NCBI GenBank assembly: GCA_022824945.1
Contig: JAJDYX010000005.1
Coordinates: 62,001-126,000, forward strand
Direction: 5' to 3'
DNA from: Candidatus Latescibacterota bacterium
GTDB lineage: Bacteria; Latescibacterota; UBA2968
Length of the DNA: 64,000 nucleotides
Positions 1 through 64,000 of the stretch are shown here, piece after piece. The position numbers and the translations under genes are program-made. Each line of letters starts with the position of its first letter. The first letter of the stretch is position 1. The notes beneath the pieces are model-generated. The model saw nothing but the letters and a program-made list of their open reading frames with translations, had not been told where the DNA came from and searched no databases.

Positions 1-222
1 GACTATATCGTGTTTACCCACGATCTGGATTTTGGCACCATGCTGGCTTTGTCCCACGCGACCGGACCAAGTGTGCTTCAGGTTCGCGCGCAAGATATAT
101 TGCCAGATCATCTGGAAAATATCGTAATCGCTGCTCTCAGACAGCACGATGATGATCTGGCTTCTGGATCCCTGATTGTTGTAGATGAGAACAGAACTCG
201 GGTCCGAATTCTGCCAATATGA
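1..222 (+). CDS. DUF5615-type PIN-like toxin, C-terminal part (truncated by window edge)
   Basis: The frame is open from base 1 and ends at TGA 220-222, giving the last 73 residues of a protein that starts outside the window. The segment DYIVFTHDLDFG followed by a short helix and GPSVLQVR is the C-terminal half of DUF5615 PIN-like proteins, in which the Asp residues of the HDLDFG stretch belong to the acidic nuclease site. Such proteins are normally the toxin of a pair with a DUF433 antitoxin encoded just upstream, which would lie outside this window. Family assignment is from motif recall; the partner is inferred. Confidence 0.6.
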   Translation, partial: DYIVFTHDLDFGTMLALSHATGPSVLQVRAQDILPDHLENIVIAALRQHDDDLASGSLIVVDENRTRVRILPI

Positions 223-237
223 ATATGAGGAGAATGA

Positions 238-453
238 ATGAACGAAATTACAGAATTAAGAGACCGTCGAACTGAACACGCGGAACGACTGATCAAGTTG
301 GAAACACTTATTGAGCGATATGACAAAGACCAGCGGGATTTTGTGAACCGCTATGAACAAGACCAGCGAGAGGCACGAAGCTGGCAAAAGTGGACTGTCA
401 CCCTTATGTGTGGCAGTTGGATTACCCTTATGGCGGCTATTTTGTTGAAGTAG
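238..453 (+). CDS. Small coiled-coil protein with C-terminal membrane anchor
   Basis: A 71-residue product. A highly charged heptad-like stretch (about residues 1-48, rich in Glu, Arg, Lys and Asp) precedes one hydrophobic segment (about residues 52-70) ending in LLK. This suggests a tail-anchored or single-pass protein with a cytoplasmic coiled coil. GAGGAG lies 5 bases upstream of the ATG and the gene starts 15 bases after the toxin-like gene, so the two may be co-transcribed. I do not recognise a family; phage-type holin-accessory or small scaffold proteins look alike. No function is proposed. Confidence 0.5.
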   Translation: MNEITELRDRRTEHAERLIKLETLIERYDKDQRDFVNRYEQDQREARSWQKWTVTLMCGSWITLMAAILLK

Positions 454-494
454 TTGTAAACCCTTTTTCCAGATTTGTCACGAATTCCCCTATC

Positions 495-1613
495 CTATCC
501 CAACCACGGCTTTCGGGGGAACCGGGCATATACGTACTGTTTATCGTACGTATCGTCCTCTGCGTAGGACGAGCGCCCGCCCAGCAGTTCACACGCATAC
601 TTCTCGATCTCTTCATCCACCAAATCAACACCTAAGCCCGGACCCTCGGGAATCGCGATATAACTATCGACCACCTCGGGTTGCGGAGCCATCACCTCAT
701 ACCGCGCCTGAACATCGCCCGTTCGATGCTCCCAGATCAAAAAATTTGGCAGCGTTGCACACAGATGGATAGACGCGATCTCCCCCACCGGACCCAGCGA
801 CCCATCGTGCGGTGCAAACTGGATATAGTGTGCCTCTGCCATACCCGCGAGCTTCTTCATCTGAGCCAGACCACCGAATCGACCCGCATCCGGCTGGATA
901 ACATCCACAATCTCGCGCTCAATAAGCTCGCGCGCACCGAAGATATAGGCGAGACGTTCCCCGGCAGCGAGGGGGATATTAATCGCATCGGACACGCGCG
1001 CAAGCGCCTCCACATTCTCGGGCGCAACTGGTTCCTCGTAAAAAAACACCCCGAACTCCTCAAGCCTGCGCCCCATAGAAATCGCATCGCGCGTCGTCAT
1101 CCACGGCATACCGTGCAAATCGACCATAATATCGACATCGTCCCCCACCTCATTGCGTATCGCCGTAATATCGCGGATACAGTGCTCAATCCCCCCCATC
1201 TTGAGACCCGTAAAGCCCTGATCCACGAGTTCCCTGGCGCGCTCAGCCGTATTCGCATGCGTGTACACCCGCAACCGCTCGCGCATCCGACCGCCCAGCA
1301 ATTGCCAGACCGGCATATTAAACGCCTTCCCCTTAATATCCCACAGCGCTATCTCAATCGCCGAAATAGCACCCGCGCCCACAATGCCCGACATCCCGTG
1401 GGTCTGTAAAAACATCTTGCTCCACAACCGCTCGATATTAAAGGGATCCTCGCCGATAATCAAACTCGCCTTGTGGTGAATCTCCGTCTGAATACTCGGC
1501 CATGCAGTCGCCTCTCCCACCCCATAGATCCCCTCATCCGTAAACACTCTGCAAAACAAAAAATTTCTGCCATCCTGTCCCGCAGTATAGGTCTTGACAT
1601 CCGTAATCTTCAT
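495..1613 (-). CDS. Mandelate racemase/muconate lactonizing family protein, galactonate-dehydratase-like
   Basis: A 372-residue enolase-superfamily enzyme starting MKITDVKTYTAG. It has the N-terminal capping domain (about 1-115) and the TIM barrel. The three metal-ligand stations are visible: Asp in MVDLHG, Glu in FYEEPVAPEN and Glu in AAGERL. A downstream APHDGS segment supplies the His of the general-base station. Family members dehydrate acid sugars such as galactonate, gluconate or mannonate to 2-keto-3-deoxy acids with Mg2+. The gene is last in a tight operon with a DUF6785-type membrane protein and a mannonate-dehydratase-like enzyme (15-base and 3-base gaps), which supports sugar-acid catabolism. 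The exact substrate cannot be read from sequence. GGAG precedes the ATG at proper spacing. Confidence 0.88.
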   Translation of the reverse strand: MKITDVKTYTAGQDGRNFLFCRVFTDEGIYGVGEATAWPSIQTEIHHKASLIIGEDPFNIERLWSKMFLQTHGMSGIVGAGAISAIEIALWDIKGKAFNMPVWQLLGGRMRERLRVYTHANTAERARELVDQGFTGLKMGGIEHCIRDITAIRNEVGDDVDIMVDLHGMPWMTTRDAISMGRRLEEFGVFFYEEPVAPENVEALARVSDAINIPLAAGERLAYIFGARELIEREIVDVIQPDAGRFGGLAQMKKLAGMAEAHYIQFAPHDGSLGPVGEIASIHLCATLPNFLIWEHRTGDVQARYEVMAPQPEVVDSYIAIPEGPGLGVDLVDEEIEKYACELLGGRSSYAEDDTYDKQYVYARFPRKPWLG

Positions 1614-1628
1614 TCTCTCACTCCGCGA

Positions 1629-3635
1629 TTATGGATCGCAATGAATCTCGTGTCCCTCTCCGGGAAACCAGAAAACATCGACAAAAACACCCAGAAAAAC
1701 GCCCGCGATATAGCCCATAATCATACCGAGAAAAAAAGGAGCGTAGTGCCGATAGCGCTCCAAACCGCCCAACTTCATAATAATCGTCTTCACACCCCAC
1801 ATCAGGAAAATACTAAAAGAATTATCCTGCATCTCGACCATGCCACAGATCGTAAAACCAATGGGATGAATCGGAAAGCCCGGGAAGCGATACCGCAAAA
1901 AGTAGAGCGTACCCGTAAAAATGCCGCCAATACCCATAAACAAAACGCGATTCCAGTCCGTAAACAGCACATCGCCTTGAATTCGAGATACAGCCAGCCG
2001 ACTAAAACCCGCCCCATTGAGAGATCCAATACCCTTAAATGTCGTCCGCCCAAAATTGGCACTGCCAATACCGTAATACCCCTGATATATGACGAATATG
2101 ATAACCACCGCCGCACCGAGCAAACACCCGAAGAGCACAGTCGGCGCCACGGCCTTGCGACTGCGCTTTGCCATCGCCATACTCAACCTCGGAACATGCG
2201 CCATCTGCGTCGTCGCAAACGTCTTCCCATCCGCCACAAGACTCATCGTAAGCGTCAAAATAGAAGCGCCAGCAGGCCCCATGTTACCAACGCCGACGGC
2301 ATGCCATGTAAACCCCGGCGCCGTCAGGGGCACCCGAAGATAGACCAGACCGCTCTCCACCACAATGCGGGACATCCCCACAAACAAAACGAGCATCGCA
2401 AACGACCAAGCGAGAATCGTCTCCGGCCCCATGCCCGCGCGCCAGAGCCAGAGAAAGACAAAACCGCAACACGTCAGCAAAAGCCAGACAGCCGTGCGAT
2501 AAGACATAATCTCTTCGGAATCATCCACACGCTCATCGCGCAAAAACGCCTTGCGAAAAACATCTCGAAAATGAGACCGCGCAATCCAGAACCCCCAGCC
2601 GACAAAAACGGCCATTCCCCCAAATGTCATCCAGCCAATCGCCGGATGGCTCGAACTCCACGGATCGTTCGGGCCAAGGTCCAGGCCAAAGCGGTTGAAC
2701 AGCCCCACCACACAGATCTGAACCACATGGAAAAACCACAGACTGAAGAGCACCTCCAGCTTGGTAAAATACCCCAGGCAAAACGTGAGCAACACAAACG
2801 TCGTCACAATACTCGGAAAACCCGGCGCAACCGAAATCACATGCCGCCCATATCGCCCCGCCAGAAAAGGAAACATCGGCAAATTGACCGTAAACCACGT
2901 GAACACATTCCACGCAATAATCGCAAAAGTAAGGCCAAATCCCCATTGAAACAGGCGATTGCGCACAAGCGTCCTCAGCGTACCCGTCGTACCTGAAACT
3001 CCCGTGAGCTCCAGCAGCGCAGTAGCAACCGGAAAAGACAGCCGCTCGTATTCCATCCACTGTTTCCGCAGCAAAACGCTGAGACACAGATGAATCGTCA
3101 AAATGCTCGCAATCAGCGCACCCCACCAGAAAAGCACCGAAAACCACTCGCCCCACGGGAACGCTGCACCGGGCACTTGCCCCTCGTAAAATCCGCGCAC
3201 CGCATCGCGATTGGTAATCGTCGTCCAACTCGGCATATACGGCAAAAGAAGCTCGTCGAACCGATTCTCTGGCGACGCGTAATACGCCGGCATCGTCAGC
3301 ATCTGCAAAAACCACACCGTGAGCCACTCACCCTGCATAGTAGATGCGACAAAACCGATACAGCAAACCGTGAGCAATTCCGTTGGAGAAAACCCGATAC
3401 CGCGCCGCTCGAGAAAGGCGTTCAGAATCAGAAGCCCCACAAAAGGAATGAGCATCGCCATAGAAAGATGCGAATGGTCAGCCCGCGTTGAATTCACCAC
3501 AAAACTGGTATAGGTCGGCCACAGGGGCATGAGCACAGCCATACCCAGCCCAATCAGGAGGGATCGTTTGGTAATAACGGAAGACCCTTCGGAGGTCTCC
3601 GATTTGGAAAGGCGTGGTTCTGGAGATGCAGACAT
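1629..3635 (-). CDS. DUF6784/DUF6785-type polytopic membrane protein, putative transporter
   Basis: A 668-residue membrane protein with roughly 14 or more hydrophobic segments and a short charged N-terminus. It shares landmarks with the protein at 59492-61468: a STELL motif near residue 85, a YYASPENR motif about 50 residues later, a W-rich EGQVPGA/LPDGA loop, and a C-terminal FWFPGEGHE tail matched there by FFPEEGHS. I recall this arrangement as the DUF6785/DUF6784 family, whose function is unknown to me. It sits between two sugar-acid dehydratase-type genes in one operon, so a role in taking up the substrate is a reasonable inference. The fold could be OPT-like, but that is not shown by the sequence. 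Confidence 0.75.
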   Translation of the reverse strand: MSASPEPRLSKSETSEGSSVITKRSLLIGLGMAVLMPLWPTYTSFVVNSTRADHSHLSMAMLIPFVGLLILNAFLERRGIGFSPTELLTVCCIGFVASTMQGEWLTVWFLQMLTMPAYYASPENRFDELLLPYMPSWTTITNRDAVRGFYEGQVPGAAFPWGEWFSVLFWWGALIASILTIHLCLSVLLRKQWMEYERLSFPVATALLELTGVSGTTGTLRTLVRNRLFQWGFGLTFAIIAWNVFTWFTVNLPMFPFLAGRYGRHVISVAPGFPSIVTTFVLLTFCLGYFTKLEVLFSLWFFHVVQICVVGLFNRFGLDLGPNDPWSSSHPAIGWMTFGGMAVFVGWGFWIARSHFRDVFRKAFLRDERVDDSEEIMSYRTAVWLLLTCCGFVFLWLWRAGMGPETILAWSFAMLVLFVGMSRIVVESGLVYLRVPLTAPGFTWHAVGVGNMGPAGASILTLTMSLVADGKTFATTQMAHVPRLSMAMAKRSRKAVAPTVLFGCLLGAAVVIIFVIYQGYYGIGSANFGRTTFKGIGSLNGAGFSRLAVSRIQGDVLFTDWNRVLFMGIGGIFTGTLYFLRYRFPGFPIHPIGFTICGMVEMQDNSFSIFLMWGVKTIIMKLGGLERYRHYAPFFLGMIMGYIAGVFLGVFVDVFWFPGEGHEIHCDP

Positions 3636-3638
3636 AGA

Positions 3639-4622
3639 CTACTCTTCATTAACCGCTTGCAGCAGCGCGTGGATATACCCGTACGTGTACGCAAAACCGA
3701 CCTGCCTGGCTTCGGGACCAGAAATACCCGGAACGTGATCGGGCATAATCATATATTCGTACCCAACTTCTTTGAACGTCCGCAAAGCCTTGAGCATATC
3801 TACATCGCCCTCATCGGGAAACACCTCGACAAAATTGCGAAGACCGCCCTTGATATTGCGGAAATGCACATTGAAAATCTTCTTGCGCTCTCCAAAATAA
3901 CGGATCACATCATACGCGTCCGCACTGGGATCTTCCAGGCTCTCGGACATACAGCCCAGACAGAAATTCAATCCATTGTACGGACTATCGTACAGATCGA
4001 TAAACTTCTTAAATCCATCCACCATACCGAGCACCCGCGCGACCCCCCGATACGTCGTCCCATATCCGATACCCGGATCCGAAGGATGACACGCCATCTG
4101 GATCTTGTACTCCTCCGCCACGGGCATAATATTCTGCAACCAGTGATCGATGCGCGCCCACATCTCGTCTTCATCCGCGGCACCACCTTCAAACTCGCCC
4201 AGAGACTGATCCAATTTATCGTACTCAAACGACGACAGCCTCGCGCCCCCGCGTCCGTATCGCGGCTCTGTCCGCATATGCCCCAAAATCGTGATATTGT
4301 AATTCAGCCCACGCAACCCCGCCTCCGCCGCCATCCTGACCGTCTCGCACATGCGCTCAATAGCACGGTCACGTTCATCGCTTGGACCCAGGAAAATCGC
4401 GCCAGCTTCGTTTTGGAAAGCACTGCTGGAACCCAACGGAATGTGAATCATCTCGAGATTAATACCGTATTTATCATACCGATCGCGCATGGACTTAATC
4501 ACATCGGCAGTCCACTCCGCCCAGGGTCCCTCCGGCGTTTGATCGACATTAAAAACCCCGAGTTGCGCGAGAACCTCGATATCCGTGTCGTTCCGACAAC
4601 CCACCTGTGTTCCGATATACAT
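3639..4622 (-). CDS. Mannonate dehydratase (UxuA)-like TIM-barrel enzyme
   Basis: A 327-residue protein starting MYIGTQVGC. The HIPLGSS segment, LRGLNYNITILG, the Cys/His pair in the LCLGCMSE and MACHPSDP segments, VHFRNIKGG and MPDHVPG are the metal-site stations of UxuA/mannonate-dehydratase-like members of the xylose-isomerase-like barrel superfamily. Mannonate dehydratase turns D-mannonate into 2-keto-3-deoxygluconate in glucuronate breakdown. The start is fixed by GGAGG 5 bases before the ATG at 4622; a longer TTG start at 4634 would lie inside that ribosome-binding site. It is the first gene of a three-gene operon (3639-4622, 1629-3635, 495-1613). Confidence 0.75.
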   Translation of the reverse strand: MYIGTQVGCRNDTDIEVLAQLGVFNVDQTPEGPWAEWTADVIKSMRDRYDKYGINLEMIHIPLGSSSAFQNEAGAIFLGPSDERDRAIERMCETVRMAAEAGLRGLNYNITILGHMRTEPRYGRGGARLSSFEYDKLDQSLGEFEGGAADEDEMWARIDHWLQNIMPVAEEYKIQMACHPSDPGIGYGTTYRGVARVLGMVDGFKKFIDLYDSPYNGLNFCLGCMSESLEDPSADAYDVIRYFGERKKIFNVHFRNIKGGLRNFVEVFPDEGDVDMLKALRTFKEVGYEYMIMPDHVPGISGPEARQVGFAYTYGYIHALLQAVNEE

Positions 4623-4735
4623 GGTAACCTCCAATTTGTGAAGTTAGAACTGCGATAGTGCTTTGAATGCCAAAATAAGTTGCGATTCTCTCAATGTCAA
4701 TGTGTATGATTCGGCTTTCTATTTGAAAGCCCGAT

Positions 4736-4778
4736 AAAAAAAGCCCTCAAGCAATAAGCTATAGGGCTTTTATTTTTT
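4736..4778 (-). terminator. Rho-independent terminator
   Basis: A 9-bp perfect stem, AAAAGCCCT (4739-4747) with AGGGCTTTT (4763-4771), around a 15-base loop. On the minus strand the stem is followed by seven T. It serves the minus-strand gene ending at 4879. The A/T tracts on both sides would let it act in both directions. Confidence 0.75.
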
Positions 4779-4811
4779 GTAACGATCAGAGGTCAGCCAA
4801 AAACTTCCTGG

Positions 4812-4836
4812 ATCGCGGCTTTAAGCATGCCGCGAT
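4812..4836. repeat. 8-bp perfect inverted repeat (REP-like hairpin)
   Basis: ATCGCGGC at 4812-4819 and GCCGCGAT at 4829-4836 can pair around a 9-base loop ending GCAT. It lies between the stop of the Ldh-family gene and the terminator at 4736, with no T-tract of its own. It may be an mRNA 3'-end stabiliser or a dispersed REP-like element. Nearby, the 14-mer CTTCACACTTCTCA occurs twice (4847-4860, 4868-4881), the second copy covering the gene's stop codon. Confidence 0.5.
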
Positions 4837-4878
4837 GACAACCTGCCTTCACACTTCTCACTTCCTACTTCACACTTC

Positions 4879-5880
4879 TCAATCCCAGGGCAGCGGCACC
4901 CCCAGACGCGCGCCAACCTCGCGTGCGTTCTCCTGTTCCATCTCGCCATAGCGAACACCCTCGGCGCGGTGGAGCGCCATGCGCTCTTCTTCAATCGCAC
5001 CCGGCAGCAGCGCGCGGTCAAGTCCCGGCATCGGCTCGTACGTCTCGCGCACCGTTCTCACCATGTGATCTGACTCAGCCCGGAAAACCTCTTCGGAAAC
5101 CGCCTGATCAACGCGGATCGCAAGAACACAACCACCCGCACCTGATGAGGGCCACTTCTCTTTCATCTCATGAGAAGACGGCAGACTGGCACCTGCCAAT
5201 CCACCCCCCATAATCGAAGCCACAGCCGTGTACCCAATACTCTTAAAAAACGCCGCCGGAATCATCTCGAACAAAGCCTCATACTCCGGACCCCGCTGGT
5301 AATCTGCCAAAATACAGGTCGCCGCATCCAGAACAATCGGAGGCTCATCCCCAGAGGGAATCGCAAAACATATTGGCGGATTGCCAAAATAGCCGAGCAG
5401 CGGTCCCCTCCCATCCCTCTTTGCATTGCCCTGCTGCCTGCCCTGCACGCAAAAACCAATACACCCGGCCTCGGAACACATCCTCGCATAATGACCCGCC
5501 GAACCAATATGCCCCACATGCCGCGCCAGCCCCATACCCATACCCACCTCTCCCGCTTTGCGAATCGCGTGCTCTGCCGCGTGCACCATCGGGAGATACC
5601 CCACCGTCCCATCCCCATCAATAACAGCACACGTCGGCGTCTCCCCGATCACCCGCACATTGGGACGCGGGTTGAGACTCCCATTTTCAAAACTCTTGCA
5701 ATAACCATTAACCGTGCGCGTACCGTGGCTGCGAACACCTCGCAGGTCGCTATTGACCAGCAGGCGGCTGATCACCCGCGCATGATCGGTCTCGAGCCCG
5801 GCCTTTTCAAAACAAGCCGAGGCAAAATCCAGAAGGCGATCTTCCTGGACCTGAACAAATGATTCGGGAGGTTGATTCAT
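4879..5880 (-). CDS. Ldh family (malate/L-lactate/ureidoglycolate-type) oxidoreductase
   Basis: A 333-residue protein of the NAD(P)-dependent Ldh_2 family, which has a non-Rossmann nucleotide fold. Landmarks are LRGVRSHGTRTV (the conserved SHG with the catalytic-site His), VIDGDGTVGYLP, HVGHIGSAGHYA and the long GYFGNPP...DAATC segment. Members reduce 2-keto acids or oxidise 2-hydroxy acids such as malate, lactate, 2,3-diketogulonate or ureidoglycolate. The ATG at 5880 gives the family-typical length; the open frame extends far upstream but without family similarity. It is the third gene of a run with the 2OG oxygenase and the enolase-superfamily protein upstream. Substrate unknown; uronate/sugar-acid context suggests a 2-keto or diketo sugar acid. 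Confidence 0.85.
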   Translation of the reverse strand: MNQPPESFVQVQEDRLLDFASACFEKAGLETDHARVISRLLVNSDLRGVRSHGTRTVNGYCKSFENGSLNPRPNVRVIGETPTCAVIDGDGTVGYLPMVHAAEHAIRKAGEVGMGMGLARHVGHIGSAGHYARMCSEAGCIGFCVQGRQQGNAKRDGRGPLLGYFGNPPICFAIPSGDEPPIVLDAATCILADYQRGPEYEALFEMIPAAFFKSIGYTAVASIMGGGLAGASLPSSHEMKEKWPSSGAGGCVLAIRVDQAVSEEVFRAESDHMVRTVRETYEPMPGLDRALLPGAIEEERMALHRAEGVRYGEMEQENAREVGARLGVPLPWD

Positions 5881-5917
5881 AGGAATAATCCAAAAGTGAA
5901 AAGTGAAAGAACGACCT

Positions 5918-6751
5918 CTAAGACCACAAATAAACCTCGGGATCGTCCTCAGACATACCGATAAACGACGCCAGCACAACGCGGGGCTGAGAGCCGACGA
6001 CAAAAGGAACTTCGTGAATCGTCTCGGAATAAAAAAAGTAAAGATCCCCCGGCTCCAGATTGATCTGCACGCGCGCAATCCCCTCCTCCTCCGCGTACTC
6101 GCGAAACCGCCTCTCCTCGAGAGGGCGTTGAAACGCCGGCGACATAGGTGCCCTGTACAGAATACCCTCGCCGCTATCCCCTCGATCCTCACTATTTTGA
6201 AAACAAAGCACACCCGCAAACTGATGCCTGAACCGGGAAACCGTGAAATTATAGCGTTTGGACCGCTTGGACACGGAATCGTAATGCGGATAATGCCCCA
6301 CGCCCTCGTGATAAGTTCTGAAAATAGAGGGACCGTAAAGACGCCCATCAACGCTCCGAGCCGTCATAACCCGCTTGTCTGGAAGCATCCTATCAAGCGC
6401 GTCGTACAGCGTCTTCACGGGATCCTCATACCCATCAAACAGATATGAAAAAAGATCGTGCGTCTGGCGAGAATGCTCGTAAAAAGCATCTGGATTATTC
6501 CCGTGATGCCCCAGACTCGTACCAATATCGACCCGCCGAGGACTCCCATCATCCACCTTGCGCGGATCGTAGAGCAAACCGCGTTCATAGAACCGCTCAA
6601 TAAGTTTCGCACAGTGATCCGACGGAAACGCGCAACGCACAATAACAGCGGGAATCTCGCTCGCCATCATCGCATCAAACGGCCGCGGAACCTGCGCGAG
6701 AATCTCATCAACCGTGCCCTCGACAGGGGACCAAACCGCTGTTTGAGACAT
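5918..6751 (-). CDS. 2-oxoglutarate/Fe(II)-dependent oxygenase (prolyl-4-hydroxylase-like)
   Basis: A 277-residue protein. The metal site is visible as HYD in GHYPHYDSVSK (about residue 172) and the distal His in SETIHEVPF; the 2OG-binding Arg follows in SQPRVVLASF. RVQINLEPGDLYFFY is the strand before the distal His. Enzymes of this fold hydroxylate or otherwise oxidise a C-H bond using O2 and 2-oxoglutarate; the substrate is unknown. AAGGAG sits 8 bases before the ATG. It lies between the Ldh-family gene and an enolase-superfamily gene in the same direction with short gaps, so it is probably in the same transcript. Confidence 0.8.
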   Translation of the reverse strand: MSQTAVWSPVEGTVDEILAQVPRPFDAMMASEIPAVIVRCAFPSDHCAKLIERFYERGLLYDPRKVDDGSPRRVDIGTSLGHHGNNPDAFYEHSRQTHDLFSYLFDGYEDPVKTLYDALDRMLPDKRVMTARSVDGRLYGPSIFRTYHEGVGHYPHYDSVSKRSKRYNFTVSRFRHQFAGVLCFQNSEDRGDSGEGILYRAPMSPAFQRPLEERRFREYAEEEGIARVQINLEPGDLYFFYSETIHEVPFVVGSQPRVVLASFIGMSEDDPEVYLWS

Positions 6752-6772
6752 CGTGATTTCTCCTTACACAGC

Positions 6773-7867
6773 TTAAGACATAGAACTCAAAGGCTCTGAA
6801 ATCGCGGCAATTTTCTCCTCATCCAGTTCCATCCCCAACCCCGGACCTTCAGGTACAATCACATAACCATTCTCGTATTGTATGCGCTCCTTAACCACAT
6901 CGCTCTCATACAGCAACCCACCTGTTGGGTCGCCCGGATAATCGAGATTCTCCACCACAGAACCAAACGTCGCCTGAGCCGCCACGCCAATAGACAACTC
7001 CTGCGTCGTACCCACCAGACACGACAGACCCGCCGCATCGGCCACCTGCGCGACATGCAGCGCATTTGTAAACCCACCCGCACCCGACAAACTGATATTA
7101 AAAATATCGACATACCGGTGCCGGGCAAACTCATACGCCTGATTCAGCGAACTGACATGCTCACTAATCGGCAGATCAATTCGCTTTCGCACCTCGTATT
7201 GACCCTCCAGATCTCTCCGATCAGAAACAGATTCCAGATGAAAAGGCCTGTAGTACCTCAGCAAAACATCCAGCGCCTGCACAACCCGTTTCCACTTGTG
7301 CGCGCCACTAAAATCGAGCGACTTCAACACAAACTGATCGCCCCAGGACGACTTCACCCCATCCAAAAAAATCTCATCTGCCTCCACATTGCCGCCGTGA
7401 TACAACCGAAACAGATCCTGACCCTCTTGCATCCGGCGATTGACCCGCGCGATATTCGCCTCGGCATCTTCCCTGGAATAATTCCTGAAAATCGGATAAC
7501 ACACGCGCCACTTATCCCTCAGCGACCCGCCAAACACACCCGCAACCGACTGCCCCTGAATCTTGCCAACCAAATCAAAAAGACCGATCTCAAACCCCGC
7601 TCGAATCGCCCCACCCATTCGCAATCGAGACCTCGCTGCAATAGTAATCGTACGCCACGCCAGCGGATCCTTTCCTATGAGCAACGACTCGTAGGCTCCC
7701 TTGACATCATCGAGATTGTACATAACACCCCAATCGCCCACATCGGACATCTCCCCCAGACCGATCAATCCCTCATCCGTATGCATGCGAATAATGACGT
7801 GACGAGACAAATGCCCCGTCTCACGCATCGATGCAACGGGAGTCAAATCAACACTCGTGATCTTCAT
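6773..7867 (-). CDS. Mandelate racemase/muconate lactonizing family protein
   Basis: A 364-residue enolase-superfamily protein, MKITSVDLTPV at the N-terminus. Metal-ligand stations are Asp in LKSLDFSG, Glu in FHLESVSD and Glu in PISEHVSS. RLRMGGAIRAGFE and FDLVGKIQGQ mark the capping-domain/barrel boundary. Family enzymes abstract the alpha-proton of a carboxylate; dehydratase, cycloisomerase or racemase activity cannot be separated here. Two in-frame ATGs compete: the one at 7873 sits only about one base after AGGAG, whereas the one at 7867 has 7 bases, so I chose 7867. It is first in the run that continues with the 2OG oxygenase and the Ldh-family oxidoreductase. Confidence 0.82.
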   Translation of the reverse strand: MKITSVDLTPVASMRETGHLSRHVIIRMHTDEGLIGLGEMSDVGDWGVMYNLDDVKGAYESLLIGKDPLAWRTITIAARSRLRMGGAIRAGFEIGLFDLVGKIQGQSVAGVFGGSLRDKWRVCYPIFRNYSREDAEANIARVNRRMQEGQDLFRLYHGGNVEADEIFLDGVKSSWGDQFVLKSLDFSGAHKWKRVVQALDVLLRYYRPFHLESVSDRRDLEGQYEVRKRIDLPISEHVSSLNQAYEFARHRYVDIFNISLSGAGGFTNALHVAQVADAAGLSCLVGTTQELSIGVAAQATFGSVVENLDYPGDPTGGLLYESDVVKERIQYENGYVIVPEGPGLGMELDEEKIAAISEPLSSMS

Positions 7868-7900
7868 AACCATTCTCCTCTGGTCAACTGATAGGTAAGC

Positions 7901-8668
7901 TCATGACGCAAGCCTTGGAATATCCAAAGACGCCATTTCTTGGAAATCATTCAAACTTGGATACTGTTTATCAGCGTTCCTGGTAAGATAAAGTCTTTCT
8001 TTTCTTCCCAGTTCCTCCATATCTTCATGCACAATGAGACTGATAAATGGCAAATTTGCTTTTTGAAGTTCTAATAATAAAATAGCCGCATTCTTTGCTT
8101 TATCGTTGCTGTGTACTCCAAACAAATAAAGATTGCGATTATTGTGAGTTAGAGACCAATCCACACCGATAATGTCATAATCAGGCAAAGGATATATGTC
8201 AGGCTTTGGGGTAAAACTCTGTAACTCAGTCGTAGTGTATTTCTTCAAATCCTCATAAAACGTGCTTCTGACAATCTCTCTGCTCCAATAACGCATATTG
8301 CACACTTTTTGAACACAACCCGCAAATTGAAGTATGCCCTCATAAAGCATTTCAGAAGAGGCATCCAAATAGAGATTTCCCCGGTCATTTTGCACGCCAT
8401 TGTTTATCAGGATACTATCAAAAATTCTCTGACGAGAGTCTGTGCTTATTTCGTAAGTGTAGGAAAGGCGCATTAACGCCATGCCATAATCGCAGATACG
8501 GATATGATTTCCACCTTTCGGGCTGTCTTGCAGATAGATATCGACCATATCGCCATCTTCGTAGCATATCGGAACGATAAGCTGATATTTTCCCGGCCTT
8601 CGTTCATAGACCTCAAAGCCCGTTTTGGCCCTGTCGCAAAGTAAATTTTTGACCTTATTGATGTCCAT
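7901..8668 (-). CDS. DUF1828/DUF1829 protein
   Basis: A 255-residue protein. The N-terminal part (about 1-110), with PICYEDGDMVDIYL and IRICDYGMALMRLSYTYE, matches what I recall of DUF1828. The C-terminal part (about 150-255), with DIIGVDWSL and a predicted beta/alpha nuclease-like core, matches DUF1829. Such genes are accessory and often occur in phage, plasmid or defence neighbourhoods; function unknown. The coding sequence is visibly A+T-richer than the metabolic genes on both sides. Its start overlaps by 14 bases the end of the small reading frame at 8655-8762, suggesting translational coupling. Confidence 0.7.
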   Translation of the reverse strand: MDINKVKNLLCDRAKTGFEVYERRPGKYQLIVPICYEDGDMVDIYLQDSPKGGNHIRICDYGMALMRLSYTYEISTDSRQRIFDSILINNGVQNDRGNLYLDASSEMLYEGILQFAGCVQKVCNMRYWSREIVRSTFYEDLKKYTTTELQSFTPKPDIYPLPDYDIIGVDWSLTHNNRNLYLFGVHSNDKAKNAAILLLELQKANLPFISLIVHEDMEELGRKERLYLTRNADKQYPSLNDFQEMASLDIPRLAS

Positions 8669-8762
8669 TAAAAAAGCGTTCCTTATATCCTCCGACAGGA
8701 ATCTTTTCTTTTATTTCTTTGGAAGACCTTATCAGACCTTGAATTTCTTGATCTGTCAGCAT
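8655..8762 (-). pseudogene. Remnant of a DUF6978-like gene, 35 residues
   Basis: A 35-codon frame beginning MLTDQEIQGLIRSSKEI and ending at TAA 8655-8657, inside the start of the DUF1828 gene. The opening MLTxxEI/xxLI is how I recall DUF6978 proteins starting; those are about 140 residues and lie directly upstream of DUF1828 genes. Here everything after about residue 30 is missing, so the gene looks cut down to a leader that keeps the coupling. It could still be a genuine small leader peptide. Family link is from memory and weak. Confidence 0.4.
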
Positions 8763-8837
8763 ATAAAATCCTTAATTCAACTCATAAAAGGCTCGATTTT
8801 CTTTAACGCAAACAGCGAATATAACCTCGTCCGCTGA

Positions 8838-9434
8838 TCACATAATTCGACTCACCCAAATATATCTTTCTTTGATGTATTTTTCCAGTTGTCTCTTATC
8901 GCCAAGCATTGAGCCAATAATACATTTGTTTTCGATTTCTTCTGGCAAAGTATTGATTGATAAACTGCCAAAGAGGATCAAGATGCTTACATCACGAATG
9001 TCCTGTGTAAGGTCACGAGGTTGTAGAAGACCTTCTCCATCAAGTCCTAAACTGGGATTGCTCCACTTCTTGCCCTCAAAAAGAGAATTCATTTCATACT
9101 CATAAACTTTATCTCGAAAGATAAAACGAAAATTTTCGTTTCCAAATTCTCTCGGAAGCTCTGTTGTAAAGCGTTTTAAGCTTTCTCCACCTATGTCGGA
9201 TAAAATACAAAGGTGTTTCAGGAATAGATTCGGATAGAGCGCATTCGTGAGAGACAAAAATTGAGTCCAGGTATAAGGATTTTTATCCGCAAGATGGAGT
9301 ACACTGATAAAATGATCTTGCGTTGCGAGGAGCAATGGAATAATACTGGAATTTCTCTCTTTCTCAGCTATATCAGAGGGCCAATAGATCCCAGCATTTT
9401 CTTTCCATTCCTCTACAATTCTGGGATAAGGCAT
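8838..9434 (-). CDS. Unknown protein of the A+T-rich accessory patch
   Basis: A 198-residue mixed alpha/beta protein without signal peptide or membrane segment. I do not recognise it. Notable stretches are CILSDIGGESLKRF, FIFRDKVYEYEM, RDVSILILFGSL and a basic C-terminus KRQLEKYIKERY. The size and the acidic/basic pattern could fit a restriction-endonuclease-like protein, but no clear PD-(D/E)XK motif is visible, so this is only a possibility. GGAG 9 bases before the ATG at 9434 favours this start over the ATG at 9449. Base composition matches the DUF1828 gene downstream, so the two probably arrived together. Confidence 0.5.
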   Translation of the reverse strand: MPYPRIVEEWKENAGIYWPSDIAEKERNSSIIPLLLATQDHFISVLHLADKNPYTWTQFLSLTNALYPNLFLKHLCILSDIGGESLKRFTTELPREFGNENFRFIFRDKVYEYEMNSLFEGKKWSNPSLGLDGEGLLQPRDLTQDIRDVSILILFGSLSINTLPEEIENKCIIGSMLGDKRQLEKYIKERYIWVSRIM

Positions 9435-9616
9435 GACAAAACACTCCATTTGCAACTAAAATAACTATATAAAGTATTGAAAAATAAAAATTTAAAGTTT
9501 GTATTATGTTTCAATTCTACACTATTATACTCTCACCTGAAAAAATCATCAAGGGTATTTAAGCACGTTTTTTTGCTATTCGTCTTATAGGTATAGAAGA
9601 ATGCAAAAGCATCCGA

Positions 9617-10570
9617 CTATGGCAAGAAGAGATTGGTAAACGCCTCGGAGGGGATAACCGTATTGGCGGGGATGATATCGGCGGCGACCATTTGATCTAA
9701 CAACTCTTGCCAGCGTTGCAAAGTCATGCTGCCAAGGCCATTTGCGCGGGCTATGGGGTCAAGGACAAGAGCTCTTGATTCCTCTGCGCCATAGGCGAGA
9801 ATATCCAACCCCATCTCGACATTGAGTGAGTTGATGTGGCGGTTGGTGACATCCGGGTTGTCGAGATAGTGTTCCCAGCCTTGTACACTTGCCTGGACAA
9901 CGGCTTCTACAATTTGTGGATCGGCGGCGATGCGGTCTTCCGTCGTGATGAGCACGCTGGTGTAGGGATTGTAGCCAATATCGGCTACCAGCAAAGCCCT
10001 GGGGTTGCCACCTCTGGCCCTGGCAACGTATGGCTCGCTGAAAATATAGCCTTGTTGGGCGAAGTTTTCATTGGCGAGGAATTGAGTGACATTGCCGGGA
10101 TAAGGGACGATTTCAACGTTTGAGAAAGGGTATTTCCAGCGCAGGTATTGGGAAAATCCCGAACTTTGAGACATCGCCAGAGTGATATTGGCAATGTCGG
10201 CGATGGAAGTGATGCCCGAGTTCGCGTGTACCATAATGCAGCGCGGGCTGATTTGGTAAGGTGCCATAAGGGCGACAACCGGAATTTGTTGGGCGCGGGC
10301 AGCGAGGATGTTGTCGGCATTGGTAATGCCAAAAGCGACAGCACCAGTGGCTACGCGTTCAATGACAGGCACACCCGGACCACCGGCGAGGATATCGACC
10401 TCTACACCGCGTTCTTGATAGTAGCCATGTAATGAGGCGGCGTAAAAACCCCCGTGCTCGGCTTCTGGAAACCAGTTGAGTGCGAGTTGGACTTGCACTT
10501 CGGCTGGAGGTTCTGGTCCCACGCCACAGGCGGCCAGTGCGATGAGCAACAAGAAAGCAAAGCGGATCAT
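9617..10570 (-). CDS. NMT1/THI5-like ABC substrate-binding lipoprotein
   Basis: A 317-residue protein with a lipoprotein signal (MIRFAFLLLIALAAC, lipobox LAAC), so mature Cys at residue 15. QLALNWFPEAEHGGFYAA, GVEVDILAGGPGVPVIERVATG, FGITNADN and PYQISPRCIMV follow the SsuA/ThiY/NMT1 pattern of periplasmic binding proteins for pyrimidine precursors, sulfonates or similar small ligands. AAGGGG lies 9 bases before the ATG at 10570; the upstream ATG at 10603 has no ribosome-binding site and would disrupt the signal peptide. No permease or ATPase gene is adjacent, so it is an orphan here. It is co-directional with the urease cluster but 72 bases beyond ureD. Confidence 0.8.
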   Translation of the reverse strand: MIRFAFLLLIALAACGVGPEPPAEVQVQLALNWFPEAEHGGFYAASLHGYYQERGVEVDILAGGPGVPVIERVATGAVAFGITNADNILAARAQQIPVVALMAPYQISPRCIMVHANSGITSIADIANITLAMSQSSGFSQYLRWKYPFSNVEIVPYPGNVTQFLANENFAQQGYIFSEPYVARARGGNPRALLVADIGYNPYTSVLITTEDRIAADPQIVEAVVQASVQGWEHYLDNPDVTNRHINSLNVEMGLDILAYGAEESRALVLDPIARANGLGSMTLQRWQELLDQMVAADIIPANTVIPSEAFTNLFLP

Positions 10571-10674
10571 ACGCGATAATCCCCTTGGAGATTTGGCACC
10601 CATTTTGGAAATTCTGTTATTTAATATACGGAATTATTACATAAACTTTTAACAAAAAAGCGGTAGGCAGCTTC

Positions 10675-11502
10675 TTAATACTTTCTCGCCAGCGGATCTG
10701 CACCGAGAACATTGGGATGGGCAATTGCATCGCGGAGGGCTGTATAGAGGGGATGGAGACACTCGACATTTTCTGCGAGGGATCGTATCACAAAAAGATC
10801 GGGTCTGGGGGAAGCAAAGGAAAGCAAAAGAGAATTTTCCGAGGATTTCAACAAAGGAGCGAGCGATTGGGAAAGACTTTCAACCAGACAGCTAAAACGC
10901 GCGGAATTACCCGCAACAAAAATATTAAAAACAACATTATAAGCCCCAAACGCACCCGTATATGCTGGCGACAATATCTCCGGCTCGGAATAATAGCGCT
11001 CCAATAGAACCGGGCGTTCGGCCGTATGCACAGTAATATCAGACCGGTAACTCGTGTACCCAAAATGCTCCCCAAACGCCATGCGTCCAGCCGTATGACT
11101 ATCGGCGAGCACCAGACACGAATCAGCCCCCAGATGCCACGACTGCTCCTGCTCAAAAACACTCTGCGCATAAGGAACAACGGGATCGGGCAAAACAACG
11201 GCAAGGCCCCCGGCCTCCACCTCACCATTAATTATTTGTTTACACGGAAGACCCCGGGGACTCTTATAAACTTTAGTAAACGCCTGAGTCCCCAGATAAA
11301 GAGCCGCCCCCTCACCACATCGCACACGCAGCGTCGTCGCATCCCCTTCCACCATACCGCCCCCATAACTCGAAAGCACAACAGCGCAATAATCGCCCTG
11401 TGCGGCGGGATTGAGCAACTTCAAAGGCGCGACTGAGCGACAGGCAGTAAGGACAGAACGGGAACCATTGCGGGTCACTTCAATTTGAGAAGGAAGCATC
11501 AT
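10675..11502 (-). CDS. ureD: Urease accessory protein UreD/UreH
   Basis: A 275-residue protein with the UreD landmarks [39 protein letters not shown] and the E-x-Y-x-S central segment. UreD scaffolds the apo-urease/UreF/UreG assembly and channels nickel during metallocentre formation. It is the last gene of the urease operon; its ATG overlaps the ureG TGA, indicating translational coupling. The terminal position of ureD is less common than the ureD-first order of enterobacteria. Confidence 0.9.
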
Positions 11503-12233
11503 CGCGGCTGAGGTGACAGAACAGACCTGCGCGCTCTGAGAACATGATCAATAATCTCGTCGAGACCAGACCCGTGTTTCAAACAGGCAAAAATCGTGGG
11601 ACCATCTCCGCGCATCCTTTTCGCATCCCGCGCCATAACCCCCAGGTCTGCGCCAATGAGATCGGCGAGATCGGTCTTATTGATAACGAGCAAATCCGAT
11701 TGCGTAATCCCCGGACCCCCTTTTCGGGGAATCTTGTCTCCAGCGGACACATCAATCACATAAATCGCGTAATCGACGAGCTCCTTGCTAAAATGCGCCG
11801 CCAGATTATCGCCACCGCTCTCCACAAAAAGCAAATCGATATCGCACGCAAACCGAATCATCAAATCTTCAAGCGCGTTCAAATTCAGCGAAATATCTTC
11901 CCGAATAGCTGCATGCGGGCATCCGCCCGTCTCAACCCCAATAATGCGATCCGCCTCGAGCGCCTTGTGACGCAAAAGAAACTCGGCATCTTCCCGCGTA
12001 AAAATATCATTCGTAACAACCCCGAGGCTATAGCGTTCACGCAGAGCTTCGCACAGCACGCGAACAAGAGCCGTCTTTCCCGTACCCACCGGACCACCAA
12101 CCCCCACGGTAAATGCCCGCTGAGAAAAATCGCGATCGCCGAGAACCGACTCGCGCAGGGCAAAATCGCCCGGGGATTCAAAAGGCTCGTGAGAATGATC
12201 GTGGTCGTGATGATCGTCATGGTGATTATGCAT
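11499..12233 (-). CDS. ureG: Urease accessory GTPase UreG with His-rich N-terminus
   Basis: A 244-residue SIMIBI-class GTPase. The P-loop is [10 protein letters not shown] (about residue 46); [23 protein letters not shown] and INKTDL are the metal-responsive and guanine-recognition stations. UreG hydrolyses GTP to drive nickel delivery to urease, and Cys-Pro-His of GGCPH binds Ni2+. The first 16 residues are dominated by His and Asp ([16 protein letters not shown]), a nickel-binding tail that ordinary UreG proteins lack or have shortened. No ureE is present in the cluster, so the tail may take over nickel storage. Confidence 0.95.
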
Positions 12234-12279
12234 AGCAAATCCTTAGTGTTGGCCCAACCAGTCCCCAGCCCCCGCTTCT

Positions 12280-12954
12280 CTAACTCTGAAACAACCGCGA
12301 ATACAGATACCCATGCATACCCTGTGCAATATCCCATTGAGGTGCACAGCGCGTCGCACGCGTATAATCTACCTGTGCGACAGAAGTCATAGCCCTAATC
12401 GCCGTCTTGTGATGGCGTTTTTGCAACCGTGCGGCTTCGAGAGGACCAATCTGTCCCAGACGCACAGCCGCACTGACCTGATCGCGCAAAAATTGATACA
12501 TAAAAATCCGACACGTATGCCCGCGTTTAAGACCCGCAACCCGAAATGTCGTACCAAAAACAATCGTATAATGAGCCGGCACAGATTGCGAAAGCAAAGA
12601 CTTGTGCAAACGCGCCATCGCATCGGAAAAATACAAATCGCGCATCAAACGCAACAAATTGCGCCCCTGCACCTCACTGCCGCGGGCAATCGCTGGTGCC
12701 GTAAGCATTGCGTCATAAGTGAGCAGCATATCCGTCAAATCTGCGGGAATCGCATCACCCGCAAAACACGCATTAATAAATGGAATCTCACTTCTCGCCG
12801 TCGCGTGAATCACCGTTTGCATATACGCATCCAGATCATCGGCAGAACGCAACAACCCCATCTGTTTGGTCGCCTCCAGACCATTGGAAAATGCGTATCC
12901 ACCCGTAGGGAAATTGCTATCGGCAAGTGTGAGAAGATCGAAGAGCATAATCAA
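12280..12954 (-). CDS. ureF: Urease accessory protein UreF
   Basis: A 224-residue all-helical protein. [21 protein letters not shown] is the UreF N-terminal signature, and [23 protein letters not shown] and [14 protein letters not shown] are further conserved stretches. UreF bridges UreD and UreG in the urease activation complex. The second codon pair gives two candidate ATGs two codons apart (MIM); the start overlaps the end of ureC by 4 bases. Typical family length. Confidence 0.88.
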
Positions 12955-14654
12955 AACAAATTATAAAGCTGCGCCAGCGGCAACTTCTCTGCCGCCTCAC
13001 AGGTAAGCAACTCGCCATCAACCGTAACGCTATAAGTCTCCGGATCAATGTGAATATCGGGAATAAAATCATTGAGCTTCATATCCTTCTTCCCAATATC
13101 CCGACAATTGGACACCGCAACAACGCTCTTGGACAGATCATAAGACCCAACTGTCTCCAGCGAAGCCCGGGAGACAAAAGCGAGAGACGTAGAACCCACG
13201 GCATTGCCATAAGCGCCGAACATAGGACGCGGATACACGGGTTGCGGCGTGGGAATCGAAGCATTTGGATCACCCATCTGTGAGTATGCGATCACGCCCC
13301 CCTTAATCACCATCTCGGGTTTTGCACCAAAAAAAGATGGCTTCCAGAGCACCAGATCCGCGAGCTTGCCCACCTCAACCGAACCGATATGATCGCTCAA
13401 ACCATGAGCCGTCGCGGGATTAATCGTGTACTTGGCAATATAGCGCTTCACGCGCCCATTATCACTGCCCCCATCACCGTTCAATGCACCGCGCTGCTCC
13501 CGCATCTTATGAGCAGTCTGCCACGTACGACAAATAACCTCCCCCACGCGCCCCATCGCCTGACTATCCGATGCAATAATCGACAGCGCCCCCATATCGT
13601 GCAAAATATCTTCTGCCGCAATCGTCTCCTGCCGGATCCGACTCTCGGCAAAAGCCACATCCTCGGGTATATTCTTATCCAGATGATGACACACCATAAG
13701 CATATCGAGATGCTCATCAATCGTATTCACCGTAAAAGGCCGCGTGGGATTGGTGGAAGAAGGCAAAACATTCGCCTCGCCACAAAGACGCATAATATCC
13801 GGCGCGTGTCCCCCGCCCGCGCCTTCGGTGTGATACGTATGAATCGTGCGCCCCTTAAAAGCCGCACAACTCTGCTCCACAAAACCCGACTCATTGAGCG
13901 TATCCGTATGAATCGCCACCTGAACATCGTATTCATCAGCAACCGAGAGACAAGAATCAATAGCTGCAGGCGTCGTACCCCAGTCCTCGTGGAGCTTGAG
14001 ACCGCATGCACCCCCCTCGATCTGATCAATAAGCCCTTGCGGAAGCGAAGAATTGCCCTTGCCCAAAAACCCAAAATTGAGGGGAAAGGCATCACTCGAC
14101 GCCAGCATCATGCGAATGTGGTGCGCCCCCGGTGTACACGTCGTAGCATTAGTCCCAGTCGCCGGTCCCGTACCGCCACCCAGCATAGTCGTAATACCCG
14201 AAGCAATCGCCTCCTCAACTTGCTGAGGACAAATAAAATGGACATGCACATCGAGCGCACCAGCCGTGAGTATATGACCTTCACCCGCGATAACCTCAGT
14301 CGTAACCCCCACGATCAGATCGGGATCAACACCAGACATAATATCGGGATTACCCGCCTTGCCAATACCGGCGATGCGCCCGTCTTTAATCCCGATATCC
14401 GCTTTGTATATCCCCGTATAATCAACGACAAGCGCATTGGTAATAACGAGATCCAGCGCCCTATCCTGCGACACACCCGTAGCCTGACCCATGCCGTCGC
14501 GCAGCACCTTACCCCCGCCAAACTTGCATTCATCGCCGTAAATCGTATAATCATCTTCCACTTCAACAACGAGATGAGTATCACCCAACTGAACGCGGTC
14601 TCCCGTAGTGGGACCGTACATACTGGCATAAGCGATTCGATCAATCTGAGACAT
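12951..14654 (-). CDS. ureC: Urease alpha (catalytic) subunit
   Basis: A 567-residue subunit, the usual UreC length, starting [20 protein letters not shown]. Nickel and catalytic residues are visible: HVHF (first nickel His pair), GLKLHEDWG (carbamylated Lys), [11 protein letters not shown] and [15 protein letters not shown] (nickel His and substrate loop), VCHHLDK (flap catalytic His) and SDSQAMGR (nickel Asp). The enzyme hydrolyses urea to ammonia and carbamate in the cytoplasm. The chosen ATG at 14654 overlaps the end of ureAB by 14 bases; upstream in-frame sequence belongs to the overlapping gene. Confidence 0.97.
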
Positions 14655-15405
14655 TTGGAATCCCCTTAAATCCACCATCCCCCGCCCTTTGCAAAGCCTC
14701 TGCCTTACTCTCATCAATCTGCCCCGAAATAAGGCTATTCCCCCCATAAACTGTGCGATTACCGGCAATAGCCACGAGGTCAACCGTTCTACTCTCGCCG
14801 GGTTCAAAACGCACGGCAGTACCAGATGGAATATCGAGACGGAAGCCATAGGCTTTTTCGCGATCAAACGAAAGCGCGGGATTAACTTCAAAAAATGTAT
14901 AATGCGAACCCACCTGTATCGGACGATCACCGGTATTAGTCACAGAAAGAGAAATGGTCTCCCGGTCCGTATTGAGAGTAATCGGATCCGCAGCCGTAGT
15001 CCCGGTACCCGGCATTTCTGAAACCGTATTATCCGGTGACCAGGGCGAGCGGACGCGCGTAAGCCCCGAACCGTACAACGCGAGTTCAGAATCGCCTTCC
15101 ACACGACAAATCGGATGGTGAACCGTCACGAGTTTCGTCCCATCGGGAAACGTACCCTCCACCTGCACCTCGTGAACCATATCCGGAACACCGGGCAAAA
15201 CATCTTCCGTACCGAGCAACTGCTTGCCCTTATCCATAAGCGTGGCAACGGACTCGCCATCGCGAATAAATTCGAGAAGCTGTGCCGCGATAAGCGATAC
15301 AGCTTCCGGGTAATTGAGACGCAAGCCCCGAGCATACCGCTTCTGCGCGAGAAAACCCGCGTTATGGAGCATCAATTTGTCAATTTCTTTGGGCGATAAG
15401 TACAT
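14641..15405 (-). CDS. ureAB: Fused urease gamma-beta subunit
   Basis: A 254-residue fusion. Residues 1 to about 100 are urease gamma ([64 protein letters not shown]). Residues about 130-240 are urease beta ([38 protein letters not shown]). The same fusion is known from Helicobacter UreA, while most bacteria have separate ureA and ureB. GCAGGG precedes the ATG by 8 bases. It follows urtE after 13 bases and overlaps ureC, so importer and enzyme are likely one transcript. Confidence 0.93.
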
Positions 15406-15418
15406 GAAAAATCCCTGC

Positions 15419-16138
15419 TCAAAACGTAAGATACTGCTTAATACTCTCATCCGACAATTCATCCGCAGAACCGCACAACGCAATGGTCCCGCGATCCATC
15501 AAATAAAAATAATCGGCAATCTGTCGGGCAAAATCGAAATACTGCTCCACCAGAATAATAGTGAGATTGCCCTGGTCCTTCAGATGAATCAACACATTTT
15601 CTATATCGAGAATAATCGAAGGCTGAATGCCCTCTGTGGGTTCATCCAGAATGAGAATATCCGGATCGCCAACGAGCGCACGGGCAATGGCGAGTTGCTG
15701 CTGCTGCCCACCGCTGAGATTACCCCCCATTCGATCTTGCATATCGGCCAACACGGGAAAAAGATCGTAGATCAGATCTTCCGGCAGCGTTGCGAGACCA
15801 TCTGTCCGCGCTTCCAAACCAATCTGCAAATTCTCATTCACCGTCAGCCTGGGAAAAATCTCGCGCCCTTGCGGCACATAACTCAAACCCGCGCGCGCCC
15901 GCAAATCCGGTGCCTGCCCCGTTATATCCTCACCATTCAACAGAATATGACCTCGCCGAGGACTCAACAGACCAACAATCGTCTTAATAAGCGTCGTCTT
16001 CCCAACCCCATTGCGACCCATAACCGCCACAATAGCCCCTCTGGGGATATCCATACCAATATCGCGCAAGATCTGGCTCTCGCCGTAATAAACATCCAGA
16101 CCTCGAACGGTGAGTGCGGTGTCTGTGATCGTCGTCAT
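15419..16138 (-). CDS. urtE: Urea ABC transporter ATP-binding subunit UrtE
   Basis: A 239-residue LivF-like ATPase: Walker [10 protein letters not shown] (about residue 41), signature [15 protein letters not shown], Walker [11 protein letters not shown] and switch His in ILVEQ region. The [14 protein letters not shown] start is typical of UrtE. It powers urea uptake together with UrtD on the cytoplasmic face of UrtBC. Its place directly upstream of the urease structural genes separates it from general branched-chain amino acid transporters. Confidence 0.9.
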
Positions 16139-16188
16139 TAAAATCCTATCCCGCGTATCCAGATTCCATTTTGTCTATCCCCCAACCC

Positions 16189-16214
16189 AATTCTTAATTC
16201 TTAATTTTTAATTC
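16189..16214. repeat. 7-bp tandem repeat AATTCTT
   Basis: Two exact AATTCTT units, a variant AATTTTT and a partial fourth unit abut the urtD stop codon in the 74-base urtD-urtE gap. No coding or terminator signal is seen in this gap. Confidence 0.55.
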
Positions 16215-16965
16215 AATGCTGCGCACTACCCAAATAACACTCAATAACCCGGGGATCATTTTGCACCTGATCCATCGGTCCCTCCACGAGCACCTTGCCC
16301 TCGTGGAGAACCGTGACTGTGCGCGCGATCTGTCTCACAAATTCCATATCGTGTTCAATAACAATAATCGCGTGGTTCATCGTCAGGCGTTCGAGAAGTT
16401 CCCCGGTCTTAACCGTCTCTTCATCCGTCATACCAGCAGCGGGTTCGTCAATTAAAAAAAGCTCGGGATCTTGCAAAATAACCATCGCAATCTCGAGCCA
16501 CTGTTTTTGCCCGTGCGAAAGAGCATCAGCAACCGTATGCAGGTGATCGGCCAAACCCGTCTGCTCTGCAACAGCATTGATGCGATCGCGATTCTTATCC
16601 GACAGACGCGAAACAAGCGAAAAGAGAACCGTGCGATCGGTTTTGAGCGAGAGCATCAAATTTTCGTACACCGTAAGAGAGGTAAAAACAGAAGGCGTTT
16701 GAAACTTCCGCCCAACACCCGCTTTGACAATCGCATCTTCGCTCATCTGGGTGAGATCGAACTTTTCAAAACGCGCACTGCCGCGATCGGGTCTGGTCTT
16801 CCCACACAAAACATCGAGAAAAGTGGTCTTACCCGCACCATTTGGACCAATAACAACGCGCAATTCCCGGTCGTGCAGGACAAACTCATCTATATCGAGC
16901 GCGACAAATCCATCAAAAGACACGCGCAAATTTTCAACAGTTAGCAGAACCGGATCAAATATCAT
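16213..16965 (-). CDS. urtD: Urea ABC transporter ATP-binding subunit UrtD
   Basis: A 250-residue LivG-like ATPase: Walker A GPNGAGKTT, Q-loop KFQTPSVF, signature LSHGQKQWLEIAM (the SHGQ variant with W typical of UrtD) and Walker B LFLIDEPAAGMTDEE. It starts one base after the urtC stop. It pairs with UrtE as the ATPase heterodimer of the urea importer. Confidence 0.9.
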   Translation of the reverse strand: MIFDPVLLTVENLRVSFDGFVALDIDEFVLHDRELRVVIGPNGAGKTTFLDVLCGKTRPDRGSARFEKFDLTQMSEDAIVKAGVGRKFQTPSVFTSLTVYENLMLSLKTDRTVLFSLVSRLSDKNRDRINAVAEQTGLADHLHTVADALSHGQKQWLEIAMVILQDPELFLIDEPAAGMTDEETVKTGELLERLTMNHAIIVIEHDMEFVRQIARTVTVLHEGKVLVEGPMDQVQNDPRVIECYLGSAQH

Positions 16966-16966
16966 A

Positions 16967-18061
16967 TCAATCCTGGCTTTCAGCGGGTACAGGTGTAGGC
17001 GTGCGTACGGAAAAAACTCGCTTCAAACTATTTATATCTATCCTGGATCGCAGACCAATGAGACCATCGGGAAAAAAGAGCACCACACCGATAAAAAGGA
17101 ATCCCAAAAAATAGAGCCATGTACCGGGGAACGCACCCGTCAAAAAACTGTACAAAAGATTGACAAGCACCGCGCCGATAATAGGACCGATCAGAGTCCC
17201 CCGCCCGCCAACAGCAACCCATATCACCATCTCAATAGAAGCCTGCACATCCATGCGGCCCGGTGTAATAATCCCGGTCTGAGGCACATAGAGCAACCCA
17301 CCCAGAGCGCCGAGCATGCTGGCGACCACAAACACGAATACTTTGTAACTGGCAACGCGATAGCCAATAAAACGCAGCCGATGCTCACTGTCGCGAACCG
17401 CAATAAGCACGCGACCGAGCTTGGACTTTACCATAAATCGGCAGAAAAAATAGGAAACAAAAAGCGTGACAAAAGCAATGATATAAAGACCGCGTTTACT
17501 CGCTGGATCCGCCAATTCAAAACCGAGCAAAGTCTTAAAATCCGTCAGGCCATTGGTACCGCCGAGCATGGTCTCGTTTCGCAAAAAAATGAGCCAGACG
17601 CCCAGGGCAAGTGCCTGCGTAATAATGGCAAAATAAACCCCCTGGAGACGGCTGCGAAAAGCCAGAAACCCAAAAATAAGCGCAATAATCGCCGGAATCA
17701 TAAGCGCCAGAATAAACGCAAATGTAAAAGTGTGAAAAGGCTCCCAAAAAAGCGGCAATTGTTCCACGCGATTCCACACCATAAAATCGGGCAACGCACT
17801 CCCATAAACCCCTTGCGTACCCGTCTTGAGCAGCATGTGCATACCAATCGCATACCCGCCCAAACAAAAAAAGAACGCCTGACACAGCGACAGAATACCC
17901 GTATATCCCCAGATCAGATCAATCCCCAGAGCGGCAATCGCAAAACAAAAATAACGACCCCAGAGATTTAATGTCGTATCTGAAAGCAACCCCATCGCAT
18001 TGAGCACAGGTGCTGCAATACCAAAGAGAAGAAATACAATAATGGGACGGTAGTAAGTCAT
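16967..18061 (-). CDS. urtC: Urea ABC transporter permease UrtC
   Basis: A 364-residue LivM-type permease with about 9-10 hydrophobic segments. The signatures ALGIDLIWGYTGILSLCQAFFF and the EAA-like VAVGGRGTLIGPIIGAVLVNLL are conserved in UrtC. It forms the inner-membrane channel with UrtB. It lies between urtB and urtD with 1- and 21-base gaps. Confidence 0.9.
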   Translation of the reverse strand: MTYYRPIIVFLLFGIAAPVLNAMGLLSDTTLNLWGRYFCFAIAALGIDLIWGYTGILSLCQAFFFCLGGYAIGMHMLLKTGTQGVYGSALPDFMVWNRVEQLPLFWEPFHTFTFAFILALMIPAIIALIFGFLAFRSRLQGVYFAIITQALALGVWLIFLRNETMLGGTNGLTDFKTLLGFELADPASKRGLYIIAFVTLFVSYFFCRFMVKSKLGRVLIAVRDSEHRLRFIGYRVASYKVFVFVVASMLGALGGLLYVPQTGIITPGRMDVQASIEMVIWVAVGGRGTLIGPIIGAVLVNLLYSFLTGAFPGTWLYFLGFLFIGVVLFFPDGLIGLRSRIDINSLKRVFSVRTPTPVPAESQD

Positions 18062-18082
18062 AAAATATCTCGTGAGGTTTTT

Positions 18083-19762
18083 TCACCCATCTTCATGCCT
18101 CCCCTTCGCGGGAAAGATCCCTGTGGGACGCAACTGTAAAAAGAGGATAATAAGGCCCAAAATGAGAACCTTGGCATAAACGGCTTCGGCAAAAGGCTCA
18201 ATAACCTTATTGGACATGCCAATACCGAGACCTGCGACAATAGTCCCCAAAATTTTTCCAACACCACCCACGACAACCACGAGAAAAGCATCGACAATAT
18301 ACGTCTGCCCCATATTCGGAACGACATTGCCAATAAGCGTCATAGCCCATCCTGCGATCCCGGCGATACCCGTACCCATAAAAAACGCAATCGCATCAAC
18401 GCGACGGGTGGGAATACCCATACAAGCACTCATCCCGCGATTTTGTGTAACAGCGCGCAACCGAAGACCAAAGCGAGTCTTAAAGAAAAAAGCGACCAGA
18501 CCAATCAGAATAACAGCCGTGAGGCCAATAATAAAGATCCGGTTATACGGCAGCATAACCTGCGGAGCCAACTCGAAACCGCCACTGAGAATTTGGGGCA
18601 GTTTCACAGCCGTGAGATCGCCAAAAATCGTACGCGCGAGTTGCACGAGAATAAGACTAATACCCCATGTAGCCAGCAGACTTTCAAGAGGCCGGTTGTA
18701 AAGGTGGCGAATAACCAGAAACTCGACGAGCAACCCCATACCACCAGCCGTGAGAAATGCAATAGGTAAAGACAGGGGAAAAAACAGATCGATATACGCA
18801 GCGGGCAGAACAATCATGCAAATATTCTGAACAACAAACGTAAAATAAGCCCCAACCATCATAAATTCACCATGCGCCATATTGATAATACCGATCTGCC
18901 CGTAAATAACCGCCAGACCAAGCGCAACCAGAATCAAAATAGACCCCAGGCTGAGACCGACAAAAAACGTCTGGATCACAACCATAATCTGGTTAAAAGT
19001 CTCAAGCCACTGAATCGCATCGCGTATTTCGCTTTGAACCGCGGGATCCAACTCCGCAATATTGCCACTGGCATCGGGTTCAACACGCGCGCGCAAAAAA
19101 GAAAGAACAAATGTATTATTGAGTTCACCCAGCGCTTTGGCCGCATTGAGACGAACCTCGGGGTCGGGATGTGTGAGTTCGAGTTTGCCCAGAGCAACGC
19201 GGATCAGACTTTGGATACTACTATCCGTCTCTTTCTCCAGAGCATCTCGCAACATGGGGACCGCGCCCAGGTCGCCGCGATTGCCGAGCGTTTCTACAGC
19301 AACGCGGCGTTTGCCGGAATCCGGATGAAAAATCTCCATCTGCGTGAGATAAGGTTGAATAAGCGCGCGGATGCGGCGGTTGCTATCAATCTCTTCGAGA
19401 TCAATCAGCGGCGCAATAAGGGGCTTGCCCTCATCGTTTAAAATGGGATGGCGTTTGGGATATGCGGTGTAGAGCGGGGCCAGAGTATCGCCATAATCGT
19501 CTTCTTGCATGTCGCCGATAATGACGAGCTCATTATTCTTCAGATAGAGTTCACCGTTGAAAAGCGCAACCATCAGGGCATAATAAGCGACATCTTTTGC
19601 ATCGGAAATAGCTCTGACCGCAGTCGTGATACTATCGCGGTCATTGCTGGCAATGCGCCCGAGTTGCAATTGGTGATCTATCTGCGCCTGGATGGGCGAT
19701 GCGCCCAAAAGGAGGACCAGCGCGCAGACAGAGCGCAAAAAATTGTGGCGTTTTATTTTCAT
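18083..19762 (-). CDS. urtB: Urea ABC transporter permease UrtB
   Basis: A 559-residue protein with a signal peptide (residues 1 to about 27, ending IQAQ), an extracytoplasmic region of about 235 residues with HEAT-like repeats (EVRLNAAKALGELNN, KRRVAVETLGNRGD), and a LivH-type permease domain with about 8 membrane segments (LVALGLAVIYGQIGIINMAHGE). This long N-terminal extension is characteristic of UrtB. I chose the ATG at 19762: the open frame continues upstream, but those codons come from the palindromic repeat at 19784-19811 and lie before the signal peptide. Confidence 0.9.
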   Translation of the reverse strand: MKIKRHNFLRSVCALVLLLGASPIQAQIDHQLQLGRIASNDRDSITTAVRAISDAKDVAYYALMVALFNGELYLKNNELVIIGDMQEDDYGDTLAPLYTAYPKRHPILNDEGKPLIAPLIDLEEIDSNRRIRALIQPYLTQMEIFHPDSGKRRVAVETLGNRGDLGAVPMLRDALEKETDSSIQSLIRVALGKLELTHPDPEVRLNAAKALGELNNTFVLSFLRARVEPDASGNIAELDPAVQSEIRDAIQWLETFNQIMVVIQTFFVGLSLGSILILVALGLAVIYGQIGIINMAHGEFMMVGAYFTFVVQNICMIVLPAAYIDLFFPLSLPIAFLTAGGMGLLVEFLVIRHLYNRPLESLLATWGISLILVQLARTIFGDLTAVKLPQILSGGFELAPQVMLPYNRIFIIGLTAVILIGLVAFFFKTRFGLRLRAVTQNRGMSACMGIPTRRVDAIAFFMGTGIAGIAGWAMTLIGNVVPNMGQTYIVDAFLVVVVGGVGKILGTIVAGLGIGMSNKVIEPFAEAVYAKVLILGLIILFLQLRPTGIFPAKGRHEDG

Positions 19763-19783
19763 GCGTTTTAAATGATAAAACGG

Positions 19784-19811
19784 GTAGGGGCGAGGCATGC
19801 CTTGCCCCTAC
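19784..19811. repeat. 28-bp near-perfect palindrome
   Basis: GTAGGGGCGAGGCATG (19784-19799) is followed by its complement CCTTGCCCCTAC with one mismatch. It lies between the porin stop codon (19815) and the urtB start (19762). The high symmetry and the GGCATGCC centre resemble dispersed REP-like elements. As RNA it would form a strong hairpin that could reduce read-through or protect the upstream message. Confidence 0.65.
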
Positions 19812-19814
19812 TGA

Positions 19815-20714
19815 TTAAAACGTAAAAATAGATTCAAAAGCAAACAGGGTCACTTCTGAATCAATATCGCGGCGCAATTCGGCCAACACACCCCAGTTAT
19901 CGGTAATCGTATAGCTGGGACTAAAAGTAATCTCCGTAAACTTTCCATCGGCATCTGTATCCAGACCACTGTAGCGCACAGTCGCACCAACCTTGTCGGA
20001 CAAAGCCATATTGCCCATTAAAATCCAGCCATAGCCACTATTGCCACTTTCCCCCCAGTTCGCCAGATAGTTGTATTCCGCAGCCAGTGTCATAGGACCC
20101 GTGGCATACATTGCCCAACCATTGAGAAGCGATTGTTCAAAACCACCCATATCTTCCCAGAGGTACGCCACCTTAGCCGTGAATGCTTCAACAGGTGTAA
20201 AAGCAACCTGTGCTTCAAAACCCAGGTCGTCAAAACTGGTATCGGTCCCATCCCACACGCTGGAGACAACAGAGCCAAAAAAGCCGACTTTGCCATTGCC
20301 AAAACCCACAGCGGCACCATTTTGATAACCACCATAAACAAGTGTAGCAGAATAAGAATATTGATACAAGCCTGTGGGTTCTGCGGTCTCCCAACCCGAA
20401 CAACTCAAAAACTTACCCCCCGTAATACTGAATCCATTCGGTGCTTTGTAAGTCACAAAAGCCTGTTCGAGATCTACAGAGCCGCCACTGAGACTATTGA
20501 TATCGGCCTGGGCTGATAGCCCATGTCCATAACTGTAGAGCAAATCAACTTCAAACTGATCAAAAGACAGATTATTGGATTTGGATTCCGTGTCATACGT
20601 TGACGACATATCGAAAAATCCCGTAACCGTGAGGTTATCTGTAATTTTGATCTGAGCGAATGACGAAGTGGCGGAAAAAGCCAGGATCGTGAGAAGCAGC
20701 AACAGTTTTTTCAT
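19815..20714 (-). CDS. Outer-membrane beta-barrel porin-like protein inside the urt operon
   Basis: A 299-residue protein with a clear signal peptide (MKKLLLLLTILAFSATSSFA-Q) followed by alternating hydrophobic/polar beta-strand segments rich in Gly, Tyr and Phe and ending in the C-terminal Phe motif ESIFTF typical of BAM-assembled barrels. AAAGGAG lies before the ATG. Its position between urtA and urtB suggests an outer-membrane entry route for urea or another amide. No specific family assignment; it resembles the porins annotated as BBP2 or 'outer membrane beta-barrel'. Confidence 0.7.
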   Translation of the reverse strand: MKKLLLLLTILAFSATSSFAQIKITDNLTVTGFFDMSSTYDTESKSNNLSFDQFEVDLLYSYGHGLSAQADINSLSGGSVDLEQAFVTYKAPNGFSITGGKFLSCSGWETAEPTGLYQYSYSATLVYGGYQNGAAVGFGNGKVGFFGSVVSSVWDGTDTSFDDLGFEAQVAFTPVEAFTAKVAYLWEDMGGFEQSLLNGWAMYATGPMTLAAEYNYLANWGESGNSGYGWILMGNMALSDKVGATVRYSGLDTDADGKFTEITFSPSYTITDNWGVLAELRRDIDSEVTLFAFESIFTF

Positions 20715-20763
20715 TTTTTTCTCCTTTTACGGGCGGAACAATCGAATTGCTCCGCCCAATTCA

Positions 20764-22029
20764 CTACTGTTTGAGTGTATAGGTTCCCATGTGCTCGACA
20801 TGGTCACAATCTTTGTCCGCACTCGTGATATCGTCCCAGGGATCGGGAGCGACGAGGCCCTGGGTCTCATATACAATCTTAAATTGACCGTTCTTGCGGA
20901 TCTCGCCAATCAGCACGGGCTTGTGCAAATGGTGATTCACCGGATCCATCATCACCGTACCACCCGGACCGTCAAATGTGAGGCCGTAAAGCGCGGGACG
21001 CACGGCATCAACATCAAAAGAACCGGCTCTTTCCACTGCTGCTTTCCAAAGATAAACACCCACATAAGACCACACGATGGGATCGTCGGTAACCCGCTTG
21101 GCACCTCCGGGCAACCCATTTGCCGCGCAGTAATCCTTAAACTTCTTCACAAACGCGCGATTTTCCGCAACGGGAATGGATTGGAAATAATTCCAGGCAG
21201 CCAGATGACCGACGAGAAACTCCGTATCCATCGAACGCAATTCATCTTCAGCAACAGAAAATGCCATAATCGGACACATCGCCGACGTGAGACCCTGGTT
21301 GGCAAACTCCTTGTAAAACGGAACATTGGAATCGCCGTTAATAGTGGATAAAACAGCGGCGTCGCCATTGGCGGCAAAGCGCTTGATCTTCTGGACTATG
21401 GTCTGATAGTCCTGATGGTGAAAAGGCGTATATTCTTCAATAATATTCTCTTCGGGCACGCCCTTGTGCAGCAAGAAAGCGCGGAGAATCTTATTCGCAG
21501 TGCGCGGGAAAACATAGTCCGTACCCAGCAAATAAAACTTCTTATAACTGCCACCCTCTTCACTCATCAGATATTCCGCAGCGGGAATCAGTTGCTGGTT
21601 AGGCGTAGCACCGGTATAAATAATATTGCGAGAACACTCTTCCCCTTCGTATTGAACGGGATAAAAGAGCAAACCATTATTCTCTTCAAAAACTGGCAAA
21701 ACAGACTTACGCGAAACCGAAGTCCAGCAACCAAAAGTCACGGCAACCTTCTCTTCCCGAAGCAACATTTTGGCCTTCTCGGCAAACAGATCCCAGTCCG
21801 ATGCCGGGTCAACAACCACGGGTTCAATCTTCTTGCCCAGCACACCGCCACTGGCATTGATTTCCCCAACAGCCATAAGCACGACATCGCGCAGTGAAAC
21901 CTCAGAGATAGCCATGGTCCCGCTGAGAGAGTGCAAAACGCCGAGTTTAACGGTCTCCTCTGCCTGAACAGTAAGACCTGTAGTACATAGCAGTGCAGCG
22001 GCAAACAAAACGTTCAAAAACTTTTTCAT
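20764..22029 (-). CDS. urtA: Urea ABC transporter substrate-binding protein UrtA
   Basis: A 421-residue periplasmic protein: signal peptide 1 to about 23 (LTVQA-EE), then VKLGVLHSLSGTMAISE, EEKVAVTFGCWTSVSRKSVLPVFEE, LLFYPVQYEGEE and IYTGATPNQQ, all diagnostic for UrtA as opposed to amino acid LivK proteins. GGAGG lies 10 bases before the ATG at 22029. It is the first gene of the urt-ure transcript and binds urea for the UrtBCDE complex. Confidence 0.95.
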   Translation of the reverse strand: MKKFLNVLFAAALLCTTGLTVQAEETVKLGVLHSLSGTMAISEVSLRDVVLMAVGEINASGGVLGKKIEPVVVDPASDWDLFAEKAKMLLREEKVAVTFGCWTSVSRKSVLPVFEENNGLLFYPVQYEGEECSRNIIYTGATPNQQLIPAAEYLMSEEGGSYKKFYLLGTDYVFPRTANKILRAFLLHKGVPEENIIEEYTPFHHQDYQTIVQKIKRFAANGDAAVLSTINGDSNVPFYKEFANQGLTSAMCPIMAFSVAEDELRSMDTEFLVGHLAAWNYFQSIPVAENRAFVKKFKDYCAANGLPGGAKRVTDDPIVWSYVGVYLWKAAVERAGSFDVDAVRPALYGLTFDGPGGTVMMDPVNHHLHKPVLIGEIRKNGQFKIVYETQGLVAPDPWDDITSADKDCDHVEHMGTYTLKQ

Positions 22030-22383
22030 ACGCGTGATACCTCCATACAATGTGTGGGTTGTGATTCCTCGAAAAAACAAAATCTTTTTAACTAAAAGGT
22101 TAGCCTGCAAAAAGCCTCCTTTCAACAAGGCAATACCCGATATGGATCGCGGCACATACAGTTTTACCCCGCCGCAATACCCTATGATCGCGACGGGGTA
22201 AAAACTACATTCAAATTATTTCAAAAAGATTAAACAGAGATAAACTCGATATTTCTTTTATTTTTTATTTCGAGCTAAAACTCTAAGACAGCACCCTTTT
22301 TCAACGTGGATTTTCTGCTGTATTTGGAATATCTTAAACATGACCATTGACCTTCTCAATACCATTAAATCAACGAGGTTTGC
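22030..22383. promoter_or_regulatory. Divergent intergenic region with a hairpin/operator-like inverted repeat
   Basis: This 354-base gap separates urtA (minus) from the CoA-binding gene (plus). TTTTACCCCG (22162-22171) and CGGGGTAAAA (22194-22203) form a perfect 10-bp inverted repeat, extended after one mismatch by CGC/GCG around a loop of about 14 bases. It lies 133-174 bases ahead of the urtA start. Since both flanking genes point away, it is not a conventional terminator; a regulator-binding site or a leader hairpin for the urea operon is likelier. The rest is A+T-rich (22203-22300) and holds no other clear gene; I could not place a confident promoter. Confidence 0.55.
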
Positions 22384-22791
22384 ATGACAATCTCAGAACG
22401 AATTGACAAATTTCTCAAGGGAAAAGCATTCGGTGTTGTCGGCGCATCGCGCGATCGGGAAAAATACGGCAACAAGATCTTGCGATGTTATCTACAACAC
22501 GGATTGACGGCTTATCCCATCAATCCCAAAGAGACAGAAATCGAAGGACAACCGTGCTTTCCCGATCTCAATTCACTCCCCGAACCCGTTCACGGCATCT
22601 CAATAATCACACCACCCCCTGTGACAGAAACCATAATCCCTCAAGCTTCCGACGCCGGCATTCAACACGTATGGATGCAACCCGGCGCCGAAAGTGCAAA
22701 AGCAATAGCCACAGGAGAAAAATTGGGACTTTCGGTCATCGGCGATGGGTCGTGCCTACTCGTCGTATTGGGCTATCGAGAGGAAGAATGA
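22384..22791 (+). CDS. CoA-binding domain protein (YccU-like)
   Basis: A 135-residue single-domain Rossmann protein: FGVVGASRDREKYGNKILRCY at the N-terminus, YPINPKE, ISIITPPPVT and HVWMQPGAES, as in YccU/YneT-type CoA-binding proteins. The biochemical role of the family is not settled. GAGG lies 6 bases before the ATG. It opens a plus-strand run and ends one base before the GTG start of the pectate lyase. Confidence 0.85.
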   Translation: MTISERIDKFLKGKAFGVVGASRDREKYGNKILRCYLQHGLTAYPINPKETEIEGQPCFPDLNSLPEPVHGISIITPPPVTETIIPQASDAGIQHVWMQPGAESAKAIATGEKLGLSVIGDGSCLLVVLGYREEE

Positions 22792-22792
22792 G

Positions 22793-23932
22793 GTGAAAAT
22801 ATCCGTACTTTTATGCTGTTATCTGTTCGCTATTGGACTTTGTGAAGCCAGCGACAGGATTGAGGCAGCCAAGCGGCAAACCTATCAAGCCATTGACCTG
22901 CATCCATTGCGAGACGGGATGAGCCACTGGCGCAAGCGATATGGACGCGACCGCAACGACCCGATGTACGATCCCTCGCAGATTGTCCATATTGCCGAAA
23001 ACATGCTCACTTACCAGAACGCAGATGGTGGCTGGCCCAACAATGTAGATTGGCAGGCGCAGATCGACCCCGATACAGTCAGAGCGATCAAAGGCGAACG
23101 GCGAATGGTCAGCACATTTGACAATCACAACACATTCTCACAGATCGATTATCTGGCAAAGGTGTACGTTGCGACTGACCTGGCGCGATATCGCAATGCA
23201 GTCGAACGGGGTCTGGACTATATATTGCGTGAACAACACCCTACGGGTGGATGGCGCGGTTGGGATGTAGATGCCATTACATATAATGATGGTGTCATGA
23301 TCGGCATAATGACCCTGTTGAAAGATATCGCAGACCGCAAGCCTCAGTTCGCCTGGGCAAGCGATGAACTACACACCAAAGCCAAATCCGCACTGGATCG
23401 AGCGATTGATGTAACCCTGAAATGTCAGATTGTCGTAGAAGGCAAAAAAACGGGATGGTGTCAGCAACACGATCATATAACTTATAAACCCGTAAAAGCG
23501 CGCACTTATGAACTGCCGTCCATTACAGCGGGACAAACGGCGAAGATCGTGCATTTTTTAATGCGTATTGAAAATCCGAGCACCGAAATAATAGATGCAA
23601 TCGAAAGTGCGGTACAATGGTTTCACGACGCTAAAATAGAAGGCATTCGACTAAAACGCATCGAAATAGACCCCACGCGCTTTAGAAATCACACGGCGAC
23701 CACAGACCTGGTTGTTGTCAAAGACCCGGATGCACCGCCTTTGTGGGCGCGTTTTCACGAAATTGGCACAAACCGCCCCTTTATGGCAAACCGGGACGGC
23801 AACAAAGTCTATTCCCTATCAGAAGTCGCACTGGAAAGGCGCACCGGATATGCCTGGTACGGATACTGGCCCGCGCGAATTTTGGAAAAAGATTATCCCA
23901 TGTGGAAAAATAAAAATAGGAGACAACAATGA
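22793..23932 (+). CDS. Secreted pectate lyase, polysaccharide lyase family 10
   Basis: A 379-residue protein with an N-terminal signal (hydrophobic residues 4-16, then GLCEAS). The alpha/alpha-toroid PL10 features are ENMLTYQNADGGWPNN, FDNHNTFSQIDYLAKVY, EQHPTGGWRG, the substrate-site GWCQQHD and ARTYELPSI. PL10 enzymes cleave polygalacturonate by Ca2+-assisted beta-elimination. The start is GTG at 22793, with AGGA 9 bases upstream in the tail of the preceding gene. It overlaps the following aldo/keto reductase by 4 bases (ATGA). Its presence links this run to pectin breakdown. Confidence 0.85.
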   Translation: MKISVLLCCYLFAIGLCEASDRIEAAKRQTYQAIDLHPLRDGMSHWRKRYGRDRNDPMYDPSQIVHIAENMLTYQNADGGWPNNVDWQAQIDPDTVRAIKGERRMVSTFDNHNTFSQIDYLAKVYVATDLARYRNAVERGLDYILREQHPTGGWRGWDVDAITYNDGVMIGIMTLLKDIADRKPQFAWASDELHTKAKSALDRAIDVTLKCQIVVEGKKTGWCQQHDHITYKPVKARTYELPSITAGQTAKIVHFLMRIENPSTEIIDAIESAVQWFHDAKIEGIRLKRIEIDPTRFRNHTATTDLVVVKDPDAPPLWARFHEIGTNRPFMANRDGNKVYSLSEVALERRTGYAWYGYWPARILEKDYPMWKNKNRRQQ

Positions 23933-24873
23933 TCTATCGAACATTTGGCAAAACCGGATGGCGCGTTTCCGTCGTAGGATTGGGAACGTGGAACTTAGGC
24001 AACCAGTGGGGTGAATTGAGTGATCGAGAGGCAACCGATATTTTATTAGCCGCGATTGACAATGGAATGAACCTGCTGGACACCGCCGAATCCTATGGCA
24101 TCCCAAATGGAATGAGCGAATTGCGCATCGGCAAAACCCTGACACCCTTAATGCGCGACAAACTGATTATCGTAAGCAAAATAGGCAACTGGGGAAGCCG
24201 TACCGGAGCACCCGTGCCAAAGACAGGCGCTGATGCCATTCGCCTGTGCGGACACGCGTGTCTGGGCCGCATGCAAACCGATCGGATCGACGTCATGTTA
24301 TGCCATGAAGGTAGTATTGAAGACCCAACCGTTTACATCGAAGGATTTGATACCCTGTGCGAAGAGGGCTTTGTCCTAACCTATGGCATTTCGACCAACA
24401 GCCTGGATGTGCTAAAAAACTTCTACGAAATATCAAACGGCGTCTGCGCCGTAGTAGAAGTGGATTACTCCCTGATCAACCGCGAACCAGAAGCGGGATT
24501 CCTCGACTATTGCACAGAAAAAAATCTGGGCGTACTCGTGCGAGGCCCATTGGCCAAAGGCGTCTTATCCGGCAAATACAACCGCGAAAGCGTATTTGGC
24601 GATACCATACGCGACGACTGGAACCCGGGACAATCCGATCGCGAAGAATACGAAGAAATGCTGGACAGGCTGGAGACCATCAGACAAACCATTGGAGACG
24701 ACTCAAAACTCGTGGAAACCGCTCTCCGATATGTCATCTCGCACAAATCCAATCCCGTCGTCATCCCGGGCGCAACAAAAGTCGAACAAGTAATAGACAA
24801 TGCGCGTGCAGGTGCCGCCTTGCTGGATGAGAACCTGTATCGGAAATTGGGGAATATGGGAGGAAGCATCTAA
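23929..24873 (+). CDS. Aldo/keto reductase
   Basis: A 314-residue TIM-barrel reductase with the tetrad stations LLDTAESYG (Asp, Tyr), IVSKIGN (Lys) and VMLCHEGS (His), and the C-terminal NADPH site VVIPGATKVEQV. Starts at ATG overlapping the pectate lyase stop. Likely reduces an aldehyde or keto sugar generated by the pathway; the substrate is not determined by the sequence. Confidence 0.88.
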   Translation: MIYRTFGKTGWRVSVVGLGTWNLGNQWGELSDREATDILLAAIDNGMNLLDTAESYGIPNGMSELRIGKTLTPLMRDKLIIVSKIGNWGSRTGAPVPKTGADAIRLCGHACLGRMQTDRIDVMLCHEGSIEDPTVYIEGFDTLCEEGFVLTYGISTNSLDVLKNFYEISNGVCAVVEVDYSLINREPEAGFLDYCTEKNLGVLVRGPLAKGVLSGKYNRESVFGDTIRDDWNPGQSDREEYEEMLDRLETIRQTIGDDSKLVETALRYVISHKSNPVVIPGATKVEQVIDNARAGAALLDENLYRKLGNMGGSI

Positions 24874-25859
24874 TGCAACGGGTACCTTTTGAAAAATTAA
24901 AAGACGCATTTGTCGATGCACTCCTGAAGGCGGGATTATCACAGGACCGCGCGGAATTATGTGGACGACTATTCGCAGAAAATCAACGCGACGGCGTCTA
25001 TTCTCACGGACTGAACCGATTTCCCGGACTACTGGCAAAACTGAGCGAAGGACGATTAGACGGCACAGCCGAACCCGAATGCGTAAAAGCGCTCGGCGTT
25101 GTAGAACAATGGGATGGCAAAATGGGGATTGGGCTAATCAATGCCCATCTCGCAATGGGACGCGCAATAGAAATCGCAAAAGCAAACGGCATGGGATGCA
25201 TAGGCTTGCGTAACACAAACCACTGGATGCGCGCAGGCGCTTATGGCCTGCAAGCCGCTGACGCGGGATGCATCGGCATGTGCTGGACAAATACCACCCC
25301 ACTCATGCCGCCCTGGGGCGCAACGGAAAAACGCATTGGAAATAACCCAATGACAATGGCAATCCCCAGAAAAGAGGGACATATTCTCCTGGACATGGCG
25401 ATGAGCCAGTATTCCAATGGCAAATTAGAAGTCTTGCAAGCGCGAGGAGAGACCCTGCCCATCGCCGGAGGATTTGACACAGAGGGCAATCTGACCTGCG
25501 ACCCCGGCGCCATCCTCGATTCACAACGCGCACTGCCAATCGGCTATTGGAAAGGATCGGCACTCGCGATCGTACTCGATACCCTCGCGGCGCTATTATC
25601 CGCCGGTCAAACAACGCACGACATCGGTGCGCAGGGCGATGAACACGCCGTATCGCAAACCTATATTGCAATCGACGTCACATCACTAAACGGACGAGAA
25701 CTGTGTGAACGCATTGTAAACGGCATCATTGACGACCTGCATGGCGTTCACGAATCCGCGCGCTATCCCGGCGAAGGCATGCTGCGGATACGACGCGAGA
25801 GTCTGGAGAAAGGGGTGGTGGTAGAGGAGGATCAGTGGAAGGAATTATTGAGGATATAA
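24873..25859 (+). CDS. Ldh family oxidoreductase, 2,3-diketo-L-gulonate reductase (YiaK)-like
   Basis: A 328-residue Ldh_2 protein: ENQRDGVYSHGLNRFPG with the catalytic-site SHG, GMGCIGLRNTNHWMRAGAYG, GNNPMTMAIPR, LLDMAMSQYSNGKLE and PIGYWKGSALAIVLD. The NTNHW and YSNGK stretches are closer to YiaK/DlgD than to malate dehydrogenases, so reduction of a diketo sugar acid with NAD(P)H is the best guess. TAATG overlap couples it to the preceding aldo/keto reductase. Confidence 0.85.
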   Translation: MQRVPFEKLKDAFVDALLKAGLSQDRAELCGRLFAENQRDGVYSHGLNRFPGLLAKLSEGRLDGTAEPECVKALGVVEQWDGKMGIGLINAHLAMGRAIEIAKANGMGCIGLRNTNHWMRAGAYGLQAADAGCIGMCWTNTTPLMPPWGATEKRIGNNPMTMAIPRKEGHILLDMAMSQYSNGKLEVLQARGETLPIAGGFDTEGNLTCDPGAILDSQRALPIGYWKGSALAIVLDTLAALLSAGQTTHDIGAQGDEHAVSQTYIAIDVTSLNGRELCERIVNGIIDDLHGVHESARYPGEGMLRIRRESLEKGVVVEEDQWKELLRI

Positions 25860-25880
25860 CCATTTCTCAGGAGTATTTTT

Positions 25881-26729
25881 ATGTCTAACCCATTATTACC
25901 CACGACCAATGCCGACGGCTTGCCCGTCGTGCCCATGAGTGAAGAGCAGAAATACACATTTGACCTCAAGGGATGGATCTGTTTGCCCGCCTTACTCACC
26001 GAAGAAGAACTCATACCCGTGCGCGAACACCAGATGAAATTCCTGAACGAAGGCGAAACACTGCCCCCTGATGAACGCGACAATCACGGCGGCGCATCGC
26101 AAATACTACTCGACCACCCGGTTGTGGTCGGCGTATTAAACGAAATCATCTCACACCAGGCGCTCGCAACCGAAGACTGCTACGGATTTCGGTTCGACCA
26201 TACGTACACCAGCCATCGACGAGCCGGTCACGACAACTTCCGACCCCATGGCGGGGGAGGATACTTCAACTTCTGCGGCAACTCGCACATCTATCAAATG
26301 CAACCCGGAAAAATCCACGCGGGATTGATCCGCGTCGTCTGGGAATTGAACGAAGTACGAGAAGGCGACGGCACCATGTTCTTATCGGGCAGTCACAAAG
26401 CCGCATTCCCGCGCCCCGAAGCCCTGAGCGGACGCGAAAGCAACCTGTGGGACACGTATTCCTGCGTTGCGGGATCCGCAGTAATCTTCACCGAAGCCCT
26501 GTGTCATACGGGCACAACATGGGGCAACGAAGAATGGAATCGGTTGAGCCTATTCACCTGTTACAACACCGTAAATGCAAAATGGGGCAAAAAATGCCCG
26601 CCGCCCGAAGTCATTGCCGCCATGCCCCCAAAGCGACAAACCCTGTTCCGCGGCGTCTGGCACGGCATGCGCGAAATACCGAATGTGAATAAGTACTATG
26701 ATGACGCTAATATCGGACGGTATGTTTAA
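25881..26729 (+). CDS. Phytanoyl-CoA dioxygenase family protein with an HxG motif
   Basis: A 282-residue double-stranded beta-helix protein. FDLKGWICLPALLTEEEL is the PhyH N-terminus; REGDGTMFLSGSHK, distal His in ALCHTGTTW and Arg in WNRLSLF are as expected for Fe(II)/2OG enzymes. The first metal station reads FRPHGGGGYF, so the acid of the usual HxD is replaced by Gly. Non-haem iron halogenases have the same kind of replacement, but a PhyH subfamily with other ligands is also possible. AGGAG precedes the ATG. Part of the pectate lyase run. Confidence 0.8.
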   Translation: MSNPLLPTTNADGLPVVPMSEEQKYTFDLKGWICLPALLTEEELIPVREHQMKFLNEGETLPPDERDNHGGASQILLDHPVVVGVLNEIISHQALATEDCYGFRFDHTYTSHRRAGHDNFRPHGGGGYFNFCGNSHIYQMQPGKIHAGLIRVVWELNEVREGDGTMFLSGSHKAAFPRPEALSGRESNLWDTYSCVAGSAVIFTEALCHTGTTWGNEEWNRLSLFTCYNTVNAKWGKKCPPPEVIAAMPPKRQTLFRGVWHGMREIPNVNKYYDDANIGRYV

Positions 26730-26743
26730 AACAGGAGCAACCC

Positions 26744-27388
26744 ATGAACGTATTAATCACCTCGGGCAAAACAGCATTAGCCCGGACACTATCAGAGAAT
26801 TTATCGAAAGAGCACGAAGTCGTATTGACCGATCTCGTAGATGTAGAAACAGATTGCGACTTTGTTAAATGCGAACTCGGGCACGAAGGAGAAACCGAAG
26901 CCCTCGTGCAGGGAATGGACGCCATAGTACACCTCGCGAAACTGCCCGAAGAACTAAAAAATGATGAACGGGAAATAGACTTTCAAACCCGGTGTACTTA
27001 TAACATCATGCACGCAGCCAAAGAAGAGAACGTACCGCATGTCATCTATATCAGTTCCCTGAGCTTATTCGAATCCTGCGACCCCAACTGGAACGTCACA
27101 GAAGTCTGGGCACCGCGACCCACAACAGAATCGGCACCCATGGCGCGCTACCTGGGTGAATTTACCTGTCGAGAATTTGCGCGAGAGCACTCCGTCCGCG
27201 TAACCTGCTTGCGATTTGGAGATATTGACGGCGATGGCGACACCGCATTGACAGCAGAAGACGCTGTAAAAGCCATCGGCAAGGCACTCGTGACAGGCGG
27301 ACCCATGTGGCAGGTATTGCACGTGCAATCAGACGTTGAAAATGCACGGTTCCCCACAAACCAGGCAAAGCAAACATTGGGACTTTAA
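26744..27388 (+). CDS. Short-chain dehydrogenase/epimerase-like protein, atypical
   Basis: A 214-residue extended-SDR-like protein (MNVLITSGKTALARTLSENL, MDAIVHLAKLP, VIYISSLSLFES, VRVTCLRFGDID). The catalytic YxxxK seen as YALSK in the next gene is here PMARYLGEF, so neither Tyr nor Lys is kept in place, and the Gly-rich nucleotide loop is degenerate. It may be a non-catalytic partner of the next gene. AGGAG precedes the ATG; gap to the next start 13 bases. Confidence 0.65.
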   Translation: MNVLITSGKTALARTLSENLSKEHEVVLTDLVDVETDCDFVKCELGHEGETEALVQGMDAIVHLAKLPEELKNDEREIDFQTRCTYNIMHAAKEENVPHVIYISSLSLFESCDPNWNVTEVWAPRPTTESAPMARYLGEFTCREFAREHSVRVTCLRFGDIDGDGDTALTAEDAVKAIGKALVTGGPMWQVLHVQSDVENARFPTNQAKQTLGL

Positions 27389-27401
27389 TAACGAGGTAAA
27401 C

Positions 27402-28124
27402 ATGAAAGTCGTAATCTACGGAAGCAATGGCCAATTGGGACCGCACGTAGTAAAAGCTCTGGAAGGACATGTAGAACTGCGCTTAACGGACCTGGAGCCT
27501 TATGACACCCCGCACGAAATGATGATCGTAGATGTATCAGACCCCGATGCGGTCAGCCGCGCGGCAGAGGGAATGGACGCGATCATCAACTTATCCGTCT
27601 TGCGCCCCCACCGACAGATCGCCTTTGACGTAAATACCATGGGATGCTACAACATCATGCGCGCAGCAGTCGCACACGGGATCCCGCGGGTCATCAACAC
27701 AGGACCGCACTTCACCGTCCAGGGCGCACCCTATGAGGCACTGGATTACAATATCGGTCCCGACGTACCACCCAAACCCAGCACAAATCTATACGCCCTA
27801 TCCAAGGGCCTGGGACAAGAAATCTGTCGAATCTTTGCTGCGCAGAGCGACGTCTATGTACTGTGTTACTTATTCTACATCTTCTGCTATCACGACGACC
27901 TGTCAAGACCCGGCCTGAACCGCCCGTTCCTCGTAACCTGGCGAGATGCATCAGCGGCATTCTTACCGGGCCTGACCATCGATCTCAAAACACTGCCATC
28001 GCAATGCGAAGTCTTCAACATCTTTGCAAACCGACCACACCAGAAATTCTCAAATGAAAAAGCAAAGCGCATCCTGGGATGGCAGCCGAAGGATGAATTA
28101 GAGCATACTTATAGAAAAAAATAA
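27402..28124 (+). CDS. NAD-dependent epimerase/dehydratase family protein
   Basis: A 240-residue extended SDR: nucleotide loop IYGSNGQLGPHV, MDAIINLSVLRPHRQ, INTGPHF and the catalytic YALSK with upstream Ser/Thr region. Short for the family, with a reduced C-terminal substrate domain. GAGG 6 bases before the ATG at 27402 sets the start. Last gene of the 22384-28124 run; a nucleoside-sugar or sugar-acid epimerase/dehydrogenase role fits the context but is not shown. Confidence 0.75.
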   Translation: MKVVIYGSNGQLGPHVVKALEGHVELRLTDLEPYDTPHEMMIVDVSDPDAVSRAAEGMDAIINLSVLRPHRQIAFDVNTMGCYNIMRAAVAHGIPRVINTGPHFTVQGAPYEALDYNIGPDVPPKPSTNLYALSKGLGQEICRIFAAQSDVYVLCYLFYIFCYHDDLSRPGLNRPFLVTWRDASAAFLPGLTIDLKTLPSQCEVFNIFANRPHQKFSNEKAKRILGWQPKDELEHTYRKK

Positions 28125-28179
28125 AAATTCGACTTTGAAACCCTGAAAGAGGAACAAAAAGATCAGCACAGCATCCGCT

Positions 28180-28431
28180 ATGACTATACCTGCAATTCAT
28201 CCAGGAGAACACCTCGCCGAGGAGTTGAAAGAACTCGACCTGAGCACAGCATCACTCGCACGACAGATTGAGGTGCCTGCCAACCGAATCACCAAAATCC
28301 TCAACGGGCGATGTGCAATCACTGACGATACAGCCCTGAGATTGGCTCATTTTTTTGACACCAGTGCAGAATTTTGGCTAAATTTGCAGAAGCTCTATGA
28401 GTTACGGATTGCCAAGGAGAAAATTCGATGA
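28180..28431 (+). CDS. HigA-family antitoxin/Xre regulator without adjacent HigB
   Basis: An 83-residue HTH protein: HPGEHLAEELKELDLSTASLA, IEVPANRITKILNGRCAIT and ALRLAHFFDTSAEFWLNLQ are the HigA/VapI pattern. The 55 bases upstream cannot hold a HigB toxin and none follows. Instead its TGA overlaps the ATG of an ABC-type ATPase gene, so this regulator is wired to the ATPase-TOPRIM pair. It may repress that operon or act as its antitoxin. Confidence 0.85.
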   Translation: MTIPAIHPGEHLAEELKELDLSTASLARQIEVPANRITKILNGRCAITDDTALRLAHFFDTSAEFWLNLQKLYELRIAKEKIR

Positions 28432-29681
28432 TTACGTCGATTCGACTTGTAAATTTCAAAAACTTCGCCGACGAAACCTTGCGCGTAGGCCCATTCACCG
28501 TAATCGTGGGCGCGAACGCCAGCGGCAAAAGCAATATCCGCGATGCCTTCCGCTTCCTGTGCGGCATAGGTATCGGCTATACGCTGGCGGAGATTATAGG
28601 TGGAGTATACGGCTCTGGTGGTCAACGTGATTGGGAACCGATCCGCGGTGCAGCCAATGAAATCATCCGCTTTGGACAAGAGAAGTTTTCTATTGAGATG
28701 GAATTGGACGATGGGAGAGCGCATTATATGATTGAGATCGGTCATCACGAAAGAAAACCTGATGAATTTCAAATAAAAAAAGAAAAACTCATAGTCGAAT
28801 CAGAGACGATCTACACAGCTCACTGTGACGGTGAAAGTCTCAGGGTTCGCGGCGCGTGGGACAAAGAACAGAAAGAGATTTTGCTTGAATCAAATCAAGC
28901 AGTTCTGACGCAGCTCACAATACCGCCTATCCCGATTGAATCAAAAAGACAGGAAGCATTTTTTGAGCTTCTACCAAAGATATCACAGCCTTCTTTCACT
29001 CTGTTGGAAATGTATTTTCGTGAACTATCGCCAGGCCGAATGCGAGAGTCCTCTCTCCCTGGTGCGAAAATGTTAGGCAACTTCGGTGAGAATTTGCCGA
29101 CTGCACTGGAGGAAATCTGCACCGACCCCAAGCGACAGGAGATTCTGACGAGTTGGATACACGAACTCACACCCATGGATGTGCAGGGGTTCGAGTTCCC
29201 GCGTGATCCGAGTGGTCGAGTCCATCTCATGCTCTGTGAGACAAACGGCAGTAAGGTGTCGGCCGACAGCGCATCGGACGGCACGCTACGTTTTCTCGCC
29301 ATGCTGGCTGCATTGCTCGGCAAATATCCCGAGGGCTTGCATTTCTTTGAAGAGATCGACACAGGCATTCATCCGGCGCGGCAATCGCTCTTGCTCGAAC
29401 TGATCGAAAAGCAGGCTGCAAAGGAAAAAGTTCAGATAATTACCACCACCCATGCGCCAGATCTATTGACCTTTGTCAACGACAGCACATTTGAGAACAT
29501 GTCCGTCGTTTGCCGACTTGAAAACTCTCACGACGCCATTATCCGCCGAGTTGCCGACTTGCCCAATGCCAAAGAACTGCGCAAGTCTCAGGGGCTGGGC
29601 AAACTCCTTGCCGAAGGCTGGATAGAAACCGCACTCGCCTTCACCGAAGACTACGACGAAGCGGAAGGTGACGGCGAATGA
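28428..29681 (+). CDS. SMC/RecF-like AAA ATPase (AAA_15/AAA_21 type)
   Basis: A 417-residue ABC-class ATPase: Walker A VGANASGKSN (about residue 29), a large insertion, signature-like SADSASDGTLRFLAM (about 284), Walker B GLHFFEEIDTGIHP and H-loop ITTTHAPDLL. These are the OLD/RloA/AriA-type ATPases used in overcoming-lysogenization-defect and related defence systems. No TOPRIM domain is fused; the next gene supplies one. ATGA overlaps at both ends couple it to the HigA-like and TOPRIM-like genes. Confidence 0.85.
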   Translation: MITSIRLVNFKNFADETLRVGPFTVIVGANASGKSNIRDAFRFLCGIGIGYTLAEIIGGVYGSGGQRDWEPIRGAANEIIRFGQEKFSIEMELDDGRAHYMIEIGHHERKPDEFQIKKEKLIVESETIYTAHCDGESLRVRGAWDKEQKEILLESNQAVLTQLTIPPIPIESKRQEAFFELLPKISQPSFTLLEMYFRELSPGRMRESSLPGAKMLGNFGENLPTALEEICTDPKRQEILTSWIHELTPMDVQGFEFPRDPSGRVHLMLCETNGSKVSADSASDGTLRFLAMLAALLGKYPEGLHFFEEIDTGIHPARQSLLLELIEKQAAKEKVQIITTTHAPDLLTFVNDSTFENMSVVCRLENSHDAIIRRVADLPNAKELRKSQGLGKLLAEGWIETALAFTEDYDEAEGDGE

Positions 29682-30241
29682 ACATCCTCATCATTCCCGA
29701 AGACTTCCGCAAAGATCAATATATCCTAAAACCCCTCTTCACGCGGCTCTTTCGATCCATTGGCAAGCCGCGTGTACGTGTTGAGATTTGCCTTGATCCT
29801 CTGCTTGGCGGCGTCGGAGAAGCACTGAAATCAGAGCGTATTGAAGAGATCATCAGAAAACACGAAGGAATGACCGACATCTTCATTTTGTGCGTTGATC
29901 GCGATGGCAATGAAGGACGGCGTCAGAGACTCGACCAGATCGAAGGAGAATTTGGGGATATTCGGGTATTCCTCGCCGAAAATGCTTGGGAAGAGATTGA
30001 GACCTGGGTACTCGCGGGCCTAAATTTGCCCACGGATTGGAATTGGCGGACCGTACGATCCGAAGTACACGTCAAAGAAATCTACTTCGAGCCGCTTGTC
30101 GCCCAGCGCGGCTTATCGGACGCGCCCGGCGGTGGTCGAAAGCCTCTCGGAGAAGAGGCTTCGCGCCGGATTGACGCGATCCGACGAAAATGTCCCGAGG
30201 ATTTTGATGCTCTTGCCCGACGTCTCGAAGCTGCGGTATAA
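29678..30241 (+). CDS. TOPRIM-like (DUF4276-type) protein paired with the ATPase
   Basis: A 187-residue protein. An N-terminal acidic loop (ILIIPEDFRKDQYIL) and the DxD station ILCVDRDGNEGRR, followed by AENAWEEIETWVLAGL, give the order of a TOPRIM catalytic core as in DUF4276/RloB/AriB-type proteins. The first motif has PED where GEG/VEG is usual. A metal-dependent nuclease partner of the upstream ATPase is inferred. The DUF4276 label is from memory. It starts in the ATGA overlap with the ATPase gene. Confidence 0.65.
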   Translation: MNILIIPEDFRKDQYILKPLFTRLFRSIGKPRVRVEICLDPLLGGVGEALKSERIEEIIRKHEGMTDIFILCVDRDGNEGRRQRLDQIEGEFGDIRVFLAENAWEEIETWVLAGLNLPTDWNWRTVRSEVHVKEIYFEPLVAQRGLSDAPGGGRKPLGEEASRRIDAIRRKCPEDFDALARRLEAAV

Positions 30242-30384
30242 TACCTGAGCGAAGTTTGATAAGACGCTAAAACAGACTTAATCCTTTTTAGTGAACAACT
30301 TATCTCGTTCAGAGAAAGGGCCTATAAAAAAGGAGAGTTATACATAATAGTGCCAAAAGTGCTTGGCAAGATGGAGGACAAGAA

Positions 30385-31683
30385 TTGAGACCCATTGAAG
30401 ATTCTATAAAAGACTATGTTAAACAGTTAAAGTATATACCATATCAGGTATCCTTATTTTTTGAATATATTCAAACAGCTGCATATGATGAGAAAAAAAA
30501 ATCTTTGTTGCCATCTAAGTCAGACGTAAACAACCAATCGAGTAATATTCGGCTTGCTTTAGAGTATATGCTTAGTGCTTGTGAAATGGCTAATAAAGAA
30601 CATTACGATTTGGAAAGTAATATATACAAAAAGAAACGAAATAAACTCACTTTGACAGTTCAAGAACGGTTGAAAATTTTGCGTAATACTTCTAGTTTTC
30701 CCGTTTCTCCAAAATTGGCAGTAACACAATCACTGTCTCAAAAGATGAATTTAGAAAATCAAGAGGACGGTGTAATAGATGATTCTAATTTCTACCAGCT
30801 ATATCAGAGATTGTCAGATTATATGCATGTGCAGGAGACGGAGAGCAACAGTGATCTGATAAATGCGTTACAGACAGCAATCGAAGGCGTGTGGAAGATT
30901 GCACAGATGTTATCAAAATTTTTGTCTATTCATGTAATAAAAATATCGGATTGCGATATTTTGGTTTCCACAAATTTTCACGGTATTTATTGCTATCAAG
31001 TAAACCTGTCAGACTTTGAGTATAAAGCAAATGGTGATAATTTATACTCATGGCATGTTTACATGGATGATTCTAACTTGATTTACAAGGAAAAAGTAGA
31101 TTATGACAAATATGCTGGTTACGATAATTTGCGTAGATTAGAGGAAGGTGTAATTTTTGGTCGGCTAATATATGATATAGGGCAGGGTTCTTACAAAGAA
31201 CATCAAGTAGATTTGTTCAAAAAGGGTCTACGGTTCCAAATACGTGGATGCTGTGCGACAAAGAGAGAACTTCGACAGAAGCACTTAAAATCCGCTAAAC
31301 AAAATTATGAAAAATTATTGAAACAGTGTCCTGAATGTTACTCAGCTTTGAATAATCTTAGTTGTGTAAAATTAAATATCAGTCGGAGATACCATTCAGA
31401 TTACATGTGCGATTTAGAAAATGCTATGCGTCATGGAAATTTTAGTCCTATACCTTTTTTTAATAAAGGTTTTGTTGCTTTTATTGATTTTATCACATCT
31501 TCTAGTTTTTCATCTGAAAAAGAAAAAATGGATGCTGCATTAATAGTTTGTGATAATTTTAAGCGAGTATCAGAACTGTCACATAATTCGCGAATCCCCG
31601 CCACATTATTGTCGTTGCAAATAATCAATGCTAATCCATATTTACATTCTGCGTATCGGAAGAAATATGGGGATTCTTTTTAG
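30385..31683 (+). CDS. A+T-rich unknown protein with TPR-like segment
   Basis: A 432-residue protein. TTG start supported by GGAGG 7 bases upstream; an ATG at that ribosome-binding site would stop after five codons. The N-terminal half is helical and charged (residues 1-185), the middle has beta-rich stretches (STNFHGIYCYQVNLSDFEY), and residues about 290-350 look like a TPR-type helical repeat with a Cys cluster (GCCATKRE, QCPECYSALNNLSC). I do not recognise a family. Base composition is much A+T-richer than its neighbours, consistent with horizontal acquisition next to the ATPase-TOPRIM operon. Confidence 0.6.
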   Translation: MRPIEDSIKDYVKQLKYIPYQVSLFFEYIQTAAYDEKKKSLLPSKSDVNNQSSNIRLALEYMLSACEMANKEHYDLESNIYKKKRNKLTLTVQERLKILRNTSSFPVSPKLAVTQSLSQKMNLENQEDGVIDDSNFYQLYQRLSDYMHVQETESNSDLINALQTAIEGVWKIAQMLSKFLSIHVIKISDCDILVSTNFHGIYCYQVNLSDFEYKANGDNLYSWHVYMDDSNLIYKEKVDYDKYAGYDNLRRLEEGVIFGRLIYDIGQGSYKEHQVDLFKKGLRFQIRGCCATKRELRQKHLKSAKQNYEKLLKQCPECYSALNNLSCVKLNISRRYHSDYMCDLENAMRHGNFSPIPFFNKGFVAFIDFITSSSFSSEKEKMDAALIVCDNFKRVSELSHNSRIPATLLSLQIINANPYLHSAYRKKYGDSF

Positions 31684-31733
31684 TAAAATTTTGAAACTCA
31701 GCCCCATTGTATATAATCACAAAAAATAGACAG

Positions 31734-31769
31734 ATTCACCGATTCGTTTAGCGAAACGCGATGCGATAA
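31734..31769 (-). pseudogene. Fossil of the 3' end of a toroid-lyase-like gene
   Basis: ATTCACCGA (31734-31742) and AACGCGATGCGATAA (31755-31769) match without change the contiguous 3' end of the gene at 38294-40090 (38292-38315), but a 12-base insertion separates them. On the minus strand the match encodes the C-terminal YRIAFR of that protein. Only this scrap remains in the 186-base gap before 31870. Confidence 0.4.
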
Positions 31770-31869
31770 ACCCCTGAATATGGAAATTCAGACACAAAAT
31801 CGAAAGGACTGAGATTCGTATAATATCCAGTGACTTTCTCTCGCAACTCCTGTCATAAGGAGAACAAAA

Positions 31870-33099
31870 ATGAAAATCCGACCCGACCTCGTTCCGGAGA
31901 CCGAGCGGAACAACCTCGAAGTCATCCAGCTCACGGATGAATCGGTCCCCTCATCACACATTTACATGGAAGCGCAGATCTTCACGCCCGACTCCCAGCG
32001 GCTAATTATTCACCGGTCTGCACATCCCCACGGCTCTGATCCAAAGGACCCCGAACACCAGTTCCTCGTCTGCAACATAGAAGACCATTGCAGCTTAACA
32101 CCAATCACCACCGAACTCGGAACTACGGGACCATCCATCTCACCAGACGGCGAATGGCTCTACTACTTCGTCAACGAAACAGAGCCTGGAGGCGGGAGGC
32201 TAACACTCAAACGCGTCAAAATGGACGGCACAGAACGCGACACCATCTATGTCCTGGACCACGCCATACCCGACACCGACTTCCGATTGAGCCGACCGTA
32301 TCCCCTCTCAACCATCTCATCTGACGGCAAGCGCATCGCCATCTCGGGATTCCTCGGCGACGGCAAAACCGCAGGCGCACCCTGGGGCCTCCTCGTCTTT
32401 GAAATTGAAAAACCATCGGTACGCCTGATCTTTCACGGACCCTCCTGGTGCAACATCCATCCACAATACACGCGCCAGACAGACCCTGTCGCCTCCCACG
32501 ACATCATGATCCAGGAAAACCACGGCAACACCGCATCGCCCGACGGCAGCGTAGAAACGCTCGTCAGCGGACGGGGTGCAGACATTCACCTCATCCGGGA
32601 CGACGGCACGGCACTGCGCGACTTCCCATGGGGACGGGACGGAAACGAATTCTGCCAGGGGCATCAATGCTGGCAGGGACAAAGCGACATCGCCATCACA
32701 AGCACGAGCACCCGCGAACCCGCTGAAAGACAACTCATCTCGGGACGCGCCGCAACTCACGTCGGAGACGAAGGCATCAACACCCCCGGCGGATGGCGAA
32801 ACGACCTGTCCCGATCCTTCGACACGCCCGACTTCTGCCATTTCGCAACAGACATCGACGGAAAACGGCTGATCACGGACGCAGGTCCAATAGATGCGGG
32901 CGGAGCCGTCTGGTTATTCGACCTCCCCGAAGAAGAGGAAGGCGCACTCGCAAATGCCCGTAAAGTCGCAGACCCCGGATCCTCCTGGCAAAAACACACG
33001 CACATCCACCCCTTCCTCTCCCCGGATGGACAATCGGGCTTCTTCAACTCCGATGAAAGCGGCACATTACAGGCGTATATGGTACGCGGTTGGTCTTAA
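31870..33099 (+). CDS. TolB/WD40-like propeller protein resembling oligogalacturonate lyase (PL22)
   Basis: A 409-residue cytoplasmic beta-propeller: repeated SPDG/SSDGKR blade motifs (ISPDGEWLYYF, ISSDGKRIAISG, LSPDGQSGFFNSD). The family-like His sites are the SHI/IIHRSAHPHG region, FHGPSWCNIHPQ, QENHGN and the C-terminal SWQKHTHIHPF. This fits PL22 oligogalacturonate lyases, which cleave unsaturated galacturonate dimers at a Mn2+ site in a propeller. I cannot align the metal ligands exactly, so a generic propeller protein remains possible. AAGGAG before ATG. First gene of the 31870-37182 run. Confidence 0.6.
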   Translation: MKIRPDLVPETERNNLEVIQLTDESVPSSHIYMEAQIFTPDSQRLIIHRSAHPHGSDPKDPEHQFLVCNIEDHCSLTPITTELGTTGPSISPDGEWLYYFVNETEPGGGRLTLKRVKMDGTERDTIYVLDHAIPDTDFRLSRPYPLSTISSDGKRIAISGFLGDGKTAGAPWGLLVFEIEKPSVRLIFHGPSWCNIHPQYTRQTDPVASHDIMIQENHGNTASPDGSVETLVSGRGADIHLIRDDGTALRDFPWGRDGNEFCQGHQCWQGQSDIAITSTSTREPAERQLISGRAATHVGDEGINTPGGWRNDLSRSFDTPDFCHFATDIDGKRLITDAGPIDAGGAVWLFDLPEEEEGALANARKVADPGSSWQKHTHIHPFLSPDGQSGFFNSDESGTLQAYMVRGWS

Positions 33100-33123
33100 A
33101 CAAGATTGAAAGGAGATACCAAA

Positions 33124-35052
33124 TTGATTCCCCGACAAGTGCTATTCGGCAATCCAGAAAAATCCATGACTCGGATCAGTCCCGACGGCGAATATCTGAG
33201 CTACCTCGCGCCAGTGGAAGGCGTTTTGAACGTCTGGGTAGCCGAAGTAGATGATCCCGACTCAGCCAGGCCGATCACCAATGACGAAGAACGCGGCATC
33301 CGCTACTACGACTGGACCTATGATGGCCAGCACATCCTGTACTACCAGGATGCCAAAGGCGATGAAGACTGGCACGTGTACGCGACGAATATCGCCACAG
33401 GCGAGACCCGAGACCTGACACCCTTTGAAAAAGTCAACGCGCAGATTCTCTCGGTCAATGAAAAGACGCCCAACGAGATCCTCATCGGCATCAACAACCG
33501 CAATCCGCAGCTACACGACGTCTATCGAATCGCGCTTTCCACTGGCGAACGGACCCTTGTCGAAGAGAATCCGGGCTTTGTCTCTTACCTATTCGACAAC
33601 GACGATCACACGCGTTTTGCCATGACGTTTTCGCCAACCGGGGGACAAGAGATCCTCCAACGGGACGAGAGCAACCAGTGGCACCCCTTCCTGGAAGTCC
33701 CCAACACCGACGCCCTGACGACCTATCTGACCGGCTTCGACAAATCAAACCAGGTCCTCTATATGATCGACAGCCGCAAGCGAAACACGGCCGCCTTGTT
33801 TACCCTTGATCTGGCGTCCGGCAAACAAGAACTGGTGGCCGAGGACGACCACGCGGATGTGGGCGGGATGCTGGTTCATCCGACAGAGAAACACATGCAA
33901 GCCGTGTCGTTCACTTACGACCGCAACCGCTGGCACGTCCTGGACCCGGCGATTCAAGAAGACATGGATTACTTGCACTCGATAGAAGACGGCGAATTAT
34001 CCATCACCAGCCGCACACTCGACGACCGCTTGTGGACAGCGGCCTATGTCCTGGACAACGGGCCGGTCAAATACTACCTGTACGACCGCACCAGGAAACA
34101 GGCGACTTACCTGTTCAGCAACCGCACAGACCTGGACGAGTACCAACTGGCCAAGATGCATTCGCTGACCATCAAATCCCGCGACGGGTGGAATTTGGTC
34201 AGCTATCTGACGCTCCCTACCGACAGCACCCCTGACGAAGACGCCCGGCCAAGCAATCCGGTACCACTGGTTTTGCTGGTTCACGGGGGTCCCTGGGGAC
34301 GCGACATCTGGGGCTACGATTCGCAGCATCAGTGGCTGGCGAACCGCGGTTACGCCGTGCTGAGCGTCAACTTCCGCGGCTCGACCGGCTTCGGCAAGGA
34401 GTTCACCAACGCTGGCAATGGCGAGTGGGCCGGCAAAATGCACGACGACTTGATTGACTCTGTCAACTGGGCGATCCGTGAAAAGATCACGCAGCGCGAC
34501 CAGGTGGCGATTATGGGCGGTAGCTACGGCGGATACGCGACCCTGGTCGGGCTGACCTTTACGCCTGAGACATTCGTCTGCGGCGTCGATATTGTCGGCC
34601 CGAGCAACCTCGTCACATTGCTACAAAACGTACCGCCTTATTGGGTCCCAATCCTGCCGATGATGAAAGACCGCGTAGGTGACTGGACCACAGAGGAGGG
34701 CCAGAAATCCTTGCTGGCCAAATCGCCGCTTGCGCGCGTAGATCAGATCCAGCAGCCTCTGTTGATCGGCCAGGGTGCCAACGACCCGCGCGTCAAGCAA
34801 GTCGAATCCGATCAAATCGTCGAGGCGATGAAACAAAAAAACATCCCCGTGACCTACGTGCTTTATCCAGACGAAGGGCACGGATTCGCACGGCCGGAAA
34901 ATCGCTTGTCGTTTTACGCCGTCGCTGAGGCGTTCTTGTCCGAGCACCTGGACGGGCGATTTGAACCGGTCGGAGAGGACTTTCAAGGATCGAAAATTCA
35001 GGTGCCAGAGGGCGCGGACCAGGTCCCGGGACTCCAGGCGGCTCTGGAGTAA
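33124..35052 (+). CDS. S9 family (prolyl oligopeptidase-type) serine peptidase
   Basis: A 642-residue protein: N-terminal seven-bladed propeller (about 1-360; SPDGEYLSYLAP, DWTYDGQHILYYQD) and C-terminal alpha/beta-hydrolase domain. Catalytic residues are Ser in MGGSYGGYA, Asp in GANDPRVK and His in DEGHGFARP; the oxyanion region is LLVHGGPWGRD. Cleaves short peptides, usually in the cytoplasm; there is no signal peptide. The TTG at 33124 has AGGAG 8 bases upstream, whereas the TTG at 33106 overlaps that site. Starts 24 bases after the propeller gene. Confidence 0.9.
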   Translation: MIPRQVLFGNPEKSMTRISPDGEYLSYLAPVEGVLNVWVAEVDDPDSARPITNDEERGIRYYDWTYDGQHILYYQDAKGDEDWHVYATNIATGETRDLTPFEKVNAQILSVNEKTPNEILIGINNRNPQLHDVYRIALSTGERTLVEENPGFVSYLFDNDDHTRFAMTFSPTGGQEILQRDESNQWHPFLEVPNTDALTTYLTGFDKSNQVLYMIDSRKRNTAALFTLDLASGKQELVAEDDHADVGGMLVHPTEKHMQAVSFTYDRNRWHVLDPAIQEDMDYLHSIEDGELSITSRTLDDRLWTAAYVLDNGPVKYYLYDRTRKQATYLFSNRTDLDEYQLAKMHSLTIKSRDGWNLVSYLTLPTDSTPDEDARPSNPVPLVLLVHGGPWGRDIWGYDSQHQWLANRGYAVLSVNFRGSTGFGKEFTNAGNGEWAGKMHDDLIDSVNWAIREKITQRDQVAIMGGSYGGYATLVGLTFTPETFVCGVDIVGPSNLVTLLQNVPPYWVPILPMMKDRVGDWTTEEGQKSLLAKSPLARVDQIQQPLLIGQGANDPRVKQVESDQIVEAMKQKNIPVTYVLYPDEGHGFARPENRLSFYAVAEAFLSEHLDGRFEPVGEDFQGSKIQVPEGADQVPGLQAALE

Positions 35053-35062
35053 TGAGAACCAC

Positions 35063-36061
35063 ATGACCATCTCCCTCGACCCCATTCGCGACAATTTGAT
35101 CGCCTGGGCGGAATCCCTCTACCTCCCGGACACCGGCGCCTTCCGCAATGGCGACGCACCCGCGCCCAGCCTACCCAGCACCCTCTTCATCACCTATATC
35201 CTGTACAGCATGGACGCGCTCGACGCAGTCGCGATTGACCGCGCAAAATGGGTCACCTGGATCCAGTCGCAACAGAACGAACAGGACGGAACCTTTACCT
35301 TCCCGCCCTCAGACAATCCGCGCCGTGGGATCGCATTTTGGAACGCAGTTCGCGCACTCAACATGCTGGACGCTCAGGTCCTGAAATTCCCCGACAATCA
35401 GCGCAGCGCAACAACCATCACCGGACTCCACCAGTGGTTCAAAACGTGGAAAGCATCGGGCGACACCCATCACGAAGTACTCGCACGCGTCCCCATGCTC
35501 GTCAGCCATCCAGACCCCGCGTGGGTCCAGGCATTCTTCGACGAACTCGCCGCACAACAGCACCTCACACTGGGGACTTGGCCCGGTGAAGGCCCCACCA
35601 ACATCAGCCGCACATTTGCCTACAGCCTGATCTACACGGGCATGGACAAACTGCCGCCACAGCCTGAAAAAATCATAGATGCCATGCTGAATCTCCAAGA
35701 AGAGAACGGCTTCTGGCACGGACGACCAAATTTTTCAACCATGGACGCGGTCTATCTGTTATCGCGACTACCAAAATCCACCGGATGGCGCGAGACAGAT
35801 GCAAACGCCGCGCTGCACCGCACCACAGATGCGCTCATCCCCTATTACAAAGCGCACGCAGAACGCGACAAGCAGGACACCCATCAATTCGCGGCCACCG
35901 TACAAACATTCGCCCTGCTATACGAAGCATTGCCCCAGCGATTTGCAACATCGCACCCGTGGCGATTCGGATGGTGCAACAGGGCGTTCTGGCAATGCCG
36001 CGTAATTGAAGAAGCATTGATCGCATTGCCACACACCAACACAGGAGCACATCACCCATGA
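35063..36061 (+). CDS. Alpha/alpha-toroid protein of unknown activity
   Basis: A 332-residue helical protein with repeats resembling the prenyltransferase/squalene-cyclase or glycosidase toroid (WIQSQQNEQDGTFTFP, MLNLQEENGFWHGRPNFSTMDAVYLLSRL, HQFAATVQTFALLYEALP). No signal peptide, no DxDD or metal motif. Might act on oligosaccharides, given the neighbours. ATGA overlap with the next gene and an 11-base gap from the peptidase gene. Confidence 0.6.
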   Translation: MTISLDPIRDNLIAWAESLYLPDTGAFRNGDAPAPSLPSTLFITYILYSMDALDAVAIDRAKWVTWIQSQQNEQDGTFTFPPSDNPRRGIAFWNAVRALNMLDAQVLKFPDNQRSATTITGLHQWFKTWKASGDTHHEVLARVPMLVSHPDPAWVQAFFDELAAQQHLTLGTWPGEGPTNISRTFAYSLIYTGMDKLPPQPEKIIDAMLNLQEENGFWHGRPNFSTMDAVYLLSRLPKSTGWRETDANAALHRTTDALIPYYKAHAERDKQDTHQFAATVQTFALLYEALPQRFATSHPWRFGWCNRAFWQCRVIEEALIALPHTNTGAHHP

Positions 36062-37182
36062 AAATCACCGATGTAGAAACCATCGTAATCCAAAACATCC
36101 AGCCCTATCGCGGGGGAAGATATTGGCTCTTTGTCCAGCTCATCACCGACGAAGGCATTGTAGGATTAGGCGAGCGACCCTCGGGAAACGCCACCAATTT
36201 GGACGGCCAAATCAGCCTCATCAAAAACCTGTGTCAGCAATTCGCCATTGGCACAAGCCCTTTTGACATCGAAAGCCTGTGGCAGCGCATCTTTGCATCC
36301 CGACACGACTACCGCCACCCCGGCCTCGACGCAACACCCGCCTTGAGCGCCATCGAAATGGCGTGTTGGGACATCGTCGGCAAAGCCCTGAACCAGCCCA
36401 TCTACAACCTGCTCGGCGGCAGAGTCCACGACAAACTCAGAGCTTATGCCTACATGCCCACCGACGGCATCTGGGAAAATCCAGAACGCGCGGGCGAAAT
36501 CGCAACCCGTCTGGTCGCGGATGGAAACACCGCCTGCAAATTCGACCCTTTCCACCCCATCTTTCCCAATCCGCGCGACTTCCCACTCAAAACCATCCGC
36601 CACGTCGCCAAAATATTCAAAAGCATCCGGGACGCAGTCGGCGACGAATTGGAAATCGGCATCGGCACCCACGGACAATTCAGCACATCTGGCGCAATCC
36701 GCGTGGCAAAAGAACTGGAAGAATTCAGCCCCTTCTGGTTCGAGGAACCCGTCCCTCCAGAAAACATTGACGAAATGGCCCGCGTCGCCGCCCACACCAG
36801 CATCCCAATCGCCACGGGCGAACGACTCGTCACCAAATACGAATTTGCCGAACTCCTCAAAAAACAGGCCGCACAAATCCTCCAATTAGACGTGGGACAA
36901 TGCGGCGGAATATTGGAATCGAAAAAAATCGCCAGCATGGCCGAAGCCCACTACGCCCTCATCGCGCCCCACATGTATTGCGGTCCCATCGCCGCCGCAG
37001 CCGCAGTGCAACTCGACACATGCTCGCCAAATTTTCTAATCCAGGAATTCAACGCCAACGACCTCCACAGCGAAATATTCGTAGAGCCAATCCAGTTTGA
37101 AAACGGTTATATCACCCCGCCAACAGGACCTGGGCTGGGAATCGAACTCAACGAATCAGTCGTTGCCAAACACCGCGCGTAA
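36058..37182 (+). CDS. Mandelate racemase/muconate lactonizing family protein, GTH subgroup
   Basis: A 374-residue enolase-superfamily protein, MKITDVETIVI. Second and third metal stations are intact (FWFEEPVPPEN, IATGERLV) and the His of the base station is in IAPHMYCGP. The first station reads IGIGTHGQFS: where the gene at 495-1613 has Asp (VDLHG) this one has Gly. A metal-binding subgroup with GTHGQ is something I recall in the family, so activity is plausible; sugar-acid dehydration is the likely role. Coupled by ATGA overlap to the toroid gene. Confidence 0.85.
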   Translation: MKITDVETIVIQNIQPYRGGRYWLFVQLITDEGIVGLGERPSGNATNLDGQISLIKNLCQQFAIGTSPFDIESLWQRIFASRHDYRHPGLDATPALSAIEMACWDIVGKALNQPIYNLLGGRVHDKLRAYAYMPTDGIWENPERAGEIATRLVADGNTACKFDPFHPIFPNPRDFPLKTIRHVAKIFKSIRDAVGDELEIGIGTHGQFSTSGAIRVAKELEEFSPFWFEEPVPPENIDEMARVAAHTSIPIATGERLVTKYEFAELLKKQAAQILQLDVGQCGGILESKKIASMAEAHYALIAPHMYCGPIAAAAAVQLDTCSPNFLIQEFNANDLHSEIFVEPIQFENGYITPPTGPGLGIELNESVVAKHRA

Positions 37183-37184
37183 GG

Positions 37185-37213
37185 TTGCATAAAATTGCTA
37201 TATCTGCTATAAT
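37185..37213 (+). promoter_or_regulatory. Sigma-70-type promoter TTGCAT-N17-TATAAT
   Basis: TTGCAT at 37185-37190 and TATAAT at 37208-37213 with a 17-base spacer, about 45 bases upstream of the ATG at 37258. It begins a few bases after the stop of the enolase-superfamily gene, so the aspartic protease pair has its own promoter. Confidence 0.65.
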
Positions 37214-37257
37214 TCATTGTTTCCATGTCATCATTATCGGATGCTAAGGAGAACAGC

Positions 37258-37533
37258 ATGAAAGTACGACAGCCGCGTTATAGCAAAGAGGAGTTCGCCC
37301 GACGTGGTCAGACTATCTACGAGCAACGCGTGAGGCCTCAGGTGGAAGAAGGTAACAGCGGCAGGATCGTGGCGATTGATATTGAGACGGGTGAGTTCGA
37401 GGTAGCAGACGACCCACTTGCCGCATCTGACCAACTTTTTGCGCGTTGTCCAGATGCACAGCCGTGGTTGATCCGCATCGGCCACCGTGCGCTACATCGG
37501 TTCGGACACTCTCATGCCAGTGGTTTGACATGA
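37258..37533 (+). CDS. Small partner protein of a clan AA aspartic protease
   Basis: A 91-residue soluble protein: basic N-terminus with SKEEFARRGQTIYEQRV, then IVAIDIETGEFEVADD, then ARCPDAQPWLIRIGHRALHRFG. The last stretch is a combination I recall from small proteins encoded directly upstream of DTG-type proteases in cyanobacteria. AGGAG precedes the ATG. Its stop overlaps the protease start (ATGA). It may be an antitoxin-like or specificity partner; function unknown. Confidence 0.65.
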   Translation: MKVRQPRYSKEEFARRGQTIYEQRVRPQVEEGNSGRIVAIDIETGEFEVADDPLAASDQLFARCPDAQPWLIRIGHRALHRFGHSHASGLT

Positions 37534-37907
37534 TTGAGGGTACAGTAAACGAGAATTTCGAGGCGACCATACACCTTACCCTTCGCGGCACTGCCGGGGA
37601 GGAACATGACATTGAGGCCATAATCGATACCGGCTTCACCGGTCATCTGACGCTCCCCATGGCGTTGATTGACCGACTGGCTCTGCCTTGGCAAAGCCGT
37701 GGCCAGGCACTACTGGCCGATGGCAGTTTGCACGTATTCGACGCGTACATAGGGATTGTGTTATGGAACGGACAGGATCGCACGGTAGAAGTGGACGCGG
37801 CAGACACTGATCCCCTTGTAGGAATGGGTTTACTCAGAGGGCACGGCCTGAGAGTGGATGTAGTGGAAAATGGCGCAGTGAAGATTGAGGAATTGGTTTA
37901 TAGGTAA
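37530..37907 (+). CDS. Clan AA (retropepsin-like) aspartic protease
   Basis: A 125-residue protein of single-domain retropepsin size. The catalytic triplet is in AIIDTGFTGHLTLP; the downstream VGMGLLRGHGLRVDV corresponds to the psi-loop strand with conserved Gly. Such proteins act as homodimers, one Asp from each. No membrane or signal segment, so the substrate should be cytoplasmic. Coupled to the 91-residue partner gene under a shared promoter. Confidence 0.8.
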   Translation: MIEGTVNENFEATIHLTLRGTAGEEHDIEAIIDTGFTGHLTLPMALIDRLALPWQSRGQALLADGSLHVFDAYIGIVLWNGQDRTVEVDAADTDPLVGMGLLRGHGLRVDVVENGAVKIEELVYR

Positions 37908-37955
37908 AATTCTTGTTAGCTGAAGTTACTCCATTTGTTTGGAAAGCTTCTCAAT

Positions 37956-37988
37956 AAAAAAGCGGTGATCCGAAGACCACCGCTTTTT
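37956..37988. terminator. Bidirectional terminator, copy 1
   Basis: An 11-12 bp stem with A-tract on one side and T-tract on the other, GCGGTG/CACCGC core and the 10-base loop ATCCGAAGAC. It lies between convergent genes (protease, plus; 65-residue protein, minus) and can end both transcripts. The same hairpin, loop included, recurs at 40143-40176. Confidence 0.85.
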
Positions 37989-38035
37989 GCGTTTATCGTG
38001 AACATTTACTCGCGATACAAAATTTGTTCATTATC

Positions 38036-38233
38036 TCACTCAATACCCAATTTTTTCATAAAATCCGACCACTTTTTTAATCCAATACCCGCATCAACCT
38101 TCGCCTCTGCTTCACGCAATTCTTCTACAAATTCTTCACGCAGTTCAAGCCCTTTATCAGGATCGTCGGTCTCCTCTTGAATCACGACACGCGTCTCTTG
38201 CCGTGCTATATCCTCTTCTCGTTTAACAGGCAT
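38036..38233 (-). CDS. Small acidic/charged protein, possibly antitoxin-like
   Basis: A 65-residue, highly charged helical protein (EEFVEELREAEAKVDAG, then LKKWSDFMKKLGIE). AGGAGG 6 bases before the ATG at 38233 sets the start. It resembles small antitoxin-like or adaptor proteins, but no toxin is adjacent and I cannot name a family. It follows the lyase-like gene at 38294 after 60 bases and may be co-transcribed with it. Confidence 0.55.
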   Translation of the reverse strand: MPVKREEDIARQETRVVIQEETDDPDKGLELREEFVEELREAEAKVDAGIGLKKWSDFMKKLGIE

Positions 38234-38293
38234 CTTATGCCTCCTGAAATAAAATTTTTGCAATGGGTCTGTCAACACTCCTCGCAGAATCAT

Positions 38294-40090
38294 TCACCGA
38301 AACGCGATGCGATAAGTCAATGTATCTTCAGCGTTGATGTCCGCCGTCACGACCTGGCGGTCACCGGACTTGAGATCGGTATCGGAAAAAGTGATCGCAT
38401 TTTCGGTTTCAATGTAAAAAGAAACATCACCGCGCGTGAGAACCGACCCGTTCTTTATTGTATCCAGTTCTCCCTTCAGAAGCGGAAGAACCTCGGTAAA
38501 TGCACCGGGATAGGTAACAGAAACAGTGATCGCATCGCTGGTAAAGAGGACCGTCTTGCTACCGGTTTCGCCCAGAGGATAGATGATCTCGAGATCACCA
38601 CTGGGCAGATCGCGGATACCGGGTCGCGGTATGATCGGATTGCCATTGACCCGAAAAGCAGCAGCAATATCCGTCTTTTCGCAGAGCGTACCATTGACAA
38701 TCGTCCCCCAGGCAGCATGGTCTGTATCCGTTTGAGACTGTAGAACAGCACCAGCGCGAGGATGCCAGAGCAATCCCAGTCCATACCGCTGTTGGGCACT
38801 GAGTACAGGCCCGGTATTAAAAGCAGCGTAATAGGTTGGACGACGGACAAACGTAAAGACCACCGGATGACGACTATCAACCCGCTGGTGTGTGAAGTGG
38901 TCTCGTGCGATATAGGGCAACATCGCAGTGGCCGCTTTTTTTTGTTCCGATGTGGGATACCATGTAATGTGATCCCGGTGCAAAAATGCATAAGGCGTAA
39001 AAGCCCAAAATTCACCAACCTGAAGCGGAGCAACAGTGGGCCAATTGGCTTCAAGGCGGGCGCGCGCATCTGCAATATCCCGTGCATGTGCTTCAACCGT
39101 GCGCCCATAAGCGCGAGGCAACTCGAGTACCTCACCGAGGGCAGTGGTGTCGATATCGCCAGAGTTAGACCTCTCGGCACCGCCGAGATTGGCGCGATAC
39201 TCAGTGAGAAAAGCTCTCTGCTGGCGGGTTTCAATGGCGCGGTTGAGCGCGTAACCCGTACCATCTGGTTCGCGCACGGTATTATAGGAAAACCAATCGT
39301 ACCAGCGCCGTTCTTTTTCAAGGAAAATAGACGCCCGATCCGTACCGCGAGCATAGTGATACGCAACGTGGATATCGCTGTGGTGAGTCCCCAGAAAATA
39401 GCCCCAATCGGGACCGCTACGCTCATAAAAATAACCGGCGGGACTCTGAAATTCAGTCAGACTCTCCTCGAGACGCTGGTCGAGCAAATGCTCGAGTTCT
39501 GAATCGGGAAAGAGGTCCAGATACGCCAGCGCACCGCCCCAGGCATTGGCGTACTGATTGGTAAAGTTGCGACCATGGGTTTGCAATTCATCCATAGTAA
39601 AGGTCGCGTAGAGTGCTTTGCAGTCGGCCGATATGACGCGCTGGTGCAAAGTTGGATCAATGGGCGGACCGCTGTCGAGCAGATGGAGGGTTTGCCCCAT
39701 AAACTTTGTGGCAAAAGCAGTAGCGGCGAGATTCCAATTGCCGGAACCGTACTCGCTGAAACGCCCATCTCCGTTTTGAATGCCGCACCAGAAGTCGAGC
39801 GCAGCCTCGAGACGCTGGCGCAGGTCGGGCTGTGCGTAAAACACATTCCAGGGGCGGTCGGTGCAAAAAAAGAAAGCCAGCGCCAGAATATTTTCCATAA
39901 TGCGCGCATTGTGCGGTTTGTTGTCCTTCGGCCTTCGCCAGACCGAAATATTGATAAAGCCGCGGTCGGGACCGTCCATCTCAACGGCATTGGCAATGCG
40001 GTGAAAATGCGACAAATAATAGGGCAAATCGAGTTCGCTGTCGTCAAAGTCAGCGGGTGAGAAATCAGCAACCGGCGCGGGACTAAGCAT
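38294..40090 (-). CDS. Alpha/alpha-toroid polysaccharide-lyase-like protein (heparinase II/III-like)
   Basis: A 598-residue protein without signal peptide. Residues about 1-370 form a helical toroid (LALAFFFCTDRPWNVFYAQ, FCGIQNGDGRFSEYGSGNWN region, NFTNQYANAWGGALAYL, RSGPDWGYFLGTHHSD). Residues about 380-598 are beta-rich (FVRRPTYYAAFNTG, SGDLEIIYPLG). This is the layout of heparinase II/III- and PL8-type lyases, and the NQYANAWGG and His-rich segments could carry the active site. No exact family can be fixed. AGGAG precedes the ATG. Confidence 0.6.
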   Translation of the reverse strand: MLSPAPVADFSPADFDDSELDLPYYLSHFHRIANAVEMDGPDRGFINISVWRRPKDNKPHNARIMENILALAFFFCTDRPWNVFYAQPDLRQRLEAALDFWCGIQNGDGRFSEYGSGNWNLAATAFATKFMGQTLHLLDSGPPIDPTLHQRVISADCKALYATFTMDELQTHGRNFTNQYANAWGGALAYLDLFPDSELEHLLDQRLEESLTEFQSPAGYFYERSGPDWGYFLGTHHSDIHVAYHYARGTDRASIFLEKERRWYDWFSYNTVREPDGTGYALNRAIETRQQRAFLTEYRANLGGAERSNSGDIDTTALGEVLELPRAYGRTVEAHARDIADARARLEANWPTVAPLQVGEFWAFTPYAFLHRDHITWYPTSEQKKAATAMLPYIARDHFTHQRVDSRHPVVFTFVRRPTYYAAFNTGPVLSAQQRYGLGLLWHPRAGAVLQSQTDTDHAAWGTIVNGTLCEKTDIAAAFRVNGNPIIPRPGIRDLPSGDLEIIYPLGETGSKTVLFTSDAITVSVTYPGAFTEVLPLLKGELDTIKNGSVLTRGDVSFYIETENAITFSDTDLKSGDRQVVTADINAEDTLTYRIAFR

Positions 40091-40142
40091 GGATCAACTC
40101 CTTTGGTAACGATTCGTCGAAGAGAGCATACCATTGAAAAAT

Positions 40143-40176
40143 AAAAAAGCGGTGATCCGAAGACCACCGCTTTTTT
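40143..40176. terminator. Bidirectional terminator, copy 2
   Basis: AAAAAAGCGGTG (40143-40154), loop ATCCGAAGAC and CACCGCTTTTTT (40165-40176): a 12-bp perfect stem. It ends the minus-strand sigma-factor operon and separates it from the lyase-like gene, whose start is at 40090. The core and loop are identical to copy 1. Confidence 0.88.
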
Positions 40177-40194
40177 ACATTTACTGCAAGCCAC

Positions 40195-41307
40195 CTACTT
40201 GCGATGCAAAATTTGCCACAAACGCCCAAATTCGCGTTGCAAATAACTCATGTGTTGATAAACCGCTGCGTCTTCTGGCTTTACCAGCGGTGCTGGCCGC
40301 AAAGCGACCAGAGCAGAGCTATCCATCTGATCCAACTCGACCTGTATTGCCACCACCTGTCCCGCGCGTCGAATACCCAGCGTTGCAGTATCGCCCGGCG
40401 TACTTTCCAGCACCATCCGCTTCAAATGCGTCGGACCAGCAATGGCACGCCCGCGATATGAAAGCACCACATCGCCTGGCTGAATCCCGCCCTCAGTTGC
40501 AGGACTATTGGCCTGCACATTGACCACCACCACCTCGTTGCCCCGTGGTGCAACTTCCACACCCAATTTGCCATACGTCATCTGCCCATGTGCGACCAGT
40601 GCACGCGCCACCCGCATCGCGCGATTGATCGGAATAACAAAAACAGATGACGGCATGGACCCCCACCCAAATAGCGGGCTATTGTCTTGTCCAACGGCGC
40701 GAACCGGGTCTTCATAGCGCCACACCATACCCCCAACCCGTCCATTGCTGCAAAATACAGGTGCCCCGCCATAACTGCTCTGCACGCGAGCCGACACCTG
40801 AAACAAATCCGTATCCCGATATATCTCATGCACCATCCCAACGGCGGGCACCAGATTGCCAAAGTCATTGCCCAACAAAAGGGCGTAATGGCCAATTTTA
40901 ATATGCTGTGAATCTCCCACCACAACCGTGGGCAAATTTTCTGCCTCAACGCGAATAACAGCAATCCCCGAAATCGGATCTGCCCCCACGAGCGCAGCCC
41001 GCACCTGCACGCCAGAAGCGAGCGTCACCCGAATCTCATCGGCATCTGCAATAGCGGCTTCAATCGTTAAAATATAACCCTGAGGATCAAAAATAAACCC
41101 CGTACCGTGGGTAAACACCGAACCAAACGGCCCGCTGTCTGCCCGCGCACGGGGATACAGCGTGTGAATCCGCACCACACTCTGCCGATTATCTTCCAAA
41201 ATTGCCGCAATTTCCTCTTCAAGCGCGCACAACAGGCTGCGTTCTTCCGTCCATCCCTTGCCTATAGCAAGCAGACACAACGCCATTGCACAACACAAAG
41301 ATCTCAT
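40195..41307 (-). CDS. HtrA/Deg-type PDZ protein lacking the catalytic triad (pseudoprotease)
   Basis: A 370-residue exported protein: signal peptide about 1-20, trypsin-like domain (about 45-240) and one PDZ domain (about 245-335; GKLGVEVAPRG, EGGIQPGDVVLSYRGRAI). Family landmarks survive (HGTGFIFDPQGYILT, ENLPTVVVGDS, LLGNDFGN), yet the triad sites are changed: the NHV-type His station reads TIEAAIA, the TD-type Asp station reads ISGIAVIR, and the GNSGGP Ser station reads SSYGGAPV. Hence a sensor or scaffold, not a protease. It is the third gene after an ECF sigma factor and its anti-sigma factor, as in sigE-rseA-htrA loci. RBS AGAGG sets the start at 41307. Confidence 0.85.
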   Translation of the reverse strand: MRSLCCAMALCLLAIGKGWTEERSLLCALEEEIAAILEDNRQSVVRIHTLYPRARADSGPFGSVFTHGTGFIFDPQGYILTIEAAIADADEIRVTLASGVQVRAALVGADPISGIAVIRVEAENLPTVVVGDSQHIKIGHYALLLGNDFGNLVPAVGMVHEIYRDTDLFQVSARVQSSYGGAPVFCSNGRVGGMVWRYEDPVRAVGQDNSPLFGWGSMPSSVFVIPINRAMRVARALVAHGQMTYGKLGVEVAPRGNEVVVVNVQANSPATEGGIQPGDVVLSYRGRAIAGPTHLKRMVLESTPGDTATLGIRRAGQVVAIQVELDQMDSSALVALRPAPLVKPEDAAVYQHMSYLQREFGRLWQILHRK

Positions 41308-41339
41308 GATCCCGCCTCTCTTCACTTGTCGAGCCAACG

Positions 41340-41936
41340 TCAAAATGAATACGAAACGGGAACCTGTTTCACATCGCGCAGGTCGCGCATGTTCGATGGC
41401 CGCTGCTTCAACCGCAATGCGGAATCCACACGCGCCGAGTCCCGATAATGACGAGAATCCAGACTATAAGACTCCTTGGACAAACGCTCCAATTCCAGAG
41501 CACCTACATCAACATTCGGCAATCTCTCGCCCGGCACCAATGGAATTTCCGGACGCTCCACTGCCACTTGTGGGATAGGTGTTGTATCGCTATAGAAAAC
41601 CATCTGGGTTAACCCCAGACCGATCACCACAGCCGCAGCCAGCGTGGTAATGGTCCGTGAGACAGAAGAAAACATTGTGCGCCGCGCTTTGTGCAAAAGC
41701 TGTTTTTCTTTTGTCATAGCCATCGCCAAATGGCTACGTAGCGTAAAATCAAACTCAGCCGATGGCCGAACCCGTGGCAATTGCGCCATACGCTCTTTCA
41801 AGGCTTGCACATCGGCTAACAAAACGCGACAATGCTCGCACTCGGCAGCTTTGCGCTCCATTTCTGCCATCTCCACCGGACTCATTTCACCATCTACATA
41901 AGCCGAAACTCGCGCTTCAAAATCAGTAACGGTCAT
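41340..41936 (-). CDS. Membrane-anchored anti-sigma factor (zf-HC2-like)
   Basis: A 198-residue protein: N-terminal anti-sigma domain (FEARVSAYVDGEMSPVEMAEME, then ECEHC), one membrane segment (about residues 92-114, TLAAAVVIGLGLTQMVF) and a periplasmic tail of about 80 residues. In zf-HC2 proteins the zinc site is H-x3-C-x2-C; here the two Cys are kept but the His is Lys (RKAAEC). It should hold the upstream-encoded sigma factor at the membrane until released. Gap of 38 bases from the sigma gene. Confidence 0.82.
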   Translation of the reverse strand: MTVTDFEARVSAYVDGEMSPVEMAEMERKAAECEHCRVLLADVQALKERMAQLPRVRPSAEFDFTLRSHLAMAMTKEKQLLHKARRTMFSSVSRTITTLAAAVVIGLGLTQMVFYSDTTPIPQVAVERPEIPLVPGERLPNVDVGALELERLSKESYSLDSRHYRDSARVDSALRLKQRPSNMRDLRDVKQVPVSYSF

Positions 41937-41974
41937 GTCTATATTTTACCTCCGAGCAGGGTTTCCGGGATATC

Positions 41975-42586
41975 TTAGACATTCAGGCCCACATCCCGAC
42001 CTTCATTTTTTAATTTTTGTTGCAATTTTAAGCGCCCGCGATTGACGCGCGATTTCACCGTCCCAACCGGACACTTCACAATTTCAGAAATTTCATAATA
42101 CGACATACCTTCCACATCGCGCAACAAAATCACCTGGCGATAATTATCGGGCAGCGAAGCAATAGCATTCTGAATCTCCACATCGACCAGAGCAGATTCC
42201 GCCACGCGATCGGGACGCATAGATTCATCGGGCAATTCCATGCCCGTATCTGACTCCTCGTCTCGATGCAGTGAAAACAACCGCCATCGCTTGCGCCTTC
42301 TCAGTTCACTTTTAGCCAAATTTCCGGCAATCGTAAACAGCCATGTAGAAAAATTGGCAATTGCGCGATATTCCTCGCGCTTTCCAAACGCACGCAAAAA
42401 CGCCTCTTGTACGATATCCTCTGCTGTTTCCCGATCACCTACAAAGCGAAAAACAAAATTGTACAACCGCCCTTGATAGCGCCGCACAATTTTTCCATAG
42501 GCATCAATATCACCAGCAGATACCTCAGCTAAAATATCTATATCTGATTGTTCGTCAAGTCCATATCTCGAATTTGCCATAAGCAT
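41975..42586 (-). CDS. ECF RNA polymerase sigma factor (RpoE-like)
   Basis: A 203-residue sigma factor: region 2 (IVRRYQGRLYNFVFRFVGDRETAEDIVQEAFLRAF with the -10 binding helix through NFSTWLFTIAGNLA) and region 4 (LPDNYRQVILLRDVEGMSYYEISEIVKCPVGTVKSRVNRGRLKL). GGGAGGG 6 bases before the ATG at 42586; a second ATG two codons later is possible. First gene of the operon with the anti-sigma factor and the HtrA-like protein, probably responding to envelope stress. Divergent from acsA. Confidence 0.93.
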   Translation of the reverse strand: MLMANSRYGLDEQSDIDILAEVSAGDIDAYGKIVRRYQGRLYNFVFRFVGDRETAEDIVQEAFLRAFGKREEYRAIANFSTWLFTIAGNLAKSELRRRKRWRLFSLHRDEESDTGMELPDESMRPDRVAESALVDVEIQNAIASLPDNYRQVILLRDVEGMSYYEISEIVKCPVGTVKSRVNRGRLKLQQKLKNEGRDVGLNV

Positions 42587-42795
42587 GGAATCCCTCCCCT
42601 TCGGGCATGTATTCCCCCTCCCTTCCCAAAGCTTTCTATCCTCAATCCTACTATTAAACCCTTCACACGCCCTCAGGGTTCCCAAAAATACGCGCCGCCT
42701 GTTTTTCCGCATTGCGCCTTCATCAATCCCGTTTTATATTCAACTTCCCAAAACCGAAACTGATGACATACATGTTCAGAAAGCGAGGAATCCCG

Positions 42796-44790
42796 ATGGC
42801 AGCAAATCAGGTGGTCGAACAAAACGGAAAATACATCCCACCGCAAAATCTCAGTACCAATGCACATGTTCCCAGCATAGATGCCTATGGGAAACAATAC
42901 GAAAAATCGATTGCCGATCCCGAAGCATTCTGGGCGGAAATCGCCAATACATTCCACTGGTACAAAAAATGGGACACTGTGCGATCCTACAACTACAATA
43001 TGGACAATGGACCAATCTCAATCAAGTGGTTTGAAGGGGCCACAACCAACATCACGTACAACTGCATTGACCGCCACCTCGCATCTCGAGGAGATCAAAC
43101 CGCCATCATCTGGGAAGGCAACGAACCTGGTGAAGACGCCGAACTCACCTATAGTGAACTGCACGAGCAAGTCTGCAAATTCGCCAACGTACTCAAATCC
43201 CGAGGCGTAAAAAAAGGCGACTGCGTCTCCATCTACATGCCCATGATCCCCGAACTCGCCATTGCCATGCTCGCCTGCGCGCGCATCGGCGCCGTCCACT
43301 CCATCGTCTTTGGCGGCTTCTCCGCCGAAGCACTGGCAGACCGCATCGTCGATTCCTCCTGCCAGATCGTACTCACCACAGATGGCATGTTCCGCGGCAA
43401 CCGCCCCATGGAACGCAAGCAACCCGCTGATGAAGCCATTGCATTGGCCGACTCGCGCATGGAGAACACCAGCGTTCACACCTGCATCGTCGTCCAGCGC
43501 GTAGGCGAAGATAGTGGCATTGCGTGTCCCATGCAAGCAGGACGCGACTTATGGTGGCACAAAGCCATGTCAGAAGTTGATGCCGACTGTCCATGCGAAG
43601 AAATGGACGCCGAAGACCCGCTCTTCATCCTCTACACATCTGGTTCCACCGGCAAACCCAAAGGCGTGCAGCACAACGTGGGTGGCTACATGGTGTACAC
43701 CGGCTACACGCACAAAAACGTCTTTGACTATCAGGACGGCGACATCTACTTTTGCGCCGCCGACATTGGCTGGGTCACGGGTCACTCCTACATCATCTAC
43801 GGACCCCTATCAAATGCCGCCACCACCATCATGTTTGAAAGTACGCCCGTCTATCCCGACCCGGGCCGTTATTGGCAAGTCATCGACAAATACAAAGTCA
43901 ACCAATTCTACACCGCGCCCACAGCCATACGCGCCCTCACCCGAGAAGGCGACGAATGGCCCGCCAAATACGACCTGTCATCCCTCAAAATACTCGGCAC
44001 CGTGGGCGAACCCATCAATCCCGAAGCCTGGCAATGGTATCACCGCAATGTCGGGCGAGAGCGATGCCCCATCGTAGATACCTGGTGGCAAACCGAAACC
44101 GGAGGCATCCTCATCAGTCCCCTGCCCGGCGCAACCCCCACCAAACCCGGGTCTGCGACCTTTCCTCTCTACGGCATCAAACCCGTGGTCCTCGAACCCG
44201 AATCGGGCAAAATCGTCAATGGCAATGGCGTCGATGGCGTACTCGCCATCGCAGAACCCTGGCCGGGACAAATGCGCACCGTCTATGGCGATCACAAACG
44301 CTTTGAAGAAACCTACTTTCAGCAATACAAAGGCTTCTACTTCACCGGTGACGGCTGCCGCCGAGACGAAGACGGCTACTACTGGATCACCGGCCGCGTA
44401 GATGACGTCATCAACATCTCGGGCCACCGCATGGGCACCGCCGAAGTCGAGAGTGCCCTGGTCTCACACGCCAAAGTGGCCGAAGCCGCAGTAGTCGGCT
44501 TTCCGCACGAAATCAAAGGACAGGGCATCTATGCCTACGTCACCCTCAACGTGGGCGAAGCCTATACCGACGACCTCAAAGCCGAACTCGTCCAACAAGT
44601 CCGCACAGAAATCGGTCCCATCGCCACCCCGGACGTAATCCACTGGGCACCGGGCTTGCCCAAAACGCGATCGGGGAAAATCATGCGTCGCATCCTGCGC
44701 AAAATCGCCGAAAACGACACCTCGGACCTCGGCGACACCTCCACCCTCGCCGACCCAACCGTCGTTGACGATCTCCTCGCCAACCAGTAG
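42796..44790 (+). CDS. acsA: Acetyl-coenzyme A synthetase
   Basis: A 664-residue AMP-forming ligase, normal length. Signatures: [14 protein letters not shown] (P-loop), [29 protein letters not shown] (hinge Asp) and the acetylatable Lys in TRSGKIMRR. Converts acetate, ATP and CoA to acetyl-CoA in the cytoplasm. AGGA 7 bases before the ATG at 42796; upstream in-frame codons lack family similarity. Transcribed away from the sigma operon across a 209-base gap in which I see no further gene. Confidence 0.95.
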
Positions 44791-44794
44791 GAAC

Positions 44795-44832
44795 AAAAAA
44801 AAGCGGGCACGATTGCGTGCCCGCTTTTTTTA
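44795..44832. terminator. Bidirectional Rho-independent terminator
   Basis: AAAAAAAAGCGGGCAC and GTGCCCGCTTTTTTT form a perfect stem of about 15 bp around a 6-base loop. It lies 5 bases after the acsA stop and overlaps the last codons of the convergent cupin gene, serving both. Confidence 0.92.
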
Positions 44833-45132
44833 TTCCTTCAACTCCACAATAATATTCCGCCAGGGTCCATCACCCACATTGATCGCCTCGTGAATATCTT
44901 CGCCATCAACATCTCGCCATTGCACCTGCCCATCCACCATATCGCGGGCCTCGCCTTTAACGCCAACTGACGAGACGCCCTGGAGTTTTCCCCCACCGAT
45001 CACCACGTACAGATAGTCATTCTCGTGCCGATGCATACCCGTACTCTCACCCGGGGCAAGCGCGAGATCCCAAACGCGCACGCGATCATTTTCAAAGAGC
45101 AGCTTAGTCCCAATATCTTCAGATATATTCAT
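44830..45132 (-). CDS. Cupin-domain protein
   Basis: A 100-residue single cupin: GESTGMHRHENDYLYVVIGGG is the first motif (metal-type His pair) and VDGEDIHEAINVGDGPWRNIIVEL the second. Possibly a small-molecule isomerase or a sensor; no substrate can be inferred. AGGAG before the ATG. The stop codon lies in the shared terminator. Confidence 0.8.
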   Translation of the reverse strand: MNISEDIGTKLLFENDRVRVWDLALAPGESTGMHRHENDYLYVVIGGGKLQGVSSVGVKGEARDMVDGQVQWRDVDGEDIHEAINVGDGPWRNIIVELKE

Positions 45133-45156
45133 CTTTGATCTCCTGTGAAAAAAATG

Positions 45157-46224
45157 TCAGACCGCAAATTTCTGCGCGACAAAAATATCGGCGCGCCGGC
45201 CCAGCACCGCGATATCTTTAATCTGTTCAATCGGCGTCAGATTAGTTCGCGCCAGCGCACGCTTGACTGCCTCCCACTCGCTCGAAAGAATCGCGACAAC
45301 GCCATTGGGGCGCAAAACCCGGTCAACCTCCGCAAAAACAGATTCATAAAGTGCGCGGAGTTCAAAAACAGACCCAACCTGACGGCCCCAGGGCGGATTA
45401 GTCGCAACCTTGTCAACCGATTGATCGGACAGGGGCAATTGACGCGCATCCCAGTGAAAAACATCGCGCGGTTTGTGGCGACTGCCAAAATTTTCCAGCG
45501 TATCTACAACCGCTTGCTCGTCGATATCCCCACCCTGAACCAGAGCGTAGCGACCCGCAAGCGCGCGCTCAATCATAACCGTACCAGCACCGCACATCGG
45601 ATCCAGAAAAACATCGCCATCTTCCGGACGGGTAAGCTGTACCAGTGCCCTCGCAATAGTCGGACGCAACGACGCGGGACGGTTAGCCGTCTTATACGTG
45701 CGATGGCGCATCGTGCGATCCGTAAGGCGCAACCCCAGACGCACCTGCCTGCCGGTCTGTTGCAACCACAATTCCAGATTGGCATCATCGGGCACAAGAC
45801 GCCATTTGGGAAAGCGGCGATGTACAGCCCGTTCAACCGCCGCCTGCATCTGGTTGCGACGGTAAGATTGCCAGCCCTGCATAGATGCCTGAACAATAAC
45901 GCGATAGCTCGTCCGCCCTCTGGGCAACCCATTGAACTGCCTGTGTACATTGAGCGATGGAATCAGATCGGGTATCTCACCTATGGTATCGAGATCCTCG
46001 CGCTCTCCGCTCAACGGCATATCCGCAAGATTGAAAAAAACATCCTCCACAGTCCCCAGTTGGCGCAACGCCAGCGGATCGCCCTGATAGTTGAACTGCA
46101 CCAAATCGTAATCTCGCACGCGGTCTGTCCGCACATTGGAAAGGCGATTCCCAAAATAAAACCGCAACTCCCGCACGGTAATCTGCCCAATACCCTTGAA
46201 TGACGTAGTATATAAAGTCGTCAC
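45157..46224 (-). CDS. RNA methyltransferase (RlmL/TrmN-type, UPF0020)
   Basis: A 355-residue protein: N-terminal THUMP-like region (about 60-160), then Rossmann methyltransferase with SAM motif FLDPMCGAGTVMIERAL, acidic GGDIDEQAV, and catalytic NPPWG in VATNPPWGRQ. This NPPW/Y motif marks N2-guanine or N6-adenine RNA methyltransferases, so a tRNA or 23S rRNA guanine is the probable target. GTG start at 46224, with only a weak ribosome-binding site. Confidence 0.85.
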   Translation of the reverse strand: MTTLYTTSFKGIGQITVRELRFYFGNRLSNVRTDRVRDYDLVQFNYQGDPLALRQLGTVEDVFFNLADMPLSGEREDLDTIGEIPDLIPSLNVHRQFNGLPRGRTSYRVIVQASMQGWQSYRRNQMQAAVERAVHRRFPKWRLVPDDANLELWLQQTGRQVRLGLRLTDRTMRHRTYKTANRPASLRPTIARALVQLTRPEDGDVFLDPMCGAGTVMIERALAGRYALVQGGDIDEQAVVDTLENFGSRHKPRDVFHWDARQLPLSDQSVDKVATNPPWGRQVGSVFELRALYESVFAEVDRVLRPNGVVAILSSEWEAVKRALARTNLTPIEQIKDIAVLGRRADIFVAQKFAV

Positions 46225-46235
46225 AGTATCTTTCT

Positions 46236-46961
<726 letters not shown>

Positions 46962-48329
46962 TCACCTCTCATCCCCTTCTGTAACAGCTACAATCGCATC
47001 GCAAACAATATCTATCATCTGATCGATCTCGCGTTTGGAAATAGCATAAGGAGGCATAAGAACAACCGTATTGACCAGCGGGCGAATGAGCAGCCCATTT
47101 TCTCGGGCAACATCGCACACCCGATGACCTGTGCGATCTTCAAAAGGATACGGCGTCTTATTCTCCCGATCCAACACCAATTCAATAGCCACAATAAAAC
47201 CCCTCTGACGAACATCCCCCACATGTGCCAAATCCCTGAACCGCTGCAACTGCTCCGCCAGATACGCGATCTTATATTGCAATTTCTCCAGCGTACGATC
47301 TGTCTCAAATTTCTCTATTGTCGCAAGTGCAGCCGCACAACCGAGTGGATTGCCCGTGTACGTATGACCGTGAAAAAAAGTCTTCATCTCCGCATAATCG
47401 CCCAAAAAGGCGTCGTAAATCTCATCCGTCGTAAGTGTCGCCGCCACCGGAAGGTACCCCCCGGTAAGCCCCTTACCCAGACAGAGCAAATCGGGCGCGA
47501 CATCTTCGTATTCACAGGCAAACATCTTACCCGTCCGACCAAATCCCGTAGCAACCTCATCCGCAATCAGAAGCACATCGTATCTATCGCACAACTCAGC
47601 CGCGTATTTGAGAAAACCCGGCGGATGCATAAGCATGCCGCCCGCGCCTTGCACGAGCGGTTCCACAATAAAAGCTGCGAGGCGATTCGCGTGCTCGGCA
47701 ATAACCTTCTCCAAGGTATCAAAACACGTCCTATCACACGACCCATCGCAGTATTCACACCGGTACGGATGCGGAACAGGCGCAGAAACAGAAGAAAAAA
47801 GCAAAGGCCGATACACCTGGTGAAAATGCGCGATCCCCCCCACGCTCACCGAGCCAATCGTATCGCCGTGATAGCTCTCTGTCAGGTGAAGAAAGCTATC
47901 CTTCTCTCGACATGGACGCGCTCGCTGCTGCCAGTATTGAAACGCCATCTTAACCGCAACTTCAACCGCAGTCGCACCACTATCCGAATAAAAAACCCGG
48001 CTGAGACCCCTCGGCGCAATCTGCACCAGCTTCTCCGCAAGTTGAACAGCCGGAATATTGGACAGGCCCAACAGCGTACTGTGCGCCACGCGGTCGAGTT
48101 GCGCGCGAATAGCACCGTCAATCTCCGCAACGCGATGCCCATGCACATTGCACCACATAGACGAAAAGCCATCCAGATAGCGATTGCCGTCGATATCTAA
48201 GAGATAAACACCATCGCCGTGCGAAATAATAATGGGATCCTCATCCGCATAATCTCGCATCTGCGTAAACGGATGCCAGACAACCGCGCGGTCAATATCC
48301 TTCAAATGGCGTTTCTGCGCATCGTCCAT
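46962..48329 (-). CDS. bioA: Adenosylmethionine-8-amino-7-oxononanoate aminotransferase
   Basis: A 455-residue fold-type I PLP aminotransferase: VWHPFTQMRDY, YLDGFSSMWCNVHGH (substrate Trp), SDSGATAVEVAVKMA, YHGDTIGS, ADEVATGFGRTGK and LCLGKGLTGGYLP (PLP Lys). Makes 7,8-diaminopelargonate for biotin. The ATG at 48329 lies inside a 14-bp direct repeat that also encodes the last residues of the upstream gene. Confidence 0.95.
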   Translation of the reverse strand: MDDAQKRHLKDIDRAVVWHPFTQMRDYADEDPIIISHGDGVYLLDIDGNRYLDGFSSMWCNVHGHRVAEIDGAIRAQLDRVAHSTLLGLSNIPAVQLAEKLVQIAPRGLSRVFYSDSGATAVEVAVKMAFQYWQQRARPCREKDSFLHLTESYHGDTIGSVSVGGIAHFHQVYRPLLFSSVSAPVPHPYRCEYCDGSCDRTCFDTLEKVIAEHANRLAAFIVEPLVQGAGGMLMHPPGFLKYAAELCDRYDVLLIADEVATGFGRTGKMFACEYEDVAPDLLCLGKGLTGGYLPVAATLTTDEIYDAFLGDYAEMKTFFHGHTYTGNPLGCAAALATIEKFETDRTLEKLQYKIAYLAEQLQRFRDLAHVGDVRQRGFIVAIELVLDRENKTPYPFEDRTGHRVCDVARENGLLIRPLVNTVVLMPPYAISKREIDQMIDIVCDAIVAVTEGDER

Positions 48330-48348
48330 CGCTCATCGTCCATCGCTC
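48321..48348. repeat. 14-bp direct repeat at the bioA start
   Basis: ATCGTCCATCGCTC occurs twice in tandem. On the minus strand the second copy forms the C-terminal MSDGR and stop of the membrane-protein gene and the first copy carries the bioA start codon. Confidence 0.65.
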
Positions 48349-49319
48349 ATCGCCGCGCCAACCTCCCGCGCAACGCGGGGGCGACGCAGCTTCCAGATCA
48401 TGCCATCGTAGATAAAATGCATAAACGACGTGCCATACGTAAAAACGAGAAAGATCGGAAGAGAAAGAAATTTCAGACCGTATAACAAGCCGCTGACCAC
48501 AACAATAAAACCCGCAGTATAGGGCACAATACGCTTTCCCGCGCGCGTCAGCACAGGCGACGCAAACGCATCGAGTTTTGCCTTATTGTGAACCGTAAGC
48601 GCGACAAGCGCGATATATTCCGCCGCATGGCTAAAGCTGGTCGCAATAAAAAGCGCGTCCGACGACAAAATGGGCACAACACCATACATGAACGCGACAG
48701 ATATAAAAAAAAGCAATTTGGGCCAGTTAATTTGCGCGCCCCGAAACTCGTAAATAAGCCAGGCAATCGTAACAGCGATAGCTGCGACATATATCCCTTG
48801 CGCCCCCACAGGGGGAAGCGGCGTGCCGATAAGCGTATGCAGATAATGCATAACGCGACCTTCGACATCGGCCTGAAACGCAAATAGATACCCAAAGCCC
48901 GCAATGCCCCATAGGTACGAAGTCCACGCATCGAGCTGTTTGTGTCCCCATTGCCCCTTCCCGGAATAAATCCGCAAAATGCCGTACTTTTGACGGACAA
49001 AATGGAAATAATTAAAAAGATACCAGAACGCGAACATCTCCGGCTCTTCAACCCGAAAATAATAACACAGAGCGACGAACCCCAGGCACAGCACCGGAGT
49101 TATGAGATAAATTAGCCGCCGCCGTTCAAATTCAATGCGGTCGAGATAAACGAGGGGAAAAGTGAAATACCGGTGGGCAACAAATGACGTGACCGCAATG
49201 AGACGGAAAGTCTCACTGTGGTCAGGGAGAAGATAAGGAGCGGCAAAAAATACCAGCCATCCGAGCGAAATACAGCACAAATCGACAGACGGGGAAATAA
49301 TCCAGTGAGATTTTTTCAT
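48333..49319 (-). CDS. Polytopic membrane protein with conserved-looking His residues
   Basis: A 328-residue protein with about 8-9 hydrophobic helices (starting LCCISLGWLVFFAAPYLL). His-bearing loops or helices recur: FVAHRYFTFPLVYLD, NYFHFVRQKYGILR, HYLHTLIG, FSHAAEYIALV and SFMHFIYDGMIWKL. The spacing could suit a membrane-bound metal site (di-iron oxygenase/desaturase or haem), but no family can be named. Ends 4 bases before bioA and may share its transcript. Confidence 0.6.
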   Translation of the reverse strand: MKKSHWIISPSVDLCCISLGWLVFFAAPYLLPDHSETFRLIAVTSFVAHRYFTFPLVYLDRIEFERRRLIYLITPVLCLGFVALCYYFRVEEPEMFAFWYLFNYFHFVRQKYGILRIYSGKGQWGHKQLDAWTSYLWGIAGFGYLFAFQADVEGRVMHYLHTLIGTPLPPVGAQGIYVAAIAVTIAWLIYEFRGAQINWPKLLFFISVAFMYGVVPILSSDALFIATSFSHAAEYIALVALTVHNKAKLDAFASPVLTRAGKRIVPYTAGFIVVVSGLLYGLKFLSLPIFLVFTYGTSFMHFIYDGMIWKLRRPRVAREVGAAMSDGR

Positions 49320-49325
49320 CGCACA

Positions 49326-50300
49326 CTACGCGCGGGACGCGCCCAGGGTTTCGAGAACTTGCTTGGGAATTTTGCAAACAAAAGTATAAGCGGGATCAAA
49401 CATATTGCCCATATCGTATTCAACCGCCTCCCCCAGCAACACATGCACGGTGCGCTCATCCAATCCAAAATCCGACACAAGCCAGCGGATCATTTCAGTC
49501 GTGGCGTGCTCCACGCACTGATCGAGCGGACGGGCATTGCCAACCGTAAAAATATGCGTCTCATTTTCACCTCGCGGCCAGTTGATCGTCTTGCCCTTGT
49601 GCAGATGAACTGTAAAACGGACATCAAAAGAAATTTCAATACCCGTACCCACAATTTCACCATCGCCCTGAAGCGCGTGCCCATCGCCAATGTGAAAAAG
49701 CGCGCCTTCGACAAAAACCGGCAAATAAACCACCGTGCCCTCGTTGAAGCGCTTGTAGTCCATATTCCCGCCGTGCGTGGATGAAGTCGCGGTCGAAATC
49801 GCCTGCCCCCGCGGCGGCGCAACCCCAAAACATCCGGGGTGTGGATTGAGCGGCAAAATTAGATCACTTAACGGACGGGTAGCGGGACTGCCATAACCGG
49901 GCGTGGTATGATCGCGGTCGCGAGAAACCTCTACCGGGCGTGCCGTGCGATTCTCAAAATCCATCTCCCATAACACCCGCGAAATATCATCGTCAAATTT
50001 GGGCACATAACCCGGATCGAGCACATTGGGCGCAACGCGCGCAGACGTATAGCCATGCGAGCGATTGGGCATCAGGTGATCAAACACAACCGAAATCGAA
50101 TCCCCCGGCTCTGCACCGTCAATATAAAAAGGTCCCGTCTGGGGATTACCGCCCTCGGTCACTTGCTCGCCCGTCATATCCCTGCCACCTGCACAAACCG
50201 TAGTCGTCGAAAGCGTATCGCCACTTGCAATGGTCAGAACGGGATCGTGGGATCCAATAGTCGTGTGGTAATGCGTGGGGCTAAAGTTGTGATGTGCCAT
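49326..50300 (-). CDS. Acetamidase/formamidase family protein
   Basis: A 324-residue FmdA/AmdA-type amidase: TTVCAGGRDMTGEQVTEGGNPQTGPFYI, GAEPGDSISVVF, LPLNPHPGCFGVAPP, STHGGNMDYKRF (metal-site His and Asp) and VEGALFHIGDGHALQGDGEI. Hydrolyses short amides to ammonia and acid. Fits the nitrogen-scavenging theme of the urea cluster but is not adjacent to it. GGAG 6 bases before the ATG. Confidence 0.9.
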   Translation of the reverse strand: MAHHNFSPTHYHTTIGSHDPVLTIASGDTLSTTTVCAGGRDMTGEQVTEGGNPQTGPFYIDGAEPGDSISVVFDHLMPNRSHGYTSARVAPNVLDPGYVPKFDDDISRVLWEMDFENRTARPVEVSRDRDHTTPGYGSPATRPLSDLILPLNPHPGCFGVAPPRGQAISTATSSTHGGNMDYKRFNEGTVVYLPVFVEGALFHIGDGHALQGDGEIVGTGIEISFDVRFTVHLHKGKTINWPRGENETHIFTVGNARPLDQCVEHATTEMIRWLVSDFGLDERTVHVLLGEAVEYDMGNMFDPAYTFVCKIPKQVLETLGASRA

Positions 50301-50340
50301 AGATACTCCAAAAGATAAGGCCCGCCTAAAATTTATATAA

Positions 50341-50616
50341 TCACCGAATCAATTTATCGTATTCGGCATGTGTTCCAATCCAAAACCAGACCAAACCCTC
50401 TTCAATTTCAATTGCCATAGCTCGATATTTAATGCCAACTCTTGCCGACCAATACCTGCCGACCTTTCCCCTTCTTACGAGAACATGTTTCAATTGCAAA
50501 GAAGGATGTCTCCAATCTCGCTTCAGTAATTTGAAATTCTCATCTGCTAATTCTTGAACCTCTCGCGGAAGTCTTTGATAACATTCCCAAAAATGAGGGT
50601 TTGTAAAATGTCTCAT
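50341..50616 (-). CDS. RelE/ParE superfamily toxin
   Basis: A 91-residue protein with the RelE/ParE fold order: FWECYQRLPREVQELADENFKLLKRDWRHPS, KHVLVRRGKVGRYWSARVGIKYRAMA and VWFWIGTHAEYDKLIR. The terminal His-x2-Tyr-Asp segment is typical of the RNase-type branch. Its ATG overlaps the stop of the antitoxin gene. Confidence 0.82.
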   Translation of the reverse strand: MRHFTNPHFWECYQRLPREVQELADENFKLLKRDWRHPSLQLKHVLVRRGKVGRYWSARVGIKYRAMAIEIEEGLVWFWIGTHAEYDKLIR

Positions 50617-50813
50617 ACCTCTCTAACATTTCCCGTACGAAAATCAGCAATAGCTTGATTCGCAAGGTGATCCAATTTGCCCAGCTTAACATCTTCCTCA
50701 ATCTGTTTATCCCAAACTTTTGCATCAAATTCCTCGAACCACGCTCTAAAACGAGCCAGTTCATCCGGTGAGAGTTGGGCAACATCAGCTTGAAGTTCTT
50801 GAACCGCTGGCAT
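50613..50813 (-). CDS. Antitoxin of the RelE/ParE-type pair
   Basis: A 66-residue protein: VAQLSPDELARFRAWFEEFDAKVWDKQIEEDVKLGKLDHLANQA, a pattern seen in small antitoxins that precede RelE-like toxins. GGAG before the ATG, and ATGA overlap with the toxin gene. It should bind and neutralise the toxin and repress the promoter. Confidence 0.78.
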   Translation of the reverse strand: MPAVQELQADVAQLSPDELARFRAWFEEFDAKVWDKQIEEDVKLGKLDHLANQAIADFRTGNVREV

Positions 50814-50833
50814 GTATTTCTCCTTCCATCATT

Positions 50834-51745
50834 TTATGCAATCATCCGTATTTTCTCCTGTGCCTCCCAAACACCCTCCCATGATTTACCGCGATCATCA
50901 CTGGCATAAAGCGTCTTATCCACAGCCGCCCATGCACACCCATCCTTTGAAAACGCAATGTGAAAGGTATCGATATTGTGCGGAACCGTTCCTGGAAAAC
51001 CCGCTGTAACGTGTTCCCATGTACCACCCGCATCATCCGATCTGTAAAGCTGACCTGAAGCCTCTCCGTGTGGCCCCCTGCTCACCGTAGCCAGTACACA
51101 ATCCGGATCATCGGGATGCACGGCAATCGCGCGACCGTAATAATAGGGAAAACCCTCAGACCGGTGGGACCACGACCTCCCGCGGTCATCGCTCACAAAC
51201 ACCGCACGCGCCGTATTCGCATACACGCGGTCATCATCCCGGGGCGAAGTAGCCACCTGGTGAACATCATCGTGCAAATCGGGGGTCACAGGCTCCCATG
51301 TCTCACCGCAATCTGCCGAGCGCATAATACTACCCACGTGAATATCGGCATAAACCCAGCCATCCGTTGTCCTGGCAAAACTGCGCACATCAGGTGGACC
51401 ACCCCAGGGCGTGTACCACTTATCGCGCACCGAAAGTTGATCAAAAGACTCAACCCGATGTGTTTTCCCATCGTCATAACAATAAATACGGGACTCGCCC
51501 GTACCGATAAGCAAACGCAGGGGTTCTTCGTCAACAATAATCAAACACTCGATATCCTCTTCAATACTCGTGGCAACCGTCTGGGACCCCGTTTCGGTAC
51601 ACACAAACAAATCACCACTCTTGAGCGCAACAACGCGATAAACCTCGCCTTTGGCAAGCGCGGCAACATCGCCCTCCAGAATCTGCACAGGAGCGTCCTG
51701 CTTCTCAAAACCCGCATGTACTGTTCGCGACGTAGCAATCAACAT
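50834..51745 (-). CDS. BNR/Asp-box beta-propeller protein (sialidase-like fold)
   Basis: A 303-residue protein without signal peptide. Four Asp-box motifs of S-x-D-x-G-x-(S/T)-W type are visible: SADCGETW, SDDRGRSW, SDDAGGTW and SDDRGKSW. This is the VPS10/BNR propeller layout used in sialidases, glycosyl hydrolases and photosystem assembly proteins; no catalytic residue set is recognisable, so the role is unknown. GGAGG before the ATG. Confidence 0.75.
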   Translation of the reverse strand: MLIATSRTVHAGFEKQDAPVQILEGDVAALAKGEVYRVVALKSGDLFVCTETGSQTVATSIEEDIECLIIVDEEPLRLLIGTGESRIYCYDDGKTHRVESFDQLSVRDKWYTPWGGPPDVRSFARTTDGWVYADIHVGSIMRSADCGETWEPVTPDLHDDVHQVATSPRDDDRVYANTARAVFVSDDRGRSWSHRSEGFPYYYGRAIAVHPDDPDCVLATVSRGPHGEASGQLYRSDDAGGTWEHVTAGFPGTVPHNIDTFHIAFSKDGCAWAAVDKTLYASDDRGKSWEGVWEAQEKIRMIA

Positions 51746-51905
51746 AACGCACCTCCATGTTTAAGTTTAAAAACAATTTAACGGATCACCCGACCACTGT
51801 AAACCCCAAAATCCATAGCCTGACAATTCTAAAAACTTGACAAACGTGGAAATGTTCGGATTATTTGTATTGTCTTTCCATTCTATATATAAGGAGATCG
51901 ATACC

Positions 51906-52763
51906 ATGAATAATTGGAAACCCACTGAAGAACAAAAACACCAATGGGAAGAAAAGGGATTCTTTATTGAGCGCAACGTCGTACCAGAAGACACTGCTTT
52001 TGACATGCGCGGCGTCATAAAAAACGAATTGCTCAAACCCGAGCCAAGTGGCAACCCCAATGCAGATCCCATGGACCCCATGGGCGATACCCTGGAAGCT
52101 CGCGCGCTGAGATTTCGAAAACTCGGCAATTTCTGCGTCGAGTCTCCTCTCATCTGGCATACATTTCACACAGGGGAAGAGATGCTCGCCATGGCGCGAT
52201 ATTTTCTGGGCAACGATATCATCGTCAAATTCAACAGCGTATTTGTAAAACCCGCTAAAACGGGCAGCGCAACACCCTGGCACCAGGACAACGGCCTCTG
52301 GCGCGACGGAGAAACCGAACCATTTAATGCGTGGATGGCACTCGATCCGGCAACGCGCCAAAACGGGTGTATGCAATTTATTCCGGGCAGTCACAAAGAC
52401 GAGATTGTACCCCATGTCCTGTATGAAGACAGCATTCACGGTGAACTGCCCCGCAACCTCGTAAAAGCGCGCATAGAACAATGCGGCATAGAACATATCG
52501 AAGCCAATCCGGGAGATGTGGTCTGCTGGCACAGCAGCCTGTGGCATTACAGCCCGCCAAACCCCAGTCCAAACAGCCGCATAGCCATCGCGGGCGTTTG
52601 GACAAACCCCAAAATCAACGCCGGGCGCATGCGTCCGCTACACCGCTGGGGCATGAAAAACGGCGAAATATGCACCGCATTTCCCCCCGAATTCGTCCAG
52701 AACGAAAACGGCAAGCCCCACCACCCAGGAGACTTTCCCAAAGCCTCGTACATAAAACCATGA
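51906..52763 (+). CDS. Phytanoyl-CoA dioxygenase family protein
   Basis: A 285-residue PhyH enzyme with intact site: HxD in TPWHQDNGLW, distal His in SSLWHYSPPN and 2OG Arg in NSRIAIAGV; GCMQFIPGSHKD is the conserved strand. The mature start ATG at 51906 has AAGGAG upstream. It overlaps the APC permease gene by 4 bases, so the substrate is probably imported by or related to that permease. Confidence 0.88.
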   Translation: MNNWKPTEEQKHQWEEKGFFIERNVVPEDTAFDMRGVIKNELLKPEPSGNPNADPMDPMGDTLEARALRFRKLGNFCVESPLIWHTFHTGEEMLAMARYFLGNDIIVKFNSVFVKPAKTGSATPWHQDNGLWRDGETEPFNAWMALDPATRQNGCMQFIPGSHKDEIVPHVLYEDSIHGELPRNLVKARIEQCGIEHIEANPGDVVCWHSSLWHYSPPNPSPNSRIAIAGVWTNPKINAGRMRPLHRWGMKNGEICTAFPPEFVQNENGKPHHPGDFPKASYIKP

Positions 52764-54976
52764 ACAAACAGGGAACCATAGACCGTTCCATCGGTCTGGC
52801 AGGCGCGACAGGCGTGGGCATTGGTGCCATTGTCGGAGGCGGCATACTCGCACTTGCAGGCGTGGCCTATGCGACCACTGGACCGGCGACACTGCTCGTC
52901 TTCGCAGCCAATGGTGTAATCGCAGTACTGACTGCATTGAGCTTTGCCGAGATGTCAACCGCATTTCCCCAGTCCGGCGGCACCTATACATTTGCCAAAA
53001 ACGTATTATCTGTACGCGCGGCTTTTGCTTTTGGATGGGTGGGATGGTTTGCATCCATCGTCGCCGGTGTACTCTACGCGATGGGATTTGCATCCTATGC
53101 TGCCATAGCACTGCAAGAATGCGCGCGTCTTCTCTTTGGCATCGCACCAGAATGGCTTCTTGGACATGCAATGGTCGCGACACTGGCCATCGGCGCAACA
53201 GCCTATTATACCTTCGGCCTCATTCGCACGAGCGGAGGCGGGGACAACTGGATCAATATTGGAAAGATGATCGCTTTTGCCGTACTTATCGGCGGTGGTC
53301 TATGGGCACTCACAGGCAGCAGTCTAACAGCTATACACGCCAGCCTGACCCCATTCCTCACCCATGGCACAGCGGGATTTTTTAAAGCCATGGGATACAC
53401 CTTTATCGCACTCCAGGGTTTTGATCTCATCGCCGCCGTCGCTGGCGAAGTGCGCGCCCCCGAACGCACATTGCCACGAGCCATGCTCTTGTCGCTCGCA
53501 GCGGCTCTCGGCATCTATTTACCCCTGCTCTTTGTAATAGCGACTGCGGGTGTGCCACCTGGACAGACGATAGGTGCCATGAGCACCAACCATCCCGAAG
53601 TAGTAGTGGCTCTCGCGGCGCGACATTTCTTAGGTGAAACGGGTTTTTGGCTCGTACTGGTCGCCGCCATCTTGTCCATGCTATCGGCACTACAGGCCAA
53701 TTTGCTCGCCGCCTCTCGCGTGGCTCTCACCATGGCGCAAGATCGTACCCTTCCCGCACCTATTGGCGAAGTACATATTCGCCATAAAACGCCCATAACC
53801 GCAATCTGTGTCAGTGCCCTGACAATGGCAATCCTGCTGATGATCGTACCAGATGTAGCGGCTGCCGGCGCTGCGGCGAGTTTGATTTTTCTCATCTCTT
53901 TTGCCATGACGCACTGGACCAGCATCCTGGCCCGAACGCGACGGCGAACACCCGCACCATTCCACACGCCATTTTTCCCCCTCATACCCGTTACAGGCGG
54001 TCTGTGTTGCGCTGGATTGGCACTCTTTCAAGCCATATCCGTGCCAACTGCCGGTTTGATCTCGGCGGTGTGGCTGGGACTGGGCGGATTATTATATTGG
54101 GCATTATTGGCGCGTCGCGCGCGCGTTGTCGATGCCTCTGCCGAAGCCCTCGACCCACAACTGCTTCAAATGCGCGGTCGCAGCCCCCTGGTCCTCGTAC
54201 CCGTAGCCAATCCTCAAAATGCCTCTGCCATGGTCGCAGTTGCCCACGCGCTCGCACCGCCGGGCGTGGGACGCGTATTGCTATTATCCGTAGTAGCTAC
54301 CCCAGAAGAGGGATGGCGCGAGGAAGAACCACCTCATACCTTGCGCGACACACAGACAGTACTCAGAGAAGCCGTAACAGCCTCGTTTGCCGCTGGAATG
54401 GCACCCGAAGCACTGATGACCATCGCGCCACAACCCTGGCCCGAGATTGTGCGGGTTTCTCGCGCGCACCGCTGCGAGAGTTTATTATTGGGTTTGAGCG
54501 ACGTCAACAGTACCCATCTGGAAGAACTCATCAGTTCTGTGGCGTGCGACGTAGTGGTATTGCACGCGCCACCGGGTTGGCACTTAGAGAACATACATCG
54601 CGTACTGGTACCCACGCGAAGTCTCGGTGCCCACGACAAATTTCGCGCCCGCTTGCTGGGCAGTCTGTGCCGCACGGGCAAACGCGAAGTCACCTTTTTG
54701 CAGGTATTGCCCGAACACAGCAGTGATTTTCAGTGTGACCGCGCACAGCGCAGACTGACGCAATATGCAAATGAAGAAGTTCCCACCAGAGCCGATGCCC
54801 TGGTGATGCGCCACAACAAACCCCTCGAAGCAATTACGGATATGGCAAATAACTACGACCTAACGGTTTTGGGATTGGAGCGCATTGACAAAAACCGCCG
54901 ACAATTTGGACAACTCGCACCAGCCCTCGCACAAAATATCACCTGTGCCACCATCATGATCAGCAGGCGAGGGTGA
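52760..54976 (+). CDS. APC-superfamily permease with C-terminal universal-stress domains
   Basis: A 738-residue protein. Residues 1 to about 430 hold 12 hydrophobic helices with the APC signature GATGVGIGAIVGGGILALAGVA and the FIALQGFDLIAAVAGEVRAPERTLPRA helix. Residues about 455-738 are soluble and contain two UspA-like domains (PLVLVPVANPQNASAMVAVA, IHRVLVPTRSLGAHDKF, DLTVLGLERI). Imports amino acids or amines; the USP tail could gate transport by nucleotide binding. ATGA overlap with the PhyH gene upstream, and 12 bases to the next PhyH gene. Confidence 0.85.
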   Translation: MNKQGTIDRSIGLAGATGVGIGAIVGGGILALAGVAYATTGPATLLVFAANGVIAVLTALSFAEMSTAFPQSGGTYTFAKNVLSVRAAFAFGWVGWFASIVAGVLYAMGFASYAAIALQECARLLFGIAPEWLLGHAMVATLAIGATAYYTFGLIRTSGGGDNWINIGKMIAFAVLIGGGLWALTGSSLTAIHASLTPFLTHGTAGFFKAMGYTFIALQGFDLIAAVAGEVRAPERTLPRAMLLSLAAALGIYLPLLFVIATAGVPPGQTIGAMSTNHPEVVVALAARHFLGETGFWLVLVAAILSMLSALQANLLAASRVALTMAQDRTLPAPIGEVHIRHKTPITAICVSALTMAILLMIVPDVAAAGAAASLIFLISFAMTHWTSILARTRRRTPAPFHTPFFPLIPVTGGLCCAGLALFQAISVPTAGLISAVWLGLGGLLYWALLARRARVVDASAEALDPQLLQMRGRSPLVLVPVANPQNASAMVAVAHALAPPGVGRVLLLSVVATPEEGWREEEPPHTLRDTQTVLREAVTASFAAGMAPEALMTIAPQPWPEIVRVSRAHRCESLLLGLSDVNSTHLEELISSVACDVVVLHAPPGWHLENIHRVLVPTRSLGAHDKFRARLLGSLCRTGKREVTFLQVLPEHSSDFQCDRAQRRLTQYANEEVPTRADALVMRHNKPLEAITDMANNYDLTVLGLERIDKNRRQFGQLAPALAQNITCATIMISRRG

Positions 54977-54988
54977 AAGGAAAACACC

Positions 54989-55819
54989 ATGGACGCGAAA
55001 AAATGGTTGCAACACTGCGCAACAGAAGCACAACTCAGGCAATTTAACGACGAGGGATATTTGATCGTCGAAGACGCCCTATCTCCCGACCTCCTCGCGC
55101 GATTGAATGACGCCGTCGATCGGGTAGAAGCAAAGGAGCGCGAGACAAAAGGACTGAAACCAGATGCATTGTTGAGCAAATTCCGAACCGTTGTGGAAGA
55201 CGACGCCTTTCTGGAATTGCTCGATAATCCCAAAACATTCCCCTTATTATGGGACATTTTGGGATGGAATATCCAGCTCTATATTTCCCATCTAATCGTA
55301 TATCCCCCCGAGAAAAATAAAGACAAGATACGCCAGGGCGGCTGGCATCAAGACGGCGGACGACCCGTACCCGAGATGGAACGCCCCCACCCGCGCTTAT
55401 CGCTAAAAATCAGTTACTGGCTAAGCGATGTTGACACCCCAGAACACGGCGCAATGCAAATTGTGCCGCGCAGTCACAAACTGGACACAAAACCCGAAGA
55501 ATGCGATGTGATACCCGTATGTGTCAAAGCGGGAACAGCCGTCCTCTTTGACCGCAGAATGTGGCACCGGCGGGGGATCAACACATCCGACATCACGCGC
55601 CGCGTGTTATTCTTTGGCTATAGTTATCGCTGGCTGCGGGGACTGGATTACAACCTCATGCCCAAAAATATACTCAGCAAATGCGACCCCATCCGCCGCC
55701 AACTCCTCGGCGACGGCGTAGATGTCAAAGGATGGTGGCAACCCACAGAAGCCGACGTCCCCCTCAAGAGTTGGCTGCGCGAACACAAAGGCGAAGAATA
55801 TCTCGAAGCATTGGGATAG
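54989..55819 (+). CDS. Phytanoyl-CoA dioxygenase family protein
   Basis: A 276-residue PhyH enzyme: FNDEGYLIVEDALSPDLLA start, HxD in GGWHQDGGRP, distal His in RRMWHRRGIN and Arg in RRVLFFGYSY. AAGGA 7 bases before the ATG. Third gene of the PhyH-permease-PhyH run. Hydroxylation of an imported amino acid or osmolyte is a possible function. Confidence 0.88.
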   Translation: MDAKKWLQHCATEAQLRQFNDEGYLIVEDALSPDLLARLNDAVDRVEAKERETKGLKPDALLSKFRTVVEDDAFLELLDNPKTFPLLWDILGWNIQLYISHLIVYPPEKNKDKIRQGGWHQDGGRPVPEMERPHPRLSLKISYWLSDVDTPEHGAMQIVPRSHKLDTKPEECDVIPVCVKAGTAVLFDRRMWHRRGINTSDITRRVLFFGYSYRWLRGLDYNLMPKNILSKCDPIRRQLLGDGVDVKGWWQPTEADVPLKSWLREHKGEEYLEALG

Positions 55820-55850
55820 CGTGACCGAATAACAAGAAGTAAGTGGTCGT

Positions 55851-57017
55851 TTACGCATCCTGAAACAATGTGGGCAAGCGCGTGTCGGGATTGATGCCAA
55901 TGGCGTGTTTGCCTTTTAAGAGGGCGGTGAGGTCTGCGCCTAAAAATTCGTGTCGCCAACCCGTGTGCAGCGGATTATCCGTTGCATTTTTTTTTGAAGA
56001 GATGTATGCTTTGACTTCTGACCGCGATGCTACCATTGCGATATCGATTCCTTCTGATAGACACCGGCCGCGCAGAAATGCCATGGCGAGATCGAGACGG
56101 GCATCTTCAAAGGGATCGGGTCGCACAGGTGGCGATATGGGTGGGCAATTTTTTTCGTCGATTGCCAATCCGCGCTGTACAGCATTGAGGAGACTGTTGC
56201 CGTGCTGATTTGCGATTGATCTCGGAATGCCGCGTAATCTTTTCAGTGATTGGGTTGATCGCGGCTTGCGCCGGGCAATTTGCACGATGGCGTCATCGCT
56301 TATGATCCAGGGCCTGGGTCGATCTGCCTGTTGGGCCTCTTTTTCTCGCCAGGTGGCCAGTTCGCGCACGATGGCCATATCGCGTCTTGATAGTCGCCCC
56401 GTGCCTTTTACGCGCGTATATTGTTCTTCGGGGGCGCGGTCATCGTATAATTTGGCAATATCGTATTTGCGGAGTTCTTCTGCCAACCAGTTTTCTCCGC
56501 CTCGTCGCTGTATGTCGGTCAGGAGGTGTTCGCGCAGAGCGGGCAAATATCGCACGTCATTCAGGGCATAGGCGAGTTGTTTATCAGATAACGGTCGCCT
56601 CAACCAGTTTGTGCGCGTTTCTGTTTTGGGCAATTGTATATTGAGACACTGGCGCAACAAATTGCCCAGAGATAGGTTTGAACTCAGACCCGCGAAGCCC
56701 GCAGCACAACGCGTGTCAAATATATTGCAGGGGATAGCATCTGTTATCCGTCTCAAAATCCAGAGGTCTTGCTGTGCATCGTGTAAAATTTTTACTGTGT
56801 ATGGATCTGATAATAAGGTACCCAGAGGCGATAGATCCGATAATGTGACGGCATCTATCAGGTGACAATCATTTTCTGAAAGTCCCACCTGTATAATGCC
56901 CAGGCGAGGATAATAGGTTTGTTCCCAGACAAATTCTGTATCAATGCCCACACAGGGCGCGTCCAGGGCGCGGTTGACAAGGGTTTCGAGTTCGTTGGGT
57001 GTATTGATTAGTGGCAT
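55851..57017 (-). CDS. rnd: Ribonuclease D
   Basis: A 388-residue DEDDy exonuclease: Exo I GIDTEFVWEQTYYPRLGIIQ, Exo II HDAQQDLWIL, Exo III with catalytic Tyr in AYALNDVRYL, followed by an HRDC domain (about 205-290). Trims the 3' ends of tRNA and other stable RNA. The 31 bases to the convergent PhyH gene contain no hairpin that I can see. Confidence 0.9.
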   Translation of the reverse strand: MPLINTPNELETLVNRALDAPCVGIDTEFVWEQTYYPRLGIIQVGLSENDCHLIDAVTLSDLSPLGTLLSDPYTVKILHDAQQDLWILRRITDAIPCNIFDTRCAAGFAGLSSNLSLGNLLRQCLNIQLPKTETRTNWLRRPLSDKQLAYALNDVRYLPALREHLLTDIQRRGGENWLAEELRKYDIAKLYDDRAPEEQYTRVKGTGRLSRRDMAIVRELATWREKEAQQADRPRPWIISDDAIVQIARRKPRSTQSLKRLRGIPRSIANQHGNSLLNAVQRGLAIDEKNCPPISPPVRPDPFEDARLDLAMAFLRGRCLSEGIDIAMVASRSEVKAYISSKKNATDNPLHTGWRHEFLGADLTALLKGKHAIGINPDTRLPTLFQDA

Positions 57018-57097
57018 AAAAAGACCGTTCTGGTTAATGTGTTGAGATCAAGGTATCACATCACGCGCTTAATATCAAGCAGAGAAGGGAGTCTGTT

Positions 57098-58009
57098 ATG
57101 AACCATCGACAACTTGGCAAAGACGGTGCCGACATCCCGGTTATCGGCCTGGGTGCCTGGCCCATTGGCGGCGGTATGGGCAATATGGATGATAGGGATT
57201 GTATTGACACTGTGCGTACTGCTATTGACAGCGGTATTACCCTGCTCGACACTGCACAGGCATATCGCACCAGCGAAGCCACATTGGGCAGGGCACTCAA
57301 AGATGGCTATCGCGAGCGGTGCTTTCTGGCGACGAAAGTCAGTCGTCAATATTCTCGAGGGGATATTGAAAGCGCCATTGAAAATAGCCTGCGAAATCTC
57401 GATGTCGATTACGTAGATTTGTATCAAATCCACAGTTGGAATTCGCAATATCCCATTGAAGAGAGTATGGAAACTATGGCCCGGATGCAAGAGCAGGGCA
57501 AAACGCGCTTTATCGGGGTTTCCAATTTCAATGCGGCACAGATGCAACAGGCGTACGATATTGCCTCATTTCACTCGAATCAGCCGCGCTACAATATGTT
57601 TGACCGGAATATTGAAGCCGAAGACCTGGGTTTTTGCAGACAAACGGGTATTGGTATTTTGGCTCATAGTCCCCTGGGGAAAGGGTTGCTCACGGGCAAA
57701 TACACGCCCGATCATGTCTTTTCCGAAGACGATGAACGCGCGCATTCACCTCGCTTTCAAGGCGATTTATTTGCCCGTTATCTCGCAGTTGCAGATCAGT
57801 TAAAATCCGTTGCTGCCGAGAAAAATATCACGATGGTCCAACTCGCCATTGCCTGGCTTCTTCGCCGCAGGGAAGTTACCTGTGTGCTCGTTGGTGCGAA
57901 AAATTCTGATCAGGTCAAAGAACACGTCGGCGCGGCAGATGTCGAGTTTTCGGATGACGAATTGGAACGGATTGAGAAGATTTTGCAAAATACGCCGAAC
58001 GGCTTTTAG
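57098..58009 (+). CDS. Aldo/keto reductase
   Basis: A 303-residue AKR barrel: GLGAWPIGGGMG, LLDTAQAYR (Asp, Tyr), FLATKVSRQ (Lys), LYQIHSWNS (His) and IGVSNFNAAQ. NADPH site near the C-terminus, CVLVGAKNSDQV. GGGAG before ATG. Followed 11 bases later by an amidohydrolase, so reduction of a carbonyl upstream or downstream of lactone/amide hydrolysis is plausible. Confidence 0.88.
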   Translation: MNHRQLGKDGADIPVIGLGAWPIGGGMGNMDDRDCIDTVRTAIDSGITLLDTAQAYRTSEATLGRALKDGYRERCFLATKVSRQYSRGDIESAIENSLRNLDVDYVDLYQIHSWNSQYPIEESMETMARMQEQGKTRFIGVSNFNAAQMQQAYDIASFHSNQPRYNMFDRNIEAEDLGFCRQTGIGILAHSPLGKGLLTGKYTPDHVFSEDDERAHSPRFQGDLFARYLAVADQLKSVAAEKNITMVQLAIAWLLRRREVTCVLVGAKNSDQVKEHVGAADVEFSDDELERIEKILQNTPNGF

Positions 58010-58019
58010 GAGGTTCATT

Positions 58020-58844
58020 ATGATTATTGATCCCCATCTCCACGTGTGGAGCGATGACGAGGAAGCCTATCCCTACGGTCCCAGCCGGCCCCATGAGGCG
58101 GGTTCAGTCGAGCTTTTGTTTGAGACGATGGCGGACTCAGGGGTGGATAAAGCGGTTATTGTTCAGCCGATTCACTATCTTTTTGATAATCGCTATGTGG
58201 CGGATTGTCTCAAGCGGTATCCGGATAAGCTCGCGGCGCAGGCACTTGTGGATCCCACATCACCCGATGCTGCAGATGAGCTGGAACGGTTGCATAGAGA
58301 AGAGGGGTTTGGCGGGATGCGCATTCATCTATCGCGTTATGGCGACCCTAAGGGTCTAGCTGCATCTGACAAGGATCCGCTGTGGGCGCGTGCCCGTGAT
58401 CTGGGCCTGTGTTTCAATCTGTTTGGCGGGGCTGAGGATCATCAGCCCATTGAACCCATTATTGCCCGATTTCCCGAGGTCAATGTCGTGGTTGATCACA
58501 TTGCCGGTGTCCCCGTGGATGAACCCGATCCCAAACCCTTGCTGACCAATTTGCTCAATTGGGGACAATATCCCAATGTGTATGTCAAGATTTCCAATGT
58601 GGGACAGCGATCCAATATGCCCTATCCGCACCGCGATACGCACGATATGATCAAGCGCATTTACGATGTGTACGGTCCCGAGCGTTTGATGTGGGGTACG
58701 GATTTTCCCCACGTATTCAGAAGTTGTGGATACAAAGGGTCTCTGGATTTGATACGCGACCACATGTTCTTTAACGATGACGATCTGGAATGGATTTTGT
58801 GTAAGACGATTCTCAAGCTGTGGTCTTTTGATGAGAGTGGATGA
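58020..58844 (+). CDS. Amidohydrolase (PF04909-type TIM barrel)
   Basis: A 274-residue protein beginning IIDPHLHVWSDD (metal DxHxH), with DKAVIVQPIHYLFDN, FGGMRIHLSRYGDP, VVDHIAGVPVDE and the terminal LMWGTDFPHVF Asp. Hydrolases and decarboxylases of this family act on lactones (e.g. pyrone dicarboxylate, sugar lactones) and aromatic acids. TAGGAGG directly after the reductase stop. A sugar lactonase is my preferred guess. Confidence 0.85.
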   Translation: MIIDPHLHVWSDDEEAYPYGPSRPHEAGSVELLFETMADSGVDKAVIVQPIHYLFDNRYVADCLKRYPDKLAAQALVDPTSPDAADELERLHREEGFGGMRIHLSRYGDPKGLAASDKDPLWARARDLGLCFNLFGGAEDHQPIEPIIARFPEVNVVVDHIAGVPVDEPDPKPLLTNLLNWGQYPNVYVKISNVGQRSNMPYPHRDTHDMIKRIYDVYGPERLMWGTDFPHVFRSCGYKGSLDLIRDHMFFNDDDLEWILCKTILKLWSFDESG

Positions 58845-58874
58845 GGCGTTTGATCATAGTTATCTTCTTGTATC

Positions 58875-59486
58875 TCACACCTCCTCAACCTGCGCCTGTC
58901 CCCTGGTCAGATTCCCCACCGCCTGTTTGAAAGGCGCAATTTGTTCTGCGGGCACGGCCAGTTCGCATGTAATATCGGTCCCAAAATCTTCAGCGACAAC
59001 ACGCACTTCAAAATCCGGCAGCAACCGCTTGAAAGATTCATAAGCCGCATAGCCAATCGTCGCCAAAACAGCGATGCGCGTCACGCGTTCCGTACATTGA
59101 ACCTTCTCAAGCGCGTGTTGAACACCACCTGAATAAGCCCGCACAAGTCCGCCCTTACCCAACTTAGTCCCACCAAAATACCGCGTGACAACCGCGGTCA
59201 CATCGCCCAGCCCCGAATGCGTCAGCACAGTCAGCAAAGGACGACCAGCCGTACCGTGCGGTTCTCCATCATCGCTCATCCCCACATTGCCCGTTGTACC
59301 TGGTGGTCCGATCAAAAAAGCCCAGCAATTGTGCGAAGCGTCTGCAAATTCGGCGCGAATTTGATCGATAAACACGCGAGCGTCTTCTCGTGTCGGTGTA
59401 TGCGCCAGAGTAGTAATAAATCGACTGCGCTTAATTTCATTCTCTATGCGGCATGTCTCGGCAGGAATGGGATAACGATTGGACAT
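58875..59486 (-). CDS. IMPACT/YigZ family protein
   Basis: A 203-residue protein: IKRSRFITTLAHTPTREDA, DASHNCWAFLIG, SDDGEPHGTAGRP and VVTRYFGGTKLGKGGLVRAYS are the UPF0029 signatures, then a ferredoxin-like DUF1949 domain. The ATG at 59486 gives the family length. The exact role in bacteria is uncertain; the eukaryotic homologue regulates translation under stress. Confidence 0.9.
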   Translation of the reverse strand: MSNRYPIPAETCRIENEIKRSRFITTLAHTPTREDARVFIDQIRAEFADASHNCWAFLIGPPGTTGNVGMSDDGEPHGTAGRPLLTVLTHSGLGDVTAVVTRYFGGTKLGKGGLVRAYSGGVQHALEKVQCTERVTRIAVLATIGYAAYESFKRLLPDFEVRVVAEDFGTDITCELAVPAEQIAPFKQAVGNLTRGQAQVEEV

Positions 59487-59491
59487 AAGAT

Positions 59492-61468
59492 CTACCACCC
59501 GTGAACAGAATGCCCTTCTTCTGGGAAAAAGGTAAAATCCACAACAGAAGACACACCCACGCCGACGACATAACCGATCACAAGGCCAAAGAACAAAGGA
59601 ATACAGCGCCGATAGAGCGAAATGCCACCAATGCGCAGAATAATGAGTTTGGACGCCCATGTCAGAAAAATACTGAAGGCATAGACCCGGGACCCCTGCA
59701 TCCTTTGAAAAGCCAGACCCAGGGGATGCAAGGGCCACCACGGGACGCGATTGCGAAGAAGCATAAGCAGACCCGCTTGCCCAAGTCCAAAAACCCAGAC
59801 CGATATTTTGCCGGGATCAAAAACCGTTTTATCTGCGCCGACAATAGCGGAAACCATGCGGTCGTACGTGCGAATATTGGACCCGCTAAAACCCGACAGC
59901 CCCAGATTCTGACCCGCGTAATTATATCCCAAATGCACAATAAAAAGACACGATCCGAAAAACCCCGAAGCAAAAGCCAGCAGAACGACCCAGAAAACCC
60001 ATCGGCGGCGGACATCATTCCCCAAAAGTTTGAGGTGATGGGGCAGCGCGGGCCATGCGGGAATGCGCGAATTGCCAAAAAATGCACTCGAATTGATCAC
60101 ACCCAGAGCAACGGTATTTTGTTGCGTAAGCGTTGCCGTCCCCGTAAAAATCTCGACAATCTGTCCCCCCTTGCCTCCAACCGGAAAAAGATAAGAAAAG
60201 CCACTCGCCGCGGTATATTTTGCCACAGTAAAATACGCTGCATAAAGCAATAAAAGATGGAAAAGGGCGAGAAAAGGCGACAGACCCACTGCGACGAACC
60301 AGCCAAAAACAAAAATAGTCGCTGCAATAAAACCGAGTAGTGCTAAACGATAAGATACCAGACCATCATCTGCTCCTCCTGTCACAGCGGCCCGAAGAAC
60401 ATGTCGCAAATGGTCTCGCGCGACCCATACCGCCCACAAAGCCAAAAAGATGAAAGCACCATGAGATTCTAAAATCAGAATCTCACTCGCCTCTGCCTGT
60501 TGCCCGGCAAGACCCACATTAAATCCCGTGCGAGCCATCACCCCTTCTTTGACAATAGCGATGAGACGAAAAGCCCAGAAACTGAAGAGGATGTCCAGAT
60601 TACACATATAAGTAAGCCCCAAAACAGGAGGCAAAATACGCAAATAAAACGATGGAAAATTGCGCGCAATGGGCACCTCTTTGGTCAGATAACCGTCGTA
60701 AATGCCAATTCGAGGCAAACTGATGGCAAAATAACCGAGAATATTCCAGGCAAAAACACCGAAAACAACAAAAAACCCTACCCAGAAGAGCTTATTCCGA
60801 AAAATACCGGGTATAACGCGGCCCGGTTCATCAAACCCCTCGGTCAATGCAATGGGAAAAGCTGCAAGTGGAAAAGTGAGACGCTCGTTCTCCTCCCATT
60901 GCTTTTGAAAAATGACCGCAAGGCATAATCCAGCAACAACAAGAGCAATAGACACGGCGAACCACCAGTGCAGTGAAGCCAGCCATCCGCGCCAGGGAAT
61001 GCTCGCGCCATCGGGAAGGCCCTCGTAATACGTGCGAATAATCTCAGGCGTTGCCTGCGGCAAACACCACCACGGCAAAAAGTCAAAAAGGACCTCTTCC
61101 CATCGATTTTCGGGCGAAGCATAATAAAACGGCGTACTGACAATGCCGCCCCAATAGGTCGTCCACCCACTTGCCGAAACCGTGCCCACAATCCACGACA
61201 TGCTGTAAATAACCAGAAGCTCTGTACTGCGCAAAGCCATGCGCGGCCATGCGAGCTTTAGAATGAGATTGATCACGAGCCACGCGACAAAGGGCAAGAG
61301 CATGGCCATAGACAATTGCGACTTAACCAGCGAAGCAGACCCCAAAATCATGCCCGTGTAATCGCTGTAAATATTGAGCAACGCCGCAGTGATCGTACCC
61401 AGAATAATGGACCGGATGGTAATACGCCGCGGGCGCGCAGGTTCGGGTTGTGGTTGTGCAAGTGCCAT
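59492..61468 (-). CDS. DUF6784/DUF6785-type polytopic membrane protein, second copy
   Basis: A 658-residue membrane protein with about 14 hydrophobic segments. It is a clear homologue of the protein at 1629-3635: RSTELLVIYSMSWIVGT, PFYYASPENRWEE, EGLPDGASIPWRGW, KQWEENERLTFPLAAFP and the FFPEEGHSVHGW tail. Here it stands alone, 5 bases before the IMPACT gene and not beside sugar-acid enzymes. A transporter is likely from topology only. The start is uncertain because no good ribosome-binding site precedes ATG 61468. Confidence 0.75.
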   Translation of the reverse strand: MALAQPQPEPARPRRITIRSIILGTITAALLNIYSDYTGMILGSASLVKSQLSMAMLLPFVAWLVINLILKLAWPRMALRSTELLVIYSMSWIVGTVSASGWTTYWGGIVSTPFYYASPENRWEEVLFDFLPWWCLPQATPEIIRTYYEGLPDGASIPWRGWLASLHWWFAVSIALVVAGLCLAVIFQKQWEENERLTFPLAAFPIALTEGFDEPGRVIPGIFRNKLFWVGFFVVFGVFAWNILGYFAISLPRIGIYDGYLTKEVPIARNFPSFYLRILPPVLGLTYMCNLDILFSFWAFRLIAIVKEGVMARTGFNVGLAGQQAEASEILILESHGAFIFLALWAVWVARDHLRHVLRAAVTGGADDGLVSYRLALLGFIAATIFVFGWFVAVGLSPFLALFHLLLLYAAYFTVAKYTAASGFSYLFPVGGKGGQIVEIFTGTATLTQQNTVALGVINSSAFFGNSRIPAWPALPHHLKLLGNDVRRRWVFWVVLLAFASGFFGSCLFIVHLGYNYAGQNLGLSGFSGSNIRTYDRMVSAIVGADKTVFDPGKISVWVFGLGQAGLLMLLRNRVPWWPLHPLGLAFQRMQGSRVYAFSIFLTWASKLIILRIGGISLYRRCIPLFFGLVIGYVVGVGVSSVVDFTFFPEEGHSVHGW

Positions 61469-61634
61469 AAGACTGTGAAAGATAATGTTTAAGTATCCAA
61501 TGATATTCTGAGTAATGATATATTGCGCATTTGTCAAGAAGGTATTGTATCGGATTATTTATAGAGGTGATTACCTTTTTTTTAAATGCTTGTAAAACCT
61601 ATATTTTTTTTCTTCCCTAAAAACGCGACATGTT

Positions 61635-61853
61635 CTACATTATCAGTCCAATGCTGCATTTCCCCACAATATCTTGTATATCCCCTATATTCCCTCTCAG
61701 AGTTTTTATTTCGGCCATTGGTCTGTATATCATCCATTGGTCATAAAAATTAGATGTTATGTCGTCTAATGGTAAAAGCCCCCGTGCATACTTTTCTTTT
61801 TTATACATTTCTATATTAAGCAATAACAACTGTTTACGAATGTGATCGTCCAA
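61635..61853 (-). CDS. Small hypothetical protein, uncertain
   Basis: A possible 72-residue helical protein in a low-G+C gap (TTG start without a ribosome-binding site; ...DDHIRKQLLLLNIEMYKKEKYARGLLPL). It has no recognised family and could be chance. The 166 bases between it and the DUF6785-type gene are A+T-rich without a visible feature. Confidence 0.3.
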   Translation of the reverse strand: MDDHIRKQLLLLNIEMYKKEKYARGLLPLDDITSNFYDQWMIYRPMAEIKTLRGNIGDIQDIVGKCSIGLIM

Positions 61854-61894
61854 AGAGACTCACATTGGCACAGATATTGCGGAAGGAAAAATAG

Positions 61895-63313
61895 ATGAGC
61901 ACACACAGCTTAATAGCCGTGGTAAAACAGGACTGCCCGACCTGTGCTCTCATCGCACCCGTGCTCAGACAAATTGGAAAGCGGGACGAATCACTCGCCG
62001 TTTACACCCAGGACAATCCCAATTTTCCCGCGGGAATTGCAAACCTTATTGACGACACCGGTCTGGAACAATCGTATCGTCTCAATATCGAAACCGTACC
62101 AACCCTCCTCCGTTTTGAAAAAGGGCGAGAAGTAGCGCGGACTGTTGGATGGCATCGCGGCGACTGGGAAACCGTATCGGGACTCAACCCCCTCGGCGCA
62201 GACCTGCCCGAATCGCGACCGGGATGCGGATCAAAAAGCATCGAACCGGGCATAGCTGAAAAACTCGCCGTCCAATTTGGCGAAACCGCACTCGCCGCCC
62301 GGCGCATTGAAGTCGGCTCTCTCGAAGACGAAATAGAAACCTGTTTTGAACGCGGCTGGAGCGATGGCTTGCCCGTCGTGCCACCCACCGAAGAACGCGT
62401 ATTGCGCATGCTATCGGGAACAACCCGCTCCCCCGACGAATTGGTAGGTATTGTCCCCCCCAATTACAACAAATGCACCGTAGAAAAAGTCGCCATCAAC
62501 GCTGTCCTCGCCGGATGCAAACCCGAATATCTCCCCGTCGTCCTCACAGCGGTTGAAACCGCACTCACAGAGGCCTTTTGCATGCACGGACTGCTCGCCA
62601 CCACATTCTTTGCCGGACCCCTGATCGTCGTCAACGGACCGATCACACGCGAAATTGGCATGAATGCGCGGGTCAATGCGCTCGGGCAGGGCAACCGCGC
62701 CAACGCGACCATTGGACGCGCCCTTCAACTCGTCATCCGCAACATCGGCGGCGGCATCCCCGGTGGCATTGATCGCGCCATGCTCGGCAACCCGGGCAAA
62801 TACACCTTCTGCTTTGCCGAACGCGAAGACGATTCGCCCTGGGAATCCCTCGCTGTCGAAAGGGGATTTTCACCCGACGCCTCCACAGTCTCGCTCTTTG
62901 CAGCCAGCGGCGTCACCCCCATCATGGATCAGACATCCCGAGATCCCGACGCACTGTGTCGATCCTTCGCCGCCTGCCTCAAAGCCGACGGTCATCCCAA
63001 ACACGCAAACAGCCCGCCTCCCGTACTGGTCATATCGCCAGAACACACCCGCCGATACGCAGACGCAGGCTGGTCAAAAACCCGATTCCGCGACACATTA
63101 AATCAGTACCTCCAACTCCCCGTCGCAGAACTGCTCGAAGGCGCGGGCGGCATCCCCGAAGGGATTTCAAAACAGCGGACAAAAGACACACTACCCAAAT
63201 TTCGCAACAACACCTTGCACATCGTCCGCGCAGGCGGAGACGCGGGCTTATTCTCTGCCCTCATCAGCAGTTGGGGCAGCAGCCAATCCCTCACAAAGGA
63301 GATCACGCCATGA
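61895..63313 (+). CDS. Thioredoxin-like protein with large C-terminal domain, partner of a UGSC selenoprotein
   Basis: A 472-residue protein. N-terminal thioredoxin-fold domain (about 1-90) has a CxxC at DCPTCA and the cis-Pro region TVPTLLRFEKG. The remainder (about 140-472) is a domain of unknown function with Gly- and Asn-rich loops (NARVNALGQGNRANATIGR, NIGGGIPGGIDRAMLGN) and conserved-looking Cys. GGAAGG precedes the ATG. Its TGA overlaps the start of the UGSC selenoprotein gene (ATGA), so the two are made together. The Cys pair may reduce the selenocysteine site. Confidence 0.8.
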   Translation: MSTHSLIAVVKQDCPTCALIAPVLRQIGKRDESLAVYTQDNPNFPAGIANLIDDTGLEQSYRLNIETVPTLLRFEKGREVARTVGWHRGDWETVSGLNPLGADLPESRPGCGSKSIEPGIAEKLAVQFGETALAARRIEVGSLEDEIETCFERGWSDGLPVVPPTEERVLRMLSGTTRSPDELVGIVPPNYNKCTVEKVAINAVLAGCKPEYLPVVLTAVETALTEAFCMHGLLATTFFAGPLIVVNGPITREIGMNARVNALGQGNRANATIGRALQLVIRNIGGGIPGGIDRAMLGNPGKYTFCFAEREDDSPWESLAVERGFSPDASTVSLFAASGVTPIMDQTSRDPDALCRSFAACLKADGHPKHANSPPPVLVISPEHTRRYADAGWSKTRFRDTLNQYLQLPVAELLEGAGGIPEGISKQRTKDTLPKFRNNTLHIVRAGGDAGLFSALISSWGSSQSLTKEITP

Positions 63314-63819
63314 AATTGCTCGACCCCACATCTGAGCAAAAACCAGCACAAAGAGAACGGGTAAAACGCCCGCAATCACTCGACGGACTGACCATCGGGC
63401 TTCTCGACATATCCAAAAGCCGGGGCGACGTATTCCTCGACCGCATCGAAACGCATCTCGCGCAACGCAACCTCAAAGTCAACCGCTACATCAAACCCAC
63501 ATTCACGCGCCCGGCACCCATCGCACTCCAGCAACAAATCGCCACCGAATGCGATGTCGTCGTCGAAGGCTTAGCCGATTGAGGGTCTTGCACAACGTGC
63601 AGTGTGCACGACACGACCAACCTGGAAACACGCGGCATACCCACCGTCTTTGTCGCATCCGAGCCGTTCCGCGAAGCAGCCGATGCCCAATCAACCGCCC
63701 TGGGATTTAATCCCGCTCGCGTCTTTGTAGGCCATCCCATCCAGGATCGCACCGACGAAGAAATGCAGGCACTTGCCGATGGTGCTATCGAACGCATCTT
63801 GAAAAGAATTAGCAGATAA
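63310..63819 (+). CDS. UGSC-family selenoprotein (UGA 63580-63582 read as selenocysteine)
   Basis: A 169-residue protein if UGA codon 91 is read as Sec. Upstream (MKLLDPTSEQK ... DVVVEGLAD) and downstream (GSCTTCSVHDTTNLE ... LKRISR, TAA at 63817) are in one frame and both fit one domain, with the site reading D-U-GSCTTCSVHD. This is the U-G-S-C motif for which the family is named. A hairpin follows the UGA (see the SECIS entry). Ordinary gene finding would split the gene at 63582. Neighbours are a thioredoxin-like protein and MsrB, so redox chemistry is likely; the reaction is unknown. Confidence 0.9.
63580..63616 (+). promoter_or_regulatory. Bacterial SECIS-like hairpin after the Sec UGA
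   Basis: CGTGC (63596-63600) pairs with GCACG (63606-63610) around the loop AGTGT, and the flanking GGTC/GACC can form a lower stem. The loop begins 18 bases after the UGA and contains G followed by U, close to the layout of the E. coli fdhF element. SelB would bind this loop to insert selenocysteine. Confidence 0.7.
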
Positions 63820-63837
63820 AAAAGGATCTACCCCCCA

Positions 63838-64000
63838 ATGAACGACAAAAAAATCACCAAAACAAACGAAGAATGGCGGGAACAACTCACGCCCGAGCAA
63901 TACTACGTCTGCCGTCAAAAAGGCACGGAACGCGCCTTCACCGGCATGTACTGGGACTGCCGAGAAGAAGGCGTATATCGCTGTGTATGCTGCAACGCCG
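63838..64000 (+). CDS. msrB: Peptide-methionine (R)-S-oxide reductase MsrB, N-terminal part
   Basis: The window ends after 54 codons. [32 protein letters not shown] and [10 protein letters not shown] are the SelR/MsrB start, with the first zinc CxxC at CVCC. The catalytic Cys or Sec lies beyond the window. Starts 18 bases after the selenoprotein stop. MsrB reduces methionine-R-sulfoxide and is itself a selenoprotein in some organisms. Confidence 0.9.

Follow-up and report, generated by a model that had tools for sequence, protein, structure and literature searches.

Near the end of the window, by which we mean the whole stretch of 64,000 nucleotides analysed here, two genes overlap on the forward strand, and the second of them is interrupted by a TGA codon in frame. 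The locus thus raises two questions: is this TGA read as selenocysteine (Sec), and what might the two gene products do together?

Decoding of the in-frame TGA

The frame at 63310-63819 (+) has a single TGA (63580-63582) as its sole interruption and ends with a TAA stop. Read through, it encodes 169 residues with Sec at position 91 in the motif D-U-GSCTTCSVHD, where U91-G-S-C94 agrees with the pattern of the UGSC family, Sec or Cys followed by G-S-C. Cys94 (63589-63591), invariant in 60 of 60 aligned sequences, is a candidate resolving cysteine of this UxxC motif. The whole protein matched NF041046, 'UGSC family (seleno)protein', with 156.3 bits (curated cut-off 125 bits) and PF24696 with an E-value of 4.7e-44. 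Residues 1-90 and residues 92-169, each searched alone, also matched PF24696 (E 1.4e-16 and 8e-19, respectively). Since both halves match separately, the frame is no chance open frame, and the proposal of the first-pass annotation that one UGSC gene runs across the TGA was confirmed. The same annotation expected such a gene to be split by standard procedures, as is indeed seen for the homologue in Paracoccus ferrooxidans, which stands in its record as two 'hypothetical proteins'. One UGSC copy was found in the window's genome, and none was found in the viral contigs searched.

UGSC is listed as a selenoprotein family in PMC2398784, PMC9312934 and PMC13188914. It counted among the commonest selenoproteins of aquatic metagenomes, with 255 sequences in the GOS study (PMC2398784), and for a 2026 review it is still one of the selenoproteins whose function is largely uncharacterised (PMC13188914). 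The window protein is the same as the family (NF041046/PF24696) throughout, in its full-length match, UGSC motif and Sec, and is a plain added member.

The first-pass annotation had further implied a selenium-utilising organism, and selA, selB, selD and a tRNA-Sec gene are all present in the window's genome (5.49 Mb in 57 contigs, 98% complete, 6% contamination). The adjoining selA and selB on contig C52 scored 576 and 391 bits (cut-offs 268 and 242). selD scored 371 bits (cut-off 125) and carries an in-frame TGA of its own (CGGUASK; G000:C29:6223-7344, locus L014), and the tRNA-Sec gene is adjacent to it on C29. This tRNA gene reached 73 bits with RF01852 (gathering score 47) and was identified by ARAGORN as tRNA-Sec with the anticodon TCA. 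A second, weaker RF01852 match in the genome, of 48 bits, was just above the gathering score. Because the model is unspecific near that score, where 5 of 14 control genomes pass, the case for tRNA-Sec rests on the 73-bit score and on ARAGORN.

The same codon was observed widely in relatives. The UGSC family is present in 17 of the 64 phylum-set genomes, with exactly one TGA in every one of the 17 matches, so that a read error, named as a possible refutation in the first-pass annotation, is excluded. A scan of genome contigs with the partner protein, the product of the upstream gene, gave at least 585 loci, of which the best 80 were kept; these are the nearest partners found, and co-occurrence figures there describe near relatives. 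TGA was found at the site in 74 of the 80 loci, belonging to several phyla (75 sites, one locus having two), and TAG in two, Blastococcus L059 and Geodermatophilus L120. One further UGSC gene, in L054, is cut by the contig end. Four genomes were searched with the Rfam tRNA-Sec model, and each gave a single strong match. The tRNA-Sec anticodon is CTA in both TAG-bearing Geodermatophilaceae genomes and TCA in the three others read, the window's included. The pairing of TAG with a CUA tRNA-Sec is independent evidence for Sec at the site. UAG-encoded UGSC proteins in Geodermatophilaceae have already been reported (PMC5330540), and L059 and L120 show the same combination again. Two tRNA genes were scored as tRNA-Sec by Rfam with 65 and 64 bits.

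A second sample consisted of 296 genomes from the phylum of a Pseudonocardia genome (G066), itself among the genomes of the 80 loci. UGSC matched in 24 of them, with 36 matches, of which 30 loci were fetched and 28 resolved; for the weak matches L176 and L177 the local models gave no hit. The resolved sites were TGA (23), Cys (4) and Met (1). In an alignment of 133 rows, window included and rows short or gapped at the site left out, we counted 113 TGA, 2 TAG, 15 Cys and 3 Met. The expectation that homologues hold either Sec or Cys was thus borne out except for the three Met rows, a site with neither residue being among the refutations that the first-pass annotation had named. A quick tree of these rows, with some long branches, gave at least four Sec/Cys changes on well-supported branches and nine by parsimony. 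Such repeated exchange argues that the two residues are interchangeable here, as expected for a catalytic position. Met was confined to one clade of three rows, all fused proteins far from the window gene. These UGSC-partner fusions (L048, L049 and L175) have Met-Gly-Thr-Ser replacing Sec-Gly-Ser-Cys, and this branch seems to have lost the redox pair. Aconitase X genes were observed near Met-type fusions in Sporomusa and Vibrio.

Directly after the TGA lies a bacterial SECIS-like element (63583-63618, +), with an upper stem at 63596-63601/63605-63610, computed as six pairs, a loop at 63602-63604 and a lower stem at 63584-63587/63615-63618. The hairpin CGTGC/AGTGT/GCACG described earlier from the letters is present at 63596-63610, its loop following after 18 bases. 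For the test we folded the 42 bases after the codon and required 4 or more stem pairs and a loop 14-22 bases in; the shuffles kept the protein and used local codon usage. Of 200 synonymous shuffles made from this stretch of the window, 5% gave such a hairpin (energy z -1.9). It was found in 73 of 78 sequences vs 21.0 expected from the shuffles, the 78 being the window with the 75 TGA and 2 TAG sites, which are related and not 78 independent tests. The folding energy was under the shuffle mean in 77 of the 78 (mean z -2.0). The serine codon at the loop was AGT in 62 of 62 cases, whereas over the rest of these genes AGT makes up 37 of 496 serine codons. A hairpin forced by the protein sequence was therefore ruled out by the shuffles and the AGT bias, and the SECIS-like element of the first-pass annotation stands beyond coding constraint. 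Three of 72 distinct sequences have A-T for G-C at one stem pair, both sides being changed, and in Acidovorax and Paracoccus a Trp codon TGG takes the place of the Cys codon, with GTC as the Val codon and the stem kept. Of 10 Cys homologues 3 have the hairpin, compared with all three additional Sec rows, of which two are identical; a Variovorax boronicumulans row, placed on the wrong motif, was left out of the Cys count. Among genus and family relatives the predicted structure contained it in 10 of 11, L024 folding otherwise.

From these sequence data we concluded that the UGA of the second operon gene is almost certainly decoded as Sec91 under the SECIS hairpin that begins directly behind it. 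That the TGA might be a genuine stop, the scar of a pseudogene or the result of a sequencing error, with the downstream half not translated together with the first, is what the mechanical list of open reading frames suggests by ending at this codon, but it is highly improbable given its recurrence in every family-bearing genome of the phylum set and in most partner loci, the family match of both halves, and the presence of SECIS and Sec machinery.

The partner gene and its pairing with UGSC

The gene directly upstream (61895-63313, +) encodes a partner protein of 472 residues, and its stop overlaps the UGSC start in an ATGA (63310-63313), so that the two are probably translationally coupled. 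An N-terminal thioredoxin domain (61895-62185) contains Cys14-Pro-Thr-Cys17, of which C14, T16 and C17 are invariant in 56 of 56 aligned sequences. It is followed by Cys111 in the stretch RPGCGS, encoded here by TGC (62225-62227), and by a conserved C-terminal domain (62300-63292, residues approx. 136-466), for which no match in Pfam or NCBIfam was found.

A UGSC match was found near 77 of the 80 partner loci, the misframed row of L036 having been left out of the profile behind this count. In 72 of the 77 the UGSC site lies 200-700 nt after the partner stop; in five it is farther off or inverted. Three of the 80 loci lack a UGSC match: L071 ends at a contig edge inside the UGSC start, while the fetched stretches of L127 and L128 have room for the gene and gave no match. 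The same was observed in Haladaptatus L145, where the stretch fetched has a partner gene and no UGSC match. Seen from the UGSC side, the partner was present beside 27 of the 28 loci of the second sample and beside all 13 plasmid hits. Fusions of UGSC and partner occur both with Sec (L035) and with Cys (Neorhizobium and Variovorax). UGSC and the partner thus form a two-gene operon in which the partner is the regular companion; the gene association is observed, physical contact of the proteins inferred. In PMC2398784 an 'Unknown_1' domain fused to UGSC is described, which is probably the C-terminal domain of the partner. There it is a fusion partner, whereas here it mostly sits in an upstream gene of its own, together with a thioredoxin domain.

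The wider neighbourhoods vary among UGSC loci and none names a substrate. Among nine annotated plasmid loci, trxA and/or trxB were found near three (Arthrobacter, Variovorax and Roseovarius), where the partners have no thioredoxin domain, and no trx genes at the other six. CoA transferase, CoA ester lyase and TRAP transporter genes lie near UGSC in Halorientalis and Haladaptatus, a weak hint towards organic acids or their CoA esters. In the window a methionine sulphoxide reductase B gene (SelR domain, PF01641; no in-frame TGA) follows directly downstream of UGSC at 63838-64000 and continues into L012:5838-6245. Past the window end there is an open reading frame of 3227 residues with repeated segments (L012:6281-15964), and a large DUF6785/DUF6784 protein is encoded at 59495-61537 on the minus strand.

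In three betaproteobacterial metagenome-assembled genomes the codon of partner Cys111 is itself TGA (L085:5338-5340, L109:5923-5925 and L124:5920-5922). These partners are 73-78% identical, the thioredoxin domain is in frame upstream of the TGA, and the UGSC of all three loci also has Sec. Against NCBIfam and Pfam they gave weak thioredoxin matches and scattered weak others, and no model there put a name to the protein. A stretch shared by all three can form a bulged hairpin, its structure chosen post hoc after the sequences had been seen, with the loop 21-26 bases after the TGA. All seven pairs are possible in the three TGA cases; of 34 Cys orthologues that the motif search picked up, none reaches seven; synonymous shuffles do so in 0.8-2.7%. 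The folding energies are unremarkable (z -0.35, -1.22 and 0.58), and the form is the lowest-energy fold only in L085. When 369 genomes from the class to which a Pseudohongiella genome belongs were searched with the partner profile, the 10 matches (in 6 genomes) included no additional TGA case. Judged by the sequences, the TGA-type partner in betaproteobacteria is a probable second, undescribed selenoprotein. The TGA at this position in relatives suggests that Cys111 is a redox residue between thioredoxin and UGSC.

Predicted fold and possible remote relatives of UGSC

The predicted model of UGSC consists of five alternating strand-helix units (pLDDT 94.6). In thioredoxin the order is beta-alpha-beta-alpha-beta-beta-alpha, and since the model shows another strand-helix order a thioredoxin fold was rejected on this prediction. 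UGSC thus appears to be flavodoxin-like and not thioredoxin-like as had been proposed in PMC2398784. Neither structure comparison had a thioredoxin among its 50 listed rows, which alone excludes nothing, and TM-scores in one comparison were at most 0.53 among the matches listed.

Profile comparison pointed elsewhere. PrdB and GrdB are the Sec subunits of proline and glycine reductase, which carry out reductive cleavage of a small electrophile. With hhalign, UGSC and a PrdB profile of nine rows were aligned over approx. 75 columns, Sec on Sec, with 92.9% and an E-value of 3.7e-7. In the controls 200 column shuffles reached at most 0.9%, masking of the motif left 80.3%, and 22 other families from the same loci reached at most 5.4%. 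The link falls with narrower UGSC profiles, to 26.6% for the 60-sequence alignment and 18.0% for 11 near rows, and UGSC against two GrdB-like rows gave 31.7%. The window protein searched against Pfam at E 5 matched PF24696 only, and not PF07355; GRDB was absent among the 25 families listed for 60 UGSC members. In 185 genomes from the class that includes the Pseudohongiella genome, PF07355 gave two matches, neither over the cut-off, and the PrdB profile therefore stayed at nine rows. Searches of solved structures by sequence gave none convincing for UGSC, partner or PrdB; weak matches were 2ohh (E 0.006 over 43 positions) and, for the PrdB profile, a designed protein (E 1.3e-5, no stretch passing alone). 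On the alignment PrdB and GrdB look like remote relatives of UGSC. The partner showed no sign of being PrdA or GrdE, with 0.1% against two PrdA rows and 0.1% against one GrdE-like row, profiles as small as that.

Two genomes of the window's class contain a PrdB-like gene with an in-frame TGA (VPIUPNC), at L041:1453-2280 and as a near copy on the minus strand of L040; the gene is split in the list of open reading frames. A PrdB-like protein is also encoded at 804-1385 of MT838886.1, a 4.8 kb record named 'Bacteriophage sp.'.

A candidate reaction and comparison with known systems

Taken as a whole, we favour with moderate confidence a thioredoxin-fed, two-protein, selenium-dependent reductase as the best explanation of this operon. 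For the reaction itself we propose a mechanism to which we give an even chance. The Sec91 selenolate, placed in the model just before a helix of the flavodoxin-like domain, would attack or reduce a small electrophile bound jointly with the partner domain. Afterwards the oxidised Sec91-Cys94 pair would be re-reduced by the CxxC of the partner thioredoxin, perhaps through Cys111. Electrons might in this way pass from NADPH via thioredoxin reductase to the partner thioredoxin, perhaps to Cys/Sec111, and on to Sec91-Cys94 and the substrate, which by analogy with PrdB/GrdB could be reductively cleaved. What the comparisons support directly are the gene pair, the fusions, the partner thioredoxin, the Sec/Cys exchange and the SECIS element; the electron route is an inference.

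The UxxC motif, the thioredoxin domain of the partner and the adjoining methionine sulphoxide reductase B gene would also fit UGSC as a general thiol-disulphide oxidoreductase or peroxidase, thioredoxin-like as in PMC2398784, with protein thiols and not a small molecule as its substrate. We consider this unlikely, with about one chance in a few, as the model has five strand-helix units and no thioredoxin appeared among the 50 rows listed; the pair also contains a second domain that is large and conserved, and some lineages repeatedly have genes for CoA esters and acid transport in the vicinity. We gave clearly less weight to a role of the partner domain as the enzyme, e.g. a hydro-lyase-like organic-acid enzyme, with UGSC only maintaining or activating it. 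Foldseek, run with the partner model, did list fumarate hydratases among its weak top matches (7xky_A, E 1.5e-3), but the TM-score was 0.24, the profile comparison with 20 PF05681 proteins gave 0.3%, and in L035, a fused relative, the two near-invariant Cys of the partner C-terminal domain are both missing. A class I fumarase was rejected on the weak structural match and the PF05681 value.

The thioredoxin-fed reductase remains our preferred reading. The family and its UAG form are already in print, and what is added here are the regularity of the partner, the PrdB link, the fold model and the Sec of the partner, none of which was found in the UGSC passages of the literature consulted. A regular partner with thioredoxin, the PrdB/GrdB link and a second Sec make the function of UGSC testable by enzyme assay.

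Among known systems there is a likeness to PrdB/GrdB (PF07355, TIGR04483, TIGR01917). Both have a UxxC motif (UGTC in clostridial PrdB rows) followed by an E..GIPT stretch, and in the profile alignment Sec falls on Sec and Cys on Cys. Unlike in those reductases, the UGSC partner resembles neither PrdA nor the GrdE-like protein, as far as the small profiles tell, no pyruvoyl subunit was seen in these comparisons, and a thioredoxin is fused to the partner. Tentatively, and at somewhat less than even chance, UGSC and its partner might be a widespread non-clostridial counterpart of the Stickland reductases: thioredoxin-fused and two-subunit, with a Sec domain that shares an ancestor with PrdB/GrdB and a partner that is itself an undescribed selenoprotein in some betaproteobacteria.
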